A stretch of DNA of 64,000 nt from Cyclobacteriaceae bacterium (GTDB lineage Bacteria; Bacteroidota; Bacteroidia; Cytophagales; Cyclobacteriaceae). Positions 1 to 64,000 of this stretch are shown here, in pieces (position 1 is the stretch's first letter; the number at the start of each line of letters is the position of its first letter). The DNA is taken from positions 620,001 through 684,000 of the forward strand of contig JABFRS010000002.1 in the NCBI GenBank assembly GCA_013141055.1. Reading direction: 5' to 3'. A program made the position numbers and the translations under genes. The notes below the pieces were generated by a model. That model did not search any database. It had not been told where the DNA came from and saw only the letters and a list, made by a program, of their open reading frames with translations.

Positions 1-372
1 TACCGTTGCCGTTGCTACACCGTGCTGACCTGCACCAGTCTCCGCGATGATTTTTTTCTTACCCAATCGCCTGGCCAAAAGTATCTGACCAATTGTATTG
101 TTAATCTTATGAGCACCGGTATGACAAAGGTCCTCCCTCTTTAAATAGATTTTTGTTTTGTACTGCTCTGATAATCTTGAGGCGAAATACAAAGGCGTAG
201 GTCGTCCGACATAATCCTTCAGCAGTTTATGGAATTTCTTCTGAAATTCGGGTGAATAGATGATGCTTAAGTAACTCTGACGGAGCTCTTCAACGTTCGG
301 ATAAAGCATTTCAGGAATGAATGCTCCCCCGAACTGACCATAGTACCCTCTTTCATTTACTGCGTAACTCAT
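1..372 (-). CDS. trpB: Tryptophan synthase beta subunit, N-terminal part (truncated by window edge)
   Basis: The enzyme condenses indole with serine to make tryptophan, using PLP, in an alpha2beta2 complex in the cytoplasm. The 124 visible codons begin [20 protein letters not shown], as in TrpB, and contain [16 protein letters not shown], in which the Lys after AHK... is the PLP-binding lysine. The ATG (370-372) overlaps the trpF stop codon as ATGA, so translation is probably coupled. The C-terminal two thirds and any trpA lie outside the window. Identification is secure; only the 3' end is missing. Confidence 0.97.
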
Positions 373-995
373 ATCTGCACTAGTTTTTTAATCAAGCCAA
401 CATCTTTTACTCCAACCGCCTTTTCCACTCCACTATTAACATCAATCGCATAAAGATTCATATCCGAAAGGTTTTTTATATTCATAATATTCAAGGGAGA
501 AATTCCACCACTTAAAAAAAACGGAATCTCCTGATCATAATTCTTTAGCAAATCCCACTGAAATGTAATTCCATTACCGCCGAAATCCTTACCCTTCGTA
601 TCAAATAAGAAATAGTTAACGCTTTTTTTGTAGTTGAGGGTTGTTTGAAAATCAAATTCGTTTCCTACAGCAAACGCTTTTATGATCTCAAATCCTTTTT
701 CCTTTAACTCATCACATTGCTGAGGTGATTCATCTCCATGAAGTTGAATCAGATTAAGAGAATGTTCTGTGGCTGTGTCAGCAATCTCTTCCGTTGACTG
801 ATTAACAAATACACCCACTCTTTTAATATCCCTTGATAGCGAATCAGGGATTGCAAAATCTTTTCCAACAAAGCGCTTCGAACCTTGATAAAAAATAAAG
901 CCCATATAGTCAGGATGTAACGCAGCAACATCCAGAATATTTCCAGCGTCCCGCATTCCACAGACCTTTAGCTTTATCTTTTCTAATGAATTCAT
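369..995 (-). CDS. trpF: Phosphoribosylanthranilate isomerase
   Basis: This TIM-barrel enzyme converts N-(5-phosphoribosyl)anthranilate to CdRP, the third committed step of tryptophan synthesis. The 208-aa length is normal for a monofunctional TrpF. The motif KVCGMRD near the N-terminus carries the catalytic Cys12, [12 protein letters not shown] carries the catalytic Asp132, and FLSGGI is the phosphate-binding loop. The ATG overlaps the trpC stop codon by one base (TAATG) and its own TGA overlaps the trpB start. TrpC and TrpF are separate here, unlike the enterobacterial fusion. Confidence 0.97.
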
Positions 996-1792
996 TACCC
1001 GATTTTCCCCCCTAACTCATTAATAAACTTCAAGGCTCCCGCTCCAGGATCCTTTTGCTCCATAAAAGTTTGTCCCATTAAAAAACCCCGGAATCCATAA
1101 CTTTTCAGTTCAACAATTGCCTGCACAGAATCAATCCCACTTTCAGAAATTTTTATTACTTCTTCCGGAATGATTCTCGCCAGCTGTTTGCTCGCTTCAA
1201 TACTTACTTCAAAAGTCTTCAGATTCCGATTGTTCACACCAATGATATCAACATTAGCATTTAGATTATTTATTAGCTCTTCCTCATTATGAACTTCCAT
1301 TAAAACTTCCAGGTGAAGAGAATGCGCCAGCGAGCAAAGACTTTTCAATTGATCCGGCGATAGCATTGCTGCAATGAGCAATATAACATCTGCCCCCATC
1401 GCTTTAGCTTCAATAATTTGGTACTCATCCAGAATAAAATCCTTTCGCAGGATGGGACATGCATTCACTTCTCTTCCATTGATCAGATCCTGACTATTTC
1501 CTCCAAAGAATTCTGAATCTGTAAGAATAGAAAGCGCTGATGCCCCTGCCGCTATATATCCCTGAGTGACTTCTTCGACTAAAACTTCAGCATTTATAAT
1601 TCCCTTTGAAGGTGACCTACGCTTGAATTCTGCTATTATGCCATGACGATCTTCTCTCAGCAATTCCTTTTTAAGTGAGATCGTTGGCCGCGTCCAATAC
1701 TTCATCTTCTCCAACATGACCTCCGGAGAAGCCAGCTTACGCTCAGCGATTTCCTTAAGTTTATACTCAACGATCTTATCAAGTATGTTCAT
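995..1792 (-). CDS. trpC: Indole-3-glycerol-phosphate synthase
   Basis: The enzyme closes the pyrrole ring of CdRP to form indole-3-glycerol phosphate. The 265-aa TIM barrel shows IIAEFKRRSPSKG (substrate-binding and catalytic Lys), ILRKDFILDEYQI (second catalytic Lys), the NNRNLKTF motif and the SESGI phosphate loop in the expected order. ATG at 1790-1792 overlaps the trpD stop (ATGA) and the gene ends one base into trpF. It sits fourth among the structural genes of the operon and should be transcribed only with it. Confidence 0.97.
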   Translation of the reverse strand: MNILDKIVEYKLKEIAERKLASPEVMLEKMKYWTRPTISLKKELLREDRHGIIAEFKRRSPSKGIINAEVLVEEVTQGYIAAGASALSILTDSEFFGGNSQDLINGREVNACPILRKDFILDEYQIIEAKAMGADVILLIAAMLSPDQLKSLCSLAHSLHLEVLMEVHNEEELINNLNANVDIIGVNNRNLKTFEVSIEASKQLARIIPEEVIKISESGIDSVQAIVELKSYGFRGFLMGQTFMEQKDPGAGALKFINELGGKIG

Positions 1793-2775
1793 TTTTCAAT
1801 AAGCTTTTTAAATGCAAGATGAGCCATTCCTGATTCAAGAGATTCCTTTGCTTTGCCGAAAGCGTTTTCCATGCCAGACTTACGATCCGCGCAATATAAT
1901 GCCATACCAGCATTTGCAATCACTACATTATTCTGAGCCTGAGTTCCCTCTCCTTTCAGAATTTTCAAAAAGATCTTTGCTGACTCCTCAACTGTTGATC
2001 CACCTTTGATCTCTTCAAATTTGATCTCACTCATCCCCAGATCTTCGGGCTCATAAACTTTTTCACCTTCATTGCTAAAAACTTTAATTGGCCCTGTGAG
2101 CGAAATCTCATCAAAGCCTTTCAGATCATGCAGGATGACGAATTCTTTCTTAGAATTCTGATAGAGATATCCATACTGTCTGGCGAGTTCAAGACTAAAA
2201 ACCCCCACCAATTGCCTTCTTGGAAAAGCCGGATTTACCATCGGCCCTAGCATATTGAAAAAGGTCTTTACACCCAGTTCCTTCCTGATGGGAGCAACAT
2301 TTTTCATCGCCGGATGAAAGAGCGGTGCATGCATGAAGAAGATGTTTGCACGTTCCAGACTTCGCTCAAGTTCTGAAATATCATTCGTGAACTTGTAACC
2401 AAAATACTCCAATACATTCGAAGACCCACTGACAGAAGATACTCCATAATTACCATGCTTGGCAACAGGCTGACCCGCGGCAGCAACTACAAATGAAGAC
2501 AATGTTGAAATATTAAAAGTATTCTTTCCATCACCGCCGGTTCCACAGACATCCATTACAGGCAAATCAAAATTTACAGGAACACACAATTCCAGCATGG
2601 CATCTCTGAACCCCTGAAGTTCCTCAATCGTGATGCCTCTCATCATGTAAACAGTCATGAATGCACTCATCTGGCTGGGGTTATACTTCCCCGATGCCAA
2701 CTCTACCAAGACCTGTCTTGCTGCGTCTTTACTAAGTGAGCGATGCTCAATCAATTCATTTAATATCTCTTTCAT
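1789..2775 (-). CDS. trpD: Anthranilate phosphoribosyltransferase
   Basis: The enzyme transfers phosphoribosyl from PRPP to anthranilate. Residues 76-84 (VCGTGGDGK) form the glycine-rich PRPP-binding loop and KHGNYGVSS follows, as in the family; 328 aa is a usual length. I chose the ATG at 2773-2775, two bases after the trpG stop, rather than an in-frame TTG two codons upstream. TrpD is not fused to TrpG here. Confidence 0.96.
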   Translation of the reverse strand: MKEILNELIEHRSLSKDAARQVLVELASGKYNPSQMSAFMTVYMMRGITIEELQGFRDAMLELCVPVNFDLPVMDVCGTGGDGKNTFNISTLSSFVVAAAGQPVAKHGNYGVSSVSGSSNVLEYFGYKFTNDISELERSLERANIFFMHAPLFHPAMKNVAPIRKELGVKTFFNMLGPMVNPAFPRRQLVGVFSLELARQYGYLYQNSKKEFVILHDLKGFDEISLTGPIKVFSNEGEKVYEPEDLGMSEIKFEEIKGGSTVEESAKIFLKILKGEGTQAQNNVVIANAGMALYCADRKSGMENAFGKAKESLESGMAHLAFKKLIEK

Positions 2776-2777
2776 AA

Positions 2778-3344
2778 TCAATTGTTCAGCCAGTTTTCAA
2801 TCAGCTTCTTTCCATGCTCTGTCATTATTGATTCAGGGTGAAACTGGACCCCCCTTACATCATACTTCTTATGGGCAATAGCCATGACCAATCCAATAAC
2901 ACTGACAGCAGTAATTTCAAGATCACCTTTGATGCTCTCAGGAACAACCGCCCAGGAATGATAATGTGTCGCGTCAAATTTCTCCGGGATGTTTTGAAAC
3001 AACTTCTCCGAACCTTTTGTTACCTGCATCTTTGAAGTAACTCCATGAAGAACATTGGGAAGATTAAAAAGCGTTGCCCCATAAACTTCTGCAATCGCCT
3101 GATGCCCCAGACAAACCCCAAGAATGCTCTTAGTAGGTCCATACGTTTTAATGACCTGCTTAAGAATTCCAGCTTCGTCCGGAATACCAGGGCCAGGGGA
3201 TAACAGTATCTTATCATACTTACCAACATCCTCAATGCTGATCTTATCATTTCTGAAAATATCCATTTCAAAACCAAACTCCCGGATAATATGTACCAGG
3301 TTATAGGTGAATGAATCATAATTATCCAATACCAGTATTTTCAT
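2778..3344 (-). CDS. trpG: Anthranilate synthase, glutamine amidotransferase component
   Basis: TrpG supplies ammonia from glutamine to TrpE. This 188-aa class I amidotransferase contains LLSPGPGIP (oxyanion region), GVCLGHQAI with nucleophile Cys78, and VQFHPESI with His169 and Glu171, completing the triad. The start MKILVLDNYDS matches the family; an in-frame ATG three codons upstream (3353) is possible. It lies 30 bp downstream of trpE and two bases before trpD. It might also serve folate synthesis as PabA, as in some bacteria, but the operon position argues for tryptophan. Confidence 0.95.
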   Translation of the reverse strand: MKILVLDNYDSFTYNLVHIIREFGFEMDIFRNDKISIEDVGKYDKILLSPGPGIPDEAGILKQVIKTYGPTKSILGVCLGHQAIAEVYGATLFNLPNVLHGVTSKMQVTKGSEKLFQNIPEKFDATHYHSWAVVPESIKGDLEITAVSVIGLVMAIAHKKYDVRGVQFHPESIMTEHGKKLIENWLNN

Positions 3345-3374
3345 AAGTCCCATTATATTTCTCTTCTCTATTCC

Positions 3375-4787
3375 TTAAATTCCTTCAGCCATGGTGATGG
3401 CTCTTCTCAATGCCTCTAGTTTATTATTAACTTCCTGCAGTTCACTTGCCGGAATTGATTTGGCCACAACCCCTGCTCCTGCCTGGCATATAAGCTTGTT
3501 ATCCTTACTCAAAAATGTTCTGATCATGATCGCGTGATTGAAATCGCCGTTGAATCCCAGGAACCCTATCGCACCACCATAAAAGCTGCGATTAATATTC
3601 TCATACTTGTTAATGAGCGTCATTGCCTGATGCTTAGGTGCGCCTGACAACGTTCCTGCCGGAAAAGTATCAGCCGCAAGCTTTAAAGGCGATTTCCCTC
3701 TTCTTAAAGTGCCCGATACCTTTGACACCAAATGAATAACGTGTGAATAATACTGTATCTCCTTAAATACTTCTACCGTCACTTCATCTGAATCTCTTGC
3801 TAGATCATTTCTCGCAAGATCCACTAACATCACATGTTCAGCATTTTCTTTTTCATCCTTTGATAGTCTTGCTGCCAGTTCAGAATCTTCCTTGTCATTT
3901 CCAGATCTTCTGAAAGTCCCAGCGATGGGGAAGATATTCGCTACACCGCCTTTGATCTGAATCTGGGCCTCCGGTGAAGATCCAAATATCTTGAAGCTTC
4001 CGTAATCAAAATAAAAAAGATAAGGTGATGGATTGATCGAACGTAAAGCACGATACACATTGAACTCATCTCCCTTAAATTCTGTCACAAATCTCCTGGA
4101 AAGAACTATCTGAAATACATCTCCACGAAAACAGTGCTTTCTCCCTTCTCCAATCATTTGAAGAAACTCCTCATCTGTAACATTGGAAGTTTCTTTTTTT
4201 GTTGATTCAAATGGAAATGTTGAAAAGCGATTACTGTAAATGATCTTCTCCAGTTTTTCCAATCCATCTTTCTTGCCGTCAGAATCATTTTCTACTTCAG
4301 GAGTATGTTCGAAAAGTGTCAGCTCATTTGAAAAATGATCAACAATGATGACGTAGCGATAAACCTTGTAAAGAATATCAGGCACAAGTCTTTCCGAAAT
4401 TTCCAGGTTCACATCTTCAAAATACCGAACTGCATCGTACACCATATAACCAAACAATCCAGCAGACGCATACTTTTGTTGTGATTGATCTGCATCAAAG
4501 GAAAGTCTGAATTGATCCAGACTGCTCAATACCTGATCGCGCGAATCAATTTTAATCTTTGTAATAGTGTGATCCGGGAATTTCATTTCAATCATTTCAT
4601 CCCTCACCTGGAATGAGGCAATCGGGTCACAGCAAATGAAAGAGAGACTGTTCTCATGACCATGGTAATCCGAGCTTTCCAGAAGAATGCTTCCCGCAAA
4701 CACATCACGTAATTTGAGATAGATATTTACAGGCGTGAGCGTGTCCGCCAAAAGTTTCTTTGATTGTGTTGTCAGTTTATACTTCAT
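3375..4787 (-). CDS. trpE: Anthranilate synthase component I
   Basis: TrpE converts chorismate plus ammonia to anthranilate, the first committed step. The 470-aa protein has an N-terminal LLES-x10-S motif (residues 35-49), which in the family forms the tryptophan feedback-inhibition site, so the enzyme is predicted to be allosterically inhibited. The C-terminal chorismate-binding domain shows AGTFRRSGNDKEDSELA, VDLARNDLARDS, LSGAPKHQAM and GGAIGF. The ATG at 4787 is preferred; an upstream in-frame TTG (4796) is unlikely. The gene follows the attenuator described at 4813-4945. Confidence 0.97.
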   Translation of the reverse strand: MKYKLTTQSKKLLADTLTPVNIYLKLRDVFAGSILLESSDYHGHENSLSFICCDPIASFQVRDEMIEMKFPDHTITKIKIDSRDQVLSSLDQFRLSFDADQSQQKYASAGLFGYMVYDAVRYFEDVNLEISERLVPDILYKVYRYVIIVDHFSNELTLFEHTPEVENDSDGKKDGLEKLEKIIYSNRFSTFPFESTKKETSNVTDEEFLQMIGEGRKHCFRGDVFQIVLSRRFVTEFKGDEFNVYRALRSINPSPYLFYFDYGSFKIFGSSPEAQIQIKGGVANIFPIAGTFRRSGNDKEDSELAARLSKDEKENAEHVMLVDLARNDLARDSDEVTVEVFKEIQYYSHVIHLVSKVSGTLRRGKSPLKLAADTFPAGTLSGAPKHQAMTLINKYENINRSFYGGAIGFLGFNGDFNHAIMIRTFLSKDNKLICQAGAGVVAKSIPASELQEVNNKLEALRRAITMAEGI

Positions 4788-4812
4788 GTTTCTCAATTCA
4801 ATGTCAATAAAT

Positions 4813-4844
4813 AAAAAACCCGCCCCGATTATATCGGAGCGGGT
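4813..4844 (-). terminator. Intrinsic terminator of the trp attenuator
   Basis: Reading the minus strand, a 12-bp stem (positions 4818-4829 with 4833-4844, three-base loop) is followed by six T residues. One pair is G.U only in the minus-strand RNA, which supports that direction of use. It lies between the Trp-rich leader peptide and trpE, only about 25 bp before the trpE start, so readthrough is needed for trp expression. Confidence 0.92.
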
Positions 4845-4873
4845 CTTAGTTAGAAAATTTCTTTATAGAAAGT

Positions 4874-4945
4874 TTATACCACAGCCATACACCGATCGAA
4901 ATTCGAACGATGCCACCACCATGCTGTTGTATTGATATTCTTCAT
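4874..4945 (-). CDS. trpL: trp operon leader peptide
   Basis: A 23-codon ORF encodes a peptide whose residues 9-11 are three consecutive tryptophans (A-W-W-W-H), in a genome where Trp codons are rare. It starts with ATG two bases after the THX stop codon and ends with TAA 30 bases before the terminator stem. Under classical attenuation, scarce charged tRNA-Trp stalls the ribosome on the UGG run and changes leader RNA folding so that the terminator does not form. Short length, Trp run, position and following terminator make the call strong. It is too short for ordinary gene finders. Confidence 0.92.
   Translation of the reverse strand: MKNINTTAWWWHRSNFDRCMAVV
4890..4912 (-). promoter_or_regulatory. 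Candidate pause hairpin (1:2) and antiterminator segment of the trp leader RNA
   Basis: Immediately after the last Trp codon the leader RNA can pair CAUCG (4908-4912) with CGGUG (4890-4894), extended after a U-U mismatch by UCG/CGA. Inside the 3' arm, AUCGG can alternatively pair with CCGAU in the 5' arm of the terminator, giving a five-base antiterminator core. A ribosome stalled on the UGG codons would block the first pairing and favour the second. The geometry fits, but the antiterminator is short and was folded by eye only. Confidence 0.5.
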
Positions 4946-4947
4946 GA

Positions 4948-5136
4948 TTATTCTGCCGCTTCTTTCTTGCGAGGAGCACGTTTTGCCTTAGGCTTTTCTT
5001 CTACTGCTGCAGCACTTGCTGGCTTGGTAGAAGTAACTCTTTTCAATCTTGCCTTGATAGCCTTCTTGTTTCTGGATACACCGTATGAACCGTTCCAGAC
5101 TTTACCTTTCTTTGATTTTCTGTCTCCCCTACCCAT
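4948..5136 (-). CDS. 30S ribosomal protein THX family
   Basis: This 62-aa basic protein begins MGRGDRKSKKGKVWNGSYG, the hallmark of the THX (bTHX/S31e-like) small-subunit protein, which binds at the top of the 30S head in Thermus. The conserved core is residues 1-30; the C-terminus is a Lys/Ala/Glu-rich tail typical of Bacteroidota versions. It is the first gene after a good promoter and its stop codon lies two bases before the trp leader peptide, so it is probably the first cistron of the trp transcript and unaffected by attenuation. Confidence 0.85.
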   Translation of the reverse strand: MGRGDRKSKKGKVWNGSYGVSRNKKAIKARLKRVTSTKPASAAAVEEKPKAKRAPRKKEAAE

Positions 5137-5161
5137 TGTTTTAAAATTATTAATATTCCGG

Positions 5162-5192
5162 CAAGTATAGTCAGAGGGAACAAATTAACAAA
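5162..5192 (-). promoter_or_regulatory. Promoter for THX-trpL-trpEGDCFB
   Basis: On the minus strand TTTG (5189-5192) is followed after exactly 19 bp by TATACTTG (5162-5169). The Bacteroidota primary-sigma consensus is TTTG, about 19-21 bp, TAnnTTTG, so this is an 11 of 12 match. Transcription would start near 5155, about 20 bases before the THX start. Confidence 0.7.
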
Positions 5193-5312
5193 ATCATTGT
5201 TTTCATTAATGACAGAAATAGCTCAAATAGCCTCCAAATCGTCATTCATAACTAATTGATGCTTATCGGTCTATCTGTTAATTTGGAACCCGGTAACGAT
5301 TCACCTTTCAAT

Positions 5313-5780
5313 ATGGCAACTCCTTCACTCCAAATCATCCAGGCAATCCGGACCGTCGCTCAAAAACTTGAGGTTAGTTCAAACTATCAGTGGGGACATA
5401 TGGGAGTCTGCAACTGCGGATTCCTTGCCCAGGAAGTGACGAAGCTTACGAAAGAAGAAATTCATGGACGCGCAATGCAGCGTCACGGGGACTGGAGTGA
5501 GCAACTCAATGACTATTGCCCTACCAGCGGACTGCCAATGGATGATGTCATATCTGAATTGATCGCATTTGGATTTGAATCCGATGACCTCAAGCATCTT
5601 GAAAGACTTTCTGATCAGAATATTCTCATCACACTCCCCTTTGAAGAGCGAAATCTTCAATTCAACATTAAAAGCGATGTTGTAAAATATATGAGAACAT
5701 GGGCAAACCTCCTTGATGAGGATCTGGTAAGAAATATCAGAATTCCTTCTTACAAAGAAATCAATCAGTTGATTGACTGA
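5313..5780 (+). CDS. Conserved hypothetical protein, 155 aa
   Basis: I do not recognise a characterised family. The protein is soluble with no signal peptide or membrane segment. It contains a Cys/His-bearing stretch (HMGVCNCGFLAQE, then HGRAMQRHGDW and DYCPTSG), which could bind a metal, and an acidic C-terminal half. I use the ATG at 5313, because a promoter-like ATTG-N19-TTAATTTG lies just upstream (around 5256-5290); an in-frame ATG at 5259 is the alternative. Its last 16 bases overlap the convergent gene on the minus strand. Confidence 0.7.
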   Translation: MATPSLQIIQAIRTVAQKLEVSSNYQWGHMGVCNCGFLAQEVTKLTKEEIHGRAMQRHGDWSEQLNDYCPTSGLPMDDVISELIAFGFESDDLKHLERLSDQNILITLPFEERNLQFNIKSDVVKYMRTWANLLDEDLVRNIRIPSYKEINQLID

Positions 5781-7813
5781 AGGGCAGCTTCGATTGCATA
5801 TTGAATATCCGAATTTGAGTTCTCTGATTTCAACTTAAGCAACGAAGGCTCTGCTGACCTGGCTAACGGCCCCAACTTGCCGAGAATCACAACAATTTTA
5901 TACCGAAGTCCGCCGTCATGAATCGTCGTTTTGTTGAGGAGCTTTATCAAAGGAGCCACCGACGGTTTTCCAATCTCGAGCAATGCCGCCGTGGCATGCT
6001 CCGATTCATCATAATTATAACTCATCAATTTTGAAGTCATATAGTCAATCGCCGCTGGCTGTTGCGATTTAATATGACCTAAGATAGCCATCGCAAGAAC
6101 CTGGATCTCCGTCATCGTCTCCTTGTCATTGATACTGCGCTTCGAAAGCAATGAAATGATCGTCGACTCAATTGGCTTAGGTCTGTCCCCCATCTGAAAA
6201 AGAAGTTTCATTACTCTTAATTGCTCTTTCAGATCACTTCCCTTCAATATCTGATCCGCCTGACTGATTGAAGTGATCACCCCCGGAACAGGGATATTGT
6301 TGGCTACACAAAATCTGATCCTGTCCTCCTGCTGATTTTTATAAGGAGTTTTCATAGCATACTCTGAGAACTTATCCTTACACCGATTCACCAGAAGCTT
6401 CAGGTCTCTTGCGGGATATTCTTTTACAATCTTTTTATTTCTGTCCTCATCATCTGTCAATTCGAACGACCGGGCAAAATCATAAAGATGCTCATGCGAT
6501 TTTTCATCAGAGTGCTTGTTGAAGAAATCCGCGATCCATTCCATGATCATCGTCTTTTTAGCCGGATCATCCTCATCGAGATAAAGATCCGCCAGCTCAT
6601 GATAAACCTTGCCTGCGGTATAAGTATCGAGCGTCAGGAAGGGAGCATATTTAGGATATACATATTCCCGCAATGAAGTGCCATACCTCAGGCCTGACAT
6701 CATATTCAGAAATGCCTGATTCATACTGATTGCTTTGGGCAAACCCATCTTACCGTCTGACACCAGCTTGAAGTAAGTATCAATTCTTTCCTGAGATTCA
6801 TCTGCAGAAGATTTCGACTTACCCAACAAGTATCCGACGTACGTTGAAAGATAGCTGCTGGTCTTCATCATGGTATGAAGTCCAACCTTCCAATCACGGG
6901 CATCAATAACACTGTCTCTGGCTGCGAACTTTATTATATTGAATGCGCGGTCATCCAGCGACGGAAACGCAATAGTATCCAATGTTGAGAGCAGGAAAGT
7001 TTCATACTCAGGATGAATGATCTTATACCGGTTAAAATAATACATCACTTCAAAATGAATCTCGCCGCATTTATTAATGAATGGGATCTTCATCGCCTCA
7101 TGAGCAATGTGAGACACTTTTTCATCCGTTGACAAGTCATTCAGCTTGACCTGAAATTCCTTCATCCTGGAGGCACATATCTCATCCATCGATTTTTGAT
7201 TCACTGGTTCTGCCTTTACAGGTGCTGGCTTAATACTAATAGTGAGATCCTCGGGAGTTTCATCCTGCTCATTCAGGGGAAATAACATCTTGAGATTCCG
7301 GGTGATCTTTATTCTTCCTGAAAAGCTTACCAATATCTCCCCTGTCGTTACATCGATCAATCGTGCACTGATGTCTACATAGGTCTTCAGCTTTGTGTAG
7401 GTTCCAGAAAACAATGCATCAATGGGCACAAGCTTACCAATCTTTTGTGCCGCTTCCGGCAACATCAGGTCGGATAACATTAACTCATCCTCTTTTAGTA
7501 TGGCATCCAGTCTCTTGCGTTCGAATATCTTATACTTGCTGGGGTTCTCACTCAGCTTTGCTGTAATCGATTCAGTAACGTAGTCTCCAAAAAGATGAGA
7601 GCTTTTTGATCGTGTGTTTCCCAATGGAACAATGGCCAATCGCAGAGGCTGACTTGACGCATGGGCATTCTCAAGTCTTGTTGCCAGATCTTTGATAACC
7701 ACTGTAAAGTCCTTTGCTTTCTGAGCAAATACCGATTCGCTATAGATCATCAGTATAAAAAGAGCCGAGAGTCTTAATCCTGAGCAAATAGCAACTTTAA
7801 AAAATCCAGTCAT
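5765..7813 (-). CDS. Secreted FlgO/CsgG-like domain protein with C-terminal HEAT-like repeats
   Basis: The 682-aa protein has an N-terminal signal peptide (residues 1-30, ending near VFAQ). Residues 55-175 resemble the FlgO/CsgG fold: LRLAIVPLGNTRSK, then IFERKRLDAILKEDELMLSD and a segment ending in DALFSGTYTKLKTYVDISARLIDVTTGEIL, as in LpoB/CsgG/FlgO proteins. The last ~150 residues form alpha-hairpin HEAT-like repeats (GKPSVAPLIKLLNK, LGPLARSAEPSLLKLKSE). Function is unknown; a periplasmic or outer-membrane scaffold role is inference. It ends convergently over the preceding gene and lies 11 bp after a GNAT gene. Confidence 0.75.
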   Translation of the reverse strand: MTGFFKVAICSGLRLSALFILMIYSESVFAQKAKDFTVVIKDLATRLENAHASSQPLRLAIVPLGNTRSKSSHLFGDYVTESITAKLSENPSKYKIFERKRLDAILKEDELMLSDLMLPEAAQKIGKLVPIDALFSGTYTKLKTYVDISARLIDVTTGEILVSFSGRIKITRNLKMLFPLNEQDETPEDLTISIKPAPVKAEPVNQKSMDEICASRMKEFQVKLNDLSTDEKVSHIAHEAMKIPFINKCGEIHFEVMYYFNRYKIIHPEYETFLLSTLDTIAFPSLDDRAFNIIKFAARDSVIDARDWKVGLHTMMKTSSYLSTYVGYLLGKSKSSADESQERIDTYFKLVSDGKMGLPKAISMNQAFLNMMSGLRYGTSLREYVYPKYAPFLTLDTYTAGKVYHELADLYLDEDDPAKKTMIMEWIADFFNKHSDEKSHEHLYDFARSFELTDDEDRNKKIVKEYPARDLKLLVNRCKDKFSEYAMKTPYKNQQEDRIRFCVANNIPVPGVITSISQADQILKGSDLKEQLRVMKLLFQMGDRPKPIESTIISLLSKRSINDKETMTEIQVLAMAILGHIKSQQPAAIDYMTSKLMSYNYDESEHATAALLEIGKPSVAPLIKLLNKTTIHDGGLRYKIVVILGKLGPLARSAEPSLLKLKSENSNSDIQYAIEAALQSIN

Positions 7814-7824
7814 CTGTTGGGGTG

Positions 7825-8364
7825 TTACAGTGGCAACTTATATAAAAAGCAATCCTTGGGCTCACTATTCTGATTAATAAACTTAAACCATTTCTCAAGC
7901 CGTGCCTCTTCTACAAGGCCTGACTTTAAAAGGACTTTTGAAGATGCCACATTTTCAACATCCACAAAAGTGCTGATCCTGTAAACCTCCGGCACAGTGC
8001 GCACGACCTGCATTAATTTTCTACAAACCTCTGTGGCAAAACCCATCCCCCAGTGCGTCGGACTGAGGATATAACCAAACTGGACTTTGCCCTCATCATT
8101 AAGAATGCCGCAGCTTCCAATGAACCTGTGGTTCTTCTTCAACCGGATACCATAAGAATAGTCTGTACCAGCGCTCCATCCACTCACCGCATACTTTAAA
8201 AAAGTCCGTGTATCTTCGAGATTGTTATGGGTTGGCCACGACATGAATTTCGTTGCCTCCGCCTTGCTTGCATAGGTATAGAAAATTTCTTCGGCTTCTT
8301 CGTATTTTAAGCGCGCTAAGATGAGTCGATCTGTTTCGATCCGTTCCGGCAAGGACAGTTTCAC
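7825..8364 (-). CDS. GNAT family N-acetyltransferase (RimJ/RimL type)
   Basis: The 179-aa protein starts with the RimJ-like pattern PERIETDRLILARL and has the acetyl-CoA loop region FGYILSPTHWGMGFATE followed by IETDR/ENVASSKVLLKSGL, the typical end of Acetyltransf_3 domains. Such enzymes acetylate protein N-termini, antibiotics or small amines; the substrate cannot be told. The only plausible start is GTG at 8364. It is 11 bp upstream of the FlgO-like gene on the same strand, so the two may be cotranscribed. Confidence 0.85.
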   Translation of the reverse strand: MKLSLPERIETDRLILARLKYEEAEEIFYTYASKAEATKFMSWPTHNNLEDTRTFLKYAVSGWSAGTDYSYGIRLKKNHRFIGSCGILNDEGKVQFGYILSPTHWGMGFATEVCRKLMQVVRTVPEVYRISTFVDVENVASSKVLLKSGLVEEARLEKWFKFINQNSEPKDCFLYKLPL

Positions 8365-8381
8365 GTACTAATTTTTTTCTA

Positions 8382-8615
8382 ATGGGTTCAAATATCGTTC
8401 ATCAGTACTTCAAAAAAGAGATAGAAGGTGCAAAAATCATCGTAAAGGTGAATCCCATTCAGCTAAAAGGCACTGAAATCACAATATTCAGCGACGGAAA
8501 AATTGAAAGCCGCGATCTTGAATTTGATGAACAGATTTTCGATGACCTCAAAGAAGATGCTTTTACAGAAGCCAGTCCTCTCGAATTCAATCTTTATTAC
8601 TCCGGATTGGCCTGA
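8382..8615 (+). CDS. Hypothetical protein, 77 aa
   Basis: A small acidic protein beginning MGSNIVHQYFKKEIEGAKI, without signal peptide or membrane segment. Its pattern of alternating hydrophobic residues suggests a small beta-rich domain. Codon use resembles neighbouring genes and it sits divergent from the GNAT gene with a 17-bp gap. It lies 81 bp before yebC on the same strand. No family recognised. Confidence 0.6.
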   Translation: MGSNIVHQYFKKEIEGAKIIVKVNPIQLKGTEITIFSDGKIESRDLEFDEQIFDDLKEDAFTEASPLEFNLYYSGLA

Positions 8616-8696
8616 TTACATCATTTCACCCTGCTATTTTCTTATTCCAAACAGGCCGTTATTTTTACACCCTGATTGACTTGATCGATTACTACT

Positions 8697-9404
8697 ATGG
8701 GACGCGTATTTGAAAAACGTAAGCACAAAATGTTCGCCCGGTTTGACCGGATGGCTAAAGGATTTACCCGCATTGGAAAAGACATTGCCATTGCCGTAAA
8801 GCTGGGAGGAGCTAACCCTGACAATAATCCTCGTCTGCGGATGGCGATTCAAAACGCCAAAGGTATCAACATGCCGAAGGACCGCGTTGAGAATGCTATC
8901 AAGCGCGCTTCTTCAAAAGAAGAAAAAGATTTCCAGGAAGTAATCTATGAAGGATATGCACCTCACGGTGTACCAGTGGTAGTAGAGTGTGCCACTGACA
9001 ATCCCACCAGAACAGTAGCCAACATGCGCGTGCGATTCTCCAAGAATGGCGGCACTATGGGAAACTCCGGTTCTGTTGCCTTCATGTTTGAACGCAAGGG
9101 CGTATTCAAATTTGATCCCGCAAAGCTTAATCTTGACGAGCTCGAACTGGATCTTATCGATGGCGGCGCAGAAGACATTCAGAAGGATGAAGAAGAAACC
9201 ATCATCTATACCAAATTCACAGAGTTTGGACACATGCAGAAATTCCTTGAGTCAAGGAACCTGATTCCTAAAAGCTCAGAATTGCAATTCATTCCCAACA
9301 CAACAAAAGAGCTAAGCGAAGCTGAGCAGGATGAGGTGATGGAATGCGTTACGGCTCTTGAAGAAGATGATGATGTACAAACTGTATATCACAATCTGGC
9401 GTAA
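8697..9404 (+). CDS. yebC: YebC/PmpR family regulatory or translation factor
   Basis: The 235-aa protein shows the family pattern: an N-terminal KRKHKMFARFDRMAKGF segment, GGANPDNNPRLRMAIQNAK, NMPKDRVENAIKRA, then the EVIYEGYAPHGVPVVVEC and MGNSGSVAFMFERKG blocks. YebC-type proteins were described as transcription regulators and more recently as translation factors easing stalls at proline stretches. The N-terminus MGRVFEKRKHKM is the Bacteroidota variant, in place of the usual MAGHSKW. The convergent gene ends 10 bp downstream. Confidence 0.95.
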   Translation: MGRVFEKRKHKMFARFDRMAKGFTRIGKDIAIAVKLGGANPDNNPRLRMAIQNAKGINMPKDRVENAIKRASSKEEKDFQEVIYEGYAPHGVPVVVECATDNPTRTVANMRVRFSKNGGTMGNSGSVAFMFERKGVFKFDPAKLNLDELELDLIDGGAEDIQKDEEETIIYTKFTEFGHMQKFLESRNLIPKSSELQFIPNTTKELSEAEQDEVMECVTALEEDDDVQTVYHNLA

Positions 9405-9413
9405 TCTTAGTCA

Positions 9414-10136
9414 TTACTCCGATTTTACCATCCCTGCGCCACTCACTGTTGCGTTGAGTAAAGGATTGCCTTTATAGTAAATGATCCCTGCTCCGCTTGC
9501 GTTTGCTTTTAGTGACTGCGATGCAAATACGCTGATCTTCCCAGCACCGGAAGCATCCGCATCCACTACCATCGCATTCATGGCATAGGCAGACAGTTCC
9601 GAAGCTCCTGAAATTTTTGCATCCATAGCATCTGTCTTTCCAGAGAGCGTAAGCTTTGACGCACCCGATAAATTAATGGTTGATTTCTTAGACTCTATAT
9701 TCAATTGAGCAATCGCAGCACCCGACAGGATTATATCCATATTGTCCGCATCCTTAAAACCACTCATCGTGGTGTTGCTTGCTCCCGATAAGCTCGCACC
9801 TGCCAATGCAGGCATCGTGATCGTAATGTATGTCGTGTGCTCATGCGAACGATTATCCGTGTACCGGATATTCAGTGTGGATCCAACCTTTATAACACCG
9901 AGATCATCCAGATTTCGTCTGTCTCCCCTGACAAGAATTGAAAACACCGGACTCTGCTGAACAGTAATCACAAACGAGTATCCGATATCAAGGCGATCAA
10001 AATCCTGGAGGACATAATTCTTTTCTTCGCTTTGAAGAGGTCCCGGATCTTCTTCATGAACGCAGGAAACCTGCATCATTAGCAAAGTCAGAAAAAGGGC
10101 TGAAATTCGTAAGAATGTAAATTTTTTCATACGCAT
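9414..10136 (-). CDS. GIN-domain (DUF2807) lipoprotein
   Basis: A 240-aa lipoprotein: signal peptide with lipobox MQVSC (Cys ~25), then a right-handed beta-helix-like putative auto-transporter adhesin head GIN domain with repeated SGASxxxxSG and ASGAGxxxxxA motifs. Such proteins are common in Bacteroidota and are probably surface or periplasmic; their role is not established. The start ATG lies within one arm of a perfect inverted repeat (see 10128-10178). It follows the sulfatase gene by 41 bp and may share its transcript. Confidence 0.85.
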   Translation of the reverse strand: MRMKKFTFLRISALFLTLLMMQVSCVHEEDPGPLQSEEKNYVLQDFDRLDIGYSFVITVQQSPVFSILVRGDRRNLDDLGVIKVGSTLNIRYTDNRSHEHTTYITITMPALAGASLSGASNTTMSGFKDADNMDIILSGAAIAQLNIESKKSTINLSGASKLTLSGKTDAMDAKISGASELSAYAMNAMVVDADASGAGKISVFASQSLKANASGAGIIYYKGNPLLNATVSGAGMVKSE

Positions 10137-10178
10137 GGGGTTAGTTATGCGTATGACAACTAAAGGAGAACTAACCCC
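10128..10178 (-). promoter_or_regulatory. Two overlapping perfect inverted repeats at the GIN-gene start
   Basis: In minus-strand RNA order, a 10-base arm (10169-10178) pairs perfectly with 10137-10146. A 9-base arm inside that loop (10147-10155) pairs perfectly with 10128-10136, which contains the ATG CGT ATG start region. The two hairpins share sequence, so only one can form: one exposes the start codons and the other buries them. It fills the whole gap between the sulfatase stop codon and the GIN gene. A translation-control switch is inference; a paired protein operator is the alternative. Confidence 0.55.
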
Positions 10179-12166
10179 TATTCCATTTTCTTAATTCCCG
10201 GAGATTGCGGTCCCTCGATGGTGAGATTATCATCTACCATCCGGTTATTGTATTGCTGGATGAATGCCTTGAGCTGACCCTCCATCACCCTTACCGTATC
10301 CGGAAGTTTGGAAAGAAGGTTCTCCTTTAGGAACTTATCGTTCCTGAAATCATAGAGACTCATCGTCTTTGTCCCATCAAACTGCAACAGGTAATTTCCA
10401 CGAAAGGCCTGATAGGTATTATCAAGATAATTAAAAGCAAAGGGCTTTGTCTTGTCATGGAAAATATCCCTGCCAAAAGCTATGTACGATTTATCATAAT
10501 GAAGCATTCCCAACACGGTCGGCATGATGTCCACCTGCTGGATGATCTCCTGCTTGAAGCTGTGATCATTACCTGAAGGCTGGAAGAAGAAAATAGGAAT
10601 TGAAAAATAACCCCATGCCGTATTGTATTCGGGGACTTTGATCTGAGCAGAGGCATGATCGGCAGAAATCACAAAGACCGTGTTTTTATACCACGGCATC
10701 TTAGAAGCCTTCTGGAAAAACTTTTTTAAGGAATAATCTGTGTACTCAATAAGCTTGTAAATACTCATATCCCCTTCTTTGAACGTTCCCTTGAATTCAT
10801 CCGGAAGATTATAAGGATGATGTGATGACACCGAAAAGAAGTTTGTATAAAAGGGCTCTTTAAATGTATTCATCTTGTCAGCATAGAACTGCAGGAACTT
10901 ATGATCCCAGATTCCCCAGATGCCATCATAGTCGTCATTGTTGTTGTATTCATCCTTTCCAAAATAATCATCAAAGCCGCAGAGGTTGGCAAACGCCTGA
11001 AAGCCCATGGACCCATTCGGGGCACCATGAAAAAATGAAGTATAATAACCCTTCTCTTTCAACAGGCCTGGCAGACTATTGATCTTATTGCCGGAATAAT
11101 GAGACAATACATACGGAACTTCAATGGAGGGAATGCTGCAGATCACAGAGGGCATTGCATCAATGGATTTCCTTCCATTGGCAAACGAATACTGATAGGC
11201 TTGCGATTGTCCGATCAATGAATCCAGGAAAGGTGTATACCCTTTATACGTTCCATTGTTAAGGTCGCGATTGTAGATTCCAAAAAATTCTTTTGAGAAA
11301 CTTTCAAGAATGATCACCACAACGTTCTTCGGTTGAAAGGACGAACTATCTTCCCTAACATGAAGCGTGGGAAATAACTGATCGGCTTCCTCCTGTGAAT
11401 AATAGTTCACACGCTGTATCACAGGAGTCTTCGCAGTGCGAAGAATTGCAAACGGCGTATTCAGCACAAGGTTGATATCCTTTGGATGCGTTGCATACTG
11501 TGCAGCATTGCTCAACGTAATAGGACGCGTGCTTTCTCCAAAGCCTCCCCTCATCCCGGCGATCACCAATCCAACGATCAGCAGCATCGCCACCACTCCT
11601 GAAAAATAATATGCTGTCCTGTTCTTTACCTGCGGCCCGTCAATCCTGATCAGGCCAAACAACTTTGTCATGATAAAGACCAGCACCGCCCAGAAAATCA
11701 AAGCGTACCAGTAATCCAGAAGAAACTGAAAGATGAGACTTCCAATGTTCTGCTCATTCTCGAATTGCCGAAGCACACTCAACGTTGTTCTTCTCAGTGT
11801 GTATTGATAATACAGCGTATCGGAAATGTTCATCGCCAGTCCGATGGAATTCACAATGAGAAAAAGATATTTCAGTACTTTCTGATAGCCTTTCCGGAAA
11901 CGGAAATCAAATGGGATGATCAACAACAGGAAGAAAAGTGAATTCAGATAAAGAAGTGCTGACAGATCAAAGCGCAATCCACCCAGCATGATCTTTCCAA
12001 ATCTGCTGAAGGTCATGTCTGGGAAGAACTCAGCATTATAGAAGTAAAAGCTGACCCTGCATAACATATATATGCTCATCATCAGCAAAAGAGAGAGGGC
12101 AAGAGCGACATAAATGTTTCCCTTTAACCGGAACCCTTCTGCCAGCCTCTTAAACATCATTATCAT
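10178..12166 (-). CDS. LTA synthase-family membrane sulfatase/phosphotransferase
   Basis: The protein (about 662 aa) has five predicted membrane helices in the first ~230 residues (for example LALSLLLMMSIYML, LFFLLLIIPF, LIFWAVLVFIM) and a periplasmic alkaline-phosphatase-fold sulfatase domain. Visible metal and nucleophile sites are VVVIILESFSKE (metal-binding Glu), NGRKSIDAMPS (nucleophile Ser/Thr region) and VISADHAS (metal-binding Asp-His). In Bacteroidota such proteins are likely to transfer phosphoglycerol or phosphoethanolamine to surface glycans; the substrate here is unknown. The ATG at 12166 is preferred over an upstream TTG at 12223. Confidence 0.88.
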   Translation of the reverse strand: MIMMFKRLAEGFRLKGNIYVALALSLLLMMSIYMLCRVSFYFYNAEFFPDMTFSRFGKIMLGGLRFDLSALLYLNSLFFLLLIIPFDFRFRKGYQKVLKYLFLIVNSIGLAMNISDTLYYQYTLRRTTLSVLRQFENEQNIGSLIFQFLLDYWYALIFWAVLVFIMTKLFGLIRIDGPQVKNRTAYYFSGVVAMLLIVGLVIAGMRGGFGESTRPITLSNAAQYATHPKDINLVLNTPFAILRTAKTPVIQRVNYYSQEEADQLFPTLHVREDSSSFQPKNVVVIILESFSKEFFGIYNRDLNNGTYKGYTPFLDSLIGQSQAYQYSFANGRKSIDAMPSVICSIPSIEVPYVLSHYSGNKINSLPGLLKEKGYYTSFFHGAPNGSMGFQAFANLCGFDDYFGKDEYNNNDDYDGIWGIWDHKFLQFYADKMNTFKEPFYTNFFSVSSHHPYNLPDEFKGTFKEGDMSIYKLIEYTDYSLKKFFQKASKMPWYKNTVFVISADHASAQIKVPEYNTAWGYFSIPIFFFQPSGNDHSFKQEIIQQVDIMPTVLGMLHYDKSYIAFGRDIFHDKTKPFAFNYLDNTYQAFRGNYLLQFDGTKTMSLYDFRNDKFLKENLLSKLPDTVRVMEGQLKAFIQQYNNRMVDDNLTIEGPQSPGIKKME

Positions 12167-12312
12167 GCGATATCCCTTGAAAAAGCGCAAAATACTGCAT
12201 GCCTTGTTAAGTATATCGCTCAATAGCGATTTTGTCTTAGTTTTGTAGATACGGCCTTTGTGAGGAGACAGCAGTGTGTTGTATTTTGGTCCGTTTGACT
12301 TAAACCTGGTTC

Positions 12313-13197
12313 ATGAGGAAACTCGTGTTTTGTGCTGTCCTGGCGATTTCTATACAAGATCTCTATTCTCAGAATACTGAGTCATTTGGGATTTTTGGCG
12401 GGTTCAACGTCCCCATCACAATTGATAAAGGCCTCGAAAAGGATCCCCGTTATCGTTCAAAATTCGAGATTCGTGGAACGCCCATAGGATTTCACTATGG
12501 CTACGACCGGCCAGGATTTGGCTATGTGATTTCTCCCAGCTTCCTCAAGATCGGTCAAACGTATACGATCCTTAATGCTACCGGCGGTGATGTTGGCACA
12601 CGCGACATCTCTATGAATTATTTCAGTCTGCCACTCGCACTGAAGTTTCACCTCAATGATCTTTCTTTCTTCCGACTCAGTCTTCTTGCAGCGGCGGATT
12701 TTTGTTTCCTGCTGGATGGAACAGAAACAATCAACAATAGTGCAGCGAAACTAAGATATCCTTCAGGCGTTACTGTTCCGGATGGATATACTGTTGCATA
12801 TGATGGTGTGTTCGTTCCTGCTATTTCCAATCAGGTGTACGTTTCAAAAGATAAGTTCAATTCCTTCCAGCTGTTCGGTGCGATTGGCATGCGTGCAGAT
12901 CTCGACCTCAGTGACAACTGGAGTGTAATGGTGGATGGTCGCGCAAACTTCTCATTGTTTGACCCTCGCAGCAAAGCCTATCTTGATCAGCTATCAACTC
13001 CTTCCGGTGGACCTGATATCAATGGAAATACCGCTGCTCCTGATCTCTATGGTCAGCGCCGGGATGTTTTTCTTTCTGTAACGTTCGGGGTTTCAAGGAT
13101 CATCCAAACCAAAGCCAAGTTCAAAGAGCGGCATACTGCTCCACTTCCCAAGGTGAATTATTCCAAGACCGTCGGAGGCAAGAAGCCTAAGAAATAA
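12313..13197 (+). CDS. Outer-membrane beta-barrel protein (PorT-like)
   Basis: A 294-aa protein with a signal peptide (residues 1-19, ending near DLYSQ) followed by alternating amphipathic beta strands (IGFHYGYDRPGFGYVISPSF, SLPLALKFHL, LFGAIGMRADLDL, VFLSVTFGVSRI), as in small outer-membrane barrels. A basic C-terminal tail (TKAKFKERH...GGKKPKK) follows the last strand. It is divergent from the sulfatase gene. A structural or porin role is inferred from fold only. Confidence 0.7.
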   Translation: MRKLVFCAVLAISIQDLYSQNTESFGIFGGFNVPITIDKGLEKDPRYRSKFEIRGTPIGFHYGYDRPGFGYVISPSFLKIGQTYTILNATGGDVGTRDISMNYFSLPLALKFHLNDLSFFRLSLLAAADFCFLLDGTETINNSAAKLRYPSGVTVPDGYTVAYDGVFVPAISNQVYVSKDKFNSFQLFGAIGMRADLDLSDNWSVMVDGRANFSLFDPRSKAYLDQLSTPSGGPDINGNTAAPDLYGQRRDVFLSVTFGVSRIIQTKAKFKERHTAPLPKVNYSKTVGGKKPKK

Positions 13198-13276
13198 TAA
13201 AGTATCTGGTGAGCCTACTGCTTGCTTTGGTTAATTTACTTTCAATCAGGGCACAATTATTTTAGTTGCAGTATTC

Positions 13277-14545
13277 ATGAAAGTTGCAGCCCTCAAGGCA
13301 TTTCAAAGCAGAAACTACAGACTATACTTTTCAGGACAATCCATTTCTCTTATTGGAACGTGGATGCAGCGAACAGCAGTTTACTGGCTGATCTATGAAA
13401 AGACCGGCTCTTCCGTAATGCTGGGCATCGCTGTATTCGCGGCACAGTTTCCTTCATTTCTTCTTTCCATCTTCGGTGGCGTTATCTCCGATCGTTACAA
13501 TCGCTACCGCGTTTTATTAATCACGCAGATCGCTTCCCTCCTTCAGGCGATCACGCTCACGCTACTCGTACTTTCCAATCATTATGAAGTCTGGCATATT
13601 CTGGTATTGAGTGTTATCCTCGGTGCTATCAACGCATTTGATGTACCGGCAAGACAATCAATGGTATATGATATGGTGGACAGCAAGGAAAATGTTCCCA
13701 ATGCAATCGCTTTGAATTCATCGATGGTCCACCTTGCGCGATTGGTGGGTCCTGCTCTGTCCGGAATTGTGCTCGAAAATCTTGGAGCACCTGTTTGTTT
13801 CATGATCAATTCTTTCAGCTTCATTGCCGTCATCACCTCCCTTCTGTTTTTAAGATTGCCGGTCTATAAAAAACCGGAGCGGATCAGCAATGCGATCACA
13901 GATCTGAAGAATGGCTTCAATTACCTGAAAGAAACTCCTTCCATCAGCAAAGTCATGCTCATGCTGGCGTTGATCAGTTTGTTATCATTGCCTTACATAA
14001 CATTGCTTCCGGTATATGCAAAGGAGATATTCCTTGGCAGTGCCACAACGTTTGGTTTCCTCAACAGCCTGATTGGATTAGGTGCATTGAGCGGTGCACT
14101 TTTCCTGGCATCACTGAAGCCCGGCACAGATCTTAAGAAAGTATTATTTGTTAATACAATTATCTTCGGCATCGGGCTGGCGGCATTCTCTCATCTTACC
14201 AGCATCACACTGGCAATACCCTTCCTGATCATGACAGGTTTTGGAATGATGTCACAGACTACGATCAGCAACACATTGATACAACTTGCTGTTGCTCCTT
14301 CTATGCGCGGACGTGTGATCAGTTATTATGCAATGGCATTCTTTGGCATGCAGCCGATCGGAAGTTTAATGATCGGGTGGTTGTCACACAATGCTGGAAC
14401 ACCCAACACGCTGTTCATCCAGGGAATGATCACCATCACGATCGCACTTACGTTCATGCCTTTCCTGAGAAGCCGCGGATTAAAATCAAAGGACAAGATG
14501 AAGATGGATCAGCTGGAAGAGCGATCCGTGGAAGTGACGGGGTAA
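13277..14545 (+). CDS. MFS transporter, EntS/MFS_3-like exporter
   Basis: The 422-aa protein has about 12 hydrophobic helices. Its start (AFQSRNYRLYFSGQSISLIGTWMQRTAVYWLIYE) is characteristic of MFS_3/enterobactin-exporter-like permeases, and GGVISDRYNRYRVLL between helices 2 and 3 is the MFS A-motif. ALNSSMVHLARLVGPALSG marks helix 5. Substrate is unknown; relatives export siderophores or drugs. The 79-bp upstream gap could hold its own promoter. Confidence 0.9.
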   Translation: MKVAALKAFQSRNYRLYFSGQSISLIGTWMQRTAVYWLIYEKTGSSVMLGIAVFAAQFPSFLLSIFGGVISDRYNRYRVLLITQIASLLQAITLTLLVLSNHYEVWHILVLSVILGAINAFDVPARQSMVYDMVDSKENVPNAIALNSSMVHLARLVGPALSGIVLENLGAPVCFMINSFSFIAVITSLLFLRLPVYKKPERISNAITDLKNGFNYLKETPSISKVMLMLALISLLSLPYITLLPVYAKEIFLGSATTFGFLNSLIGLGALSGALFLASLKPGTDLKKVLFVNTIIFGIGLAAFSHLTSITLAIPFLIMTGFGMMSQTTISNTLIQLAVAPSMRGRVISYYAMAFFGMQPIGSLMIGWLSHNAGTPNTLFIQGMITITIALTFMPFLRSRGLKSKDKMKMDQLEERSVEVTG

Positions 14546-14570
14546 TTCAGAATAAAATACTAATCCATAA

Positions 14571-14599
14571 AAAAAGCTGCCCGGACTATGGGCAGCTTT
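14571..14599 (-). terminator. Intrinsic terminator between convergent genes
   Basis: A 10-bp stem (14573-14582 with 14590-14599, 7-base loop) is followed by a T-run when read on the minus strand. It lies 22 bp beyond the end of the IPT-repeat lipoprotein gene and could also stop plus-strand transcripts from the MFS gene, although the T-run on that side is short. Confidence 0.8.
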
Positions 14600-14620
14600 A
14601 TACCTAGACAAAGACTTAGC

Positions 14621-16549
14621 TTATGGCAGAACTGTAAATTGTATCTCCGGATTATGGGCGATCATACCATTCACCGTGACAGTGATAGGTCCTGACACTG
14701 CTCCGGGAGGAACGATAACTTCCAGTCTGTTTGGCGAACTCGAAATTACAGGAGCAAACACATTACCGAATCGCACAACATTCTCAAATGGAAGCACGCT
14801 GAAATTTACTCCATTGATCACCACGCGTGTTCCGGGTACATTGGGTGCTTGCGCAACCCCGCTCGTCGGCTGAACATTTATTACAAATGGCGGCGGAACA
14901 ATGAAATGAAAATCCATACCCGACATAATTGTGACATTGTTCACAATTACTGATATTCTTCCTGACGTTGCAGTGGCCGGAACAATAACGGTTAGTTGTG
15001 TTGATGATGCCGTAATAACGGGCGCCATTCCCATCGGACTACCAAAGTAAACTCTGTTTTCTTCACGCACCGGGTTAAAGCCGGTTCCGTTGATCGTTAC
15101 CATTGTTCCGGAATGGCCCTGAAAAGGCTCGAATGTAATCTGTTCAAGCGGCGGCAATGGGTTAATGGTAAAGTCAGAAGTAGAAACTGCTGATCCTGCC
15201 ACGTTATCAATAGATATCCTTCCTGACGTTGCACCAGTAGGAACGGTAACGATCACTTGTGAAGAAGATGCAGAAATGACGTTGGCTCTTACACCATTAA
15301 ACTTCACTGCGTTGCCTAATAAATTTGGAACAAAATCAGATCCGGAGATCGTAACCTGTGATCCCGGAGTACCTGCCATCGGAGCAAATGAACTGATCGA
15401 CGGAGCAACCGATACAATAAAGTCAATTAAAGAAGTAGATGTTCTTCCATTGCCACTGATTGTGATCTTGCCGGTAGTAGCACCTGCAGGAACAATGGCA
15501 ATAATTTCATTCTCAGAAACAAAGGTCAGCTCTGCACGGATGCCATTGAATTTCACTTCATGGCAATTTGATTTTTTATCGGTGTATTGAAACCCGCCAA
15601 TGTTATCACCACGCAATGTTACCTGTGCTCCTGCTGTTGCAGCGGCCGGAGAGAATGATCTGATCTCCGGTATGATAATGGGTGGACCCATAGCTGTGAA
15701 TCCATTGATCGTCACTGTGACCGGACCAGATGTTGCGTTGGCAGGAAGTGTTGTAACAAGTTCATAGAAAGATGAAGCGGTTACGATCGCCGGAACACCA
15801 TTGAACTTTACCTCATTCATAGAAGGGATCATATGGAAATTCTCACCACGGATGATGAAATTCTCGCACGTGGATCTCCATCCTGAAATGACAGATTCAT
15901 TCATAGGCCTCACCATGAAATCTCTTGTTGAGAGCACAGTGGTGCCTGCAGACGTAACAGATATTTTTCCAGGAGTTGCCCCAATAGGTACCGTTACGAT
16001 AATTGTGGTAGCAGAAGAAGAAACAACACGCGCGGGTGTGCCGTTGAATTTTACTTCCGGAGCATTAAATGCAGCTCCATTGATATAGACCATTGTTCCC
16101 TGACCTCCATCACGTGGTGCAAACCCTGTTGATGGATTGAATGAATTGATGATGGGTACCGGAGACGATGTATTGATAACAAAGTCAGTAGCGGATACAG
16201 AGGTAACACCATTTACGGTTATGGAGATCTTTCCGGTGGTTGCTTCCTCAGGAACCGTCGTTGTGAGTTCTGTTGTTGTTGAAGCCGTTACGTTTGCGAG
16301 TGTACCATTGAATTTTACAATGTTCTCGGATGGAACAGGACTAAAATTGGATCCTTTGATGGTAAGGGACGCTCCTGCGCTGGCAGTAGTTACTCCGGGA
16401 GCACCATCGGCGTCAGCCAACGCTTCGATCTTGGGTGTCGGGCTCACTGCTTCATTTTTCTTGCAAGAGGTAAGCTGCAACAGGGAAATAAAGAGCAGAC
16501 TGACCGTGACTACATTCAACATTCTTCTGATTCTCATAGATGACTTCAT
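14621..16549 (-). CDS. Lipoprotein with seven tandem IPT/TIG domains
   Basis: A 642-aa lipoprotein with signal peptide and lipobox LTSC (Cys ~29). It is built from about seven IPT/TIG immunoglobulin-like units of ~85 residues, each with a start such as ISSFAPMAGTPGSQVTISG, then VKFNG and VPTGATSGRISI. Unit 3 is degenerate (WRSTCENFIIRGENF). It is probably displayed on the cell surface as a binding or structural stalk; no enzymatic domain is visible. The repeats are conserved enough at DNA level to create long antisense ORFs, which are artefacts. Confidence 0.88.
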   Translation of the reverse strand: MKSSMRIRRMLNVVTVSLLFISLLQLTSCKKNEAVSPTPKIEALADADGAPGVTTASAGASLTIKGSNFSPVPSENIVKFNGTLANVTASTTTELTTTVPEEATTGKISITVNGVTSVSATDFVINTSSPVPIINSFNPSTGFAPRDGGQGTMVYINGAAFNAPEVKFNGTPARVVSSSATTIIVTVPIGATPGKISVTSAGTTVLSTRDFMVRPMNESVISGWRSTCENFIIRGENFHMIPSMNEVKFNGVPAIVTASSFYELVTTLPANATSGPVTVTINGFTAMGPPIIIPEIRSFSPAAATAGAQVTLRGDNIGGFQYTDKKSNCHEVKFNGIRAELTFVSENEIIAIVPAGATTGKITISGNGRTSTSLIDFIVSVAPSISSFAPMAGTPGSQVTISGSDFVPNLLGNAVKFNGVRANVISASSSQVIVTVPTGATSGRISIDNVAGSAVSTSDFTINPLPPLEQITFEPFQGHSGTMVTINGTGFNPVREENRVYFGSPMGMAPVITASSTQLTVIVPATATSGRISVIVNNVTIMSGMDFHFIVPPPFVINVQPTSGVAQAPNVPGTRVVINGVNFSVLPFENVVRFGNVFAPVISSSPNRLEVIVPPGAVSGPITVTVNGMIAHNPEIQFTVLP

Positions 16550-16742
16550 GTTTTTTGTTTTACAATTTTACATTCTTCATGCTCAATGAAATCGCGGCGT
16601 AACCGCTTTGATACGGGATTACCCGTGTTTGCAACGTCAGTACCTGAAGTCAGTAAATTATTTTAGAATTACATGGACAGAAAGAACGTATCACGTAATC
16701 CGGGGCGGGATAATAAAAGCAAATTCCTAAATTAGTCTTGCT

Positions 16743-17210
16743 ATGACACGCTTCATTCCATGCATTGCCATCCTGATTGCACTGACTTCCTGTGCGCAAC
16801 GGGAGTTATCAGAAAAAGAAAAGCAGGAAGTTATCAGCTCGGCACGCGAAGCGCTTGATGACTATTACCGGGACATTAAAAAGTCAGGATTAACAGGAGA
16901 ATTAGCACATCTGGACAGCTCAGCCGAGTTCTTCTGGACACCGCCTGGATATGACCATCCCATCTCCTACGACACCGTCGCACATATATTAAGGAGTGCA
17001 GCTCCCCAATATTCCTTAGTAGAGAACTCTTTCGACACCCTTCGCATCATTCCACTAAGCCGCGAGCTTGCTTCTTATTCCGCAAAGGTGCGCTCAAGAA
17101 TGGTTGATACTGCGGGCAATGTTACCAATCTTCATCTTATCGAAACGGGAGTATTGATCCGGCGTAACCGGTGGAAACTTCTCCATGGCCAAACCTCCAT
17201 CATTCCCTGA
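16743..17210 (+). CDS. NTF2/SnoaL-like lipoprotein
   Basis: A 155-aa protein with lipobox ALTSC (Cys ~17) followed by a domain with the SnoaL/DUF4440 pattern: an N-terminal helix (AREALDDYYRDIKKSG), DSSAEFFWTPPG, and late strands VSSYSAKVRSRM / GVLIRRNRWKLLHGQTS. This fold gives a cup-shaped pocket used by many isomerases and binding proteins; no catalytic assignment is possible. It ends 12 bp from the convergent lipoprotein gene. Confidence 0.7.
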   Translation: MTRFIPCIAILIALTSCAQRELSEKEKQEVISSAREALDDYYRDIKKSGLTGELAHLDSSAEFFWTPPGYDHPISYDTVAHILRSAAPQYSLVENSFDTLRIIPLSRELASYSAKVRSRMVDTAGNVTNLHLIETGVLIRRNRWKLLHGQTSIIP

Positions 17211-17222
17211 ATTTTTCTTCAG

Positions 17223-17657
17223 CTATTTCACAAAGCTGAAGATATGATTACCCCTTAGCGACGACACCCTTCCCTGCTGATAAGTACCTGTCCATGCAAA
17301 CGACAACTTCAATGAAGCATCTGTCAATTCCACGACCGTGATCTCTACCCCATCGCTTCTTGTAATGATGGTTGCGTCTGCTCCTGCAAAAGCCCACGTC
17401 CCGCTTGCCGGCCATACAAAGCCGCCATTGGTAGTAGTGTATTCACTTGCGCTGAATGTTAATGTCATACTCGCGTGTTGTGCTGTACGATCAACGCCAT
17501 CAATGGTAACCGCATTGACTTTCCAGCCGCTTGCAGTAAGTGCTTTTGTTCTGACGTCCAGTGCAGAGGGACCATTGTCCTTGCAACCGGATATCGATAA
17601 CATCCCAATAGTAACAATGGCGATTAATATAGTAGTATAAACTTTTGTGATCTTCAT
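17223..17657 (-). CDS. Small lipoprotein, lipocalin-like
   Basis: A 144-aa lipoprotein with lipobox SISGC (Cys ~25). The rest is beta-rich, with the pattern ALTASGWKVNAVTIDG...MTLTFSASEYTTTNGG...GTWAF...VVELTDASLKLSFAW, which matches the general layout of lipocalin-like Bacteroidota lipoproteins that measure a remaining-variance strand set. Function unknown. It lies 12 bp downstream of the GloVer-repeat gene on the same strand and is probably cotranscribed with it. An 8-bp perfect inverted repeat (17217-17241) overlaps its stop codon. Confidence 0.65.
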   Translation of the reverse strand: MKITKVYTTILIAIVTIGMLSISGCKDNGPSALDVRTKALTASGWKVNAVTIDGVDRTAQHASMTLTFSASEYTTTNGGFVWPASGTWAFAGADATIITRSDGVEITVVELTDASLKLSFAWTGTYQQGRVSSLRGNHIFSFVK

Positions 17658-17668
17658 CTCAATTGATT

Positions 17669-20386
17669 TTAAAGTGATTTAATAAATGCCTTCACAACAC
17701 GATTTTGTCCCTGCTGAACAATGACCCTGTATTGACCCGCTGTATAATGGCGAACATCCAACGCTACCTGCTGACCACCGCTTCCCTGTGCGCTCTGAAT
17801 ATTTCTTCCCAGTATATCAATCACTGAGATGGCTACAGGAACATCGGTTTCAAATCCTGAAAGATCCAACATCAATTCAGAGCGGGTTGGATTCGGATAG
17901 ACCACCAGAGGAGTTTTTATCAGCGGCTCCAGTCCCGTGACAATAAATGATAATGGATTTGAGAATGTACTCGGACAACCATTGACTGATGCGATCACTC
18001 TGTAGACACCTTCCTGAGCAACGGTGTATGTCTGCGCGGTCGCCGATCCAATTGCAGTGAAATTTAAATACCATTGATTTCCGGCAGAGGCACTTGACGT
18101 AAGAACGGGTGCCATGATATTAGCCGTGTTGGCAGTGATGGAAGGCTGAGGCGGCGGCCAAAAAACAATTGCACCATTCTTTGGATATTGTCCGGTGAGT
18201 CCGCTGAGATCTTTTTTGGTTACGATTACATTGGTGGAAGGATCATACTCAAAAATTTGTCCGGTACTGCTGGAGCCACCATCCTGGGTACTGCCATATA
18301 ACTTACCATTACATCCCACTGCCATCCTGCCGAAAGAAAAGCCAAAATTATTTCCAGAGGCAACATCAAATTTCTTGGTGAATACATTGGTCGCCAGGTC
18401 ATACTCATACAATATCCCACCATCATTTAAGCCACCTTCTTCGGTGAAGCCATATAACTTCTGGTTGCGTGATATCGTGAGGCCCCGTGAAGGATATGCT
18501 GAAGCTAAAGTAAAGTCATACTTCTTTGTGTACACGTTCGTCGCCGGGTCATACTCAAAGAGTATCCCCACATTGTTAACACCTCCTTCTTTTAATGTAC
18601 CATAGAGCTTACCATTTGCTGCGAGTTCCAGTTTTAATCCGGGATTATAACCCAGTGCATCACTGAAATTATATTTAACAGTGTACACACCGGACAGATC
18701 ATATTCAAAGATGGTTCCTCTGTTGTTGGCACCATCGGTGTTGGTCACTCCATACAATTTACCATTGAATGCCTGCACAAGTTGTCCGCGTGGGCGTGAT
18801 CCTTTGGTTCCAAAGAAATCTACCTTCTTTGTGTACACTCCTGTAACAGGATCAAACTCGAAGAGAACACCCGTTCCGTTTGTTCCACCGAGACTTGTGG
18901 TTCCATAGATCTTATTGTTATTCGCCAGCATCAGGCTATTACCTCCGGGGCCATCTCCATTCGTAACATCGAAGCTGAATTTTATAGAATACAAACTGGT
19001 AACAGGATCAAATTCATACAAGAGACCGGAGCCGTTGTTCAAGGCAACTCCCCCCTGGGTAAGCATTCCATAAATCTTGTTATTGGCAACGATCACACCA
19101 CCATCAGGGTAATATCCTTTCTCAGTATTCTTAAAATGAATTCTTTTATAATTGGTTGTTACAAGGTCATACTCAAACAGCACGCCTGAACTAGTTGAGG
19201 GTGAACCTCCGTTGATGGTCATGCCATACACTTTTCCATTGGAAGCAATCATCGGACTTCCGGGCGGATTCACACCGTTGAGATTCACTCCGAAGTTGTA
19301 TTTTCTAGTGTATGTGTTACCGGCGACATCGTACTCAAACAATACTCCTCCATTGCCAGAACCGCCGGCATAGGTAAGACCATACAATTTTCCACTGCCT
19401 GCCAGAAACAGACTACCATAGGGAAGACTTCCTTCTGCGGATGACATATCAATCTTCTTGGTATAAGTATTTGTAGCAGGATCAAATTCGAATAAGACAC
19501 CAACACTGTTGGCACCACCGTTGAAAGTCATTCCGTAAAGTTTTCCATTTGCTGCACTTGTGAGACTACCCTGAGGGCTAACGCCATTTGCATTCGCCAT
19601 ATCAACTCTCTTGGTATAGACATTACCCGTTGGATTGAATTCAAATACAGTACCCAGGTTATTTGTTCCGCCTCTCAATGTCATTCCGTAAAGTTTTCCG
19701 TTAGATGCAAGCGTTAAGCTTCCAAAGGGTTCGGTACCATCAGCTCCGGAAGGTGTAAAGTCATGTCGCTTGGTGAGTGTGTTGGTTGTAATATCAAACT
19801 CAAACATTGAACCGCTATTGAACAGACCTCCGAGATTGGCCATCCCATAGATCTTTCCATTGGCAGTCTGGATCAGATTACCCGTGGGACCCGCACCATC
19901 ATTGGCTCCAGTGAAGTCAAACTTCTTTGTGAATACATTTGTCGTGATGTCATATTCAAATATTATCCCCTTGTTGTCGGAACCTCCAAAGCGAGTCATC
20001 CCATAGAGCTTGCCGTTCGCTGCCTGGAGAAGACTGCCAAAAGGATTTGCTCCATTCGTTCCATTGAAATCAATCTTGTTTTCAAATGCACCGGTAACAG
20101 GATCATATTCAAACATCGCTCCGCTGTTGGTATTACCACCTTCCTGCGTCATTCCATACAGCTTACCGTTCGTTGCCTGGATAAGATGTGAATAGTAAGG
20201 TCGTGAAGCAGGAATGCTATATGTGAAGTTGTGCTTCACTACATATCCGGTACCATCGGCAGCGGTCTTGTAGATCACACCGATATCGTGAGTACCGCCG
20301 CCATACGTAACTCCCCAAAGCTCGCCGACGGTTTGAGCCTTCGCACACGTGCTGATGAAAATGAAAATGAGCAGAATGTTTTTCAT
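17669..20386 (-). CDS. GloVer-repeat surface protein with T9SS type A sorting domain
   Basis: A 905-aa secreted protein: signal peptide 1-17, then about 14 tandem ~50-residue units with the pattern NGKLYGMTxxGGxxxxGxxFEYDPxTxxYTKKxDF, the Gloeo/Verruco (TIGR03803-type) repeat, presumably a beta-propeller-like solenoid. A short Ig-like linker follows. The C-terminal ~75 residues (VYPNPTRSELMLDL ... GQYRVIVQQGQNRVVKAF) are a type IX secretion type A sorting signal, so the protein is exported by the Por system and anchored or released at the surface. It is followed closely by a small lipoprotein gene. Confidence 0.9.
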   Translation of the reverse strand: MKNILLIFIFISTCAKAQTVGELWGVTYGGGTHDIGVIYKTAADGTGYVVKHNFTYSIPASRPYYSHLIQATNGKLYGMTQEGGNTNSGAMFEYDPVTGAFENKIDFNGTNGANPFGSLLQAANGKLYGMTRFGGSDNKGIIFEYDITTNVFTKKFDFTGANDGAGPTGNLIQTANGKIYGMANLGGLFNSGSMFEFDITTNTLTKRHDFTPSGADGTEPFGSLTLASNGKLYGMTLRGGTNNLGTVFEFNPTGNVYTKRVDMANANGVSPQGSLTSAANGKLYGMTFNGGANSVGVLFEFDPATNTYTKKIDMSSAEGSLPYGSLFLAGSGKLYGLTYAGGSGNGGVLFEYDVAGNTYTRKYNFGVNLNGVNPPGSPMIASNGKVYGMTINGGSPSTSSGVLFEYDLVTTNYKRIHFKNTEKGYYPDGGVIVANNKIYGMLTQGGVALNNGSGLLYEFDPVTSLYSIKFSFDVTNGDGPGGNSLMLANNNKIYGTTSLGGTNGTGVLFEFDPVTGVYTKKVDFFGTKGSRPRGQLVQAFNGKLYGVTNTDGANNRGTIFEYDLSGVYTVKYNFSDALGYNPGLKLELAANGKLYGTLKEGGVNNVGILFEYDPATNVYTKKYDFTLASAYPSRGLTISRNQKLYGFTEEGGLNDGGILYEYDLATNVFTKKFDVASGNNFGFSFGRMAVGCNGKLYGSTQDGGSSSTGQIFEYDPSTNVIVTKKDLSGLTGQYPKNGAIVFWPPPQPSITANTANIMAPVLTSSASAGNQWYLNFTAIGSATAQTYTVAQEGVYRVIASVNGCPSTFSNPLSFIVTGLEPLIKTPLVVYPNPTRSELMLDLSGFETDVPVAISVIDILGRNIQSAQGSGGQQVALDVRHYTAGQYRVIVQQGQNRVVKAFIKSL

Positions 20387-20500
20387 AGGTCAGATTGATT
20401 TTCCGAAAGAGAATCAATTGAACACTACGAAACCGGAGTGATTTACCCTATAAGGTGAACTCTTTACAAGTGATGGCTGCTGATTTACAAGTGCAAGGGT

Positions 20501-21247
20501 CTACTTCCTGTTCTCCAGGATCTCAATGACAGAATCTTTCTTGCGCTGTGAAACAGGCACCGAATGTCCGCTGCTGAGAACGAGACTGTCGGTCTTGCGA
20601 TCAAACATTTTGATGTGTATCGGATTCACAAGACATGAGTGATGTGTGCGGATAAAGCCCATGGGTGCGAGCAACTCTTCATGACTGTGCAGATTGCGCG
20701 AGACCAGGATAGGATCACTTTGCTGAAAAAAGAATTGCGTGTACGCTCCTTCTGCCATGCAATAGAGGATGTCGCTCACTTTGATGAAATACGTTGCATC
20801 CATGTCTTTCAAAACAATTTGCCGGTCGGGTGCTGCATTTCCGGAAAGGTGCTTCAGCATTATCTCCAGCTGTTTCTGAATATTCTTTGACTGAATATTC
20901 TCCGATGCACGATGGAGGCTGATGGCAAGCTCTGCCGGATCAACGGGCTTCATCAGGTAATCGATCGCACTGAATTTAAATGCTTCGATCGCATATTGAT
21001 TAAAAGCCGTCGTGAAGATCAGTTGAAAATTAATGCCGTTAATACGCTTCAGAAGATCGAATCCTGTGCCGTCATTCATTTCAATATCGAGGAAAACGAT
21101 GTCGGGTTGGAAGGATGTTATTTTCTGAATGCCTGTCTCTACACCGGATGCTTCTTCTATTTCATACCCCATCGGATTGATCTTATGGATCAGATCGCTG
21201 AGCGTCTGTCGGACGTCGGTTTCATTATCGATCAATAAAATCTTCAT
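20501..21247 (-). CDS. LytTR-family response regulator
   Basis: A 248-aa regulator with an N-terminal receiver (MKILLIDNETD, phosphoacceptor Asp54 in VFLDIEMNDGTG, conserved Thr in IFTTAFNQYAIEAFKFSAIDYLMKPV) and a C-terminal LytTR DNA-binding domain (FIRTHHSCLVNPIHI, SGHSVPVSQRKKD). ATG at 21247 is used; an upstream TTG at 21274 would overlap the kinase stop region. It lies 29 bp after the TPR-kinase gene and forms a two-component pair with it. Confidence 0.94.
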   Translation of the reverse strand: MKILLIDNETDVRQTLSDLIHKINPMGYEIEEASGVETGIQKITSFQPDIVFLDIEMNDGTGFDLLKRINGINFQLIFTTAFNQYAIEAFKFSAIDYLMKPVDPAELAISLHRASENIQSKNIQKQLEIMLKHLSGNAAPDRQIVLKDMDATYFIKVSDILYCMAEGAYTQFFFQQSDPILVSRNLHSHEELLAPMGFIRTHHSCLVNPIHIKMFDRKTDSLVLSSGHSVPVSQRKKDSVIEILENRK

Positions 21248-21276
21248 GATACCCTGGGCGGTTAGGTTGCCCAATA

Positions 21277-23349
21277 TTAGCGAAACAACTTTGGAAGATA
21301 AATAGTCACGAGTACGCCGCGTCCTTCCGGGTTCTTTGAAATGTTAAACCTCGCATTGGATTTTACTTTGATACCCAGCAGGTAGAGCCGGTCTTTGATG
21401 ATCCCGGTAGCGCGTGAAATATGTTCGTTATTATCCGTGACGACACTTTCCATGCCTTTGCCATTATCCGTTACCGTAATGCACAGCTCATCTGCTATTT
21501 CACTGAAACGGACAATCAACCTTCCCTTAATGTCTGTGCCGGTAAAGCCATGTTCGATGCTGTTCTCAATAAACGGCTGAATGATCATCGGCGGGATGAG
21601 CAGCTCATGGATCTCCAAAGAGGGTGCAACATCAATGGTGAAATCAAATGATTCAGCAGTCCGGTTCTTCTGTATCTGGAGATATTGCTGAAGGTATTCG
21701 ATCTCCTCTTCAATGGTAATGTACTCTTGATACGTACTCTCCAGTGTCTTGCGCATCACATTACCAAACTGGCTGATATGAGTGGCAAGGGTTAACCCAT
21801 CGTTGGTTTTTATAGCGTGCTGCTGCAATGATGTCAGGGCATTGAAAAAGAAATGAGGGTTCATGCGCGCACGATTGAGGCGTTGCTCCGCTTCCATCAT
21901 GGCCTGTTTTTGTTGCAATGCTCGTTGCCGGAGCAGAAGCCAGACACCGCCGCCGGCAAGGATCATAAAAATTGCCAGCGATGCGATAAGCCTGTTCCCC
22001 TGTCGCAACTTCAATGATTGAATGATCCCTCGCTGAGTGAGGTTGTTGATCTCCTTATCTTTTAATTCTACATCGTATTGCGTTTTCAATTCTTCAATAC
22101 GGGAGTAGTTCTCTTCACTGACGAGACTGTCCTTAATGGCAATATGTTTTTTATAATAATCATAAGCCTTTGCGGTGTTGCCTGTTTCCTCGTTCAGCTC
22201 TGATAATATTTTGTAGGCATTGAGAATGGATACTTTGCGTTCGGATTGCAGACAAAGTTTCAATGCTTCTTCTGCCTGGGTCAACGCCTCCCGACTCCTC
22301 CCCGACATTTGCAATAAATTGGCCCTGGACAACATAGCAGATGCCTGGTGACGAATGAGATTGGCACTTTTCGCATACGCAATGGACTTGCCGATCAGGA
22401 TCAATGAGGTATCGATCTTCACCTCTGAAAAATTGATCGCCATGATGTTGTAAGCGCTGCTCAACAGTTCGGGGTAGTCAGATTTCACACCATGAGCAAT
22501 GGCTTTTTTCAAAAACCAGTTAGAGCTGTCCAGTTGGTTTTCGTCATTATAGAATATCCCAAGGTTGTATGCAGATGTGCCGGAAGTTCTTTCATCGTTG
22601 AGCAGCAACGTAGTCTCGTATGATTTTATCATGAACTTTTTTGCAAGTAAATGATAGCGATCACGATCATTCTGGGTACCGAGATTATTGTTGGGTGATG
22701 ACAGGTCGGCGTAAATGGTGCTGAGCGGTGTATAGACTTTGTTTTTAAGAGTAACGTCGTTCAAGGCTTCGGCAATGCGCAATGCATCGAGACCATATCG
22801 AAGGGCGGTGGAAAAATCTCCCAGCTGATGATAGGTGTTGGCCAATGCTGCATTCAGGGCACTTTTTATTTCACGGGCCCTCCTGTCGTCGATTGTCGCG
22901 ATGGATTCAATACCTTCTTTGAGACTGGCGACGGCAAGAGAGAATTGCTGGAACTTTCTATACACCAGGCCATTGGCGAGATAATGAAGAGCGATACACT
23001 GATTGCATTTAATTTCATCTGCGGCATTGAGAGCAATGGAGCTGAGACGAAAAAATTCTGCTGAATCTTTTGACGAGATGATCTGTATTTTATAAAAATC
23101 AGAAAGAGCACTAAGCTGGAGATCGTTATTATTTTTTAATACTGACTGAAGCTTTGATTGATACGGTGCAATGGAATCCGGTTGTGAAGCGATGAAGAAG
23201 CGGAAGCATAGTTCTTCGAGGACTCTGGCTTCCCTGCCGGCATCATGACTTTTTCCAATGAGCTGGCGGAGACTATCAACACGAGAATTCTGTGCAAAGC
23301 AAACATGGCTCAGGATTGTGAGTGCCAGAAAAAGTGTTGAGGTTTTCAT
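21277..23349 (-). CDS. LytS-type sensor histidine kinase with periplasmic TPR region
   Basis: A 690-aa protein: signal peptide 1-19, then ~400 residues of TPR-like helical repeats (for example SALNAALANTYHQLGDFSTALRYGLDAL), a membrane helix near 455-475 (LIASLAIFMILAGGGVWLLL), a short coiled coil, and a His_kinase domain with NPHFFFNALTSLQQH (phospho-His in the NPHF motif) and an HATPase with N-box IEHGF and DNGKGM. It partners the LytTR regulator immediately downstream. This architecture is common in Cytophagales; the signal is unknown. Confidence 0.93.
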   Translation of the reverse strand: MKTSTLFLALTILSHVCFAQNSRVDSLRQLIGKSHDAGREARVLEELCFRFFIASQPDSIAPYQSKLQSVLKNNNDLQLSALSDFYKIQIISSKDSAEFFRLSSIALNAADEIKCNQCIALHYLANGLVYRKFQQFSLAVASLKEGIESIATIDDRRAREIKSALNAALANTYHQLGDFSTALRYGLDALRIAEALNDVTLKNKVYTPLSTIYADLSSPNNNLGTQNDRDRYHLLAKKFMIKSYETTLLLNDERTSGTSAYNLGIFYNDENQLDSSNWFLKKAIAHGVKSDYPELLSSAYNIMAINFSEVKIDTSLILIGKSIAYAKSANLIRHQASAMLSRANLLQMSGRSREALTQAEEALKLCLQSERKVSILNAYKILSELNEETGNTAKAYDYYKKHIAIKDSLVSEENYSRIEELKTQYDVELKDKEINNLTQRGIIQSLKLRQGNRLIASLAIFMILAGGGVWLLLRQRALQQKQAMMEAEQRLNRARMNPHFFFNALTSLQQHAIKTNDGLTLATHISQFGNVMRKTLESTYQEYITIEEEIEYLQQYLQIQKNRTAESFDFTIDVAPSLEIHELLIPPMIIQPFIENSIEHGFTGTDIKGRLIVRFSEIADELCITVTDNGKGMESVVTDNNEHISRATGIIKDRLYLLGIKVKSNARFNISKNPEGRGVLVTIYLPKLFR

Positions 23350-23580
23350 TTAGGTTGACCTAAATATATCTTATTGCTTTGAAAAAAATACAGGACTACG
23401 GATTTACGGATAGAAAAGCCTTTGATTTGAGAGCACGGTTTATTTGTAGATATGTATAATCGATGGCTCTGAACTTAAGGCCCAACGGGTCGAAATTTAT
23501 TAGCCTGGCTGAAGGCCAGGGTTTACGATGCCGGATGGTTTTTCTTTTATTATCTTGGTCCTATACGAAACATAGATCTT

Positions 23581-23952
23581 ATGCCATCATTCCTGGGACT
23601 TCGCACATTGATTTATAAAGTACCGGATCTTGCTGCGGCGAAGTCGTGGTACACCAAGATCTTTGAAACACCGCCGTATTTTGATGAGCCGTTTTATGTT
23701 GGATTTAATGTCGGCGGATATGAATTCGGATTGCAGCCAATGGATGACGGGATTATTATTCCGACCGGCGACCGGATCTCAACATATTGGGGAGTTGGTG
23801 ATGTGCAGAAGGTATATGATGGATTACTGGCTGCCGGAGCAACACCTTTTGAGGAGCCAGCCAATGTCGGAGGTGACATTGTGGTAGCGGCGGTAAAAGA
23901 TCCGTGGGGAAATGTGATGGGGATAATTTATAATCCTCATTTTAAGTTGTGA
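23581..23952 (+). CDS. VOC-family (glyoxalase/bleomycin-resistance fold) protein
   Basis: A 123-aa protein with the single-domain vicinal-oxygen-chelate layout: LRTLIYKVPDLAAAKSWYTKIF at the start, GGYEFGLQP in the middle and AVKDPWGNVMGIIYNPHF at the end. The metal-ligand positions are only partly kept, so catalytic function is uncertain. It stands alone. Upstream DNA (about 23490-23545) contains a short palindrome (CCTGGC/GGCCAGG) of the dispersed-repeat type seen further downstream. Confidence 0.85.
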   Translation: MPSFLGLRTLIYKVPDLAAAKSWYTKIFETPPYFDEPFYVGFNVGGYEFGLQPMDDGIIIPTGDRISTYWGVGDVQKVYDGLLAAGATPFEEPANVGGDIVVAAVKDPWGNVMGIIYNPHFKL

Positions 23953-24096
23953 GTTCCTTAACAATAGCGTTTGCTTTGGAAATGAATGCAGGCGTGACCA
24001 TGTAGCCTTAGTGCTAGATGGCGGATGCGGTTAAAGCTGCGGAAGCATAACCAAGTGCGTTTGCTTTGAAACTCAAATAAAATTGTTCATCATATT

Positions 24097-24320
24097 GTTG
24101 CGTACCTACGGCACGCTGGTCGAACTAAACATAATCTTTCTACAAAGATTGGGTCCCGCTGGGACCAGTATCTACCTACATTTCACATTGGGTTATTAAT
24201 GGTCGTGTATCAAAATCACCTATGACATCTCTCATTGCCGTTAGTTAACTGTCCTGGAGGGACCAAATATTTGTAGTCAACATCATCAGAATTTACACCG
24301 GCGTGCCGTAGGTACGCAAC
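24097..24320. mobile_element. MITE-like element with 20-bp perfect terminal inverted repeats
   Basis: The 20-mer at 24097-24116 is the exact reverse complement of 24301-24320, giving a 224-bp element. Both flanks carry ATT, a possible 3-bp target duplication. The interior holds small perfect hairpins (AATCTTT/AAAGATT and GGTCCC/GGGACC) and no gene. A non-autonomous transposable element or a structured dispersed repeat is likely; no transposase is in the window. Confidence 0.6.
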
Positions 24321-24358
24321 ATTTTTTTTTATGAAGACATTGCAACCGATGAATTGGA

Positions 24359-24507
24359 TAGCCCACGGTTTTAACCATGGGCTATAAATTGATATCAATA
24401 CCGGTAACCATTTCTAATGGTTTTCTAAACGCAGACTAATTTTGAAACCATTAAAATGGTTGGAGTGATAATACCCTATCATCACCCCACGGTTAAAACC
24501 GTGGGCT
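24359..24507. repeat. Compound palindromic repeat
   Basis: Two near-identical palindromes, at about 24360-24383 (AGCCCACGGTT/AACCATGGGCT, one mismatch) and 24486-24505 (CCCACGGTT/AACCGTGGG, perfect), bracket ~100 bp that contains two more short hairpins with the arms ACCATT/AATGGT. The symmetrical arrangement suggests a structured dispersed element, similar in style to others found in Bacteroidota intergenic DNA. Confidence 0.55.
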
Positions 24508-24516
24508 TATAGAATT

Positions 24517-24584
24517 CATCAGCGTAGCTGATCATCCGTGTCCCTGTAGCACTAAGGCTACCCTGCAGCACTAGGGCTACAGGG
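24517..24584. repeat. Repeat unit A: hairpins, copy 1
   Basis: Contains ATCAGC-gta-GCTGAT and, at 24542-24584, perfect 9-bp arms CCCTGTAGC/GCTACAGGG. The first 37 bases (24517-24553) recur at 24847-24883 with one mismatch. No coding potential is evident. Confidence 0.6.
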
Positions 24585-24680
24585 TGGCCATTGTTCCCTC
24601 TTTGTTTTTTCTGACCTTGTTTTCATATGCCGTTTGTTTTTCATGCCCCAAATATGAAACCGCCGCAAAACCAAAATGTC

Positions 24681-24790
24681 ACGAACTGTTAGAAACTGTT
24701 AAGAACTGTTACGAAACTACACGAACACTCACGATCTGTTACAAACTGTTAAGAACTGTCACGATCTGTTAGAAACTGTTAAGAAACTGA
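24681..24790. repeat. Array of eleven 10-bp tandem units
   Basis: Eleven consecutive decamers follow the pattern acgAaCTGTT / agaaactgtt / aagaactgtt, with a higher-order 30-bp period in several places. All units are exactly 10 bp, close to one DNA helical turn. A short ORF across it (24584-24772) encodes only a low-complexity decapeptide repeat and is not a credible gene. Function unknown. Confidence 0.75.
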
Positions 24791-24846
24791 CCGCCTCGTC
24801 CGGAAGCGGGCGACAAACGCTCCAAAAACGCAGGGATTTTAGTGCC

Positions 24847-24883
24847 CATCAGCGTAGCTGATAATCCGTGTCCCTGTAGCACT
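24847..24883. repeat. Repeat unit A: truncated copy 2
   Basis: Direct repeat of 24517-24553, 330 bp away, with one mismatch. It includes the ATCAGC/GCTGAT hairpin but lacks the closing GCTACAGGG arm of copy 1, so it looks truncated or diverged. Confidence 0.65.
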
Positions 24884-25063
24884 TTAAGGCTTCAGGACAC
24901 ACGGTTCCGTTTTAGCTTTTCAGATGTAGATTGATATTGGGCCATACCAAACTCTACCCCAAAACCTTCAAATCAACCCAAAATCGCCATTTTTGACCCC
25001 CCACCTCCAAATTCATACCCTCTTTTCTTCGTTTTTAGCCCAATTTGAGGGTTTTGGAGGGTG

Positions 25064-25466
25064 TTTCTCGAACGTTTCTCGGACATTCCTCGGACTTTTC
25101 AGCTACCATTGCATGCTTTCTCTGATGTTTCTCTGATCGCTCTCTGATGATTCTCTGATAAAAACGCTGGATTCTCTGATAAATCTCTGATTCATCCCGG
25201 ATCACTCTCGGTTAAATGCCTGTATTTTACCTTTCAGTCTCTGATACTTCTCTGATTCGCCTCTGATCACTCTCTGTTGTTTCTCTGATTCATGTCGGAT
25301 TCATGTCGGATTCATCTCTGACTCCTCTCGGTTGCCTGCCTTACTCCTCTCTGATTCAAGACTGATCCTTGCCCATCCTTACCCAGACTCTATTCAGATC
25401 CTACCCAGTCTCTATTCAGAGTCTATCCCTATTCCAGTCGGTTCTCTGTTTCTGATTCAGGTCTCA
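25064..25466. repeat. Degenerate 11-bp tandem repeat tract
   Basis: About 30 degenerate units of an 11-bp motif based on TTCTCTGATnn, first as TTTCTCGGACn, then TTCTCTGATnn, with runs of exact 11-bp spacing (for example CTCTGAT at 25120, 25131, 25142, 25153), drifting towards 12 bp near the end. The tract is pyrimidine-rich on the plus strand and ends about 75 bp before the TonB-type receptor gene. No plausible protein is encoded. DNA curvature, transcript structure or slippage origin are all possible. Confidence 0.75.
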
Positions 25467-25542
25467 AAAAAAAATTCCTCTCTTTCATTCCACAAATTCA
25501 AATGTTCACAGATCTGACACCACCTTTATGGTCTGAACGCTA

Positions 25543-27951
25543 ATGATGAGAAAGATTAGTCTGGTATTATTACTTGCAGCGGTAGTCACGGTTGGCTACA
25601 GCCAGGTTTCAAAAGTGACCCTTTCGGGTGTGGTGAAAGAGAAGAGCTCAGGCGTGGTACTTCCCTATGTGAATGTTCTTTTGAAGAATGAGTCCGACAG
25701 TGCCTTCGTTACCGGAACGATCAGTGACAGCGAAGGTCGCTTTGTGATCGTTACCAAACCGGGGAACTACATCCTTGATTTTTCCTTTGTAGGCTACACG
25801 CGTGTGATTCAACCTGTACTGGTTGGAAAGCTGAGTGAGTACCTCGATGCGGGGATGATTGAAATGGCTGAGAGTGCAACAGCGCTGAATGAAGTAATCG
25901 TTACCGGAAAGGCGGATGAAGTTTCAGAAAGCCTGGATAAAAAAACTTTTTCAGTGGCCGATAATATCAATCAAAGCGGTGGATCCTTGCTTCAGGTTAT
26001 GCAAAATCTTCCGGGCGTTACGATCGAACAGGACGGAACTGTACGTCTTCGCGGCAACGATCGTGTAGCAGTACTGATCGACGGCAAGCAAACAGCGTTG
26101 ACAGGTTTTGGCAATCAAAGAGGACTTGATAATATTCCTGCTTCGTCCATTGAGAAAGTTGAAGTGATCAACAATCCATCTTCGAAGTATGACGCCAATG
26201 GAAACGCGGGTATCATCAACATCATTTATAAAAAAGAAGTTAAAGAAGGATTCAATGGAAAGGTGGGATTAGCCGTTGGTGCCGGCGCATGGTGGGTGAA
26301 GCAGGAGAACTATCCTACTATAAGGCCGCAGTACACCATGACACCGAAGATCAATCCATCGTTGTCATTGAACTACCGTAAGAAGAAAGTCAATATTTTC
26401 CTGCAGGCTGATAATCTCTACACGCACACCCTGAACAAGAATGAATTTGTTGACCGGTATTATGATAACGGCGATACCGTACGACAGCAAACGGTGCGCA
26501 ACCGCGACACCAACATCATTACCGGAAAAACAGGTTTCGACTGGTATGTTGACGATCATAATACCATCACCGTATCCGGTTTGTTCAGCAGTGAAAAGAT
26601 TCTCGATCATGGTGATGAACCGTTCTTTAACGGAAGGCTTTCTGAACGAACACGGCTCTGGCGTTTTCTTGAAGATGAATTAAAGACTACGGTGACGGCT
26701 ACAGCGGCATGGCAGCACAAGTTCAAGCAGCCCGGCCGAACTTTGAATACAGGATTCAACTATACCTTTCATCGTGAGGATGAAAAATACTTCTTTGAAA
26801 ACATACTCCCGACTTACACCGGACTGGATTCATTCAAGCTGTTGTCGGACGAGCATGTCTATGATTTTAATCTCGACTATGTACAACCATTGCGATACGG
26901 ACGCTTCGAGACAGGTGTGAAATTCCGCAGAAGATACATTCCTACCAACATGCAGTTCATTCCAGGACTGAACTCACCACTGGATTCAGCTGCGGGTGGA
27001 TGGGCGAATTACAGCGAGACCATTCCTGCAGTCTATGGAACGTATGTTTATGAAAGTCAGAAGGTAGAACTGGAGGCGGGACTTCGTGTGGAATATGTGG
27101 AGATCTACTATTCCGTTAATCCCACCCACCCTACTTATAAGAGTGACGGATACAATTATACTCAGCCCTTTCCGAATTTCAGGTTTGCCTACAAGATCAA
27201 CTCCAATAATATTCTTTCAGTATTTTATAATCGCAGAGTGGACAGGCCGAATGAAGTGGACATCCGGATCTTTCCAAAGTATGATGATGCGGGAATTATT
27301 AAAGTCGGTAACCCGGGATTGCGGCCGATGTTCACCAACTCATTTGAACTGGGCTATAAAACAAACCGGACCAACGGATATTTATACACGGCTTTGTATT
27401 ACCGGCAGATGGAAGCCACCATCACGCGAATAGGAAGTGTGGTGCCTGGCAGCAACCTCATCTATAATATCTTTCAAAACGCAGGCAACAGTTCGATGGC
27501 AGGAGTTGAGATCATCTTTTCACAGAACATAGAAAAATGGGCGACGATCAATCTTAATCTGAATGGCTATCAGAATAAGATTGAAGGTTTTACGGTTACG
27601 AATAAATATCCGTCGGAAAATACATTCACGGCGGCAAGACAGCAGATACTATCAGGTAGTGTGAAGCTGAATGGGTTGATACACTTCAAGGGAGGTATTG
27701 ATTTTCAGTTGACGGGCGTATACCTGGCACCGGACGTGATACCACAGGGAAAGATCTATTCACGATTCAATCTGGACATCGGAGTAAAGAAGACGATACA
27801 GAATGGCAAGGGTGAAATATTCCTGAATGCAACGGACATTGCCAATACGTTGAGGGTCAAACGAGATGTTCAGGGTGATGGCTTCCGATATACCAGCACG
27901 GATTTTTATGAAACGCAGGTGATACGGACTGGTTATAATTTCAAATTCTAA
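25543..27951 (+). CDS. TonB-dependent receptor-like outer-membrane protein (OMP_b-brl_3)
   Basis: An 802-aa protein: signal peptide 1-20, a carboxypeptidase-regulatory-like domain (residues ~25-110, VTLSGVVKEKSSGVVLPYVNV), a plug region with LPGVTIEQDGTVRLRGNDRV, IEKVEVINNPSSKYDANGNAGIINI, and a ~600-residue beta barrel ending in the aromatic C-terminus YNFKF. This is the type of receptor that carries a CarboxypepD_reg domain and a barrel without a classic TonB box. Substrate unknown. It lies directly downstream of the repeat-rich region and no partner SusD is adjacent. Confidence 0.9.
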   Translation: MMRKISLVLLLAAVVTVGYSQVSKVTLSGVVKEKSSGVVLPYVNVLLKNESDSAFVTGTISDSEGRFVIVTKPGNYILDFSFVGYTRVIQPVLVGKLSEYLDAGMIEMAESATALNEVIVTGKADEVSESLDKKTFSVADNINQSGGSLLQVMQNLPGVTIEQDGTVRLRGNDRVAVLIDGKQTALTGFGNQRGLDNIPASSIEKVEVINNPSSKYDANGNAGIINIIYKKEVKEGFNGKVGLAVGAGAWWVKQENYPTIRPQYTMTPKINPSLSLNYRKKKVNIFLQADNLYTHTLNKNEFVDRYYDNGDTVRQQTVRNRDTNIITGKTGFDWYVDDHNTITVSGLFSSEKILDHGDEPFFNGRLSERTRLWRFLEDELKTTVTATAAWQHKFKQPGRTLNTGFNYTFHREDEKYFFENILPTYTGLDSFKLLSDEHVYDFNLDYVQPLRYGRFETGVKFRRRYIPTNMQFIPGLNSPLDSAAGGWANYSETIPAVYGTYVYESQKVELEAGLRVEYVEIYYSVNPTHPTYKSDGYNYTQPFPNFRFAYKINSNNILSVFYNRRVDRPNEVDIRIFPKYDDAGIIKVGNPGLRPMFTNSFELGYKTNRTNGYLYTALYYRQMEATITRIGSVVPGSNLIYNIFQNAGNSSMAGVEIIFSQNIEKWATINLNLNGYQNKIEGFTVTNKYPSENTFTAARQQILSGSVKLNGLIHFKGGIDFQLTGVYLAPDVIPQGKIYSRFNLDIGVKKTIQNGKGEIFLNATDIANTLRVKRDVQGDGFRYTSTDFYETQVIRTGYNFKF

Positions 27952-28018
27952 ATAAGCTCGAATATGTGGTGGATCTTTGCACGTTGATCATTACGGGAGT
28001 ATTTGTGCTGCTTTAATC

Positions 28019-28026
28019 TACCTTTG
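28019..28026 (+). promoter_or_regulatory. -7 promoter element close to a start codon
   Basis: TACCTTTG is a perfect TAnnTTTG element, with only five bases between it and the ATG of the CPBP gene. If used, the transcript would begin at or next to the AUG (leaderless). A TTTG lies 13 bp upstream, which is shorter than the usual spacing, so the -33 element is unclear. Confidence 0.45.
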
Positions 28027-28031
28027 CCACA

Positions 28032-28718
28032 ATGGCCGGCATCTTAGTTGAGGTAATAGTATCCTGGATATTACTCTGGGTTGTCTGCAAAGAACATCTG
28101 CCTGCGTTGGGGATTACGCCCACAAGATTCAGAATGATTCATCTTTTTGGAGGGTTGCTGGTGGCAGCGGCGTGTTGTGCGGCGTATGAAATCATGACAA
28201 CGGCATTTGGCAACAATCAATGGATATTAAATAGTGAGATAACCGGGTCTGCAATTCTGGAAGGCTCGAGATACACGCTGGTCTCCGTTTTATATGAAGA
28301 GCTGATCTTCAGGGGAGCTTTGCTGTATATCGCTATAAAAAAACTTGGTGTAACGAAGGCGTGCTTTCTCTCAGCAAGCTGTTTTGGAATTTACCACTGG
28401 TTTACGTTCAATACGTTGGGAAATCCGGTGATGATGGTGATTACTTTTCTGATGACAGGTATTGCAGGACTCGCCTGGGCTTTTGCTTTTGCCAAAACAG
28501 GTTCTATGTATTTACCGATGGGTCTGCACCTGGGATGGAACCTGTGCAATATGGTTTTGTTTTCAAGCGGGTCTTCTGTTCAATCAATTCTCGTACGGGC
28601 TAATGAGAACAAGGCACAGGGGGTTACTTCATTATTTATTTTTCTGTTTCAGGTTTTGGCGCTGCCGCTGATTACGTACTGGTATTTGAAGAGAGGGATT
28701 GGTGAAAAGCTCCGTTAG
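28032..28718 (+). CDS. CPBP-family intramembrane metalloprotease (CAAX protease/Abi)
   Basis: A 228-aa membrane protein with about seven hydrophobic helices and the three CPBP motifs: YEELIFRGALL (EExxxR), SCFGIYHWF (FxxxH) and GLHLGWNLCNM (HxxxN/B). These form the glutamate/histidine active site of Rce1-like proteases. In bacteria they process or degrade membrane substrates and are often linked to bacteriocin immunity. No bacteriocin genes are adjacent, so the substrate is unknown. Confidence 0.9.
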   Translation: MAGILVEVIVSWILLWVVCKEHLPALGITPTRFRMIHLFGGLLVAAACCAAYEIMTTAFGNNQWILNSEITGSAILEGSRYTLVSVLYEELIFRGALLYIAIKKLGVTKACFLSASCFGIYHWFTFNTLGNPVMMVITFLMTGIAGLAWAFAFAKTGSMYLPMGLHLGWNLCNMVLFSSGSSVQSILVRANENKAQGVTSLFIFLFQVLALPLITYWYLKRGIGEKLR

Positions 28719-28776
28719 GAGCGCCCTGTTCCTAAGAGTCACTTCAGGATCTTCAATTGAGCGAAGATGTGATTTA

Positions 28777-30087
28777 TTATTCAATCCTCTTGCACTCTTT
28801 ACTTTCACCATCCGCTACCCAGTAAACGAGATTATCTTTCAACTTAAGCGAAACACCATACAATCTTAAGAAAAGACCATTCTCTTTTAATGGTATTAAC
28901 TCGTGCGCAGTTTTGCTATTGTTATATTTGAAGTATAAGGTATTTTGTGATTCATAAATCGAAAAGGCAGTAGCAGCATCCAGTTGGAATTTCCCCACCC
29001 ATTTCTGTTTGCTGGAATTCCCAATTTTCTGGGTATTTCTGATTTCGGGCTCTTCATAATCTTTGCCATAATAGATGGCTGCGAGATCCTTTTTCATCCT
29101 GTTAAAAACATAGCTTTCTATGTTGCCCAGGTAAATAATCATTAGCCCATCTTTTAGATAATAGGAAGTATAGGCAATAAAGCCGTCGGTTCTGCCCGAC
29201 TGTTCAATCAAATCATATCCAAAATAATTTCTTGAAGCCCATCCGTATAGCGCTTTACGAATGTCGAATACCCTTGACGAAAAGACCTGATTTGTCCATT
29301 TATATATGTCGTGAGACGTGGAACTTAGAAAACCACTGCCGATTAAATTCTCAATAAAGTAGGGAGCTACTTTCTCTGTTTCACGATTGTGCATTATTTT
29401 ATATCCTGCTGCGCTGCCCGCTTTTTCATAATCAGCAAAATGGTCGATAGAGGTATTAAGCAAACCCTGGGGCTTTAGTATTTGGTCCTGAAGGAGTAAT
29501 TCAAATTTTTTATTTTTAACTAGTTCCGCAATATATGCCAGCAAGGTATAGCCTGAATTAGAATAACTATTTGCAGAACCAGGCGGAAAATCCAAAGGTT
29601 TGTCTTTAAACAAATTTACCATTTCACTCAACTTCATGGGTGCCTTCATCTTCTCCGCAAAATCAGGAAATGAAGCATAGTCGGGTATTCCAGAACGGTG
29701 TCGCAATAAATGTTCAATCGTAATCTTATTACCGTTTGGGTACCCTGGAATAAATTTAGTTACGGTATCCTTAAACGTCAGCAACCCCTCCTCTACCAAT
29801 TGAGTGATGATAGCGGCGGTAAATGTTTTAGTTATCGATGATATCCTGAAACGGGTATCGATAGTGTTTAATTTCTTTGCAGAAGCATTTCCATAAGCTT
29901 TCTGAAACAGAATGGAATCTTTTTTTGCTATCAGAACTGTGCCTGAAAAGTCATTATTCTTTACATGCTGAAGAATGTAATTGTCAAATGATTTCGTCAA
30001 TTCCTTTCGTACTGTCGGCTGGGAAATAGAGCCAGCGGATATTAACAATGCAGGGAATAAAATTTTAACTGTTTTGATTATATCCAT
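28777..30087 (-). CDS. Serine hydrolase of the beta-lactamase/class C fold
   Basis: A 436-aa protein with a signal peptide (MDIIKTVKILFPALLISAGSIS) followed by a beta-lactamase-related domain: the nucleophile motif SSITKTF (SxxK), then YSNSGYTLLAYI (YxN) and a later RTDGF that replaces the KTG-type motif. The last ~80 residues form a small domain (KWVGKFQLDAATAFSIYES), as in many Bacteroidota esterase/peptidase homologues. It probably acts in the periplasm as a D-amino-acid peptidase or esterase. An upstream in-frame ATG (30117) is possible but would put non-signal residues first. Confidence 0.85.
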   Translation of the reverse strand: MDIIKTVKILFPALLISAGSISQPTVRKELTKSFDNYILQHVKNNDFSGTVLIAKKDSILFQKAYGNASAKKLNTIDTRFRISSITKTFTAAIITQLVEEGLLTFKDTVTKFIPGYPNGNKITIEHLLRHRSGIPDYASFPDFAEKMKAPMKLSEMVNLFKDKPLDFPPGSANSYSNSGYTLLAYIAELVKNKKFELLLQDQILKPQGLLNTSIDHFADYEKAGSAAGYKIMHNRETEKVAPYFIENLIGSGFLSSTSHDIYKWTNQVFSSRVFDIRKALYGWASRNYFGYDLIEQSGRTDGFIAYTSYYLKDGLMIIYLGNIESYVFNRMKKDLAAIYYGKDYEEPEIRNTQKIGNSSKQKWVGKFQLDAATAFSIYESQNTLYFKYNNSKTAHELIPLKENGLFLRLYGVSLKLKDNLVYWVADGESKECKRIE

Positions 30088-30363
30088 TACTCCTGTTTTA
30101 ATGCATCGGGTTGCCATCGAACAAAAAACCCACGCTCATACTTCAATACTAAATTGATTTAGTAATAAAAGCTATCCCCATTGTGTTGGATACTTGAAAA
30201 ATCCCCCAATCTGTTTTTAAAGAAACCCCTGAAAATTGAGAACACGCTTTGCACAAACATGTCCTTCGGGTGCGAGACCAATTTGATTGTATGGAAAACA
30301 GAAGCGTGGAAATACAATTTTTCGGGACTTCACGAATTAATTTGTGTTATAACGGTTTACAAA

Positions 30364-30744
30364 ATGGCTACTCTCAAAGAAAAGTTAGTACGTCTAATGC
30401 ATGGTGGAAACATTCCACTGATTGCAACGCAAGAAAAAGTAAGTTTTCCTTTGATCGAACGGATGTATAAGAAGATGAAACTCGGAATAATGTTTCCAAC
30501 CATACGCATTCATGAAAATGCTATCATTGAAGGTCATCATCGCTATCTTGCATCGCTTCTTGCAGAATGTGAAGTCGAACGAGGGCAAGGAATACGACCA
30601 TTAGTAAAACAGGATATACATTGGTGCAATGTTCAACTATTGGAAGAAGACTATTACACAGATACTAAAATCAAGATTTTGAATGATGACGATGCAAAAT
30701 ATCTGAGCATAAGCGTTGAGGCATTACTTGAAAAAATAAAATAA
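30364..30744 (+). CDS. ParB/sulfiredoxin-like domain protein, small
   Basis: A 126-aa protein whose core (PTIRIHENAIIEGHHRYLASLLA) matches the ParB/Srx nucleotide-binding motif, where GxHR contacts the gamma-phosphate. The N-terminal half has no recognised domain and the C-terminus is helical. The ATG at 30364 (MATLKEKLV) is chosen; a longer reading frame upstream (from 30181) has poor composition. The next gene, a HAD-fold protein, starts 22 bp later. Stand-alone ParB-like proteins of this size occur as enzymes or regulators in mobile regions. Confidence 0.65.
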   Translation: MATLKEKLVRLMHGGNIPLIATQEKVSFPLIERMYKKMKLGIMFPTIRIHENAIIEGHHRYLASLLAECEVERGQGIRPLVKQDIHWCNVQLLEEDYYTDTKIKILNDDDAKYLSISVEALLEKIK

Positions 30745-30753
30745 ATTTCTACG

Positions 30754-30761
30754 TACCTTTG
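30754..30761 (+). promoter_or_regulatory. -7 promoter element close to the HAD gene start
   Basis: TACCTTTG, a perfect TAnnTTTG, lies five bases before the ATG of the HAD-fold gene, in the short gap after the ParB-like gene. A CTTG is 23 bp upstream. It suggests separate transcription with a leaderless or near-leaderless mRNA. Confidence 0.4.
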
Positions 30762-30766
30762 CTAAC

Positions 30767-31219
30767 ATGTTGGTTTTTCTTGACATCGATGGTGTTATGG
30801 TTCCAGCTAAAGGCTGGAAAACTCCAGAATTGCTGGAAGATGGATTTCCTGTGTTTACCCAGGAGTCTACCACTGCATTGAAGAGTCTTCTTTCATCAGA
30901 AACGCGGGTTATTCTCAGCACTAGTCATCGGTACAGGTATTCCGTTACTCAATGGAAACAAATATTTGAGAAACGTGGTCTTCGAATTACAAGGCTGGGG
31001 CGACTTGCATCTGCGGCTACACCTTCAAAAAGAAAAGATGAAATTCAAGGGTGGTTTAACTCGCACCCTATTCCTAAAGAATTTATCATTCTTGATGACG
31101 ACAAGTCGTTGCATTCATTACCTGAGTCACTTAAGAATCATTGGGTTGAAACTCCTTCGTTGGTGGGACTTACAACCAAGAATCTGAAGGAGGCAATTTC
31201 TCAGTTGGCACTTTCATAG
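30767..31219 (+). CDS. HAD-fold protein, SAK/RNA-repair-associated type
   Basis: A 150-aa compact HAD domain with motif I FLDIDGVMVP (Asp nucleophile), motif II STSHRYR and motif IV ILDDDKSLH. There is no cap domain, and the sequence resembles the HAD_SAK_2 group found with RNA-repair polynucleotide kinases. A phosphatase acting on nucleic-acid ends is possible but inferred. It follows a ParB-like gene and ends convergently, overlapping a small secreted-protein gene by 19 bp. Confidence 0.8.
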   Translation: MLVFLDIDGVMVPAKGWKTPELLEDGFPVFTQESTTALKSLLSSETRVILSTSHRYRYSVTQWKQIFEKRGLRITRLGRLASAATPSKRKDEIQGWFNSHPIPKEFIILDDDKSLHSLPESLKNHWVETPSLVGLTTKNLKEAISQLALS

Positions 31220-31410
31220 TTTAATCTACCGTAAGCAGGTCCTCCAGGATTATTAGCCCACTGATCCTGAAACGTTACAACCTTACATGTACTTGGTATA
31301 TCGAAATCCGTAAAATGACGCGCTATAGAATATGGAGTTCTTCTAAAGCCCAGATAGACGTCAACACAAGCAGCAAAAATTATCAATGACAATAGCAATA
31401 ATTTTTTCAT
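31201..31410 (-). CDS. Small exported protein, 69 aa
   Basis: Begins MKKLLLLSLIIFAACVDVYLG, a signal peptide with a lipobox-like AAC, so it is probably a lipoprotein or membrane-tethered peptide. The mature part has two aromatic/proline-rich segments and no known domain. Its 3' end overlaps the HAD gene convergently. It lies outside any clear operon. Confidence 0.55.
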   Translation of the reverse strand: MKKLLLLSLIIFAACVDVYLGFRRTPYSIARHFTDFDIPSTCKVVTFQDQWANNPGGPAYGRLNYESAN

Positions 31411-31635
31411 ACCTGTCTCAACGTGAATTTTACCGGGCTTTAATTTTATTCTTTAGGCAATTTTCGAAGATTATTGCCTCTTACTCTCCGTAAAGAATCT
31501 TCACGTTTCATATTGTAGCTCACTTCAATACTAGCTAAAGATAAGTAAAACAGGCCGCTCTATTTAGTTGCAACAAGTTACTTATACAATCCCTAACAGA
31601 CAGAGACTTTTTGAGAATTATTCCTTTATAGAATT

Positions 31636-31965
31636 ATGGTACAATCCTTGCCTCACAGGGATATGCGCAGAATTGAAATTGCATTATTATGCTATCGCTA
31701 TATCGCGGTGCCTTCCATTGTTACTTCTCTTATAATTTCGCTTCATCTTCTATATTCACAAAATCCTTACTTCCTTCTTTTCGCGATTGTTGAAAAGGCA
31801 GTGACAACAGCCCTTCTTGTCTCATACATTTTAATTTTCAGATCAGACCGGTTTTACTTCTTTCACAACGCCGGCTTTAGCATTTATCTAATCTGCGGAT
31901 CAATCGTCCTCGTTGACTTATTCATTGCAGCTATATTTTTCAGTCTAAGCATGATTATTTTATGA
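31636..31965 (+). CDS. Small four-helix membrane protein upstream of an ABC ATPase
   Basis: A 109-aa protein with three or four hydrophobic helices (around residues 20-42, 48-68, 78-100). Its stop codon overlaps the start of the ABC ATPase gene as ATGA, so the two are translationally coupled and probably form one complex. It is too small to be a conventional ABC permease and no family is recognised. Confidence 0.7.
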   Translation: MVQSLPHRDMRRIEIALLCYRYIAVPSIVTSLIISLHLLYSQNPYFLLFAIVEKAVTTALLVSYILIFRSDRFYFFHNAGFSIYLICGSIVLVDLFIAAIFFSLSMIIL

Positions 31966-32615
31966 ACGTCCTTGAATTTGACAGCCTGCATCTTGAATTC
32001 GGAATGAGACGCGTACTTTCTTCCATTTATATGAAATGCGAGACAGGAAAGATCACCGCTTTGCTTGGTCGAAATGGCTCAGGGAAATCGTGTCTTATGA
32101 AAATTGTATTCGGCTCCATGAGTGCTGAGCACAAATCCATACGAATCAACGGAGTTCCATTGATTGGAAATCATCTAAGTAAACAATTGATCTCCTATCT
32201 TCCGCAAGGACATTTTATTCCGGATTTTATAAGCATCAGAAAAGCTTTCGAGTTGTTTCAGGTCAGGACAGATGTTATACAGGATTCTTTTGCCGATATT
32301 CAGGACCTTTCAACAAAAAAGGCAGGGGAGCTTTCCTTCGGTCAGCTACGGCTTCTTGAGGTGTGTCTTATGTTGTATTCACCTCACCCCTTCTGCATTC
32401 TGGACGAACCATTTTCCGGCATGGCGCCGCTGCAAATAGAAAAACTTCAGACACTCATAAAAGCGGCCAGTATCCATAAAGGAATTCTGATCACGGATCA
32501 CCTTCATGAGCAGGTGCGATCTATTGCTGACAATGTATATGTATTAAGCAATGGAGCAACGCATCTGATTAAGGAGCGGGAAGAACTGGTAAGATTCGGG
32601 TATCTGAGTACCTGA
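31962..32615 (+). CDS. ABC-type ATP-binding protein
   Basis: A 217-aa ATPase with Walker A GRNGSGKSC (~36-44), Q-loop region SYLPQGHF, a variant signature LSFGQLRLLEV (instead of LSGGQ), Walker B FCILDEPFSGM and the switch His in LITDHLHEQ. It is fused to no membrane domain; the overlapping upstream gene supplies a small membrane protein. Export of a peptide or lipid is one option, but the transporter lacks a visible full-size permease, so a non-transport role is also possible. Confidence 0.9.
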   Translation: MNVLEFDSLHLEFGMRRVLSSIYMKCETGKITALLGRNGSGKSCLMKIVFGSMSAEHKSIRINGVPLIGNHLSKQLISYLPQGHFIPDFISIRKAFELFQVRTDVIQDSFADIQDLSTKKAGELSFGQLRLLEVCLMLYSPHPFCILDEPFSGMAPLQIEKLQTLIKAASIHKGILITDHLHEQVRSIADNVYVLSNGATHLIKEREELVRFGYLST

Positions 32616-32743
32616 AAACCAGTGAAGGTCAGGCAATGTGTGATATGCTTGTAGCTTCAGACGGAGACCTGTTGAGTGAAATTTCTACCGGGTTGTTGTC
32701 CTCGTTAATGATAACAATTCGCAGTCCTTTATTTTGGAAGTGA

Positions 32744-32914
32744 TTACAGTATAGGTTCTAATGTAATTGAAGCAGGAATATTCAAGGAATCTTTAGCCTT
32801 TTGGAATTCAATCTTTCCTAGCGGTCCGATAAGTCGTTTGTCTTTATGAACTACTATCCAATAGTACGTAGAATCAAAACCAGATTTGGTGCTTCTTGCG
32901 TTGATCTTCACCAT
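32744..32914 (-). CDS. Small hypothetical protein, 56 aa
   Basis: An ORF from ATG 32914 to TAA 32744 (MVKINARSTKSGFDSTYYWI...), six bases downstream of the 69-aa gene at 32921-33130 on the same strand, so probably a two-gene unit. It is basic and beta-rich (TYYWIVVHKDKRLIGPLGKI), with no known family. Its short length explains why it is easily missed. Sequence between 32640 and 32740 shows protein-like minus-strand coding without a start, possibly a decayed continuation. Confidence 0.5.
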   Translation of the reverse strand: MVKINARSTKSGFDSTYYWIVVHKDKRLIGPLGKIEFQKAKDSLNIPASITLEPIL

Positions 32915-32920
32915 CACCGT

Positions 32921-33130
32921 TTACTGTCTGGTCTGGCAAGTACACGGGTTAACATGGCAACGGGTTAAGATTATGTTCGTGCTGAATGATTGAGTTATTA
33001 CCCAACCCTTACTAACGAATGAATCTAATGCAATCTCTAATGCAGATGTACTGCTGTAATCTTCCAACTTAATGACCTTTACCAGTGATTCAATTGGCAA
33101 TACTGGTCGTCCTTTCTCTTTTCTTTTCAT
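32921..33130 (-). CDS. Small hypothetical protein, 69 aa
   Basis: MKRKEKGRPVLPIESLVKVI..., ending in a Cys/His-containing tail (TRCHVNPCTCQTRQ) that could bind metal. The central part (STSALEIALDSFVSKGWVITQS) looks helical then strand. It precedes the 56-aa gene by six bases. No family recognised; it lies at the start of the AT-rich accessory region. Confidence 0.55.
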   Translation of the reverse strand: MKRKEKGRPVLPIESLVKVIKLEDYSSTSALEIALDSFVSKGWVITQSFSTNIILTRCHVNPCTCQTRQ

Positions 33131-33207
33131 TCCTATAAATACTCAAGAATGTGCATAGATTGTTAAGAAGATGTGCGTCAATCCATCCAAAAGGCTCATA
33201 GTGAACT

Positions 33208-33215
33208 TATATTTG
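33208..33215 (+). promoter_or_regulatory. -7 promoter element
   Basis: TATATTTG, a perfect TAnnTTTG, 23 bp before the ATG of the 76-aa gene. No convincing TTTG is seen 19-21 bp upstream, so the call rests on the -7 element alone. Confidence 0.4.
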
Positions 33216-33238
33216 CCATACAACTAAACAATTAACAA

Positions 33239-33469
33239 ATGGAAAATACAGATGATTTAAAAGGTAAAAGCTTCGATTCAATCAATTCAATCTTAGCGAA
33301 TAGCTTAGATTCTAATGCACTTCTTTCAACCTGCTTGGATGTATTAATAGCCGTTCATAATGATGGTAAAACAGAAGAAGAAAAGGCAGCTTACTTCAAG
33401 AAAATCAATGAGAAATTAGCTGAGCACAGGAAAGAAGCTAACTTGAATTTAATACCAGTAAAAAAGTAA
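33239..33469 (+). CDS. Small hypothetical protein, 76 aa
   Basis: An acidic, mostly helical soluble protein (MENTDDLKGKSFDSINSILANS...). It ends four bases before a membrane-anchored coiled-coil gene, so the two form an operon. The sizes and spacing are compatible with a toxin-antitoxin-type pair, but there is no known motif for that. Codon use is AT-rich, like the whole island. Confidence 0.55.
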   Translation: MENTDDLKGKSFDSINSILANSLDSNALLSTCLDVLIAVHNDGKTEEEKAAYFKKINEKLAEHRKEANLNLIPVKK

Positions 33470-33473
33470 CATT

Positions 33474-34028
33474 ATGAATGACCTTATTTCAACCATTGCA
33501 ATTTGTGTACAGGCTGCTGGGTCTATTGCACTATTTATTATAATTCAACGTCAGAATAGATTTTTCAAAACTCAGATAAATGTGCAGGAAGGTATTATTA
33601 ATAGTATGAAAACCTATTCCAGTCTTATCGATGTCGAAGAGTTGAAAAAATTTGTTGATCTATCCAAACAAACTATGAGAATGGAAACTGACAAAGAAAA
33701 GGTAGAATTACAGACAAAGGTTAATGAAGTAGAAAAAGAACTTAAAGAAAAGACTTCTTCACACAATGTAAAATACGAATCAATTGTTGTCGCATTTGGA
33801 TTGTTGATAGTAAGAACTCTTACAAGGGAAAGAAGACAAATTTATATTAATAATTATCCCGATCATAAAAAGGATTTAGTAAGCATCGTCAATAAATTTG
33901 AAATGTACATTGAATCAGAAGGTAAAGATCTCTCCTTGGAAAGTAAATTGGATGTTGCATTAAAACAAACAGAGAAAGCATTAGATATGTTAAGTCCAAA
34001 GATAGTTTCAGCCGTTATAAATCCTTAA
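33474..34028 (+). CDS. Membrane-anchored coiled-coil protein, 184 aa
   Basis: One N-terminal membrane helix (residues ~5-25, ISTIAICVQAAGSIALFIII) is followed by a long coiled coil (residues 65-115, rich in K/E with heptads) and a helical C-terminal domain. No enzymatic motif is visible. It is the second gene of a pair. The architecture recurs in other genes of this island (35824-36564, 39100-39705 and, with two helices, 34416-35156). Confidence 0.6.
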   Translation: MNDLISTIAICVQAAGSIALFIIIQRQNRFFKTQINVQEGIINSMKTYSSLIDVEELKKFVDLSKQTMRMETDKEKVELQTKVNEVEKELKEKTSSHNVKYESIVVAFGLLIVRTLTRERRQIYINNYPDHKKDLVSIVNKFEMYIESEGKDLSLESKLDVALKQTEKALDMLSPKIVSAVINP

Positions 34029-34183
34029 TTAATCCTTTTCTGATAATCATTACCAGACAACGGCAAAGGATTATCTTCCAAATACTTTAATTTCTGTTCA
34101 ACAGTTTTCTTATAGGCCTTATCCTTTCGGAGAAAATAGATTGAACTGATTATTGTACCTGATACAATGTCTTTCAGAATCAT
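34025..34183 (-). CDS. Small hypothetical protein, 52 aa
   Basis: From ATG 34183 to TAA 34025 (MILKDIVSGTIISSIYFLRK, then basic/helical). The first 20 residues include an amphipathic hydrophobic stretch that may contact the membrane. Its stop overlaps the end of the convergent coiled-coil gene by four bases. No family recognised. Confidence 0.45.
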   Translation of the reverse strand: MILKDIVSGTIISSIYFLRKDKAYKKTVEQKLKYLEDNPLPLSGNDYQKRIN

Positions 34184-34415
34184 AATCTAAAGTTATGAAA
34201 GGTTATTAATATTCCGTTTTCGATATTGTACGGAAAACCAGATAGAGTCACATTACTTAATTAACCCAATTAGTACATTATCAAGTAACTTATAAGAACT
34301 ACTATGAACAGGCTTATATTCCATTGGCTGAATGTCAAAGCCAAAATTACTTGATTATTTCTTTAATAAGACTTTCCGTTATTACTTATCTTAGTAAACT
34401 AATCCATATAACTGT

Positions 34416-35156
34416 ATGAGTATTGAACAAGAGAAACCAAAGGCGTGGTATGAGAATAAACACTTTTTACCAGTTGTCATTAAAGGGATTGTTATCCTTT
34501 GGCTTTTGAATATGATTGCTTTTATTAATATGGATAATACGACACGGGGAACGTTCGGAGATATGTTTGGGGTTGTTAACTCTTTATTTTCTGGTGGTGC
34601 TTTGGCAGGTATTATCTATACAATCCTATTACAACAAAAGGAAATGAGCACACAAAGTGCAGAGTTTAAAAAGCAAAGTGAGTTGATGGATAAACAGAAC
34701 TTTGAAACAACGCTATTTAATATGCTTTATAGCTTCGAGGAAACTAAAAGAAACTTTGACGGTTCAATGAATAATGTAATGAATACTTTAATTGAAGAAG
34801 TATTAAAGAAAACAGAGGGTGTTACGGACGCTGATTTAGATACTTTTATGGACAATTTTACAAGGCATTTTGACATCCCATCTTATCAGAATTCACAATA
34901 TGTATTCAAACAGTTTTGCTTGATATTGAACTTTATAAACTCTGCTAAGGTCGAGAACAAAGCCGTTTACTTTGATATAACACGGTCAAAGCTATATGCA
35001 CGGGACATAAAAATATTATTTCATTTCTATCACTTTTACCCCGCAACTTATTATGCACCAATAAAGGACTTAAATGTATTTGATGATACTTTTATTAATG
35101 AATACTTTTTTCCTTCCCATATTGAGTTAGTAAAGAAATATTCCCTTCAAAAGTAA
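34416..35156 (+). CDS. Putative phage abortive-infection protein (AbiC-like)
   Basis: A 246-aa protein with two membrane helices (residues ~20-40 and ~52-70, the latter GALAGIIYTILLQQ), a short coiled coil (EMSTQSAEFKKQSELMDKQ), then FETTLFNMLYSFEETKR, and a C-terminal region with YFDITRSKLYARDIKILFHFY. This layout and the pairing of FxxxLFNML with a late YxxxxRSxLxxxE-type motif match the putative AbiC family. Such proteins are thought to stop phage growth by a suicidal response. It stands alone, next to a cluster of tiny minus-strand genes. Mechanism is unknown. Confidence 0.7.
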   Translation: MSIEQEKPKAWYENKHFLPVVIKGIVILWLLNMIAFINMDNTTRGTFGDMFGVVNSLFSGGALAGIIYTILLQQKEMSTQSAEFKKQSELMDKQNFETTLFNMLYSFEETKRNFDGSMNNVMNTLIEEVLKKTEGVTDADLDTFMDNFTRHFDIPSYQNSQYVFKQFCLILNFINSAKVENKAVYFDITRSKLYARDIKILFHFYHFYPATYYAPIKDLNVFDDTFINEYFFPSHIELVKKYSLQK

Positions 35157-35192
35157 GCCTATACAACATTCCAAAATTATTATATTGATCCT

Positions 35193-35333
35193 TTATCCTC
35201 TCTTGCAAGGATAAATTAAATTCTTTAACCGCTTCTGGTATTTTTCCGAGTGATAAGCACTTAGAGGACTACCTGCGTTTATATAGAATAGGCAATTGTT
35301 CAGTATCTTCTTCAACTCATCTTTTCCTTTCAT
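35193..35333 (-). CDS. Small hypothetical protein, 46 aa
   Basis: From ATG 35333 to TAA 35193 (MKGKDELKKILNNCLFYINAG...). Basic and helical, with two Cys and a C-terminal KRG. It is the last of three consecutive small ORFs on this strand (35706 to 35193). Composition looks like coding rather than chance, but evidence is limited to ORF structure and arrangement. Confidence 0.4.
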   Translation of the reverse strand: MKGKDELKKILNNCLFYINAGSPLSAYHSEKYQKRLKNLIYPCKRG

Positions 35334-35407
35334 GATTCATAGGATCATTTTTATAAAAATGATTTTCAAACTTCTCCCTATATCCCATTTCCTTAATGAT
35401 TCCTCTT

Positions 35408-35527
35408 TTAATTAAGATTTCCTTCAATTATTAGCCATTGTAATAATAGCACACTGCATATATTTTCATTGTGCAGTCGGTCGCACAGGTCTTTCAGTTG
35501 TCTTATTTGCTCTTTCATTATGATCAT
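35408..35527 (-). CDS. Small hypothetical protein, 39 aa
   Basis: From ATG 35527 to TAA 35408 (MIIMKEQIRQLKDLCDRLHN...), a predicted amphipathic helix with a hydrophobic end (VLLLQWLIIEGNLN). It starts 14 bases after the preceding small ORF, in the same direction. A start at the internal ATG (fourth codon) is possible. Confidence 0.4.
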   Translation of the reverse strand: MIIMKEQIRQLKDLCDRLHNENICSVLLLQWLIIEGNLN

Positions 35528-35541
35528 CCTTCTTCCAGTAT

Positions 35542-35706
35542 CTACTTATTTATTTCGTCTAATACCATACTCTTTACTTTAATTCTTCCTACTTCCTTTA
35601 GGTTATTTATTTCATATTCAATAAGTACTTTCAGGTCGTAAACCCTTGCCTGTTTCGCTATCTGCATTTTTGTTTGCTCATCATCATCCGCAAGTAATTG
35701 GAACAT
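35542..35706 (-). CDS. Small hypothetical protein, 54 aa
   Basis: From ATG 35706 to TAG 35542 (MFQLLADDDEQTKMQIAKQA...), ending in an acidic/basic helix (GRIKVKSMVLDEINK). Upstream sequence in another frame continues a protein-like stretch (about 35710-35800) without a start codon, so this gene may be the intact end of a frameshifted longer gene. Confidence 0.4.
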   Translation of the reverse strand: MFQLLADDDEQTKMQIAKQARVYDLKVLIEYEINNLKEVGRIKVKSMVLDEINK

Positions 35707-35823
35707 TGAAGGACTTACTGATTAAATTATTAATCTTCACTGAGTACGGAATTTCAATAAGTAAATCATCAGCTTTAATAATATTCCCGTGTATCTTTAT
35801 TGACCCTAACTAATAAAACTTGA

Positions 35824-36564
35824 ATGATACCAAAAGCTGCTTGGAAGGAGTTAATAGATTATTTAACTGAAGTAACAACTAACCCTATGGACTTTGCACT
35901 TACAGGAAAAAGGCAAGATGCTGTGTTCGAAATTCGATATAGAGAAACTAAGTTTATTTTCAGTATACGCTGTGTAGTTGAGAATGTAGATACTTTTTAC
36001 TTTCATACTGAGTATACTAGATTTCCAACATTGGAAATGAAACCCTTTACTTCCAATTTGGATATAAACAGATTAAAATTGATCTATCAAGATTGGCTAA
36101 GAAATATAAATGCTTTCTTGGACGATAATAATCAACCACTTATTAAGTTTAAAACAATATATGCTCCACCCTCAATAAGATTCTCAAAGAGTAAGAAAAC
36201 TAATTTCAAATTGGCCGGGAGATCGTTTGAATACTCAACCACTGTGGTAAGGACTACTTTATCAACTTTATTTCTTTTGATTGTTAGCGCAATTGGTATT
36301 GCTTACAACCTTGGCAAAGATAACGGAGAATCTTCCACCGATATGGTAAAACAATTGAAGTTAGATAAGGAAAGTATTTCCGATAAATTAGACATTGCCA
36401 AAAGATCAATTGAAGTTAAAGACTCTTTAATAACTACTATGCAATTAGCCCAGAAGAATTTGAATTCTGTGATTCTTGAAAGGAATAAAACTATACATTC
36501 TCAAGATTCTATAAATGGAATTCTGAAGAATGCACTGAAGGAAAAGAGCAATAAGGTCAAGTGA
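35824..36564 (+). CDS. Soluble N-domain/membrane helix/coiled-coil protein, 246 aa
   Basis: Residues 1-125 form a mixed alpha/beta domain (KRQDAVFEIRYRETKFIFSI) without recognised family; 144-163 is a membrane helix (TLSTLFLLIVSAIGIAYNLG); 175-246 is a charged coiled coil. The order suggests a cytoplasmic domain followed by a membrane anchor and an external coil, or the reverse. It is convergent to the next gene with a 5-bp gap. Function unknown. Confidence 0.6.
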   Translation: MIPKAAWKELIDYLTEVTTNPMDFALTGKRQDAVFEIRYRETKFIFSIRCVVENVDTFYFHTEYTRFPTLEMKPFTSNLDINRLKLIYQDWLRNINAFLDDNNQPLIKFKTIYAPPSIRFSKSKKTNFKLAGRSFEYSTTVVRTTLSTLFLLIVSAIGIAYNLGKDNGESSTDMVKQLKLDKESISDKLDIAKRSIEVKDSLITTMQLAQKNLNSVILERNKTIHSQDSINGILKNALKEKSNKVK

Positions 36565-36569
36565 AGGTT

Positions 36570-36914
36570 CTAAATCTTTAACTGACCTTCTTTGCATTGG
36601 TAATCATGAAAGTTCAGCTTAACTCTATTTGCCTCAATCGCTACATCCTTTGTTACTTGCTCAACTGTCCATCCGGGATTTAGATCAATTCCTTGCGACA
36701 CATTCTTAGCATAGTTTTGTAATCCATCCTTCATATGATGGACTAATTTATAACGAGTTTCATAATTGTCATTAATTTGAATCTCATCTGAGGTACCAGA
36801 ACGAGAAGTTGCCCAATCATCCCTTTGTTTGAGAATGTCATCTAACTCTATTTGTAAAGCCTTTAAAACCTTTCCTACAGGTTCCATAATTGTTTCAATT
36901 TCTTGATTTGTCAT
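36570..36914 (-). CDS. Hypothetical protein, 114 aa
   Basis: A soluble, mostly helical acidic protein (MTNQEIETIMEPVGKVLKALQ..., late segment NPGWTVEQVTKDVAIEANRVK). No motif, signal peptide or membrane helix. Codon use matches the AT-rich island. It is 89 bp downstream of the zinc-ribbon-like gene on the same strand. Confidence 0.55.
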   Translation of the reverse strand: MTNQEIETIMEPVGKVLKALQIELDDILKQRDDWATSRSGTSDEIQINDNYETRYKLVHHMKDGLQNYAKNVSQGIDLNPGWTVEQVTKDVAIEANRVKLNFHDYQCKEGQLKI

Positions 36915-37003
36915 AATGTTAATTTTTACAAAGGAATAGCTTTATAAATGATTGAGCAACACACGAATACCGCCACGCTTATATACAGCTTTTGTGAAAA
37001 TAT

Positions 37004-37255
37004 TTACAGGTAATAACTGCATCTTCCCCCAGTCTCAGAGCACTTTCCCCCTGTGGTTGAAAACGGTTTCTTGCAAGCCCTACACTTGGATTTTTCTCGA
37101 TTAATAACAAGAGTAAACGCACTTTCCGCAAGTTCCTGCTTTCTGCATTTTGTGAGTTGTCTCACAAACTCTTTTAGTAATTGTGTTTCACTCATCTTTG
37201 GATTGTTAGCATACACATCTTTGTGAATAGATTCTACTTTTGTTGACTTCTTCAT
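37004..37255 (-). CDS. Small Cys-rich (zinc-ribbon-like) protein, 83 aa
   Basis: Residues 1-55 are helical and basic; the C-terminus CRACKKPFSTTGGKCSETGGRCSYYL carries four cysteines in CxxC-x11-C-x6-C spacing, suggesting a zinc site. Proteins of this kind often bind DNA or RNA, but there is no family match. Gene lies in the accessory region, in front of a gene-poor stretch. Confidence 0.5.
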   Translation of the reverse strand: MKKSTKVESIHKDVYANNPKMSETQLLKEFVRQLTKCRKQELAESAFTLVINREKSKCRACKKPFSTTGGKCSETGGRCSYYL

Positions 37256-37399
37256 AACTTAATTAAGTTTTAATTTATCCTTTAAACCATAAATGCAACC
37301 GTATAGGATTTTCCTATTTGGTTGCATTCAAATTACTATACGTAAATTTCTATTGAAGGTTATATACAATTTGAAACAATAATTATATCACATATAAAA

Positions 37400-38061
37400 A
37401 TTATTTAAGCTTTCCCATTTAACCATTGCTTGAATTCTTGGGCAAATACTTTTGAAGACCAGAATAGAATCATATTCAATCAGAATTCAAAAGCAGAGTA
37501 TAATAAGCGAATAGAAAGAGTTTTAGGTCAAATAGAAAAATGCCTGTTCATAAAATAACTGTTGATGCAGCCTCAACTTCTACTTATGAACAGCAAATAT
37601 TAAAAACTGAATTTAACACAATAACCTTTCCCTGTTAATAAGTCTTACATTAATTCAATTATATACTTTTAATAAAGACTTTAATCTTCATGCTAGAAAA
37701 TTAAAAAATGGTGAAGTAATTCCATTGAACGATGTAACCACTAGTTCCTATTTGGATATTGCCCGTTGGCTTTCATTTTACACATCATCAACTTTTGTAG
37801 GGTATTTTGAATATGTGTGCGAATTGAAAATCTGATTATAGAGATTAATAATTCGAGATTGATGATCCGGATAAAATTCAATTAAAATTATATATAAGAA
37901 CAGAAATGATTGGGGAAAACATGGAGTATATTGAACACATCGAAAAGCACAAGGCAACTGGATACTTTTCACCAATACCAGATTTGATGAATGCGGGGAC
38001 GGGAGTAAATTGTGTGTTTTTACTTTTGCAGGACACCGAGTTCAAAAATTACGCGGTTTAA
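37400..38061 (+). pseudogene. Decayed protein-coding remnant(s)
   Basis: Several protein-like segments without intact starts follow each other in changing frames: one ends near 37556 (helical, ...YNKRIERVLGQIEK...), another runs about 37652-37833 (ARKLKNGEVIPLNDV...YLDIARWLSF), and an ATG-started 51-aa ORF at 37906-38061 follows. They look like parts of one or two genes broken by frameshifts. The first segment faintly resembles the start of AraC-type HTH domains, but this is not secure. Confidence 0.35.
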
Positions 38062-38114
38062 AGCTGTTCTCTAAATAAAAATCTGAATGACTGTCCAGAT
38101 TGTTCCTACTGCAC

Positions 38115-38315
38115 CTAAAACACTCCAGCAATTTTGAGAACAGTAAACAACTGGGTTTCTTCAAATGCTTCCCACATCCTGGTTAAGGGTGGCTTAGGCT
38201 CCTGAGGACGAGAGTAATTATTAGGAAGGTTTTGATAATCGAAGATTGATGTTGGGCTTTTCTCTTCATAATCATCAATGGGTGCACGACCTCTAAATAC
38301 TTGTTTCTTTTTCAT
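38115..38315 (-). CDS. Small protein, 66 aa, third gene of HEPN-like operon
   Basis: A charged, proline-rich protein (MKKKQVFRGRAPIDDYEEK, then YSRPQEPKPPLTRMWEAFEE), probably largely disordered with a helical, hydrophobic end (LFTVLKIAGVF). Its ATG overlaps the stop of the HEPN-like gene (ATGA), so it is translationally coupled. It could be an antitoxin, a membrane-tethering peptide or a regulator; nothing in the sequence decides this. Confidence 0.55.
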   Translation of the reverse strand: MKKKQVFRGRAPIDDYEEKSPTSIFDYQNLPNNYSRPQEPKPPLTRMWEAFEETQLFTVLKIAGVF

Positions 38316-39031
38316 TGGTTTCGTACTTCTGCTTTCCTTGTCGATTTCATTTTCTTTCTATGAAAATACAAATTAACAGAGTTTTGAAAATAATAAACGT
38401 CATCCCAATAATTGAAAACTGAATCTTCTTCATTAGGAGAAATACCTTCATGAACAAATTTGTTTCGTATTTCAAATACTTCCTGCAATGATTTCCTCCA
38501 TTGTGGTCGATATTTCTTTAAAGTAGTTTTTGCTTTATTCTTGGATTTTCCCCCAATCACAAATTCAACATTCTCAATTTCATCCAAAATATTTTTCCCA
38601 CCCATCAATTTCGAAAATACATCCACTATTTTTTCGAGACTTTGAAAGGAAGTTTTATGAAAGATGATAAACGGCCTTGTTACTTTATTTTTGCTAAATA
38701 GTTCAAAAGCATCATTAATAGTTATTTTTTGATCCATCAAAGCATCATATCCCTTTTCATCCCAATCATCTCTTTCTACAATTAAAGTCTTGAGATAGAC
38801 TTCCATTGCAGTACTCATATTAACGAAGAAATTTGCACGTGCTACCTTTTGGGCATCAGAAGCAAATAGGGGTTTACCTTTATCCGAAATTGTTACAGCA
38901 CCAATTAATAAATCTGCAGCCGCTAAAAAGAATTCGAAAAAATTATCATCTGCATCAATAATTCTTCCTTCCTTTTTGTCCTTTTTGAATTGCGCAAATC
39001 TTGTTTGCAATTTTTTTACATCGAAGACCAT
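38312..39031 (-). CDS. HEPN-like domain protein, second gene of a three-gene operon
   Basis: A 239-aa soluble protein with helical bundles (ADDNFFEFFLAAADLLIGAV; ANFFVNMSTAMEVYLKTLIVE) and near residues 186-194 EIRNKFVHEG, an R-x4-H motif as in HEPN ribonucleases (Arg189, His194). Conserved surroundings match a RiboL-PSP-HEPN-like fold only by eye. The ATG at 39031 is used; a GTG at 39103, overlapping the upstream stop as GTGA, is an alternative that would add 24 residues. HEPN proteins often act in toxin-antitoxin and phage defence, so a defence role is inferred. Confidence 0.6.
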   Translation of the reverse strand: MVFDVKKLQTRFAQFKKDKKEGRIIDADDNFFEFFLAAADLLIGAVTISDKGKPLFASDAQKVARANFFVNMSTAMEVYLKTLIVERDDWDEKGYDALMDQKITINDAFELFSKNKVTRPFIIFHKTSFQSLEKIVDVFSKLMGGKNILDEIENVEFVIGGKSKNKAKTTLKKYRPQWRKSLQEVFEIRNKFVHEGISPNEEDSVFNYWDDVYYFQNSVNLYFHRKKMKSTRKAEVRNQ

Positions 39032-39099
39032 AAAGACTGGGGTAATGAATATTAAATTTAGCCTTGAAGTTGCGTTTGCAAAAAATCTTACAAAACTTT

Positions 39100-39705
39100 T
39101 CACCAACGAAATCTGTATGTAAGGGTGGTGTTGATTAAACTTCTTAATTCGCCAACACTTTCTAAGTTTTTTTTGAGGCCGATAACAGAATTATCCCAAA
39201 GACCTTGCTGATAGCCACAAAAATCATCTTCTAGTCCATGTTTTTCTTTATGAGCTAAATGGAGAGGACTAATCCTATGAGTATTCCATAATTCAAAATA
39301 CTCAGAAGCAAACGTTGAAGGTCGCTTTTCCTTCAAAAAACCAATCGTCTTGTAGATAAGAATTATGTTTGGAAGTCTCTTTTTATAGATTCTAAAAAGA
39401 TCTTCTTTACTCATTGCATCATAAACATCAGGGTAAAAAGCCTCGAAAGCTAACTGCAATTTATTTTTAAATCCTATCGCAAAGGCATTTTCAAAATCTA
39501 TAATCATTTGTTTAGCCTCAATTTCATACTTATCAAGTTCATCCATCTGATGCTGTAGATCGGTATCAATAAGGTCTTTCTTAGTCTTCAAATCATATCG
39601 GTGCTTTATGTAACTAAAAACAACAGTTACAAAAGCACCAATTAGTGCACCTAAGAAAGCAGATTCAAAATTGAAATTTGGGGATACTTCTGGAGGTTGG
39701 GGCAT
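39100..39705 (-). CDS. Membrane-anchored helical protein, first gene of HEPN-like operon
   Basis: A 201-aa protein with one N-terminal membrane helix (residues ~14-34, SAFLGALIGAFVTVVFSYI) and a basic turn (KHRYDLKTKKD), then long helices (a coiled coil about 45-75) with no known domain. It would sit in the inner membrane, most of it in the cytoplasm. It begins the compact operon that runs 39705 to 38115, about 145 bp from the tRNA-Glu 3' end. Function unknown; a membrane partner of the HEPN-like protein is the simplest reading. Confidence 0.65.
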   Translation of the reverse strand: MPQPPEVSPNFNFESAFLGALIGAFVTVVFSYIKHRYDLKTKKDLIDTDLQHQMDELDKYEIEAKQMIIDFENAFAIGFKNKLQLAFEAFYPDVYDAMSKEDLFRIYKKRLPNIILIYKTIGFLKEKRPSTFASEYFELWNTHRISPLHLAHKEKHGLEDDFCGYQQGLWDNSVIGLKKNLESVGELRSLINTTLTYRFRW

Positions 39706-39729
39706 TGTTTACTAAAGATAACACATAAA

Positions 39730-39756
39730 AAAAGACCAGCTTATGACTGGTCTTTT
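39730..39756 (-). terminator. Intrinsic terminator downstream of tRNA-Glu
   Basis: A 10-bp stem (39730-39739 with 39747-39756, 7-base loop), followed by a T-run in minus-strand reading. It ends the tRNA-Glu transcript and lies just upstream of the membrane/HEPN-like operon, which therefore needs its own promoter. It could also work on the plus strand. Confidence 0.75.
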
Positions 39757-39849
39757 CATTTCCCAAAATTTCCGAATCGATTTGTGAGTACACAATTGAA
39801 TACCTAAATTCAATTATTCCTTTCAAATCATGCCATTTCTAGCATTTTG

Positions 39850-39921
39850 TAGTCTGTACGGGAATCGAACCCGTGTTACCAGAATGAAAATCTGGTGTCC
39901 TAACCCCTAGACGAACAGACC
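39850..39921 (-). tRNA. tRNA-Glu (anticodon TTC)
   Basis: A 72-base cloverleaf: acceptor arm GGTCTGT/ACAGACT (first pair G.U), D-loop with TAGGGGTTAG, anticodon loop TTTTCAT containing TTC, and T-arm with GGTTCGATTCC. The discriminator is A, CCA is not encoded. The 3' side faces the AT-rich accessory region. Confidence 0.96.
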
Positions 39922-39938
39922 GTCTTTTTTAAGAGCCG

Positions 39939-39969
39939 CAAAGATAGAAGCATCCCGCTATTTGACAAA
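39939..39969 (-). promoter_or_regulatory. Promoter of tRNA-Glu
   Basis: On the minus strand TTTG (39966-39969) is followed after exactly 19 bp by TATCTTTG (39939-39946). It is a perfect match to the Bacteroidota primary-sigma consensus, placing transcription start near 39932, about 11 bp before the mature tRNA. Confidence 0.85.
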
Positions 39970-40057
39970 AATGGTTCATTCTTTTTTCGGCCCCGGGGAA
40001 CATAATCGGTTGGTTTTACCTTAATACTGATATATTTTTACGCCTCGGAAAATTTAA

Positions 40058-41068
<1,011 letters not shown>

Positions 41069-41090
41069 TCACTTCCCTTATACAATAGAG

Positions 41091-41121
41091 AACGGTGTCC
41101 CAAAAAGACACCGTTTTTTTT
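41091..41121 (+). terminator. Intrinsic terminator after gap
   Basis: A 9-bp stem (41091-41099 with 41107-41115, 7-base loop), followed by eight T residues on the plus strand. Position directly after the gap stop codon and perfect pairing make it clear. Confidence 0.9.
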
Positions 41122-41373
41122 GGGTCTGATTCCCTTAAAAAGGTATTCCAGATCTCCCTTCCGGCAGTTTGGGGATTCACCCCTTTTGCGAGTCCATGTA
41201 AGGTTCTGATTGCCGCCACATCTCCCCGAAGCCGAAATCTGGGGTATTATCCCCGTGTCTACCCCTTTGCAGAATACTCCTGAATCAGCTTTATTCTGTT
41301 ATAAATCAGTCAGTTATGATGAATTGAGAATGTTTCTATTTCACTCCCTTCTGACTTTGCCGGTTAGTTTACG

Positions 41374-41430
41374 GATGTAGGATTTGGGCCGCTTTTGGAG
41401 AATTTCTTACGGCTGCCTGCCGCACCTTTG
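41374..41430 (+). promoter_or_regulatory. Conserved upstream block of the first paralogous small gene
   Basis: The block GATGTAG, then CCGCTTTT.GA.AATTTCT and CACCTTTG at the same spacing recurs in front of the second paralogue (41879-41935). CACCTTTG deviates from TAnnTTTG only in its first base. The remaining 41122-41373 shows no gene or clear signal. A shared promoter or operator is inferred from conservation of the spacing. Confidence 0.55.
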
Positions 41431-41459
41431 AACCATTGATAAACGAAACGAGGGGGATT

Positions 41460-41759
41460 ATGTCAAGCACATCACACATCAATGTTCGTCACAGACTTAC
41501 CCAGATCATTGTTCTGGTAGTCGTGATCCTGGCTACTATGTTATTTTCACAGGTAGCCAAAGCACAAGGTTCGATGCGTTACGACAAAGCGAAGTATCGC
41601 ATCCAGGTACACAAGGATTCCAACAAGACGTGCAGCATTCTCAAGAAGAAGAGAAACTCACAGGCGAAGCATCCGATGATGGCCTCCGCGAGACGTTCAT
41701 CAAAGAGTAGAGCAGTCCTTGCAGAAACAGAAAACCCAGGGGTAGCTTCTTCCAATTGA
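41460..41759 (+). CDS. Small exported protein, 99 aa (paralogue 1)
   Basis: A signal-anchor-like N-terminus (RHRLTQIIVLVVVILATMLFSQVAKAQG; cleavage plausible near AKAQ) precedes a basic mature part with KTCSILKKKRNSQAKHP. It aligns along its whole length with the next gene, so the two are tandem paralogues. I chose the ATG at 41460 because the paralogue has its start at the same distance from the conserved upstream block; a TTG at 41436 is an alternative. Function unknown. Confidence 0.65.
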   Translation: MSSTSHINVRHRLTQIIVLVVVILATMLFSQVAKAQGSMRYDKAKYRIQVHKDSNKTCSILKKKRNSQAKHPMMASARRSSKSRAVLAETENPGVASSN

Positions 41760-41784
41760 TCACAAATAGGGGTGTTTAGTGATA

Positions 41785-41816
41785 GCCTCCGCAGTTCCTG
41801 TGGGGGCATTTTTTTT
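41785..41816 (+). terminator. Intrinsic terminator after paralogue 1
   Basis: A 10-bp stem with two G.U pairs (41785-41794 with 41798-41807, 3-base loop), followed by eight T residues, 26 bp after the stop codon. Confidence 0.85.
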
Positions 41817-41878
41817 GCCTGCTTCAGATGAAAGATAGCCTGATCTTTAATCCCTGACCTTTCATCTTCTTATTTACT

Positions 41879-41935
41879 GATGTAGTGTTTCTCCCGCTTT
41901 TAGACAATTTCTCTCTCACTACAAGTGCACCTTTG
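41879..41935 (+). promoter_or_regulatory. Conserved upstream block of the second paralogous small gene
   Basis: Same arrangement as 41374-41430: GATGTAG, CCGCTTTT.GA.AATTTCT and CACCTTTG (41928-41935), 24 bp before the ATG. The identical internal spacing supports a functional shared promoter/operator rather than chance. Confidence 0.55.
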
Positions 41936-41958
41936 ATTCAACATAAAACAACAAGCAC

Positions 41959-42270
41959 ATGGCACACCAACTTTCCACCGTCAATTTCCGCCAGAGAGTA
42001 ACTCAATTATTGGTATTGGTTATCCTCATCATCGCTTGCATTTTGTTCTCATTGCCGGCAGATGCTCAACGTGCGAATCGTAAAGCAAAGAGCAAAAACC
42101 ATGTGTCGCTTTTCAAAAGCAAGTCTGATAAAGCATGCTACCTCCTCTATAAGAAAAGAACTTCCAACCCTAAGCGTTCCCTGTTTGCTTCTGCTCCACG
42201 CCGTGCGAAATACAAGCCAATGGCAGAGACAGATCAACCAGGAAGATTCACGACCGCTTCAGTTGAATAG
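41959..42270 (+). CDS. Small exported protein, 103 aa (paralogue 2)
   Basis: A signal peptide-like start (RQRVTQLLVLVILIIACILFSLPADAQR) precedes a basic mature part with KACYLLYKKRTSNPKRS, matching the neighbour upstream. Both have a conserved central Cys and a basic C-terminal half, and end with MAETDQPGR/LAETENPGV. The gene has its own terminator. Such small exported basic paralogues may be envelope- or stress-related; no family is recognised. Confidence 0.65.
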   Translation: MAHQLSTVNFRQRVTQLLVLVILIIACILFSLPADAQRANRKAKSKNHVSLFKSKSDKACYLLYKKRTSNPKRSLFASAPRRAKYKPMAETDQPGRFTTASVE

Positions 42271-42290
42271 ATAAAGAAAGTGTTTTGGTG

Positions 42291-42325
42291 AAAAGCCTCT
42301 GTGGGAAACCGCAGAGGTTTTTCTT
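42291..42325 (+). terminator. Intrinsic terminator after paralogue 2
   Basis: Stem AGCCTCTG/CAGAGGTT (with one G.U pair), followed by a T-rich run, 21 bp after the stop codon. It precedes the aminotransferase gene, which must therefore have a separate promoter. Confidence 0.8.
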
Positions 42326-42355
42326 TTGTATGCTATTTCTGCGAATCTTTGCAGG

Positions 42356-43540
42356 ATGAATTTCGATCCCGAAGTCTTCTACCACAACATAGCGCAGACC
42401 TCTCCCCTGGCCTTTGGCATAGCAATCGATCATGCCGAGGGTATCTATCTCTATTCGCCTGATGGAAAGCGCTACATGGATATGATCTCAGGGATCTCCG
42501 TCAGCAATGTCGGGCATCGTCATCCAAAGGTGGTAAAGGCCATCAAGGACCAGGTGGACAAGCATCTTCATGTTATGGTCTATGGAGAATATATTCAGTC
42601 CACCCCTAACCTCCTCGCTGCAAAGCTTGCGAGTCTGCTGCCCAAATCCCTGAACTGTTCCTACTTCGTCAACTCGGGAACAGAAGCCAACGAAGGTGCC
42701 CTTAAGCTTGCCAAGCGCTGGACCGGTCGAATGGAGATCATTTCTTTTAACAAGTCGTATCATGGAAGCACGCATGGTTCGCTCAGCGTTTCCGGAAACG
42801 AAAAGAAGAAGAATGCATTCCGGCCTCTCCTTCCGGAAGTTCGCTTTATAGATTTTAACATTTCAGAACAGCTATCCCAGATCACTGATCAGACCGCCTG
42901 CGTGATCGTCGAAACGATTCAAGGGGATGCTGGTGTGCGAATCACTGCAAAGGAATACATGCTCGCACTCAGGAAACGATGTGATGAAACGGGAGCATTA
43001 CTGATCCTTGATGAGATCCAGTGCGGCATGGGTCGCACGGGTAAGCTATTTGCCTTTGAACACTATGGCATCACGCCCGACATCCTCACCATTGCGAAGG
43101 CTTTTGGCGGTGGATTACCCATTGGTGCTTTCATTTCATCGGAAGAGAAAATGAAAGCTTTTACCTTCGATCCAATGCTGGGGCACATCACCACCTTTGG
43201 AGGAAATCCGGTATGCTGTGCCTCTGCTTTGGCAACCCTCGAAGTCATTGAAGAGGAAAAGCTTCTCAGTCAGGTAGAAGCTAAAGGCAAAAGAATTGAA
43301 TCCAGGCTTCAACATCCAAAGGTAAAAGAGATCAGAAGGATCGGACTGATGTTCGCCATCGACTTTGATTCAGAGGAACGCGTGAACAGAATTGTGGAAT
43401 ACGCCAAGCAGCATGGCGTTATCTGCTATTGGTTCTTATCCCATCCCTACAGTTTCAGAATTGCACCTCCACTTACGATAACAGATCAGGAGATCGATGA
43501 GGCATGTGGGGTGATCAGGAGAGCGATTGAGAAGAGTTAA
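42356..43540 (+). CDS. Class III PLP-dependent aminotransferase (acetylornithine/ornithine type)
   Basis: A 394-aa enzyme with the class III features: GTEANEGALKLAKR (PLP phosphate/aldimine region), LILDEIQCGMGRTGKLFAFEHYG (Asp that contacts the pyridine ring), and AKAFGGGLPIGAFIS, where the Lys binds PLP. Likely substrates are ornithine or acetylornithine-like amines, but lysine/GABA-type activities cannot be excluded. The ATG at 42356 (MNFDPEVF) is preferred over a TTG at 42326 because the latter lies within the terminator. AATCTTTG just before the ATG may be the -7 element. Confidence 0.88.
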   Translation: MNFDPEVFYHNIAQTSPLAFGIAIDHAEGIYLYSPDGKRYMDMISGISVSNVGHRHPKVVKAIKDQVDKHLHVMVYGEYIQSTPNLLAAKLASLLPKSLNCSYFVNSGTEANEGALKLAKRWTGRMEIISFNKSYHGSTHGSLSVSGNEKKKNAFRPLLPEVRFIDFNISEQLSQITDQTACVIVETIQGDAGVRITAKEYMLALRKRCDETGALLILDEIQCGMGRTGKLFAFEHYGITPDILTIAKAFGGGLPIGAFISSEEKMKAFTFDPMLGHITTFGGNPVCCASALATLEVIEEEKLLSQVEAKGKRIESRLQHPKVKEIRRIGLMFAIDFDSEERVNRIVEYAKQHGVICYWFLSHPYSFRIAPPLTITDQEIDEACGVIRRAIEKS

Positions 43541-43649
43541 GAGAAGGTTGAATCAGAAGTTCTTTCCTCCCAATTGCTATTCACCTTGCGTAGATTAACG
43601 AGCCTATTCAACGCAAATTCTGCGTAGAATATCGTCAAAACAGTAGTCT

Positions 43650-43865
43650 ATGGATAGAATAAGCACACGACAGAAATTGATGCTGAATAAACTGCTGGAT
43701 CATTTTGAAGGAGCCTTGACTTCATCGAAATGGGCCAAGTTGACAAAGTCCTCCCACGATACTGCATTGCGTGATCTTCAGGATCTTGTAACTAAAAATG
43801 TTTTAATGAAAGATCCTGCCGGCGGAAGAAGCACCAACTATGTGTTGAACTTCCAGTCTCATTGA
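43650..43865 (+). CDS. Orphan winged-helix domain like the C-terminus of Fic proteins
   Basis: A 71-aa protein, MDRISTRQKLMLNKLLDHFEG..., with LTKSSHDTALRDLQDLVTKNVL and DPAGGRSTNYVL, which closely follow the winged helix that ends many Fic-domain AMPylating enzymes. The Fic catalytic part is absent upstream. It may be a stand-alone DNA-binding protein or a remnant. It is convergent to hslV with a 14-bp gap. Confidence 0.7.
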   Translation: MDRISTRQKLMLNKLLDHFEGALTSSKWAKLTKSSHDTALRDLQDLVTKNVLMKDPAGGRSTNYVLNFQSH

Positions 43866-43879
43866 TTGAATAGTAATGC

Positions 43880-44431
43880 CTATCCTATCTTCTCAACAAT
43901 CAGATTATGATTTGTATAGATGCAGATGTCTGCTGCGATGTGAAGGCTTTCACGAACCATTTCTTCTGCTGTCAGATGCGGAGCAAACTTCTTCAAAGCC
44001 AACGCCGCAGATTGTGCATACATTGATCCTGAACCGATTGCTGCTACCTGCTGGTCTGGCTCAATCACATCTCCGGTACCAGAGATCATCAATATCTCAT
44101 CCTTGTTGATCGTGATCAGCATTGCCTCCAGACGACGAAGGATGCGATCCATCCGCCAGTCTTTCGCAAGCTCAATGGCAGCACGTTTCATATTGCCACC
44201 ATAGGCATTGAGCTTCTCATCAAAACGATCCAGCAGCGTGAAAGCATCGGCCGTAGAGCCGGCAAAACCCACCAGTATCTTCCCGTCCTGAAGCTTACGG
44301 ATCTTCTTTACATTGCTCTTCGCAACGGTATTACCCAGAGTAGCCTGACCATCACCACCGATAGCAACTTGTCCATTGTGTTGAACAGCCAGAATGGTTG
44401 TGGCATGTATGGTGTTGGATTCCTGACTCAA
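43880..44431 (-). CDS. hslV: ATP-dependent protease, HslV peptidase subunit
   Basis: The 183-aa HslV (ClpQ) is the proteasome-like peptidase of the HslUV complex. The N-terminal catalytic threonine is in HATTILAVQ (Thr11 of the ORF, exposed by processing), with GGDGQATLGN, GFAGSTADAF and ICIYTNHNL as in the family. The only in-frame start is TTG at 44431, unusual but no ATG/GTG precedes the Thr. No hslU is adjacent, so its partner lies elsewhere. Confidence 0.93.
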   Translation of the reverse strand: MSQESNTIHATTILAVQHNGQVAIGGDGQATLGNTVAKSNVKKIRKLQDGKILVGFAGSTADAFTLLDRFDEKLNAYGGNMKRAAIELAKDWRMDRILRRLEAMLITINKDEILMISGTGDVIEPDQQVAAIGSGSMYAQSAALALKKFAPHLTAEEMVRESLHIAADICIYTNHNLIVEKIG

Positions 44432-44456
44432 GATTTCGGAGTGATTATTTTAGAAA

Positions 44457-46097
44457 CTAAATAAGAATTCTGACCGGGTCTTCGAGCAGGCCTTTCAGCG
44501 TTTTAAGGAATGCAGAGCCCACTGCTCCGTCCACTGCACGGTGGTCGCATGACATCGTTACCTTCATCACGCTTCCCGGCACCAGCTGACCGTTCTTCAC
44601 GATCGCTGTTTCTTTAATACCTCCGACTGCGAGGATACATGCATCCGGTGGATTGATGATTGCGGTAAATTCTTCGATACCAAACATTCCAAGATTGGAA
44701 ATGGTAAATGTGCTACCCTCCCAGTCACTTGGCTGAAGCTTTTTATCGTGAGCTTTCTTGGCAAGGTCTTTAACTTCTACTGCGATATGGGATAATGATT
44801 TATTGTCGGCAAAGCGAATGACAGGAACCAGTAATCCATCCTGAACAGCTACTGCCACCCCGATATGGATATGATGATTCTTTCTCATTTTGTCTCCCAG
44901 CCAGCTGACATTCACGTCAGGATGCTGACGAAGGGCGGCAGCGACTGCCTTGATCACCATGTCATTGAAAGATATCTTAACAGGAGCAATTTCATTGATA
45001 CTCTTGCGGGCTTCGATGGCCTTGTCCATATTGATCTCCATCGTGAGATAGAAATGCGGAGCGCTGAACTTACTTTCTGCAAGTCTTCTGGCGATAGTTT
45101 TGCGCATCTGGGACACAGGAACTTCTTCAAAGCCTTCCTGTCCTACTACCGATGGTAAAACCACAGGAGCTGAAGTTTTTGATCCACCGGATGCTGGTGC
45201 AGCACCTGGCTTGAAGTTTTCAACATCACGTTTGGTAATACGTCCATGTTCTCCGGACCCCTGAACTTTTGCGATATCATAACCAAGATCCTTTGCCATT
45301 TTCTTGGCCAAAGGAGATGCCTTGAGTCTTCCGTTGCTATGCGTGTCTTTGGTAGCTTCTGCAGATGCAGCACCATTAGAGGAAGAAGCAGGTTGAGCGG
45401 CAGCAGCTGTAGTTGTTGTTGCGGCTTTCGTACCTGAACCTTTTGACTGATGAGCTTTCAAAAGCGTCTGCCAGTCTGCGTTCTTTTCACCAATGATCGC
45501 CAGTACACCGTTAACGGCTACCGGTTCTTTTTCCTTTGCACCGATGTATAATAATGTACCAGTGTTGTAAGATTCATACTCCATGGTTGCCTTATCTGTC
45601 TCGATCTCAGCGAGAAGCTCGCCGGACTTGACAGCATCACCAACCTTTTTATGCCATGATGCGATGACTCCTTCTGCCATGGTATCGCTCATCTTGGGCA
45701 TCAAAACGATCTCTGCCTTGATTCCTGTTGTATCAATATTTTCTGCAGGTGCGGCGGCCACTGCGGTAGCGGTCTCTGCCTTAGGTGCTGCTGATGCTCC
45801 TTCCGCTTTTGCTGCTGGTTGAGCGGCTGTGCCTGATAACAATGCTGAATAATCTTCTCCCTGCTTGCCGACGATTGCCAGCACTCCGTTGATCTGCACG
45901 GGCTGACCTTCCTTTGCACCGAGGTAGAGTACGGTGCCGCTGTTGAACGATTCGTAATCCATCGTCGCCTTGTCAGTCTCAATTTCTGCCATTAGTTCCC
46001 CCGACTTCACTGAATCTCCCACCTTCTTATGCCACTTCGCGATCACCCCTTCGGTCATCGTATCGCTCATTTTCGGCATGCGGATAATTTCTGCCAT
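44457..46097 (-). CDS. Pyruvate dehydrogenase E2 (dihydrolipoamide acetyltransferase)
   Basis: A 546-aa E2 with two N-terminal lipoyl domains (EIETDKATMDY with Lys43, and EIETDKATMEY), Ala-rich linkers, a peripheral subunit-binding domain (ASPLAKKMAKDLGYDIAKV ... GRITKRDVENF) and a catalytic acyltransferase domain ending in SCDHRAVDGAVG (catalytic His ~519). The product assembles the multi-enzyme PDH core. It is 25 bp upstream of hslV on the same strand. Other acyl-CoA E2s are possible, but the lipoyl and core motifs favour PDH. Confidence 0.93.
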   Translation of the reverse strand: MAEIIRMPKMSDTMTEGVIAKWHKKVGDSVKSGELMAEIETDKATMDYESFNSGTVLYLGAKEGQPVQINGVLAIVGKQGEDYSALLSGTAAQPAAKAEGASAAPKAETATAVAAAPAENIDTTGIKAEIVLMPKMSDTMAEGVIASWHKKVGDAVKSGELLAEIETDKATMEYESYNTGTLLYIGAKEKEPVAVNGVLAIIGEKNADWQTLLKAHQSKGSGTKAATTTTAAAAQPASSSNGAASAEATKDTHSNGRLKASPLAKKMAKDLGYDIAKVQGSGEHGRITKRDVENFKPGAAPASGGSKTSAPVVLPSVVGQEGFEEVPVSQMRKTIARRLAESKFSAPHFYLTMEINMDKAIEARKSINEIAPVKISFNDMVIKAVAAALRQHPDVNVSWLGDKMRKNHHIHIGVAVAVQDGLLVPVIRFADNKSLSHIAVEVKDLAKKAHDKKLQPSDWEGSTFTISNLGMFGIEEFTAIINPPDACILAVGGIKETAIVKNGQLVPGSVMKVTMSCDHRAVDGAVGSAFLKTLKGLLEDPVRILI

Positions 46098-46180
46098 GTT
46101 TCTTATTTAAAAATGGATATAAAGTCAAAAATAGGCGTAACGAGGCGATTTTCAAGCACCTGCCATCACTTTAAGGAAAT

Positions 46181-49177
46181 CTAAAAATTAAAGGTTCCGA
46201 CGAGGATTTCATATCTCGTCACCCGGGGATCCAGTCCGTAGCTATACCGGAAACCGATATTGAACTGTGGCAAAAAGCGAAGGACGTTGATGTCAAATTT
46301 CACTTCGCCTCCAACGCTGGTATAGCTTCTGGAAACGGCGTCATTATTTCCGAATTTACTTCGTCCATATCCATAGTCAAGAAAGCCGGTGGCTCGCACA
46401 CGCTGAATATTCAGCAACGGTCCAATAGCAATATCCGGATACCAGACAGGCATGGTATAGTTGACCGACATGCTGTAGAAATCCTGGAATCTTGCAACCG
46501 ACTGGCCCCTAGGCAAGGGTATCTGGTTTCTGAAATAGTAATCAGAATTGTCGATGATGCCTTTTCCATTGCGATCCAGGGCAAGGGGATTAAGCTCATT
46601 TCTCTGAAATGCCCAGTAGCCCCATATTGAATGATGCTTGAAGAAGCCCGGGAAATAAAGCTGCGTTGTGAAAGATGCCTGAGATCCAGTAAAGTCGCCG
46701 CCAAAAGGTGTGTTATAGAATCCGAGATTGAAAGTCTGCCCCCATCGGCTGTTGATATCTCTACGACTTTGCTTCATCAGCCTGTAAGCTGACAACGTAA
46801 AGTGATTATAGATCAGGTTACCATTTCCGATGTAACTGTAAAACTGATATGCACCGAGCACAGCTCCGTTGATGGTGACCGCCGGAATAACACGAGTATC
46901 ATTGATCGAGTTGCTGAATTCTGTGACGTTGGTATATCCCACAGAGTTGCCCAGCGTAACATTTCCAAAATATTTGGATGAGGTAGTAGTCAATGGAATT
47001 CTGAAACCGCCTTCAACATTTTTTTCCTTCCAGGTGAATTTTACGTTTCTGTCTACAAAAGAAGTATCAGTTCCGTTGATGACCCAGGTCTCTGCAGTGC
47101 CTTCATCAACAGAGCGCGTCGATTGGGAAACTGAGAGATCAAGAATGGGAAACTTTCCCTGATAACTGACTCCCGCCTTCCATGTTCCGGTGCGTTCATT
47201 AAGATCAAAAATATAACCTGCGTCGATGCGTGTGGTACTCAGGATATCCTGCGAAAGGATGCCAAGGCGAATGTTGGTCAATGAATTTAAAAAGTAAGGT
47301 CCCCAGCTATGAGGATTGATCATACCGGAAGCACGATGATAGCGCTTTGATTCAAACTTTGTCTGTGTTATAGATTTGAAGAGGTCGGGGCGTCCTTCCT
47401 GATCCACCAGATGCTGATAGGAATTAGGTGCAGGTTGTGTGGCTTCTACTTTTTTCCACGATGCAGGATCGAAAGGAATTTTTACTACATCAAGCCCATT
47501 GCGGGTCTGATCATTATAATAGATTGTTTTGCCGTCTTTGGAAACAAATGGATTGTAGGCTCCATACTTGCTGGCAGTGATCTGGAATTTTTCCTGAGTG
47601 TCCGGATTAATGGCATAGATGTTATCAATCCCACTTAAAGGAGAGTTGAACAAGATATAGTTTCCAAACGCAATCGGATATCCAACATTTTCCTGTGAGA
47701 AAGGAATAAGATCTGAGGAGCTTCCGTCTTCTATTTTAAATCTGGTGATGGTCTTTCCATTTGTATTGGCACGCAAAGCGATGATGGATTTACCATCGGG
47801 AGTCCATCGGGGCATGGAAAGAAGATCATTGGTGGGATTTGCAAACTCTTTCAATACTTTACCACTATAGTAATCCAACACCACGATGGTGATCTTATAC
47901 TCTTCCGTTGTCTGCACCGTTGCCACCTGGTATCCATCCGGTGAGAGAGCGGCAGAAGAATATCGTGAGTGATCTGAAATAACATTCGCATCCTTATCAC
48001 CAAAGTCATATCCCTTTATGACAGAATAAGTATGAACACTCCAGCGTGGGTCATAGCGAAACTCATTCCATACGACTCTTTGATTGGCAGCAGAGAGCAT
48101 TCCTGAGGCATTGATCTGACCCTGAACATATTTTTTCAGTTCATTGCCATTCGCGTCAAGCTTTACCAACTGATCAATATCCCCGATACCGGATTTTGTC
48201 ACCAGAATGGTTCCGTCATCCAGCAACTGCGGGAAAGAATAATCTGTATAAGCTTCCGATTTTCTTTTATTAACTGATTCAAACGCGGTTGGCTGGAACG
48301 CATTAATCGCTGCTTCATATTCTTTCTTCCGTTGCTGCGCCATTTCCAGGTACAGATCCTTGACATACGAACCCGTCTCCTTCTTTAATGAGTTGGAAAA
48401 AGCAAAGGGTATAAAGGGAACATCCCAGGAGCGACCCACCACCTTTTCCCAGATGAGTGGATCATTTGTTTTCTTACGGAGATATGAAACCATATTATAT
48501 CCCAGGACATAATGGTCTGGAATTGCATTCTTGTAAGATCTCAGATACTGCTTGTGATAGTTAAAGGTCCGCCCCTCCATGATGTTGGTCTTGAAAAGCA
48601 GGTCGAAGTTTGGAATGCGACCTCTCCCACTGGGTGTAAAGGCAGTCTCAGTAGCAACGGCATCACCTTCCCAAAACCATTGAGGGACGGCAGCGAAAGC
48701 CATACCCGCGGTTGCCTGTTGTCCGAAGACAAAATACAGCAACTTGTTAAAGCCGGTGATACTTCGCTGGAACTGAACCATGTGACGGTACTCATGAGAA
48801 GAGAGTAAGTTGAGCCAGTCATTTGTTCCCGCAAAATTATAATTCTGAGAAGGCATCGTATAGAACTCTGAACGCTTAGGTGCAAAGGTTACGAAGCCAT
48901 TGGATACAGAAGAGTTGCTCTGCAAGATGATAGACATCTTTTTAGGCAGCGTGCCCATTGACTTTGCTTCAGGCTCCCGTATGGTCTCAAGATTATTGGC
49001 AACACGCTGAGCCTGATCTTCAAAACCTTTTGGATAGAGAACTCTGAAGTTGGGTGTATTGATCTGATACCATTTTATGCCAGGCACATTGGTATCCTGA
49101 GTGGCAGACTCCTGGGCAGCGGAATGGAAATAAAGTAAGCTGAGAACTATGAAGATTCCACCCCGACGTAAAGACAT
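46181..49177 (-). CDS. Secreted gluzincin-like/beta-propeller/beta-barrel protein
   Basis: A 998-aa protein with signal peptide 1-22. Residues ~40-280 look like a peptidase MA-like domain with HEYRH (an HExxH zinc motif) and WFWEGDAVATE (third ligand Glu). Residues ~320-600 form a TolB-like six-bladed beta propeller (SPDGYQVATVQTTEE, TPDGKSIIALRAN, SKDGKTIYYNDQ). The last ~350 residues are a beta-barrel-like region (NFVTLSAYR..., ending in ILVGTFNF). It is probably anchored in the outer membrane with protease and propeller parts in the periplasm or outside. Substrate unknown. Confidence 0.8.
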   Translation of the reverse strand: MSLRRGGIFIVLSLLYFHSAAQESATQDTNVPGIKWYQINTPNFRVLYPKGFEDQAQRVANNLETIREPEAKSMGTLPKKMSIILQSNSSVSNGFVTFAPKRSEFYTMPSQNYNFAGTNDWLNLLSSHEYRHMVQFQRSITGFNKLLYFVFGQQATAGMAFAAVPQWFWEGDAVATETAFTPSGRGRIPNFDLLFKTNIMEGRTFNYHKQYLRSYKNAIPDHYVLGYNMVSYLRKKTNDPLIWEKVVGRSWDVPFIPFAFSNSLKKETGSYVKDLYLEMAQQRKKEYEAAINAFQPTAFESVNKRKSEAYTDYSFPQLLDDGTILVTKSGIGDIDQLVKLDANGNELKKYVQGQINASGMLSAANQRVVWNEFRYDPRWSVHTYSVIKGYDFGDKDANVISDHSRYSSAALSPDGYQVATVQTTEEYKITIVVLDYYSGKVLKEFANPTNDLLSMPRWTPDGKSIIALRANTNGKTITRFKIEDGSSSDLIPFSQENVGYPIAFGNYILFNSPLSGIDNIYAINPDTQEKFQITASKYGAYNPFVSKDGKTIYYNDQTRNGLDVVKIPFDPASWKKVEATQPAPNSYQHLVDQEGRPDLFKSITQTKFESKRYHRASGMINPHSWGPYFLNSLTNIRLGILSQDILSTTRIDAGYIFDLNERTGTWKAGVSYQGKFPILDLSVSQSTRSVDEGTAETWVINGTDTSFVDRNVKFTWKEKNVEGGFRIPLTTTSSKYFGNVTLGNSVGYTNVTEFSNSINDTRVIPAVTINGAVLGAYQFYSYIGNGNLIYNHFTLSAYRLMKQSRRDINSRWGQTFNLGFYNTPFGGDFTGSQASFTTQLYFPGFFKHHSIWGYWAFQRNELNPLALDRNGKGIIDNSDYYFRNQIPLPRGQSVARFQDFYSMSVNYTMPVWYPDIAIGPLLNIQRVRATGFLDYGYGRSKFGNNDAVSRSYTSVGGEVKFDINVLRFLPQFNIGFRYSYGLDPRVTRYEILVGTFNF

Positions 49178-49274
49178 GAAAGGCTTTGTTTAGAAGGTGA
49201 AAACTACACCTTCAAACGCAAAATAAAAACCTGGACTCAGCTAAATCCACAGGCCTGGGTGAGGGTCGGGTGGA

Positions 49275-50189
49275 TTATTTTTTCTTATATCTTTTTCCAG
49301 CAGAAGAAACCGCAGAGACATTGAAGAATCCGAGTGCTTTGCTTCCGTTGGCATTGGTGTTCGTGATATTGGTCGACACATTTGCCAAAGGTGTTGAGAA
49401 CAATTCCTGAAAGCCCCCCGGCCTGTCGGTTTGGATAGCGACCTGGTTGAGATAATTAAATGCACTGAGTGTAACGGAGTGTATCTGGACATTCAGTGAA
49501 TCACCTGAAACAATTGGAGAAACATTGCGGCCATCGGCATCCTCATCACGTGAATTAATTCCTCTGCGGATCGGTGTGATGAATACAACACCATCTGCTA
49601 CTCCTCCACCGGAGAATCCTGCATCATAGGCAACATTGATTTCGGATGGCTTTGTAAGATAAACTCCATTTTTATAAGTGCGTATCCAATATGTATCTCC
49701 GCTTCCCTCCGGATCTGTTGCCCAGAATTGCCCTCTTGTTAATGAATCTGTTGAGCCTGTTCTTTTTTCAGTATCATAGGTAAGGCTGTCAATGACCGGC
49801 ACCCGACCCATTGCAGAGGATGCTTCAAAGATTTCTCCGTTCACTTTGATGGAGAGAGAATACTTGTTGCCAACGGTTCCAAAAACTTCATTGACGGGAG
49901 GTGTCCATCGGTAATAGCCGGCATTGCTACCATCTTCAACGAATGTGAATACTTTTCCTTTGTCATCAGTTACGGTAACATCCGCACCAGATACTCCCGG
50001 AGGATTTGTGCTTTCAAAATAAGGTTGGGACTGGGTGAGGATGATCACCTGACTTCCTGGTTTGTTGTTGAGCCACGCGTCCACTACCAGTAACGGAGCA
50101 GCACTCTCAAGAGCAGGATTGATCTTGTCCTCACATGAGAGAAGCAGTAATGAGAAAAATAAAATGATATAGTTTTTAGTAAATCTCAT
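49275..50189 (-). CDS. DUF4249 lipoprotein, partner of a TonB receptor
   Basis: A 304-aa lipoprotein (lipobox LLLSC, Cys ~19) with the DUF4249 pattern: LVVDAWLNNKPGSQVIILTQSQPYF, ADVTVTDDKGKVFTF, a central YSLSIKV region and the late LNVQIHSVTLSAFNYLNQV. In Bacteroidota this family is usually encoded directly downstream of a TonB-dependent receptor, as here with a 5-bp gap. It is probably a surface-exposed accessory that helps the receptor take up an unknown substrate. Confidence 0.88.
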   Translation of the reverse strand: MRFTKNYIILFFSLLLLSCEDKINPALESAAPLLVVDAWLNNKPGSQVIILTQSQPYFESTNPPGVSGADVTVTDDKGKVFTFVEDGSNAGYYRWTPPVNEVFGTVGNKYSLSIKVNGEIFEASSAMGRVPVIDSLTYDTEKRTGSTDSLTRGQFWATDPEGSGDTYWIRTYKNGVYLTKPSEINVAYDAGFSGGGVADGVVFITPIRRGINSRDEDADGRNVSPIVSGDSLNVQIHSVTLSAFNYLNQVAIQTDRPGGFQELFSTPLANVSTNITNTNANGSKALGFFNVSAVSSAGKRYKKK

Positions 50190-50194
50190 CGCGA

Positions 50195-52573
50195 TCAGAA
50201 TTTAAAATTGTAGGAAACTGATGGAACGATTGAACCAATGATTGACAGCTGTGTCGCCTGCGACTGCAAAGGCTGGCCTTGCGGAACTCTCTGATCATTC
50301 TGTGAAAAATAAATTGAAAAGGGATTCCGTCTGGAGTACACATTATAAAGAGAGAATACCCAATAGTCCGTATTCTTTCTTGGCTTGCCATTTCTCACTT
50401 TCACTCCTTCCAATCTGAAAGAAATATCGAGGCGATGGTAGCTTGGTAAATGAACATTATTGCGGGATTCATTTGCATTGTAAGGAACCAGGAGGCCCTG
50501 CTGATTATATCGGGAGGTTGGAAACGTGGTGGGCGTTCCTGAGTTAAATACAAAATTACCGGATACAGACCATCGTTGATTCAGATCATAGAATCCTGCT
50601 ATCTTGAGGTTGTGTGTCTGATTAAAACGGGTTTCATACCATTCACCTTTATTGATGCCATCAACTTTGAGTTCTGATCTTCCCAACGTATAGCTTATCC
50701 ATCCAGTAAGACGGCCGGTCTTCTTCTGAAGATAGGTTTCAATACCATACGCTCTCCCCTGTCCGCTTAACAGATCACCTTCAAGGAAACGATTGATCAA
50801 AAGATCTGCGCCGTCAATGTAGTCAAGCTGGTTCTGGGTATATCTTAAATAGCCTTCAACAGAAAGCTCATAAGCTCTCTCCTTACCAATGTCTTTAAAA
50901 TATCCCAGTGTAAACTGATCTGAAAGCTGAGGTTTTACATTGTTAGAGCTTGGATTCCATACATCGAGTGGATTGGATGCAGTTGTGTTGGAAATCAAAT
51001 GAAGATACTGCACCATTCTGTTGTAGCTACCTTTTACAGAACTGGTGGGACTGGATTGGACCTTAAAAGAAAGTCGTGGCTCAAGGTTATTATAGACTGC
51101 AATATTCTCACCGCTGTTGTATTTCCTTGTGGATGCAACAGGCTTTCGGATCCCGGGTATGGTGTCTCGATAGGTATAGGCAGTACCGGGTCCCATGTAT
51201 TGAAAGTAAGAGAATCTCAATCCATATTCGATTGAGAAGAGGTCATTGATTCTCTGGCTGTTGCCCAGATGAAGTGCTGATTCAAGATTATATTTCTTAT
51301 CGAGACTGATGTCGACGGGTCTGCCATTGGTAACACCAACTGCATTGGCAGGTTCAAAGGTGTAGTATGTCAGATCGCCACCGAAATTCAATTCATTGTT
51401 CTTATCAATGAAGTAGGTGAATTGAGGTTTGAAGATGAAATTAGAGATGGAAGAATTCCAGCTGAAAGTATTCCGGTCGTCCTTTCCGAATTGCAGTGAG
51501 TAATCATACTTACTGTAAACGAGTGTGAGATTTGAGAAAAGTCTTTCATTGAAGAGATGATTCCAGCGGAGCGTTGAAGTTGCATTTCCCCAATCAAAGC
51601 CCTGGGTTTTATCAAACTTGAAATTATCCCTTCCAAAGTATCCGGAAAGATATAACCTGTTTTTCCTGTTGATGTTATAGTTGGCCTTCATGGTCAGATC
51701 GTAGAAGTTCAGAGCACCACCATCCTTTAAAAGCTGAACAAAAGGACGCGCGAGAACATCGATATAGGAACGTCGGGCGGCGATGATGAAGGATGCTTTA
51801 TCTTTAATGATCGGTCCTTCGATCGCCAACCGGCTGAAGATCGATCCGATTCCTCCAGATGCTTCCAGTTTTTTACTGTTCCCTTCTTTCATGCGCACGT
51901 CAAGGATGGATGCGAGACGGCCGCCATATCGGGCAGGGACCGCACCTTTGTAGAGCTTGGTGTCTTTCACAGCATCAGGATTAAATACGGAGAAGAATCC
52001 AAACAAATGTGAAGAGTTGTAGACAGGAGCTTCGTCCAGAAGGATGAGATTTTGTCCAACACTTCCACCACGGACATTGAATCCTGAAGCGCCCTCGCCG
52101 ACTGTGCTTACACCCGGCAGGAGGAGAATGCTTCGTAACACATCCGATTCACCAAAGAGTGTAGGGATTCTCAGGATGGTTTTCATTTCGAGCTTATTGG
52201 TGCTCATTTCGGTGTTTTGAACGTTGGCCTGTTCAATCTCACCTTTCACTACTACCTCCTGAAGCTGTTCGGCTTCCCCCTGGAGTTCGATGTTGATCTC
52301 GGTGTTCTTGTCGAGAACGATCTCTCTGGCAACCGATTGAAATCCGATGTAAGTGTAATTTATGGAGTAAGAAGCTGTTGGCAGGGTGATGGAGTAAAAG
52401 CCATACTCATTCGTTGTAGCACCGCTTTTGATCTCCTTAATGTAGACGGTTGCTCCGATCAGTGCTTCACCGTTGGAAGCGTCCTTGATATAACCATTGA
52501 TCGTAAATTTCTCCTGAGCAAAGGTTGTTGAGCATAAAAAAAGAAATGCTCCTACCCAAAACAATCTCTGCAT
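50195..52573 (-). CDS. TonB-dependent receptor
   Basis: A 792-aa outer-membrane receptor with signal peptide 1-19, an N-terminal carboxypeptidase-regulatory domain (TINGYIKDASNGEALIGATV), a plug with LLLPGVSTVGEGASGFNVRGG and IFSRLAIEGP, and a 22-strand-type barrel ending VPSVSYNFKF. It is cotranscribed with the DUF4249 lipoprotein. Its substrate cannot be told from sequence. It is upstream and divergent from a 41-aa membrane microprotein. Confidence 0.93.
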   Translation of the reverse strand: MQRLFWVGAFLFLCSTTFAQEKFTINGYIKDASNGEALIGATVYIKEIKSGATTNEYGFYSITLPTASYSINYTYIGFQSVAREIVLDKNTEINIELQGEAEQLQEVVVKGEIEQANVQNTEMSTNKLEMKTILRIPTLFGESDVLRSILLLPGVSTVGEGASGFNVRGGSVGQNLILLDEAPVYNSSHLFGFFSVFNPDAVKDTKLYKGAVPARYGGRLASILDVRMKEGNSKKLEASGGIGSIFSRLAIEGPIIKDKASFIIAARRSYIDVLARPFVQLLKDGGALNFYDLTMKANYNINRKNRLYLSGYFGRDNFKFDKTQGFDWGNATSTLRWNHLFNERLFSNLTLVYSKYDYSLQFGKDDRNTFSWNSSISNFIFKPQFTYFIDKNNELNFGGDLTYYTFEPANAVGVTNGRPVDISLDKKYNLESALHLGNSQRINDLFSIEYGLRFSYFQYMGPGTAYTYRDTIPGIRKPVASTRKYNSGENIAVYNNLEPRLSFKVQSSPTSSVKGSYNRMVQYLHLISNTTASNPLDVWNPSSNNVKPQLSDQFTLGYFKDIGKERAYELSVEGYLRYTQNQLDYIDGADLLINRFLEGDLLSGQGRAYGIETYLQKKTGRLTGWISYTLGRSELKVDGINKGEWYETRFNQTHNLKIAGFYDLNQRWSVSGNFVFNSGTPTTFPTSRYNQQGLLVPYNANESRNNVHLPSYHRLDISFRLEGVKVRNGKPRKNTDYWVFSLYNVYSRRNPFSIYFSQNDQRVPQGQPLQSQATQLSIIGSIVPSVSYNFKF

Positions 52574-52652
52574 AATAGTAATTTGGCCTAATACTTAATA
52601 AGACGTCAAAAAGAGTCAATTGTTTTACGAATACCAAAAAATATATCCGGTT

Positions 52653-52778
52653 ATGTTCAGAAAGCTCCGTGAATTCTACAGCGAATACAAAGCTTACTTC
52701 AGAGTAGACCTGGTGATGTATGGCGTAATGATATTGCTAATTATCCTGTACGGGATCTATACCTTGCTGGCAGGTTGA
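52653..52778 (+). CDS. Membrane microprotein, 41 aa
   Basis: From ATG 52653 to TGA 52778 (MFRKLREFYSEYKAYFRVDL, then a single hydrophobic helix VMYGVMILLIILYGIYTLLA). The basic N-terminus points to an N-in topology. It overlaps the 3' end of the convergent bestrophin gene by 22 bases and is divergent from the TonB receptor. The amphipathic-helix plus membrane-segment design makes coding likely although it is short. No known family. Confidence 0.6.
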   Translation: MFRKLREFYSEYKAYFRVDLVMYGVMILLIILYGIYTLLAG

Positions 52779-53656
52779 GGCAACAAGATCTCTTTCACGT
52801 TATCGCGGATCTTTGAGGTCAGCTCATCTGTAGGAAGATCGTTCACATCTTTTCCGAAAGGATCCTCAATTTCCTCTGCAATCAATTCAACACTGAAGAT
52901 CACAAAAGAGATCAGGACAACAATCGGAATAGTGATGTACTCTGTTGTTGTCACAAAACCAAAGGGCAGAGTGATGATGTAGATGAAAATAAATTTCTTA
53001 ATATACATCGAATAGGAATATGGAATAGGAGTATTCTTAATGCGCTCACAGGCACCCAGGATATCAGAAAACTCTTTTAATTCTTTGTCTACAAGGAATA
53101 ATTGATCTCCGGAAATAGCTTTTTTCTGATACAATTCATTCATACGCTGATACATCATGGAGGAGACACGATTGGGAACGTGCTTCACGTTTTTAAAATT
53201 GTCCAGGAAGTTGTCTCCTACCGGTTCAAGTTCAGCAACGTTGACACCCATTCTTAAATGATCCTTGACAGATCTGGCAAAATTGATGATCATGGCGCTG
53301 AAGAATTTACGGTTCTCCATATCATCCAATGGCAGAAAAGCATTCATCTTCTGAGCAAGGTTGCGGGTATTGTTGACCATGCTTCCCCAATGCCTTCTCC
53401 CCTCCCACCAGCGGTCGTAGGCAGAATTGGTACGAAAGACAAGGAACAAGCCGAGCACGATTCCAAGCAGGGAATGCATGGAAATGGTGCTGTGAAAATC
53501 CTTCTCATGCAATCTGAAAACGTCGAGGATAAGATAACATGTAATTGCCGAGTATGCAGCCATAAAGATCAAAACGGGCTGCAGCGTCCGCATCACGTGA
53601 CGACTGTATGAATGTGTGATCAGAGAAAACCAAGCCTTGGGATTATAATCTACCAT
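52757..53656 (-). CDS. Bestrophin-family anion channel
   Basis: A 299-aa membrane protein (UPF0187/bestrophin) with four main helices: ITHSYSRHVMRTLQPVLIFMAAYSAITCYLIL, LLGIVLGLFLVFRTNSAYDRWWEGRRHWG (the characteristic NSAYDRWWEGR signature), FIFIYIITLPFGFV, and a C-terminal ELIAEEIEDPFGKDVNDLP. Bacterial bestrophins form pentameric ion channels, often cation- or chloride-permeable. Regulation is unknown. A divergent promoter region separates it from 53753. Confidence 0.92.
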   Translation of the reverse strand: MVDYNPKAWFSLITHSYSRHVMRTLQPVLIFMAAYSAITCYLILDVFRLHEKDFHSTISMHSLLGIVLGLFLVFRTNSAYDRWWEGRRHWGSMVNNTRNLAQKMNAFLPLDDMENRKFFSAMIINFARSVKDHLRMGVNVAELEPVGDNFLDNFKNVKHVPNRVSSMMYQRMNELYQKKAISGDQLFLVDKELKEFSDILGACERIKNTPIPYSYSMYIKKFIFIYIITLPFGFVTTTEYITIPIVVLISFVIFSVELIAEEIEDPFGKDVNDLPTDELTSKIRDNVKEILLPQPASKV

Positions 53657-53752
53657 ATTTAAGAATTCGCCCGAATTTACAGGGTTTATTAAAAAAAATC
53701 CAATAAAGTATTTTCAAATAACGTTAAACTTGTGGTTAAAATATACCTCTAA

Positions 53753-54514
53753 ATGAAAGCAGTCGTTTTCTTTTTGCTGATCCTTATTTCAGGATTAACC
53801 CATGCACAGGATTATGCTGTGACACAAAAGAATGATACCCTTCGCGGGAAAGTCCAGATCCAGGGTTATGACATTATCGATCGCGTGGATGTTGTACAAC
53901 CCGACAAGAAAAGTCATTTCACCTGCATTCAACTTAAAAGCGTATTCATTAAAGGTGAAACATACACCCCTGTCAAGTCAGTAGAGGGTGCGTACCGGAT
54001 GATGAAGCTAATCCGGTCAGGGTTTTTAAGTCTGTATAAGGCACGGCGTCCCAACAGCTATGTCTACGAAAATGACTACCTCGTTAAAAAAGATGGTACG
54101 GCAATGGAAGTACCGGGATTGTATTTCAAGAAGGTGTTAATGACTTATCTCGGCGATTGTCAGTCTGTGAGTGATAAGATCAAGAGCGAGGAATTAAAAA
54201 GAAAGGATATTGATAAGGTCGTCGAGGAGTACAATAAATGTCTTCAGGCTCCAAAAATTACTGAGCCAGTAGTTACTGTGATAACTACCAACCCAACGCT
54301 TGAGGCAATTAAAAAATTACAGGATCGTATTGAAGTAAGTTCGCTTTCAACGAAGAAAGATGCCTCAGACATATTAAAAGATCTTGCACAAAAGACAGCT
54401 GCGAATCAACCCATTCCTAACTATTTATTAGAGGGTTTGAAAGAAACTGTTAAAGACGCTCCTGAGTTTAAAGAAGAAACTGATCAGCTGGTGGCTTTGA
54501 TCAGGAAACCGTAA
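53753..54514 (+). CDS. Secreted hypothetical protein, 253 aa
   Basis: Signal peptide 1-18 (MKAVVFFLLILISGLTHAQ). The N-terminal ~150 residues are beta-rich (YAVTQKNDTLRGKVQIQGYD; FTCIQLKSVFIKGETYTPV), as in Bacteroidota proteins that start with a KNDTLRGKV motif; the C-terminal 100 residues are helical. No catalytic residues are evident. It ends one base before the convergent DoxX gene begins its stop codon. Confidence 0.7.
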   Translation: MKAVVFFLLILISGLTHAQDYAVTQKNDTLRGKVQIQGYDIIDRVDVVQPDKKSHFTCIQLKSVFIKGETYTPVKSVEGAYRMMKLIRSGFLSLYKARRPNSYVYENDYLVKKDGTAMEVPGLYFKKVLMTYLGDCQSVSDKIKSEELKRKDIDKVVEEYNKCLQAPKITEPVVTVITTNPTLEAIKKLQDRIEVSSLSTKKDASDILKDLAQKTAANQPIPNYLLEGLKETVKDAPEFKEETDQLVALIRKP

Positions 54515-54928
54515 TTACTTCTTAATAAATTTCTGAATTACTGATTTTACTTTCTCGCGATCATACCAGAGAACATAGAGAGAGCATACTGTAACGATGA
54601 CAGCATACAGGAACAACTGACCTCCGTCGTTCCCTCCATTCTCCGATGGAATTGTAATTCCAAGAATGGTTAAGTGCATGCCAATGGCACCCGCCATCAA
54701 ACCGAGGGAGAGTCCTGCACCCAGCCATGTTGTTGCCGGAACCAGAATAAGTACAGAAGCAATCAACTCCATGACCCCCACTCCGATGCGTCCCCACGGT
54801 TCCATTCCTATTGTAGTAAAAATGTAAACAGATTCAGGTGATGCTGAGAATTTGAAATACAGAGTTTGAAGCATGATCACAGCTGCAAGAATGCGGGTTG
54901 CCCAGTAAAGAAGGGTGGTAAATTTCAT
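54515..54928 (-). CDS. DoxX-like four-helix membrane protein
   Basis: A 137-aa protein with four hydrophobic helices (residues ~8-26, 50-70, 76-96, 105-122) and motifs GVMELIASVLILVPATTWLG and LSLGLMAGAIGMHL, which follow the DoxX/DoxD layout. Members are linked to thiosulfate oxidation, oxidative stress or unknown functions. The gene is followed immediately by the convergent neighbour's end; its 125-bp upstream gap can hold a promoter. Confidence 0.8.
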   Translation of the reverse strand: MKFTTLLYWATRILAAVIMLQTLYFKFSASPESVYIFTTIGMEPWGRIGVGVMELIASVLILVPATTWLGAGLSLGLMAGAIGMHLTILGITIPSENGGNDGGQLFLYAVIVTVCSLYVLWYDREKVKSVIQKFIKK

Positions 54929-55053
54929 AGGTTTAAAATTTTGTCAAAGGTCAGAAATGAAACGCATCTTATGACCAGAGGATGTGTCCGTCAAAAGACA
55001 ATTGATTGATAAAACCTGACTAATTGTTTAAGACAAAGCAGCGCATCATTGAT

Positions 55054-55848
55054 CTACTTGTTATTGGAAGGCTTAACCAAATCATAGACTTCCTTATTAT
55101 TTATGACGATTATGATTGTTACAATGGCTACAATAATTGTAAAGAAAATCATTGAAACCGCATATACTCCAAAACCCTTGAGGAATGCTTTGACCTTTGA
55201 CTGGTGGGTGAAAAAACTCATTTGACCATAGCTGAAGTACAAGATCATCATCACCACCATGATGTCGTTAGGAAAATACACTCCTGAAATCTTGAAATAA
55301 ATGAGCGCGAAAATACTTAGCCAATACATATGTCCCTGAAGGTAAAATGGAAGGACAGATTGCTCCAGAAAAGTCAGTCCGCTCTTACGAAAGAAAATGT
55401 ACCTGGAAACAAAAGCCTGAATAGGTATGATGGCAAACGAAAACAATTTTATGTTGTCGGAGCTAAACTGCAGGACCATTTTCTGGAACTGCGCCTGCCC
55501 TTTGCCTGGCTTGACTGTCTGAAAAGTTTCGCTGGCTGATTTCATGAATGCCACCAAATCAACACTCAGTATTTCTGCAATCAGCAGCATGAGCGTGATC
55601 ATCAAAAAGAAGTAGCCTACAGGCCCATAATACAATACCCGGTTTCCCTCAATAAAACATCTGGATGCAGGACCTGGATGAATCGTCAGGTCTTTCAGAG
55701 TTCTGGGAAACATTCCATCAAAGCCATATATCCTGGCCTGAAAGTCATGATACAAATTTCCAAAAGAAAGCTTTTTGGGAGGCGAAGGTTGGGCGCATTG
55801 GGAGCAGAATTTACCCTGAACTTCAGCGCCGCAGTTGATGCAATTCAT
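55054..55848 (-). CDS. DUF3667 zinc-ribbon membrane protein
   Basis: A 264-aa protein starting with a zinc ribbon (MNCINCGAEVQGKFCSQCAQ, CxxC-x8-CxxC), then a TLKDLTIHPG segment typical for DUF3667, and five or six membrane helices (VGYFFLMITLMLLIAEIL, LYFSYGQMSFF, VYAVSMIFFTIIVAIVTIIIVI). Function unknown; it may act as a membrane sensor or transport helper. It lies downstream of the LytTR regulator by 37 bp and may belong to its operon. Confidence 0.85.
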   Translation of the reverse strand: MNCINCGAEVQGKFCSQCAQPSPPKKLSFGNLYHDFQARIYGFDGMFPRTLKDLTIHPGPASRCFIEGNRVLYYGPVGYFFLMITLMLLIAEILSVDLVAFMKSASETFQTVKPGKGQAQFQKMVLQFSSDNIKLFSFAIIPIQAFVSRYIFFRKSGLTFLEQSVLPFYLQGHMYWLSIFALIYFKISGVYFPNDIMVVMMILYFSYGQMSFFTHQSKVKAFLKGFGVYAVSMIFFTIIVAIVTIIIVINNKEVYDLVKPSNNK

Positions 55849-55885
55849 AAACTAAATATAAAACCCAAAGCGGAAAACGCAAAGT

Positions 55886-56647
55886 TTATCGATCCAGCCA
55901 TTCTTTAAACTCCTGTACACGTTCGCGGGCCACAATAATATCCATATCATCGCTGGTCTTTAGCAGAAGTTTCAGTCGGCTATTGGTAAAGCTGATCATG
56001 TCCTGAATTGAATCGACACCAACAAAGTATTTTCTGTTTACTCTAAAGAATCGCGAAGGATCGATTATCCCTTCCAGTTGATCCAATGTGAAATCCAGAA
56101 TATGCTTGCGGTCGTCGGAAGTCTGGGCGAATGTGGCTTTCTCGAGGCTATAGAAAAAAAGGATATCTTTTACTTCGACCGACTTGAGGTGCTCTCCTAC
56201 TTTTAAAACGAAGCGCTCCTTATATTTTTTGGTAAGCATTTGCATGGCAAAGCCGATGCTTTCAATCATTTTTTCCTGCGGCTGACTGCTTCCCACAAGG
56301 CGCTCATATTTTTTAAATGCATTGGAAAGCTCTTCATGATCAACAGGCTTCAGAATATAATCAATGCTATTTACTTTAAATGCCTTTAAAGCATATTCAT
56401 TATAAGCAGTTGTAAATATAACCGGCGATCTTACTTCTACCTTATCAAATATTTCAAAGCTAAGACCATCCGCGAGCTGGATATCCATAAAGATCAGATC
56501 CACCGGAAGGTTTTTTGAAAACCATTCCACAGAACGTTTTACAGAATCAAGCTTACCAACAATGACAGAACCAGAGGATATTTTCAGGATGAGGTTCTCC
56601 AACCGATCCGCTGCCTGTATTTCATCTTCAATGATCAATATCTTCAT
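55886..56647 (-). CDS. LytTR-family response regulator (second pair)
   Basis: A 253-aa regulator: receiver domain with MKILIIEDEIQAADRLE, phosphoacceptor Asp55 in LIFMDIQLADG, and FTTAYNEYALKAFKVNSIDYILKPVD; C-terminal LytTR domain (FFRVNRKYFVGVDSI, LLLKTSDDMDIIVARERVQEFKEWLD). Its ATG overlaps the kinase stop (ATGA), so the two are coupled. It probably controls cell-envelope or stress genes; the upstream kinase senses a membrane signal. Confidence 0.94.
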   Translation of the reverse strand: MKILIIEDEIQAADRLENLILKISSGSVIVGKLDSVKRSVEWFSKNLPVDLIFMDIQLADGLSFEIFDKVEVRSPVIFTTAYNEYALKAFKVNSIDYILKPVDHEELSNAFKKYERLVGSSQPQEKMIESIGFAMQMLTKKYKERFVLKVGEHLKSVEVKDILFFYSLEKATFAQTSDDRKHILDFTLDQLEGIIDPSRFFRVNRKYFVGVDSIQDMISFTNSRLKLLLKTSDDMDIIVARERVQEFKEWLDR

Positions 56648-57663
56648 ACTAATGTTGAAATGATTGGCAATCTGACAATGAACTTATCACCGCTATCGGA
56701 GATTTCAACTTTCGTATTGCTGAGAAATTCATACCTCCTCTTAATATTCTGTAATCCAAGCCCTGAAGTAGGTTCCGGTAAAGAATTCTTCTTCAGGATT
56801 GAATTTTCAATCACAATAAAATTTTCTTCCGAATAAAGTTTAAGGGTCAATGGATTGTCTTCTGACACTACATTGTGCTTGATCGCATTTTCCAGAAGCA
56901 TCTGCATTGCCAGCGGAGCGACAGAAGATTGTACACCCGATAAATTGATTTCTACTTTAAGCTTCTCACCGAATCTTATTTTCTGAAGGAACAGGTAAGC
57001 ATCAATGAATTTCAACTCGTCTTCCAGTGGCACGACTTCTTTTTCCCGGGTATCAAGGACATATCGATAAACTTCAGAGAGTTGTTTAATGAACCGAGCC
57101 GCTTTATCCTGATCTTCATACACAAGATTGGTCAAGGCATTTAAGCTATTGAAAAGAAAATGTGGATTAACCTGATTCTTCAGACTCTCATATTGTGAAC
57201 GGACATTTTCCTTTTGCAACTGCTCTTCCCGTACAGCAGATTGCTTCCAACGGATCAGAAATTCTCTCCCATGGAGAAACAGTGACACTAAAAAAGTAAG
57301 GATCAGGGAAAATCCGACGATCCATCTATTATTTCCAATTTTGAATGGCACCAATTGTGACCAGGCAAAATCAATCAGCAAAACAATGCCTGTTGTATAG
57401 ATCGTTGTGATAATAATGCCAACGACCAATCTTTTAATAGGAAATTCTACCCAGGAGATTTTGTCATTTGCATAATGAGTGAGGACGTCATTGCCCATCC
57501 ACAAAAAGAACCATACACTGAAACCAAATCCAGTAACCCAAAGATAACTTTCAGCATTCGTGTGGCAGCTTGTGCACGTAAAGTAGGTCATGATACCCGA
57601 CCCCACGATGGAGATCAGAAAAACCCTGAGAGATTTTGACCACAATGACGAACCCATTACCAT
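56644..57663 (-). CDS. LytS/YehU-type membrane histidine kinase
   Basis: A 339-aa kinase with four hydrophobic helices in the first ~150 residues, including two Cys in TCTSCHTN (a periplasmic CxxCH-like motif), a coiled-coil linker, then the His_kinase core NPHFLFNSLNALTNL and an HATPase_c with LENAIKHNVVSED (N box) and SGLGLQNIKRRYE (G box). CxxCH could attach heme or a metal, although only this motif supports that. It pairs with the LytTR regulator through a 4-bp overlap. Confidence 0.93.
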   Translation of the reverse strand: MVMGSSLWSKSLRVFLISIVGSGIMTYFTCTSCHTNAESYLWVTGFGFSVWFFLWMGNDVLTHYANDKISWVEFPIKRLVVGIIITTIYTTGIVLLIDFAWSQLVPFKIGNNRWIVGFSLILTFLVSLFLHGREFLIRWKQSAVREEQLQKENVRSQYESLKNQVNPHFLFNSLNALTNLVYEDQDKAARFIKQLSEVYRYVLDTREKEVVPLEDELKFIDAYLFLQKIRFGEKLKVEINLSGVQSSVAPLAMQMLLENAIKHNVVSEDNPLTLKLYSEENFIVIENSILKKNSLPEPTSGLGLQNIKRRYEFLSNTKVEISDSGDKFIVRLPIISTLV

Positions 57664-57724
57664 GAATGCTGAAAGTTAAATCTGAAAGCAAAAGCTAATA
57701 TAAGTTTTATTGATCAGGTAAAAA

Positions 57725-58363
57725 TTACTTACACTGATTTAACAGTTCTGCCGTTGTTTCTTTTCCCCATACCGGCGCCAGAACATTTTCAGACTTATAG
57801 CTGGCGAATTTTTCAAGAGCAATTTTTGCGGTAGCACAAGCTTCTGCTGTTGATGCATTCAAAAAACGGGCTGTTCCAAACTGCATCTGAGCCATTAATC
57901 CAAGTGCACGTGGATTCTCAGGATTCAACTTGTTAGCTTTTCCATACGACTGCATGGCAAGGCTTGAATACTTCTGACCCCTTGACCTTGGATCTACAGT
58001 GACACGAATGGTATGAATGAATCCTTGCAGCGTTACAATCTCCGATTCATTTGCATTAATGGCTATTGCTTTATCTATTTCCAACTGCGCCTGATCGAGA
58101 TAGGAATCTTTCTTTGTTCCGTCGCCTTCTTTGGTAGCCATCAATACATATCCAAAAGATGCATAATAGAATGGTTCCCATTTGGTCTTTTCTGAATTTC
58201 CGACCCTGTCAAGAACATTCACTGCCTGCTGGATCTCTTCAATGGTTTGAGCTCTATAAACCTGTTCTATGCTTTTGCCCATGGTTTCAAAGTACTTGGC
58301 ATCATTTGAGAATGCACAGGCAGAGGAGCATGCGATAATGAGGGATAAGATGATCGTTTTCAT
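57725..58363 (-). CDS. Secreted TPR-like protein, 212 aa
   Basis: Signal peptide 1-18 (MKTIILSLIIACSSACAFS), then a helical protein with TPR-like repeats (GYVLMATKEGDG..., AINANESEIVTLQGFIHT, GKANKLNPENPRALGLMAQMQFG). TPR proteins mediate protein-protein interactions. The gene lies between the second two-component pair and the TonB receptor, all on one strand, and could be a regulated envelope factor; the operon relation is only inferred from spacing (29 bp after the receptor). Confidence 0.75.
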   Translation of the reverse strand: MKTIILSLIIACSSACAFSNDAKYFETMGKSIEQVYRAQTIEEIQQAVNVLDRVGNSEKTKWEPFYYASFGYVLMATKEGDGTKKDSYLDQAQLEIDKAIAINANESEIVTLQGFIHTIRVTVDPRSRGQKYSSLAMQSYGKANKLNPENPRALGLMAQMQFGTARFLNASTAEACATAKIALEKFASYKSENVLAPVWGKETTAELLNQCK

Positions 58364-58392
58364 AATAATTGGATTTAAAGGTTATGAGTTAA

Positions 58393-60552
58393 TTATAAAT
58401 TTGGTAGTTGATTAATTGACTTGTTTTTAGTGATCGTGATGAATACTCCTGCCATCAGGAAATGTGGTGCAGGTTGAGTAACAGCACGACTGGCATATAC
58501 CCCATTTGCATCAGGTGTGCTGCTATACGTGTAACCAAAAATGTTGTCGCGTGCCAGGAGATTGGTGCAGGACAGATAAATTATCAACCAGTTTTTTGGT
58601 AAATAGGCGACGTTCGCACTGACATCATGATAGTCAGGTGTCTGATCAGAATTGAAGTTCTCATTGTTAGGATTATAATATGGTCTTCCACTGCTGTAGG
58701 AGTATGTGAATCCTAACTGTGATTTCAATTTTGTCACAAAGTGCTTATACACAAATGAAAAATTATGTTTGGATGCAAAGGTTGGTGTTGCTGAAGAAGG
58801 GAAATTCAGATAATCACGCTGAGTGTCCAGGAAGGAATATGAAATCCAGTAATCAACATTGCGCAGGGTTTGACTGTCCCTCCAGAAGAACTCCACTCCC
58901 TTTGCATATCCATTACCATTGTTATTTAATACAAATCCATCTGCATCCATGAACTTGACGAGGTCCTTGTATTTTTTGTAGTAAGTCTCAACCCTGAAAG
59001 TTCTCTTGTTATTAATGATCTGATAATTCAGGATGAAGTGTTCCGCTCTTTCGCTGTTAAGGTTGTTATTGACTCTCAGGTATTGATTCTGGGCCGATTG
59101 GCGAAAAGTTCCGTAGGCGAATGAAAATTGTCCTTGCTTGCCTGGACGATAGGCAAGTGATACTCTTGGGTCAAGTGAAGCCTGACGCAACAATGAATTG
59201 TATTCGGTCCGCATTCCACCCTTCACAACAAAATGATTACTGGCATATGCTTCCATTTCAACAAATGAAGCAGCGATGCTTTCATTAAAAGATGATGAAA
59301 ATGTTTGCAGAGAAATCTCGTCCTGCTTTGAGGCAGAATAGCTTCTGGCAATTAATTCTCCGCCAAATCTTAATTCGATCTTATCAGAAACAGAATTCTC
59401 CAGCACCAGCTTTGTATGAATTCCTTTTTCAACTTCTGTAGCAGGATGAAAATTGAATTGCGCTGCATTCTCATTGTAACTGTAAGCGAAACCACTTCGC
59501 AATGACCAGTTTTCATTCAGAGGTTTTTGATACGCAACGTTTCCATAACCATACCGGTTGGTGAGATCCATCCTCTGCTTAAGTTCCGGCTGATCAATGT
59601 CATGATTGTTAAGCGCAAAGGTTGAATGATTGAAGTTTCCAAATACTTTAAGCAGTCCATCTTTTCCAATCTGCTGGCGATAGGCAGAGCTCCCCTGAAA
59701 AGAAACAAGAGGATCAATCCAGTCAACACGCTGACTGAGGATACTGTAATAAGGACGGATGTTGGTGTATTGAATTTTCGCTGACGCCGATGCACGATCC
59801 CAAACCTGCGTGTGAGCGAGGTCAGTTCCCACCGATAAAAATCCAATGTCGGTCTGATTCATCTCAGCCTTATCCTTTGAACTAAGCACAAGAGCGGACG
59901 ACAAAGCTTGCCCATACTCAGCAGAATATCCACCGGTGCTGAAGCTTGTTCCTTTAAACATGAATGGAAGGAATCTTCCGCGGGAAGGAGTATTGGGAGC
60001 AGATGGACCGTATGCATCCAGCACAACAAGTCCATCAATGAATGTCCTTGTCTCATTACTGCCTCCACCCCGCACAAACAATCTGCCGCTCTCTCCTACT
60101 TTTGTAGTTCCTGGAAGTGTATTCAATGCGCCAGCGATATCAGCAGTAGCACCTGCAGTGGTTGCAATATCTACAGCTTTTAAAATGGTCCTTCTCTTTT
60201 CTTCACCTGCAGTGAATGAACCTGCAGAAATGGTCACAGCTTCCAGTTGATTGATCTCTTCCTTAAGAACAATGATCAATTCAATTGGCTTACCCGTTAT
60301 CTCAATGATTTGCTCAAAACTTTTATAGCCAACAAAAGTGGAGACTATCGTTTGAGTACCTGTTTCATTTGTCTTGAATGAAAAGGAACCATCCACCGCT
60401 GAACTTGCCCCATCGTATGTATCACGGATAGAAATGTTGGCACCTGGAATACCTTCTCCTTTTTCATCCAGGATCTTACCAGAAATAACAGACTGGGAGA
60501 ATGAAAGGAGGAAAAAATGAAGGAATGAAAGAGTTAGTAGTGTCGTTTTCAT
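58393..60552 (-). CDS. TonB-dependent receptor with carboxypeptidase-regulatory domain
   Basis: A 719-aa receptor: signal peptide 1-20, CarboxypepD_reg domain (VISGKILDEKGEGIPGANISI), a plug region (TTAGATADIAGALNTLPGT, GRLFVRGGGSNETRTFIDG), and a barrel ending FLMAGVFITITKNK. The barrel has the FSFVYKH/QLGFTYSYSSGRPYYN type strands of siderophore- or glycan-like receptors. It begins a minus-strand run with the TPR-like gene. Upstream lie two matching TGTCGCA palindromes that may regulate it or leuS. Confidence 0.92.
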   Translation of the reverse strand: MKTTLLTLSFLHFFLLSFSQSVISGKILDEKGEGIPGANISIRDTYDGASSAVDGSFSFKTNETGTQTIVSTFVGYKSFEQIIEITGKPIELIIVLKEEINQLEAVTISAGSFTAGEEKRRTILKAVDIATTAGATADIAGALNTLPGTTKVGESGRLFVRGGGSNETRTFIDGLVVLDAYGPSAPNTPSRGRFLPFMFKGTSFSTGGYSAEYGQALSSALVLSSKDKAEMNQTDIGFLSVGTDLAHTQVWDRASASAKIQYTNIRPYYSILSQRVDWIDPLVSFQGSSAYRQQIGKDGLLKVFGNFNHSTFALNNHDIDQPELKQRMDLTNRYGYGNVAYQKPLNENWSLRSGFAYSYNENAAQFNFHPATEVEKGIHTKLVLENSVSDKIELRFGGELIARSYSASKQDEISLQTFSSSFNESIAASFVEMEAYASNHFVVKGGMRTEYNSLLRQASLDPRVSLAYRPGKQGQFSFAYGTFRQSAQNQYLRVNNNLNSERAEHFILNYQIINNKRTFRVETYYKKYKDLVKFMDADGFVLNNNGNGYAKGVEFFWRDSQTLRNVDYWISYSFLDTQRDYLNFPSSATPTFASKHNFSFVYKHFVTKLKSQLGFTYSYSSGRPYYNPNNENFNSDQTPDYHDVSANVAYLPKNWLIIYLSCTNLLARDNIFGYTYSSTPDANGVYASRAVTQPAPHFLMAGVFITITKNKSINQLPNL

Positions 60553-60677
60553 ATGGCCTTTTTTGGCTGATTACACGACAAATCTGTCCTTTCGGGACAT
60601 GATTACTTAATAAGACCTACTGAACTGTTGGATGGTTAGGATGAACTGTATTAAATGATTTCTTTTTGGGGATAAGG

Positions 60678-60698
60678 GGTGTCGCAAAATGCGACACC
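60678..60698. promoter_or_regulatory. TGTCGCA palindrome, copy 1
   Basis: Arms GGTGTCGCA and TGCGACACC with a 3-base centre. It is the twin of 60932-60952, with identical arms. It lies about 125 bp upstream of the TonB receptor start. Protein operator or enhancer site is inferred. Confidence 0.6.
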
Positions 60699-60931
60699 TT
60701 AGAAGTACAGGCTTTAGACTTTGAAGCCAATCCGTCGCATCGGCTCAGCTTTAGGATTTAGCAACTCATTCAAATATTTAAAGATCAGTTTCACTTCTTC
60801 ATCTTGCTTTAAGGATCTTCTTTCAAGTTTTTGAAGCTTCAAATGTTAAATCCCTTCAAGGCAAGCAATCCTGAATTCCTGACATCTTTATAAGATTCAT
60901 CTCAGGAAGAATATTGGCATGCTTTAAAAGA

Positions 60932-60952
60932 GGTGTCGCAAATTGCGACACC
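60932..60952. promoter_or_regulatory. TGTCGCA palindrome, copy 2
   Basis: Identical 9-bp arms (GGTGTCGCA/TGCGACACC), 254 bp from copy 1 centre to centre, about 24 helical turns. It lies about 100 bp upstream of leuS. The 498-bp gap 60553-61050 otherwise shows no gene; a smaller TGTCC/GGACA palindrome is at 60585-60599. Confidence 0.6.
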
Positions 60953-61016
60953 TTATCAATGCACTTTAATTCACGGTGGCGATAAGAAAAACACTCCTAC
61001 TTTTCACCGATTAGGT

Positions 61017-61024
61017 TATTTTTG
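61017..61024 (+). promoter_or_regulatory. -7 promoter element upstream of leuS
   Basis: TATTTTTG fits TAnnTTTG, 26 bp before the leuS start. There is no clear TTTG at the usual spacing upstream, so this is a weak call. Confidence 0.4.
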
Positions 61025-61050
61025 CAGTCCATTAATAAATAACAGCAAGC

Positions 61051-64000
61051 ATGGCCGAATATTCGAAGGACGAGATCAGGAAAATTGAGGAAAAGTGGCG
61101 AAAACGTTGGATTGACAATAAGGTCTACAAGACTGAATTGGATACGGTCAAACCAAAGTACTACGTCCTCGACATGTTCCCATATCCGTCCGGTGCTGGC
61201 CTGCACGTTGGTCACCCGCTAGGATATATTGCATCCGATATTGTTGCCCGTTTTAAAAAGGTAAAAGGATTTAATGTACTGCATCCCATGGGCTTTGATG
61301 CCTTTGGCTTACCTGCCGAACAATATGCAATTGAACATGGCATCCATCCTGCAATCTCCACCCAGGAAAATATTCTGAACTTCAAGCGACAGCTTGGCAA
61401 GATCGGTTTCTGTTATGACTGGGATCGCGAAGTGCAGACCTGCGATCCGAAATATTACAAGTGGACGCAATGGATCTTCCTGCAAATCTTTGACAGCTGG
61501 TTCAACCGCAAGAAAGAAAAAGCAGAACGCATTGCTGAGCTGATCAGGATTTTTGAAGTCGAAGGAAACACGCATCATGCATTTCCAAATACAAAGTTCC
61601 GGTTAGCGAATGGAAAAGAAATTTTTACTTCCGCTGAATGGAAATCATTTAATGAAAAGACGCAGCAGGAAGTATTAATGCAATATCGTCTTGCGTATCT
61701 GGCCTACACTGACGTGAATTGGTGTGAAGCATTGGGAACCGTACTGGCGAATGATGAGGTGATTAACGGAGTCAGCTATCGAGGTGGATTTCCGGTAGTT
61801 AAACGACAGATGCGTCAATGGAGCTTGCGTATTACTGAATATGCAGAGCGTCTATTAAAAGGTCTTGATGAGATTGACTTTAGTGACTCCATGAAAGAGA
61901 TCCAGCGCAACTGGATTGGAAAGAGTGTTGGGGCGAAAGTTATATTCAATGTAAAGAGTGAGAAATCGGTAGTTCCTAACATGACCGTCTTTACAACTCG
62001 TCCTGAAACCATCTTTGGTGTTGACTTCATGGTGGTTGCTCCTGAGCACGAAATGGTGAAAGATATTACCAGCAAAGCACAGCAGGCAGATGTTGATGGC
62101 TATTTGAAATATGTTGAAAGCCGTTCTGAAATTGAGCGTATGGCCGAAGTGAAAAAGATCACTGGGGCTTTCACAGGAGCATATGCAATCAATCCGTTTA
62201 ATAATAAACAGATTCCGATCTGGATCAGTGAATATGTTTTAGCGGGTTATGGAACGGGTGCGATTATGGGTGTGCCTTGCGGTGATGAACGTGATCACAA
62301 GTTTGCCAAGCATTTTAAGCTTCCGATTACCAACATCATCGGCAAGTATTATGATTACATGGAGGCAAATCCAACATACGATGCAATTTTAGAAAATTCT
62401 GATTTTCTGAACGGCATGACAATGAAAGCTGCTATCGATGTGATCGTTGCAAAGCTTGTAGAGAAAGGTATTGGCACACGACAGGTAAATTACAAGATGC
62501 GTGATGCAGGATGGAGTCGTCAGCGCTATTGGGGAGAGCCATTCCCGGTAATCTTCCGTGATGACATGCCATACGCTATGGCTGAAAAAGATCTTCCGCT
62601 CACATTGCCTGAATCAGACAACTTTAAATCATCAGGTTCCGGTGAGGGACCATTAGCGAATCTTAAAGACTGGATCAACATTGGACCGAACGAAAAGAGA
62701 GATTCCAACACTATGCCGACACATGCGGGTGCTGCATGGTATTTTTTGCGTTATATGGATCCGCATAATGATAAAGAGTTTGCGGGAAAGAAATCGCTTG
62801 AGTATTGGAACCAGGTGGACGTGTATGTAGGAGGTTCCGAACATGCTGTAGCACACTTATTGTATGCAAGATTATGGACTAAGGTTCTGGCAGATCTTGG
62901 GTATTTGAATTTTGATGAGCCTTTTAAGAAGCTGATCAATCAGGGTAAGATTACAGGAGATTCAAGATTTGTATATCGTGCGTTCGTTACTTGCAATGGG
63001 GAGGCTTCTGCTCATCCAACCATTTTTATTTCCAATGGAGTACGGGAAGCCCTTTATCCAGAAGTGAAGAATCAGGATCTGGCTGAAAAGCAATCATTAA
63101 GCCGCTTATCAGCTGGTAAACAAATCACTCGTCAATTAGAGATTATAAACGAGAAATACAGAAAGGATGGCAAACTGCAGAGTGGTGAATTTAATATTTC
63201 ATTCGAGTCTTTTTCTCCACTTCATGTTGACATCAATATTGTTGATGGATTAGTTCTGAACACCGAAGCATTTAAGAAATGGAAGCCTGATTTTACTAAT
63301 GCTGAATTCATTCTCGAGGAAGACGGAAGCTACATCACAGGCTCAGCAATTGAAAAGATGAGCAAGTCATATTTCAATGTTGTCAATCCGGATCAGATCA
63401 TCGACAGTTACGGTGCCGACACATTACGTCTTTACGAGATGTTCCTTGGACCTTTGGAGCAATCGAAACCCTGGAACACCAATGGCATCGATGGCGTTTA
63501 TAAATTCCTGAGAAGATTCTGGAATCTGGCTCACGACTCAAACGCAAATTTCAAAGTCAGCGATGAAGCCCCTAACCGCGAGGAGTTAAAAATTCTTCAT
63601 AAAACACTGAAGAAGGTAGAACAGGATGTAGAGAATTTTTCATTCAACACTTCTGTAAGTGAGTTCATGATCTGCTCTAATGAATTGACCGCATTAAAAT
63701 GCAACAAGCGTGCGATCATTGAGCCTTTGGTAATCGCCCTCTCTCCTTTTGCCCCTCACATGACAGAGGAGTTGTGGGAAAAGCTTGGACATACAGATAG
63801 CGTTGTGAAAGCAACGTTCCCTCCCTTTGATGAAAGTTATTTAAAGGAAAGTGATTTCAATTATCCGATCTCTATCAATGGAAAGGTGCGCGCTGAAATG
63901 AGATTTGCCCTTGACATGCCAAAGGAGGATATTGAGAAAGTTGTTCTTGCTTCAGAGATTGTCATGAAGTGGACAGAAGGAAAAGCTCCTAAGAAGGTGA
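61051..64000 (+). CDS. leuS: Leucyl-tRNA synthetase, N-terminal and central part (truncated by window edge)
   Basis: An open frame of 983 codons from ATG 61051 to the window end without a stop. It shows the class I HIGH-type motif in MFPYPSGAGLHVGHPLGY, the PMGFDAFGLPAEQYA block, the CP1 editing region (TTRPETIFGVDFMVVAP, GVPCGDERDHKFA), and the KMSKS motif in EKMSKSYFN (codon near 63356). The length already reaches the usual full length plus a Bacteroidota-type insertion, and the C-terminal anticodon region is under way (FAPHMTEELWEKLG). LeuRS attaches leucine to tRNA-Leu. Confidence 0.97.
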   Translation, partial: MAEYSKDEIRKIEEKWRKRWIDNKVYKTELDTVKPKYYVLDMFPYPSGAGLHVGHPLGYIASDIVARFKKVKGFNVLHPMGFDAFGLPAEQYAIEHGIHPAISTQENILNFKRQLGKIGFCYDWDREVQTCDPKYYKWTQWIFLQIFDSWFNRKKEKAERIAELIRIFEVEGNTHHAFPNTKFRLANGKEIFTSAEWKSFNEKTQQEVLMQYRLAYLAYTDVNWCEALGTVLANDEVINGVSYRGGFPVVKRQMRQWSLRITEYAERLLKGLDEIDFSDSMKEIQRNWIGKSVGAKVIFNVKSEKSVVPNMTVFTTRPETIFGVDFMVVAPEHEMVKDITSKAQQADVDGYLKYVESRSEIERMAEVKKITGAFTGAYAINPFNNKQIPIWISEYVLAGYGTGAIMGVPCGDERDHKFAKHFKLPITNIIGKYYDYMEANPTYDAILENSDFLNGMTMKAAIDVIVAKLVEKGIGTRQVNYKMRDAGWSRQRYWGEPFPVIFRDDMPYAMAEKDLPLTLPESDNFKSSGSGEGPLANLKDWINIGPNEKRDSNTMPTHAGAAWYFLRYMDPHNDKEFAGKKSLEYWNQVDVYVGGSEHAVAHLLYARLWTKVLADLGYLNFDEPFKKLINQGKITGDSRFVYRAFVTCNGEASAHPTIFISNGVREALYPEVKNQDLAEKQSLSRLSAGKQITRQLEIINEKYRKDGKLQSGEFNISFESFSPLHVDINIVDGLVLNTEAFKKWKPDFTNAEFILEEDGSYITGSAIEKMSKSYFNVVNPDQIIDSYGADTLRLYEMFLGPLEQSKPWNTNGIDGVYKFLRRFWNLAHDSNANFKVSDEAPNREELKILHKTLKKVEQDVENFSFNTSVSEFMICSNELTALKCNKRAIIEPLVIALSPFAPHMTEELWEKLGHTDSVVKATFPPFDESYLKESDFNYPISINGKVRAEMRFALDMPKEDIEKVVLASEIVMKWTEGKAPKKV

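Follow-up and report, generated by a model that had tools for sequence, protein, structure and literature searches.

How is the tryptophan operon of this Cyclobacteriaceae bacterium regulated, and from which promoter is it transcribed? In the window (the whole stretch of DNA that we analyzed, 64,000 nucleotides long), the minus strand carries, in this order, promoter-like boxes, the ribosomal protein gene thx, a short leader gene (trpL), a predicted terminator, and trpE-G-D-C-F. From sequence comparison, we consider it highly probable that trpL belongs to a ribosome-mediated trp attenuator that is reached by readthrough from the thx promoter. Our confidence in ribosome-mediated attenuation, taken by itself, is slightly greater still.

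All of the features discussed here lie on the minus strand. The presumed start site for thx, trpL, and the trp genes is served by a -33 box, TTTG (5189..5192), located 19 nt before a -7 box, TATACTTG (5162..5169), the -7-like core of which is present in relatives; we take these boxes to represent the Bacteroidota-type two-box (-33/-7) consensus. The thx gene (4948..5136) encodes the 62-residue 30S ribosomal protein THX (TIGR04560, 48.7 bits; cut-off, 26). Its product scores barely below the Pfam Thx cut-off (29.6 versus 29.7 bits) and is the single THX match in the genome at E<=0.1. The first gene behind the attenuator is trpE (anthranilate synthase component I; 3375..4787), confirming the placement just before trpE that was proposed in the first-pass annotation. 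The best NCBIfam match of trpE, TIGR00564, is below its cut-off (418.5 versus 517.7 bits), and we accept the identification because trpE models are the top matches and the operon context is clear. The downstream genes are trpG (glutamine amidotransferase of anthranilate synthase; 2778..3353; TIGR00566, 173.4 bits; cut-off, 121.05), trpD (anthranilate phosphoribosyltransferase; 1789..2781; TIGR01245, 324.7 bits; cut-off, 199.05), trpC (indole-3-glycerol phosphate synthase; 995..1792; NF001377, 289.7 bits; cut-off, 260), and trpF (phosphoribosylanthranilate isomerase; 369..995; PF00697, 148.6 bits; cut-off, 22.7). The genome (G000) consists of two large contigs, C1 (3.26 Mb) and C2 (1.38 Mb), and yielded no Trp_repressor match at E<=0.001.

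The leader gene trpL (4874..4945) runs from an ATG at 4945-4943, 2 nt past the thx stop codon, to a TAA at 4876-4874 and encodes the peptide MKNINTTAWWWHRSNFDRCMAVV. Its codons 9-11 are UGG UGG UGG (4913..4921), and the 23-codon leader with Trp-Trp-Trp at these positions can be read as originally described. On neither strand of the window does any other open reading frame shorter than 60 codons combine a start codon with three UGG codons in a row. Genome-wide, a search limited to TGGTGGTGGCAY returned three places, the window leader and two others, and both of the latter were rejected as leaders: one has no start codon in frame, and the other lies out of frame within a longer gene. A run of five His occurs at 19 places in the genome; 12 loci were inspected along with the one in the window, and no clear candidate for a leader before his genes was seen among them.

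Comparison with relatives establishes the leader and its Trp run. We scored as positive any locus with a short open reading frame containing clustered Trp codons plus a terminator, at most 330 nt from trpE. Within the genus, many genomes of which are drafts, trpE was matched at E<=1e-80 in 50 of 58 genomes; 48 of these loci were taken (leaving aside G010 and G022) and two (L017 and L029) were removed as contig ends, and all of the 46 readable loci carry a Trp-cluster leader and a terminator before trpE. Under a stricter rule of three Trp in five residues, 43 of the 46 pass, because Gly or Cys replaces one Trp of the three in L018, L023, and L026. Leader and terminator are also present in 75 of 78 loci from other genera of the family (sampled from 75 of the 92 nongenus genomes with a match, plus 3 from another search), in 32 of 55 from the order outside the family (70 genomes with a match, 56 loci taken, L152 dropped as a contig end), in 22 of 27 from the class outside the order (all genomes with a match), and in 22 of 36 from other classes of the phylum (96 with a match, 37 taken, L260 dropped for lack of a tblastn match). 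Duplicate loci (L059, L061, and L204) were excluded. Part of the failing loci, such as L075, L098, L100, and L148, have a Trp run without a terminator as defined by the rule. Among the titled loci, which are the best 80 of 584 relatives by TrpE closeness, 77 pass. Reverse complements gave no positives, and dinucleotide shuffles gave 1 in 4,840 with two Trp and 0 in 4,840 with three. In alignment A1 (see below), the nine Trp-codon columns are invariant across 27 sequences, and the residues 3' of the Trp run vary between genera. The proposal of an E. coli-type trp attenuator, together with the conservation in related Cytophagales on which it had been made to depend, is therefore supported in both the genus and the family.

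The terminator and the leader hairpins are likewise supported by comparison. An intrinsic terminator (4813..4844) is predicted between trpL and the first trp gene, with a hairpin at 4844-4818, a 3-nt loop, and U's continuing to 4813. It had been described as a perfect 12-bp stem with a U-tract: all 12 pairs form and the U's are there, but the stem is not perfect Watson-Crick, because one of the 12 pairs is G-U. The predicted folding energy is -22.4 kcal/mol for 4845-4813 (z = -5.8) and -45.7 for the whole leader (z = -5.5), and 0 of 200 shuffles were as stable in either case. The leader fold includes a hairpin directly after the Trp codons.

Of 54 sequences prepared, 47 were divided by eye, according to their terminator and region 2, into alignments A1 (27 sequences of the window's type) and A2 (20 of a second type); L005, L011, L016, L020, L023, L032, and L050 were excluded. 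RNAalifold returned helices P1 and P2 and a partial terminator for A1, and P2, part of the outer stem, and the terminator for A2. The 5' arm of P1 (4918..4926) overlaps the first Trp codons and pairs with 4877..4885; P2, the 1:2 hairpin, has a 5' arm directly 3' of the Trp codons (4904..4913) and a 3' arm that overlaps antiterminator region 2 (4889..4898). In the window, 7 of the 9 consensus-register pairs of P1 form, the MFE fold taking a shifted register, as do 9 of the 10 pairs of P2. In counts that used the structure derived from that same alignment, P1 has 22 cells changed on both sides and P2 has 20, versus shuffled means of 9.9 and 5.6; for each helix, 0 of 500 shuffles reached this level, and slid controls gave lower values. 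Doubly changed pairs are near the shuffle level (4 versus 2.9 for P1 and 3 versus 1.5 for P2), and the number of further pair types does not clearly exceed that of shuffles. Since P1 contains the first Trp codons, a ribosome located there must open it.

The antiterminator is a more delicate matter. Among relatives, region 2 and the terminator 5' arm (region 3) are complementary, as GAUCGG/CCGAUC in most loci of the window's type, as GUGARCAGC facing GCUGUUCAC in the second type, and through other sequences elsewhere. In the second type, the UGA stop codon of the leader falls within region 2, so that a ribosome completing the leader would cover this region. The candidate antiterminator of the window pairs AUCGG (4892..4896) with CCGAU (4833..4837), within the terminator 5' arm. 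The short antiterminator pairing put forward in the first-pass annotation thus exists as 5 contiguous bp, which makes the window the only locus of the genus with fewer than 6, and is longer in relatives, but its duplex energy is no better than that of shuffled sequences (P = 0.39). A helix of at least 6 contiguous bp is available to 45 of the 46 loci in the genus and to 65 of the 75 in the family; the corresponding rates for shuffled sequences are 45% and 55%, which makes the test permissive. Duplex energy reaches P<0.05 in 39 of 46 loci of the genus, 36 of 75 of the family, 22 of 32 of the order, 6 of 22 of the class, and 12 of 23 of other classes. In the genus, 43 of 46 loci have the helix start 12 to 20 nt past the final Trp codon; the 121 genus and family loci contain 86 distinct helices. 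Covariation in the antiterminator columns does not exceed that of shuffles within either structural type (A1 or A2), where pairing is partly built in by the by-eye sorting on terminator and region 2. Support for the candidate antiterminator comes not from covariation but solely from how many different helices preserve the pairing. For the window itself, the one ground for crediting it is that relatives keep one, and we read this as an antiterminator that is real, but weak in the window's genome.

We infer cotranscription, reinitiation, termination in vivo, and a response to tryptophan, which would work together as follows. Transcription would most likely start upstream of thx and continue through it into trpL, which would be translated, perhaps by ribosomes restarting just past the thx stop codon. 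With ample Trp-tRNA(Trp), the ribosome would clear the UGG codons and cover region 2 (4898-4889); no antiterminator could form, the terminator (4844-4813) would fold, and the transcript would end after thx-trpL. With charged Trp-tRNA scarce, the ribosome would stall at codons 9-11 with P1 and P2 opened, leaving region 2 free to pair with the terminator 5' arm, and RNA polymerase would continue into trpE-G-D-C-F.

The adjacency of trpL to thx is shared by 53 loci (45 in the genus and 8 others), which we call fused. With the gap measured to the furthest-upstream in-frame leader ATG, 46 of them have -4 to +6 nt between thx and trpL, 6 have 9 to 18 nt, and one (L032), in which the thx frame is disrupted, has 79 nt. 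Comparison of the fused loci also brings out the promoter motif on the thx side: at most 90 nt upstream of thx, the two-box motif is found in 45 of 51 (shuffles, 1.8%) and the -7-like core in 51 of 51 (shuffles, 10%), with L032 and L033 excluded for lack of an identified thx start.

The strongest competing explanation, which we nevertheless judge unlikely, is a genuine trp attenuator driven by its own promoter inside thx, with thx a mere neighbor rather than the first gene of the operon. Unfused relatives do carry the motif directly before the leader: it lies 15 to 130 nt before the Trp codons in 41 of 67 family loci, 11 of 32 in the order, 9 of 22 in the class, and 0 of 23 in other classes. 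The motif search misses 26 of the 67, and a divergent promoter could therefore escape it; with all 23 other-class loci missed as well, absence alone is weak evidence. Against this explanation, the same interval lacks the two-box motif in all 53 fused loci, and so does the thx coding region in all 51 examined, where the -7-like core alone appears in 1 (a motif test only). In the nine unfused family loci with thx upstream, a looser pattern places the motif between thx and the leader in six and not in L070, L111, and L117; the remaining unfused loci mostly have no THX match in the upstream stretch searched.

The phylogenetic distribution also bears on the origin of the fusion. In a quickly built TrpE tree with 97 rows, from which L017 and L029 were omitted and for which fused and unfused labels were assigned by hand, the fused rows form one clade with a support of 100, composed of 40 fused rows and the unfused L011. 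One gain and one loss account for this pattern, versus about 31 changes for shuffled labels. L011 (genome G019) has no thx at this place and carries a thx-promoter-like motif about 60 nt before its leader, which argues against a separate promoter inside thx; the THX match of this genome lies on another contig. Because the genome is an 84% complete draft, the reversal is suggestive only. Transcription from the thx promoter, the reading that we favor, is consistent with these comparisons, and trpL and the trp genes appear to share that promoter in this bacterium and its close relatives. We regard the attenuator as having become, if the genes are cotranscribed, the regulated 3' terminus of the transcription unit of a ribosomal protein gene. 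This fusion, overlooked in the first-pass annotation, is a more unusual feature than the attenuator itself. It would illustrate a route by which an attenuator loses its own promoter and comes to form a regulated 3' boundary for a housekeeping gene unrelated to it, and it would allow leader function to be tested via termination-reinitiation.

Ribosome-mediated attenuation depends on temporal coupling between transcription and translation. A tentative extension, toward which we lean less than away from it, is that trpL is translated mainly by ribosomes fresh from thx, in which case the attenuator would read both Trp-tRNA charging and thx translation. If so, a single transcript would link ribosome synthesis and tryptophan synthesis in series, and the timing usually set by pausing would instead come from a ribosome that already follows RNA polymerase.

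Other explanations concern the mechanism itself. The leader could control Rho access or trpE translation initiation instead of intrinsic termination, and it might do both; as a replacement for attenuation we find this quite improbable, given the strong hairpin with its U-tract before the trpE start and the recurrence of the terminator in relatives. Slightly less probable again is a TnaC-like device, in which the leader peptide senses free tryptophan by nascent-chain stalling. The layout, with a transcription decision after a short leader that contains Trp, would suit it, but TnaC controls the tryptophanase operon (PMC8429421), whereas a biosynthetic operon lies downstream here; moreover, the Trp run with its alternative helices fits charged-tRNA sensing, and the residues past the run vary between genera. 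Least likely of all, and already contradicted by sequence comparison, is the view that the hairpin, which starts about 100 nt past thx and would terminate the thx transcript, serves no other purpose and stands beside a chance Trp run, since leader, Trp run, and terminator are found in 46 of 46 genus loci, leader and terminator also occur in genomes with no THX match near trpE, and P1 and P2 covary.

Two Trp-leader attenuators in series before trpE, each with its own terminator, were observed at nine loci: L070, L112, L143, L144, and L181 (by script) and L186 (by eye) in family f1, and L270 (Fulvivirga marina), L272, and L343 among the 80 titled loci. The candidates at two further flagged loci, L094 and L274, lie far upstream and look like false positives.

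How does this RNA relate to described families? At gathering level, Rfam reported nothing in the window except one tRNA, and no T-box was matched at gathering in the window or at E<=10 in 4300-5300. RF00513 (Trp_leader) scored 23.4 bits against a gathering threshold of 41 (E = 0.039 in a 1,001-base search), which is below threshold, and RF01692 (Bacteroid-trp; threshold, 49 bits) gave 0 matches in the genome at E<=10. In the phylum sample, searched with the stricter filters applied to more than 40 genomes, RF01692 matched 15 of 148 genomes at E<=0.01, 11 of them over the cut-off; 14 of the 15 belong to family f25, and the 6 sampled genomes of the window's order gave none. All 15 match loci have a short Trp-Trp-Trp open reading frame at the model start, indicating that RF01692 describes a device of the same kind. 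In genome G379, one such match, likewise with a Trp-Trp-Trp leader (L226, contig C8), lies on a contig other than that of the trpE found and is perhaps a second Trp attenuator of this genome. RF01692 matches fall mainly in one family, whereas the Trp leader with a terminator is found across much of the phylum. This suggests that trp attenuation is common there, far beyond the present Rfam model, and a broader Bacteroidota trp-leader model could be built.

Older comparative work on trp regulation reportedly exists. Our literature search on Cytophagales attenuators returned no match. Among the matches listed for tandem trp attenuators, for a link between THX and tryptophan, and for coupled leaders, no title or abstract opening describes the thx-trpL arrangement, and none of those on the THX link contains the THX phrase itself. 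More broadly, the thx-trpL fusion is not described among the literature matches listed, which included few subscription papers. The available parts of PMC7366714, PMC4833913, and PMC8305728 mention no trp leader for this group. The mechanism is nonetheless already known in the phylum, as indicated by the RF01692 leaders and by precedents in three papers: Weinberg et al. listed Bacteroid-trp in 2010 among the probable cis-regulatory RNAs of Bacteroidetes (PMC2864571), in Flavobacterium psychrophilum it was compared with the trp leader of E. coli, with the trp operon named (PMC6414381), and clues to leader-peptide attenuation before amino-acid operons were reported in the same species (PMC9723704). 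Such attenuators, whose leaders the first-pass annotation had called rarely annotated in Bacteroidota, are hence not new to the phylum. F. psychrophilum shares with our bacterium its phylum and the proposed leader-peptide attenuation; it belongs to another family, and the parts of PMC9723704 and PMC6414381 available to us leave a thx fusion unmentioned.

Bacteroid-trp (RF01692) resembles the window RNA in its Bacteroidota hosts and short Trp-Trp-Trp leader, but the model misses the window's genome and its matches are almost all in f25. The RNA described here falls outside this model, and its fusion to thx is the feature that the literature matches listed do not describe. The E. coli trp leader combines tandem Trp codons, a 1:2 hairpin over them, a 2:3 antiterminator, and a 3:4 terminator before trpE. 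The window's predicted attenuator has the same plan as this leader and RF00513, with a short Trp-run leader, a 1:2 hairpin, a 3:4 terminator, a candidate 2:3 pairing that is weak in the window, and a position before trpE, yet it differs in its three tandem Trp codons, in its fusion to an upstream ribosomal protein gene, and in a genome with no TrpR-family match. Closest to home, the unfused attenuators of the family (e.g., L077, L128, and L186) share its leader, terminator, and trpE order, whereas their thx, where present, is located further upstream, with the promoter motif in between in six of nine loci.
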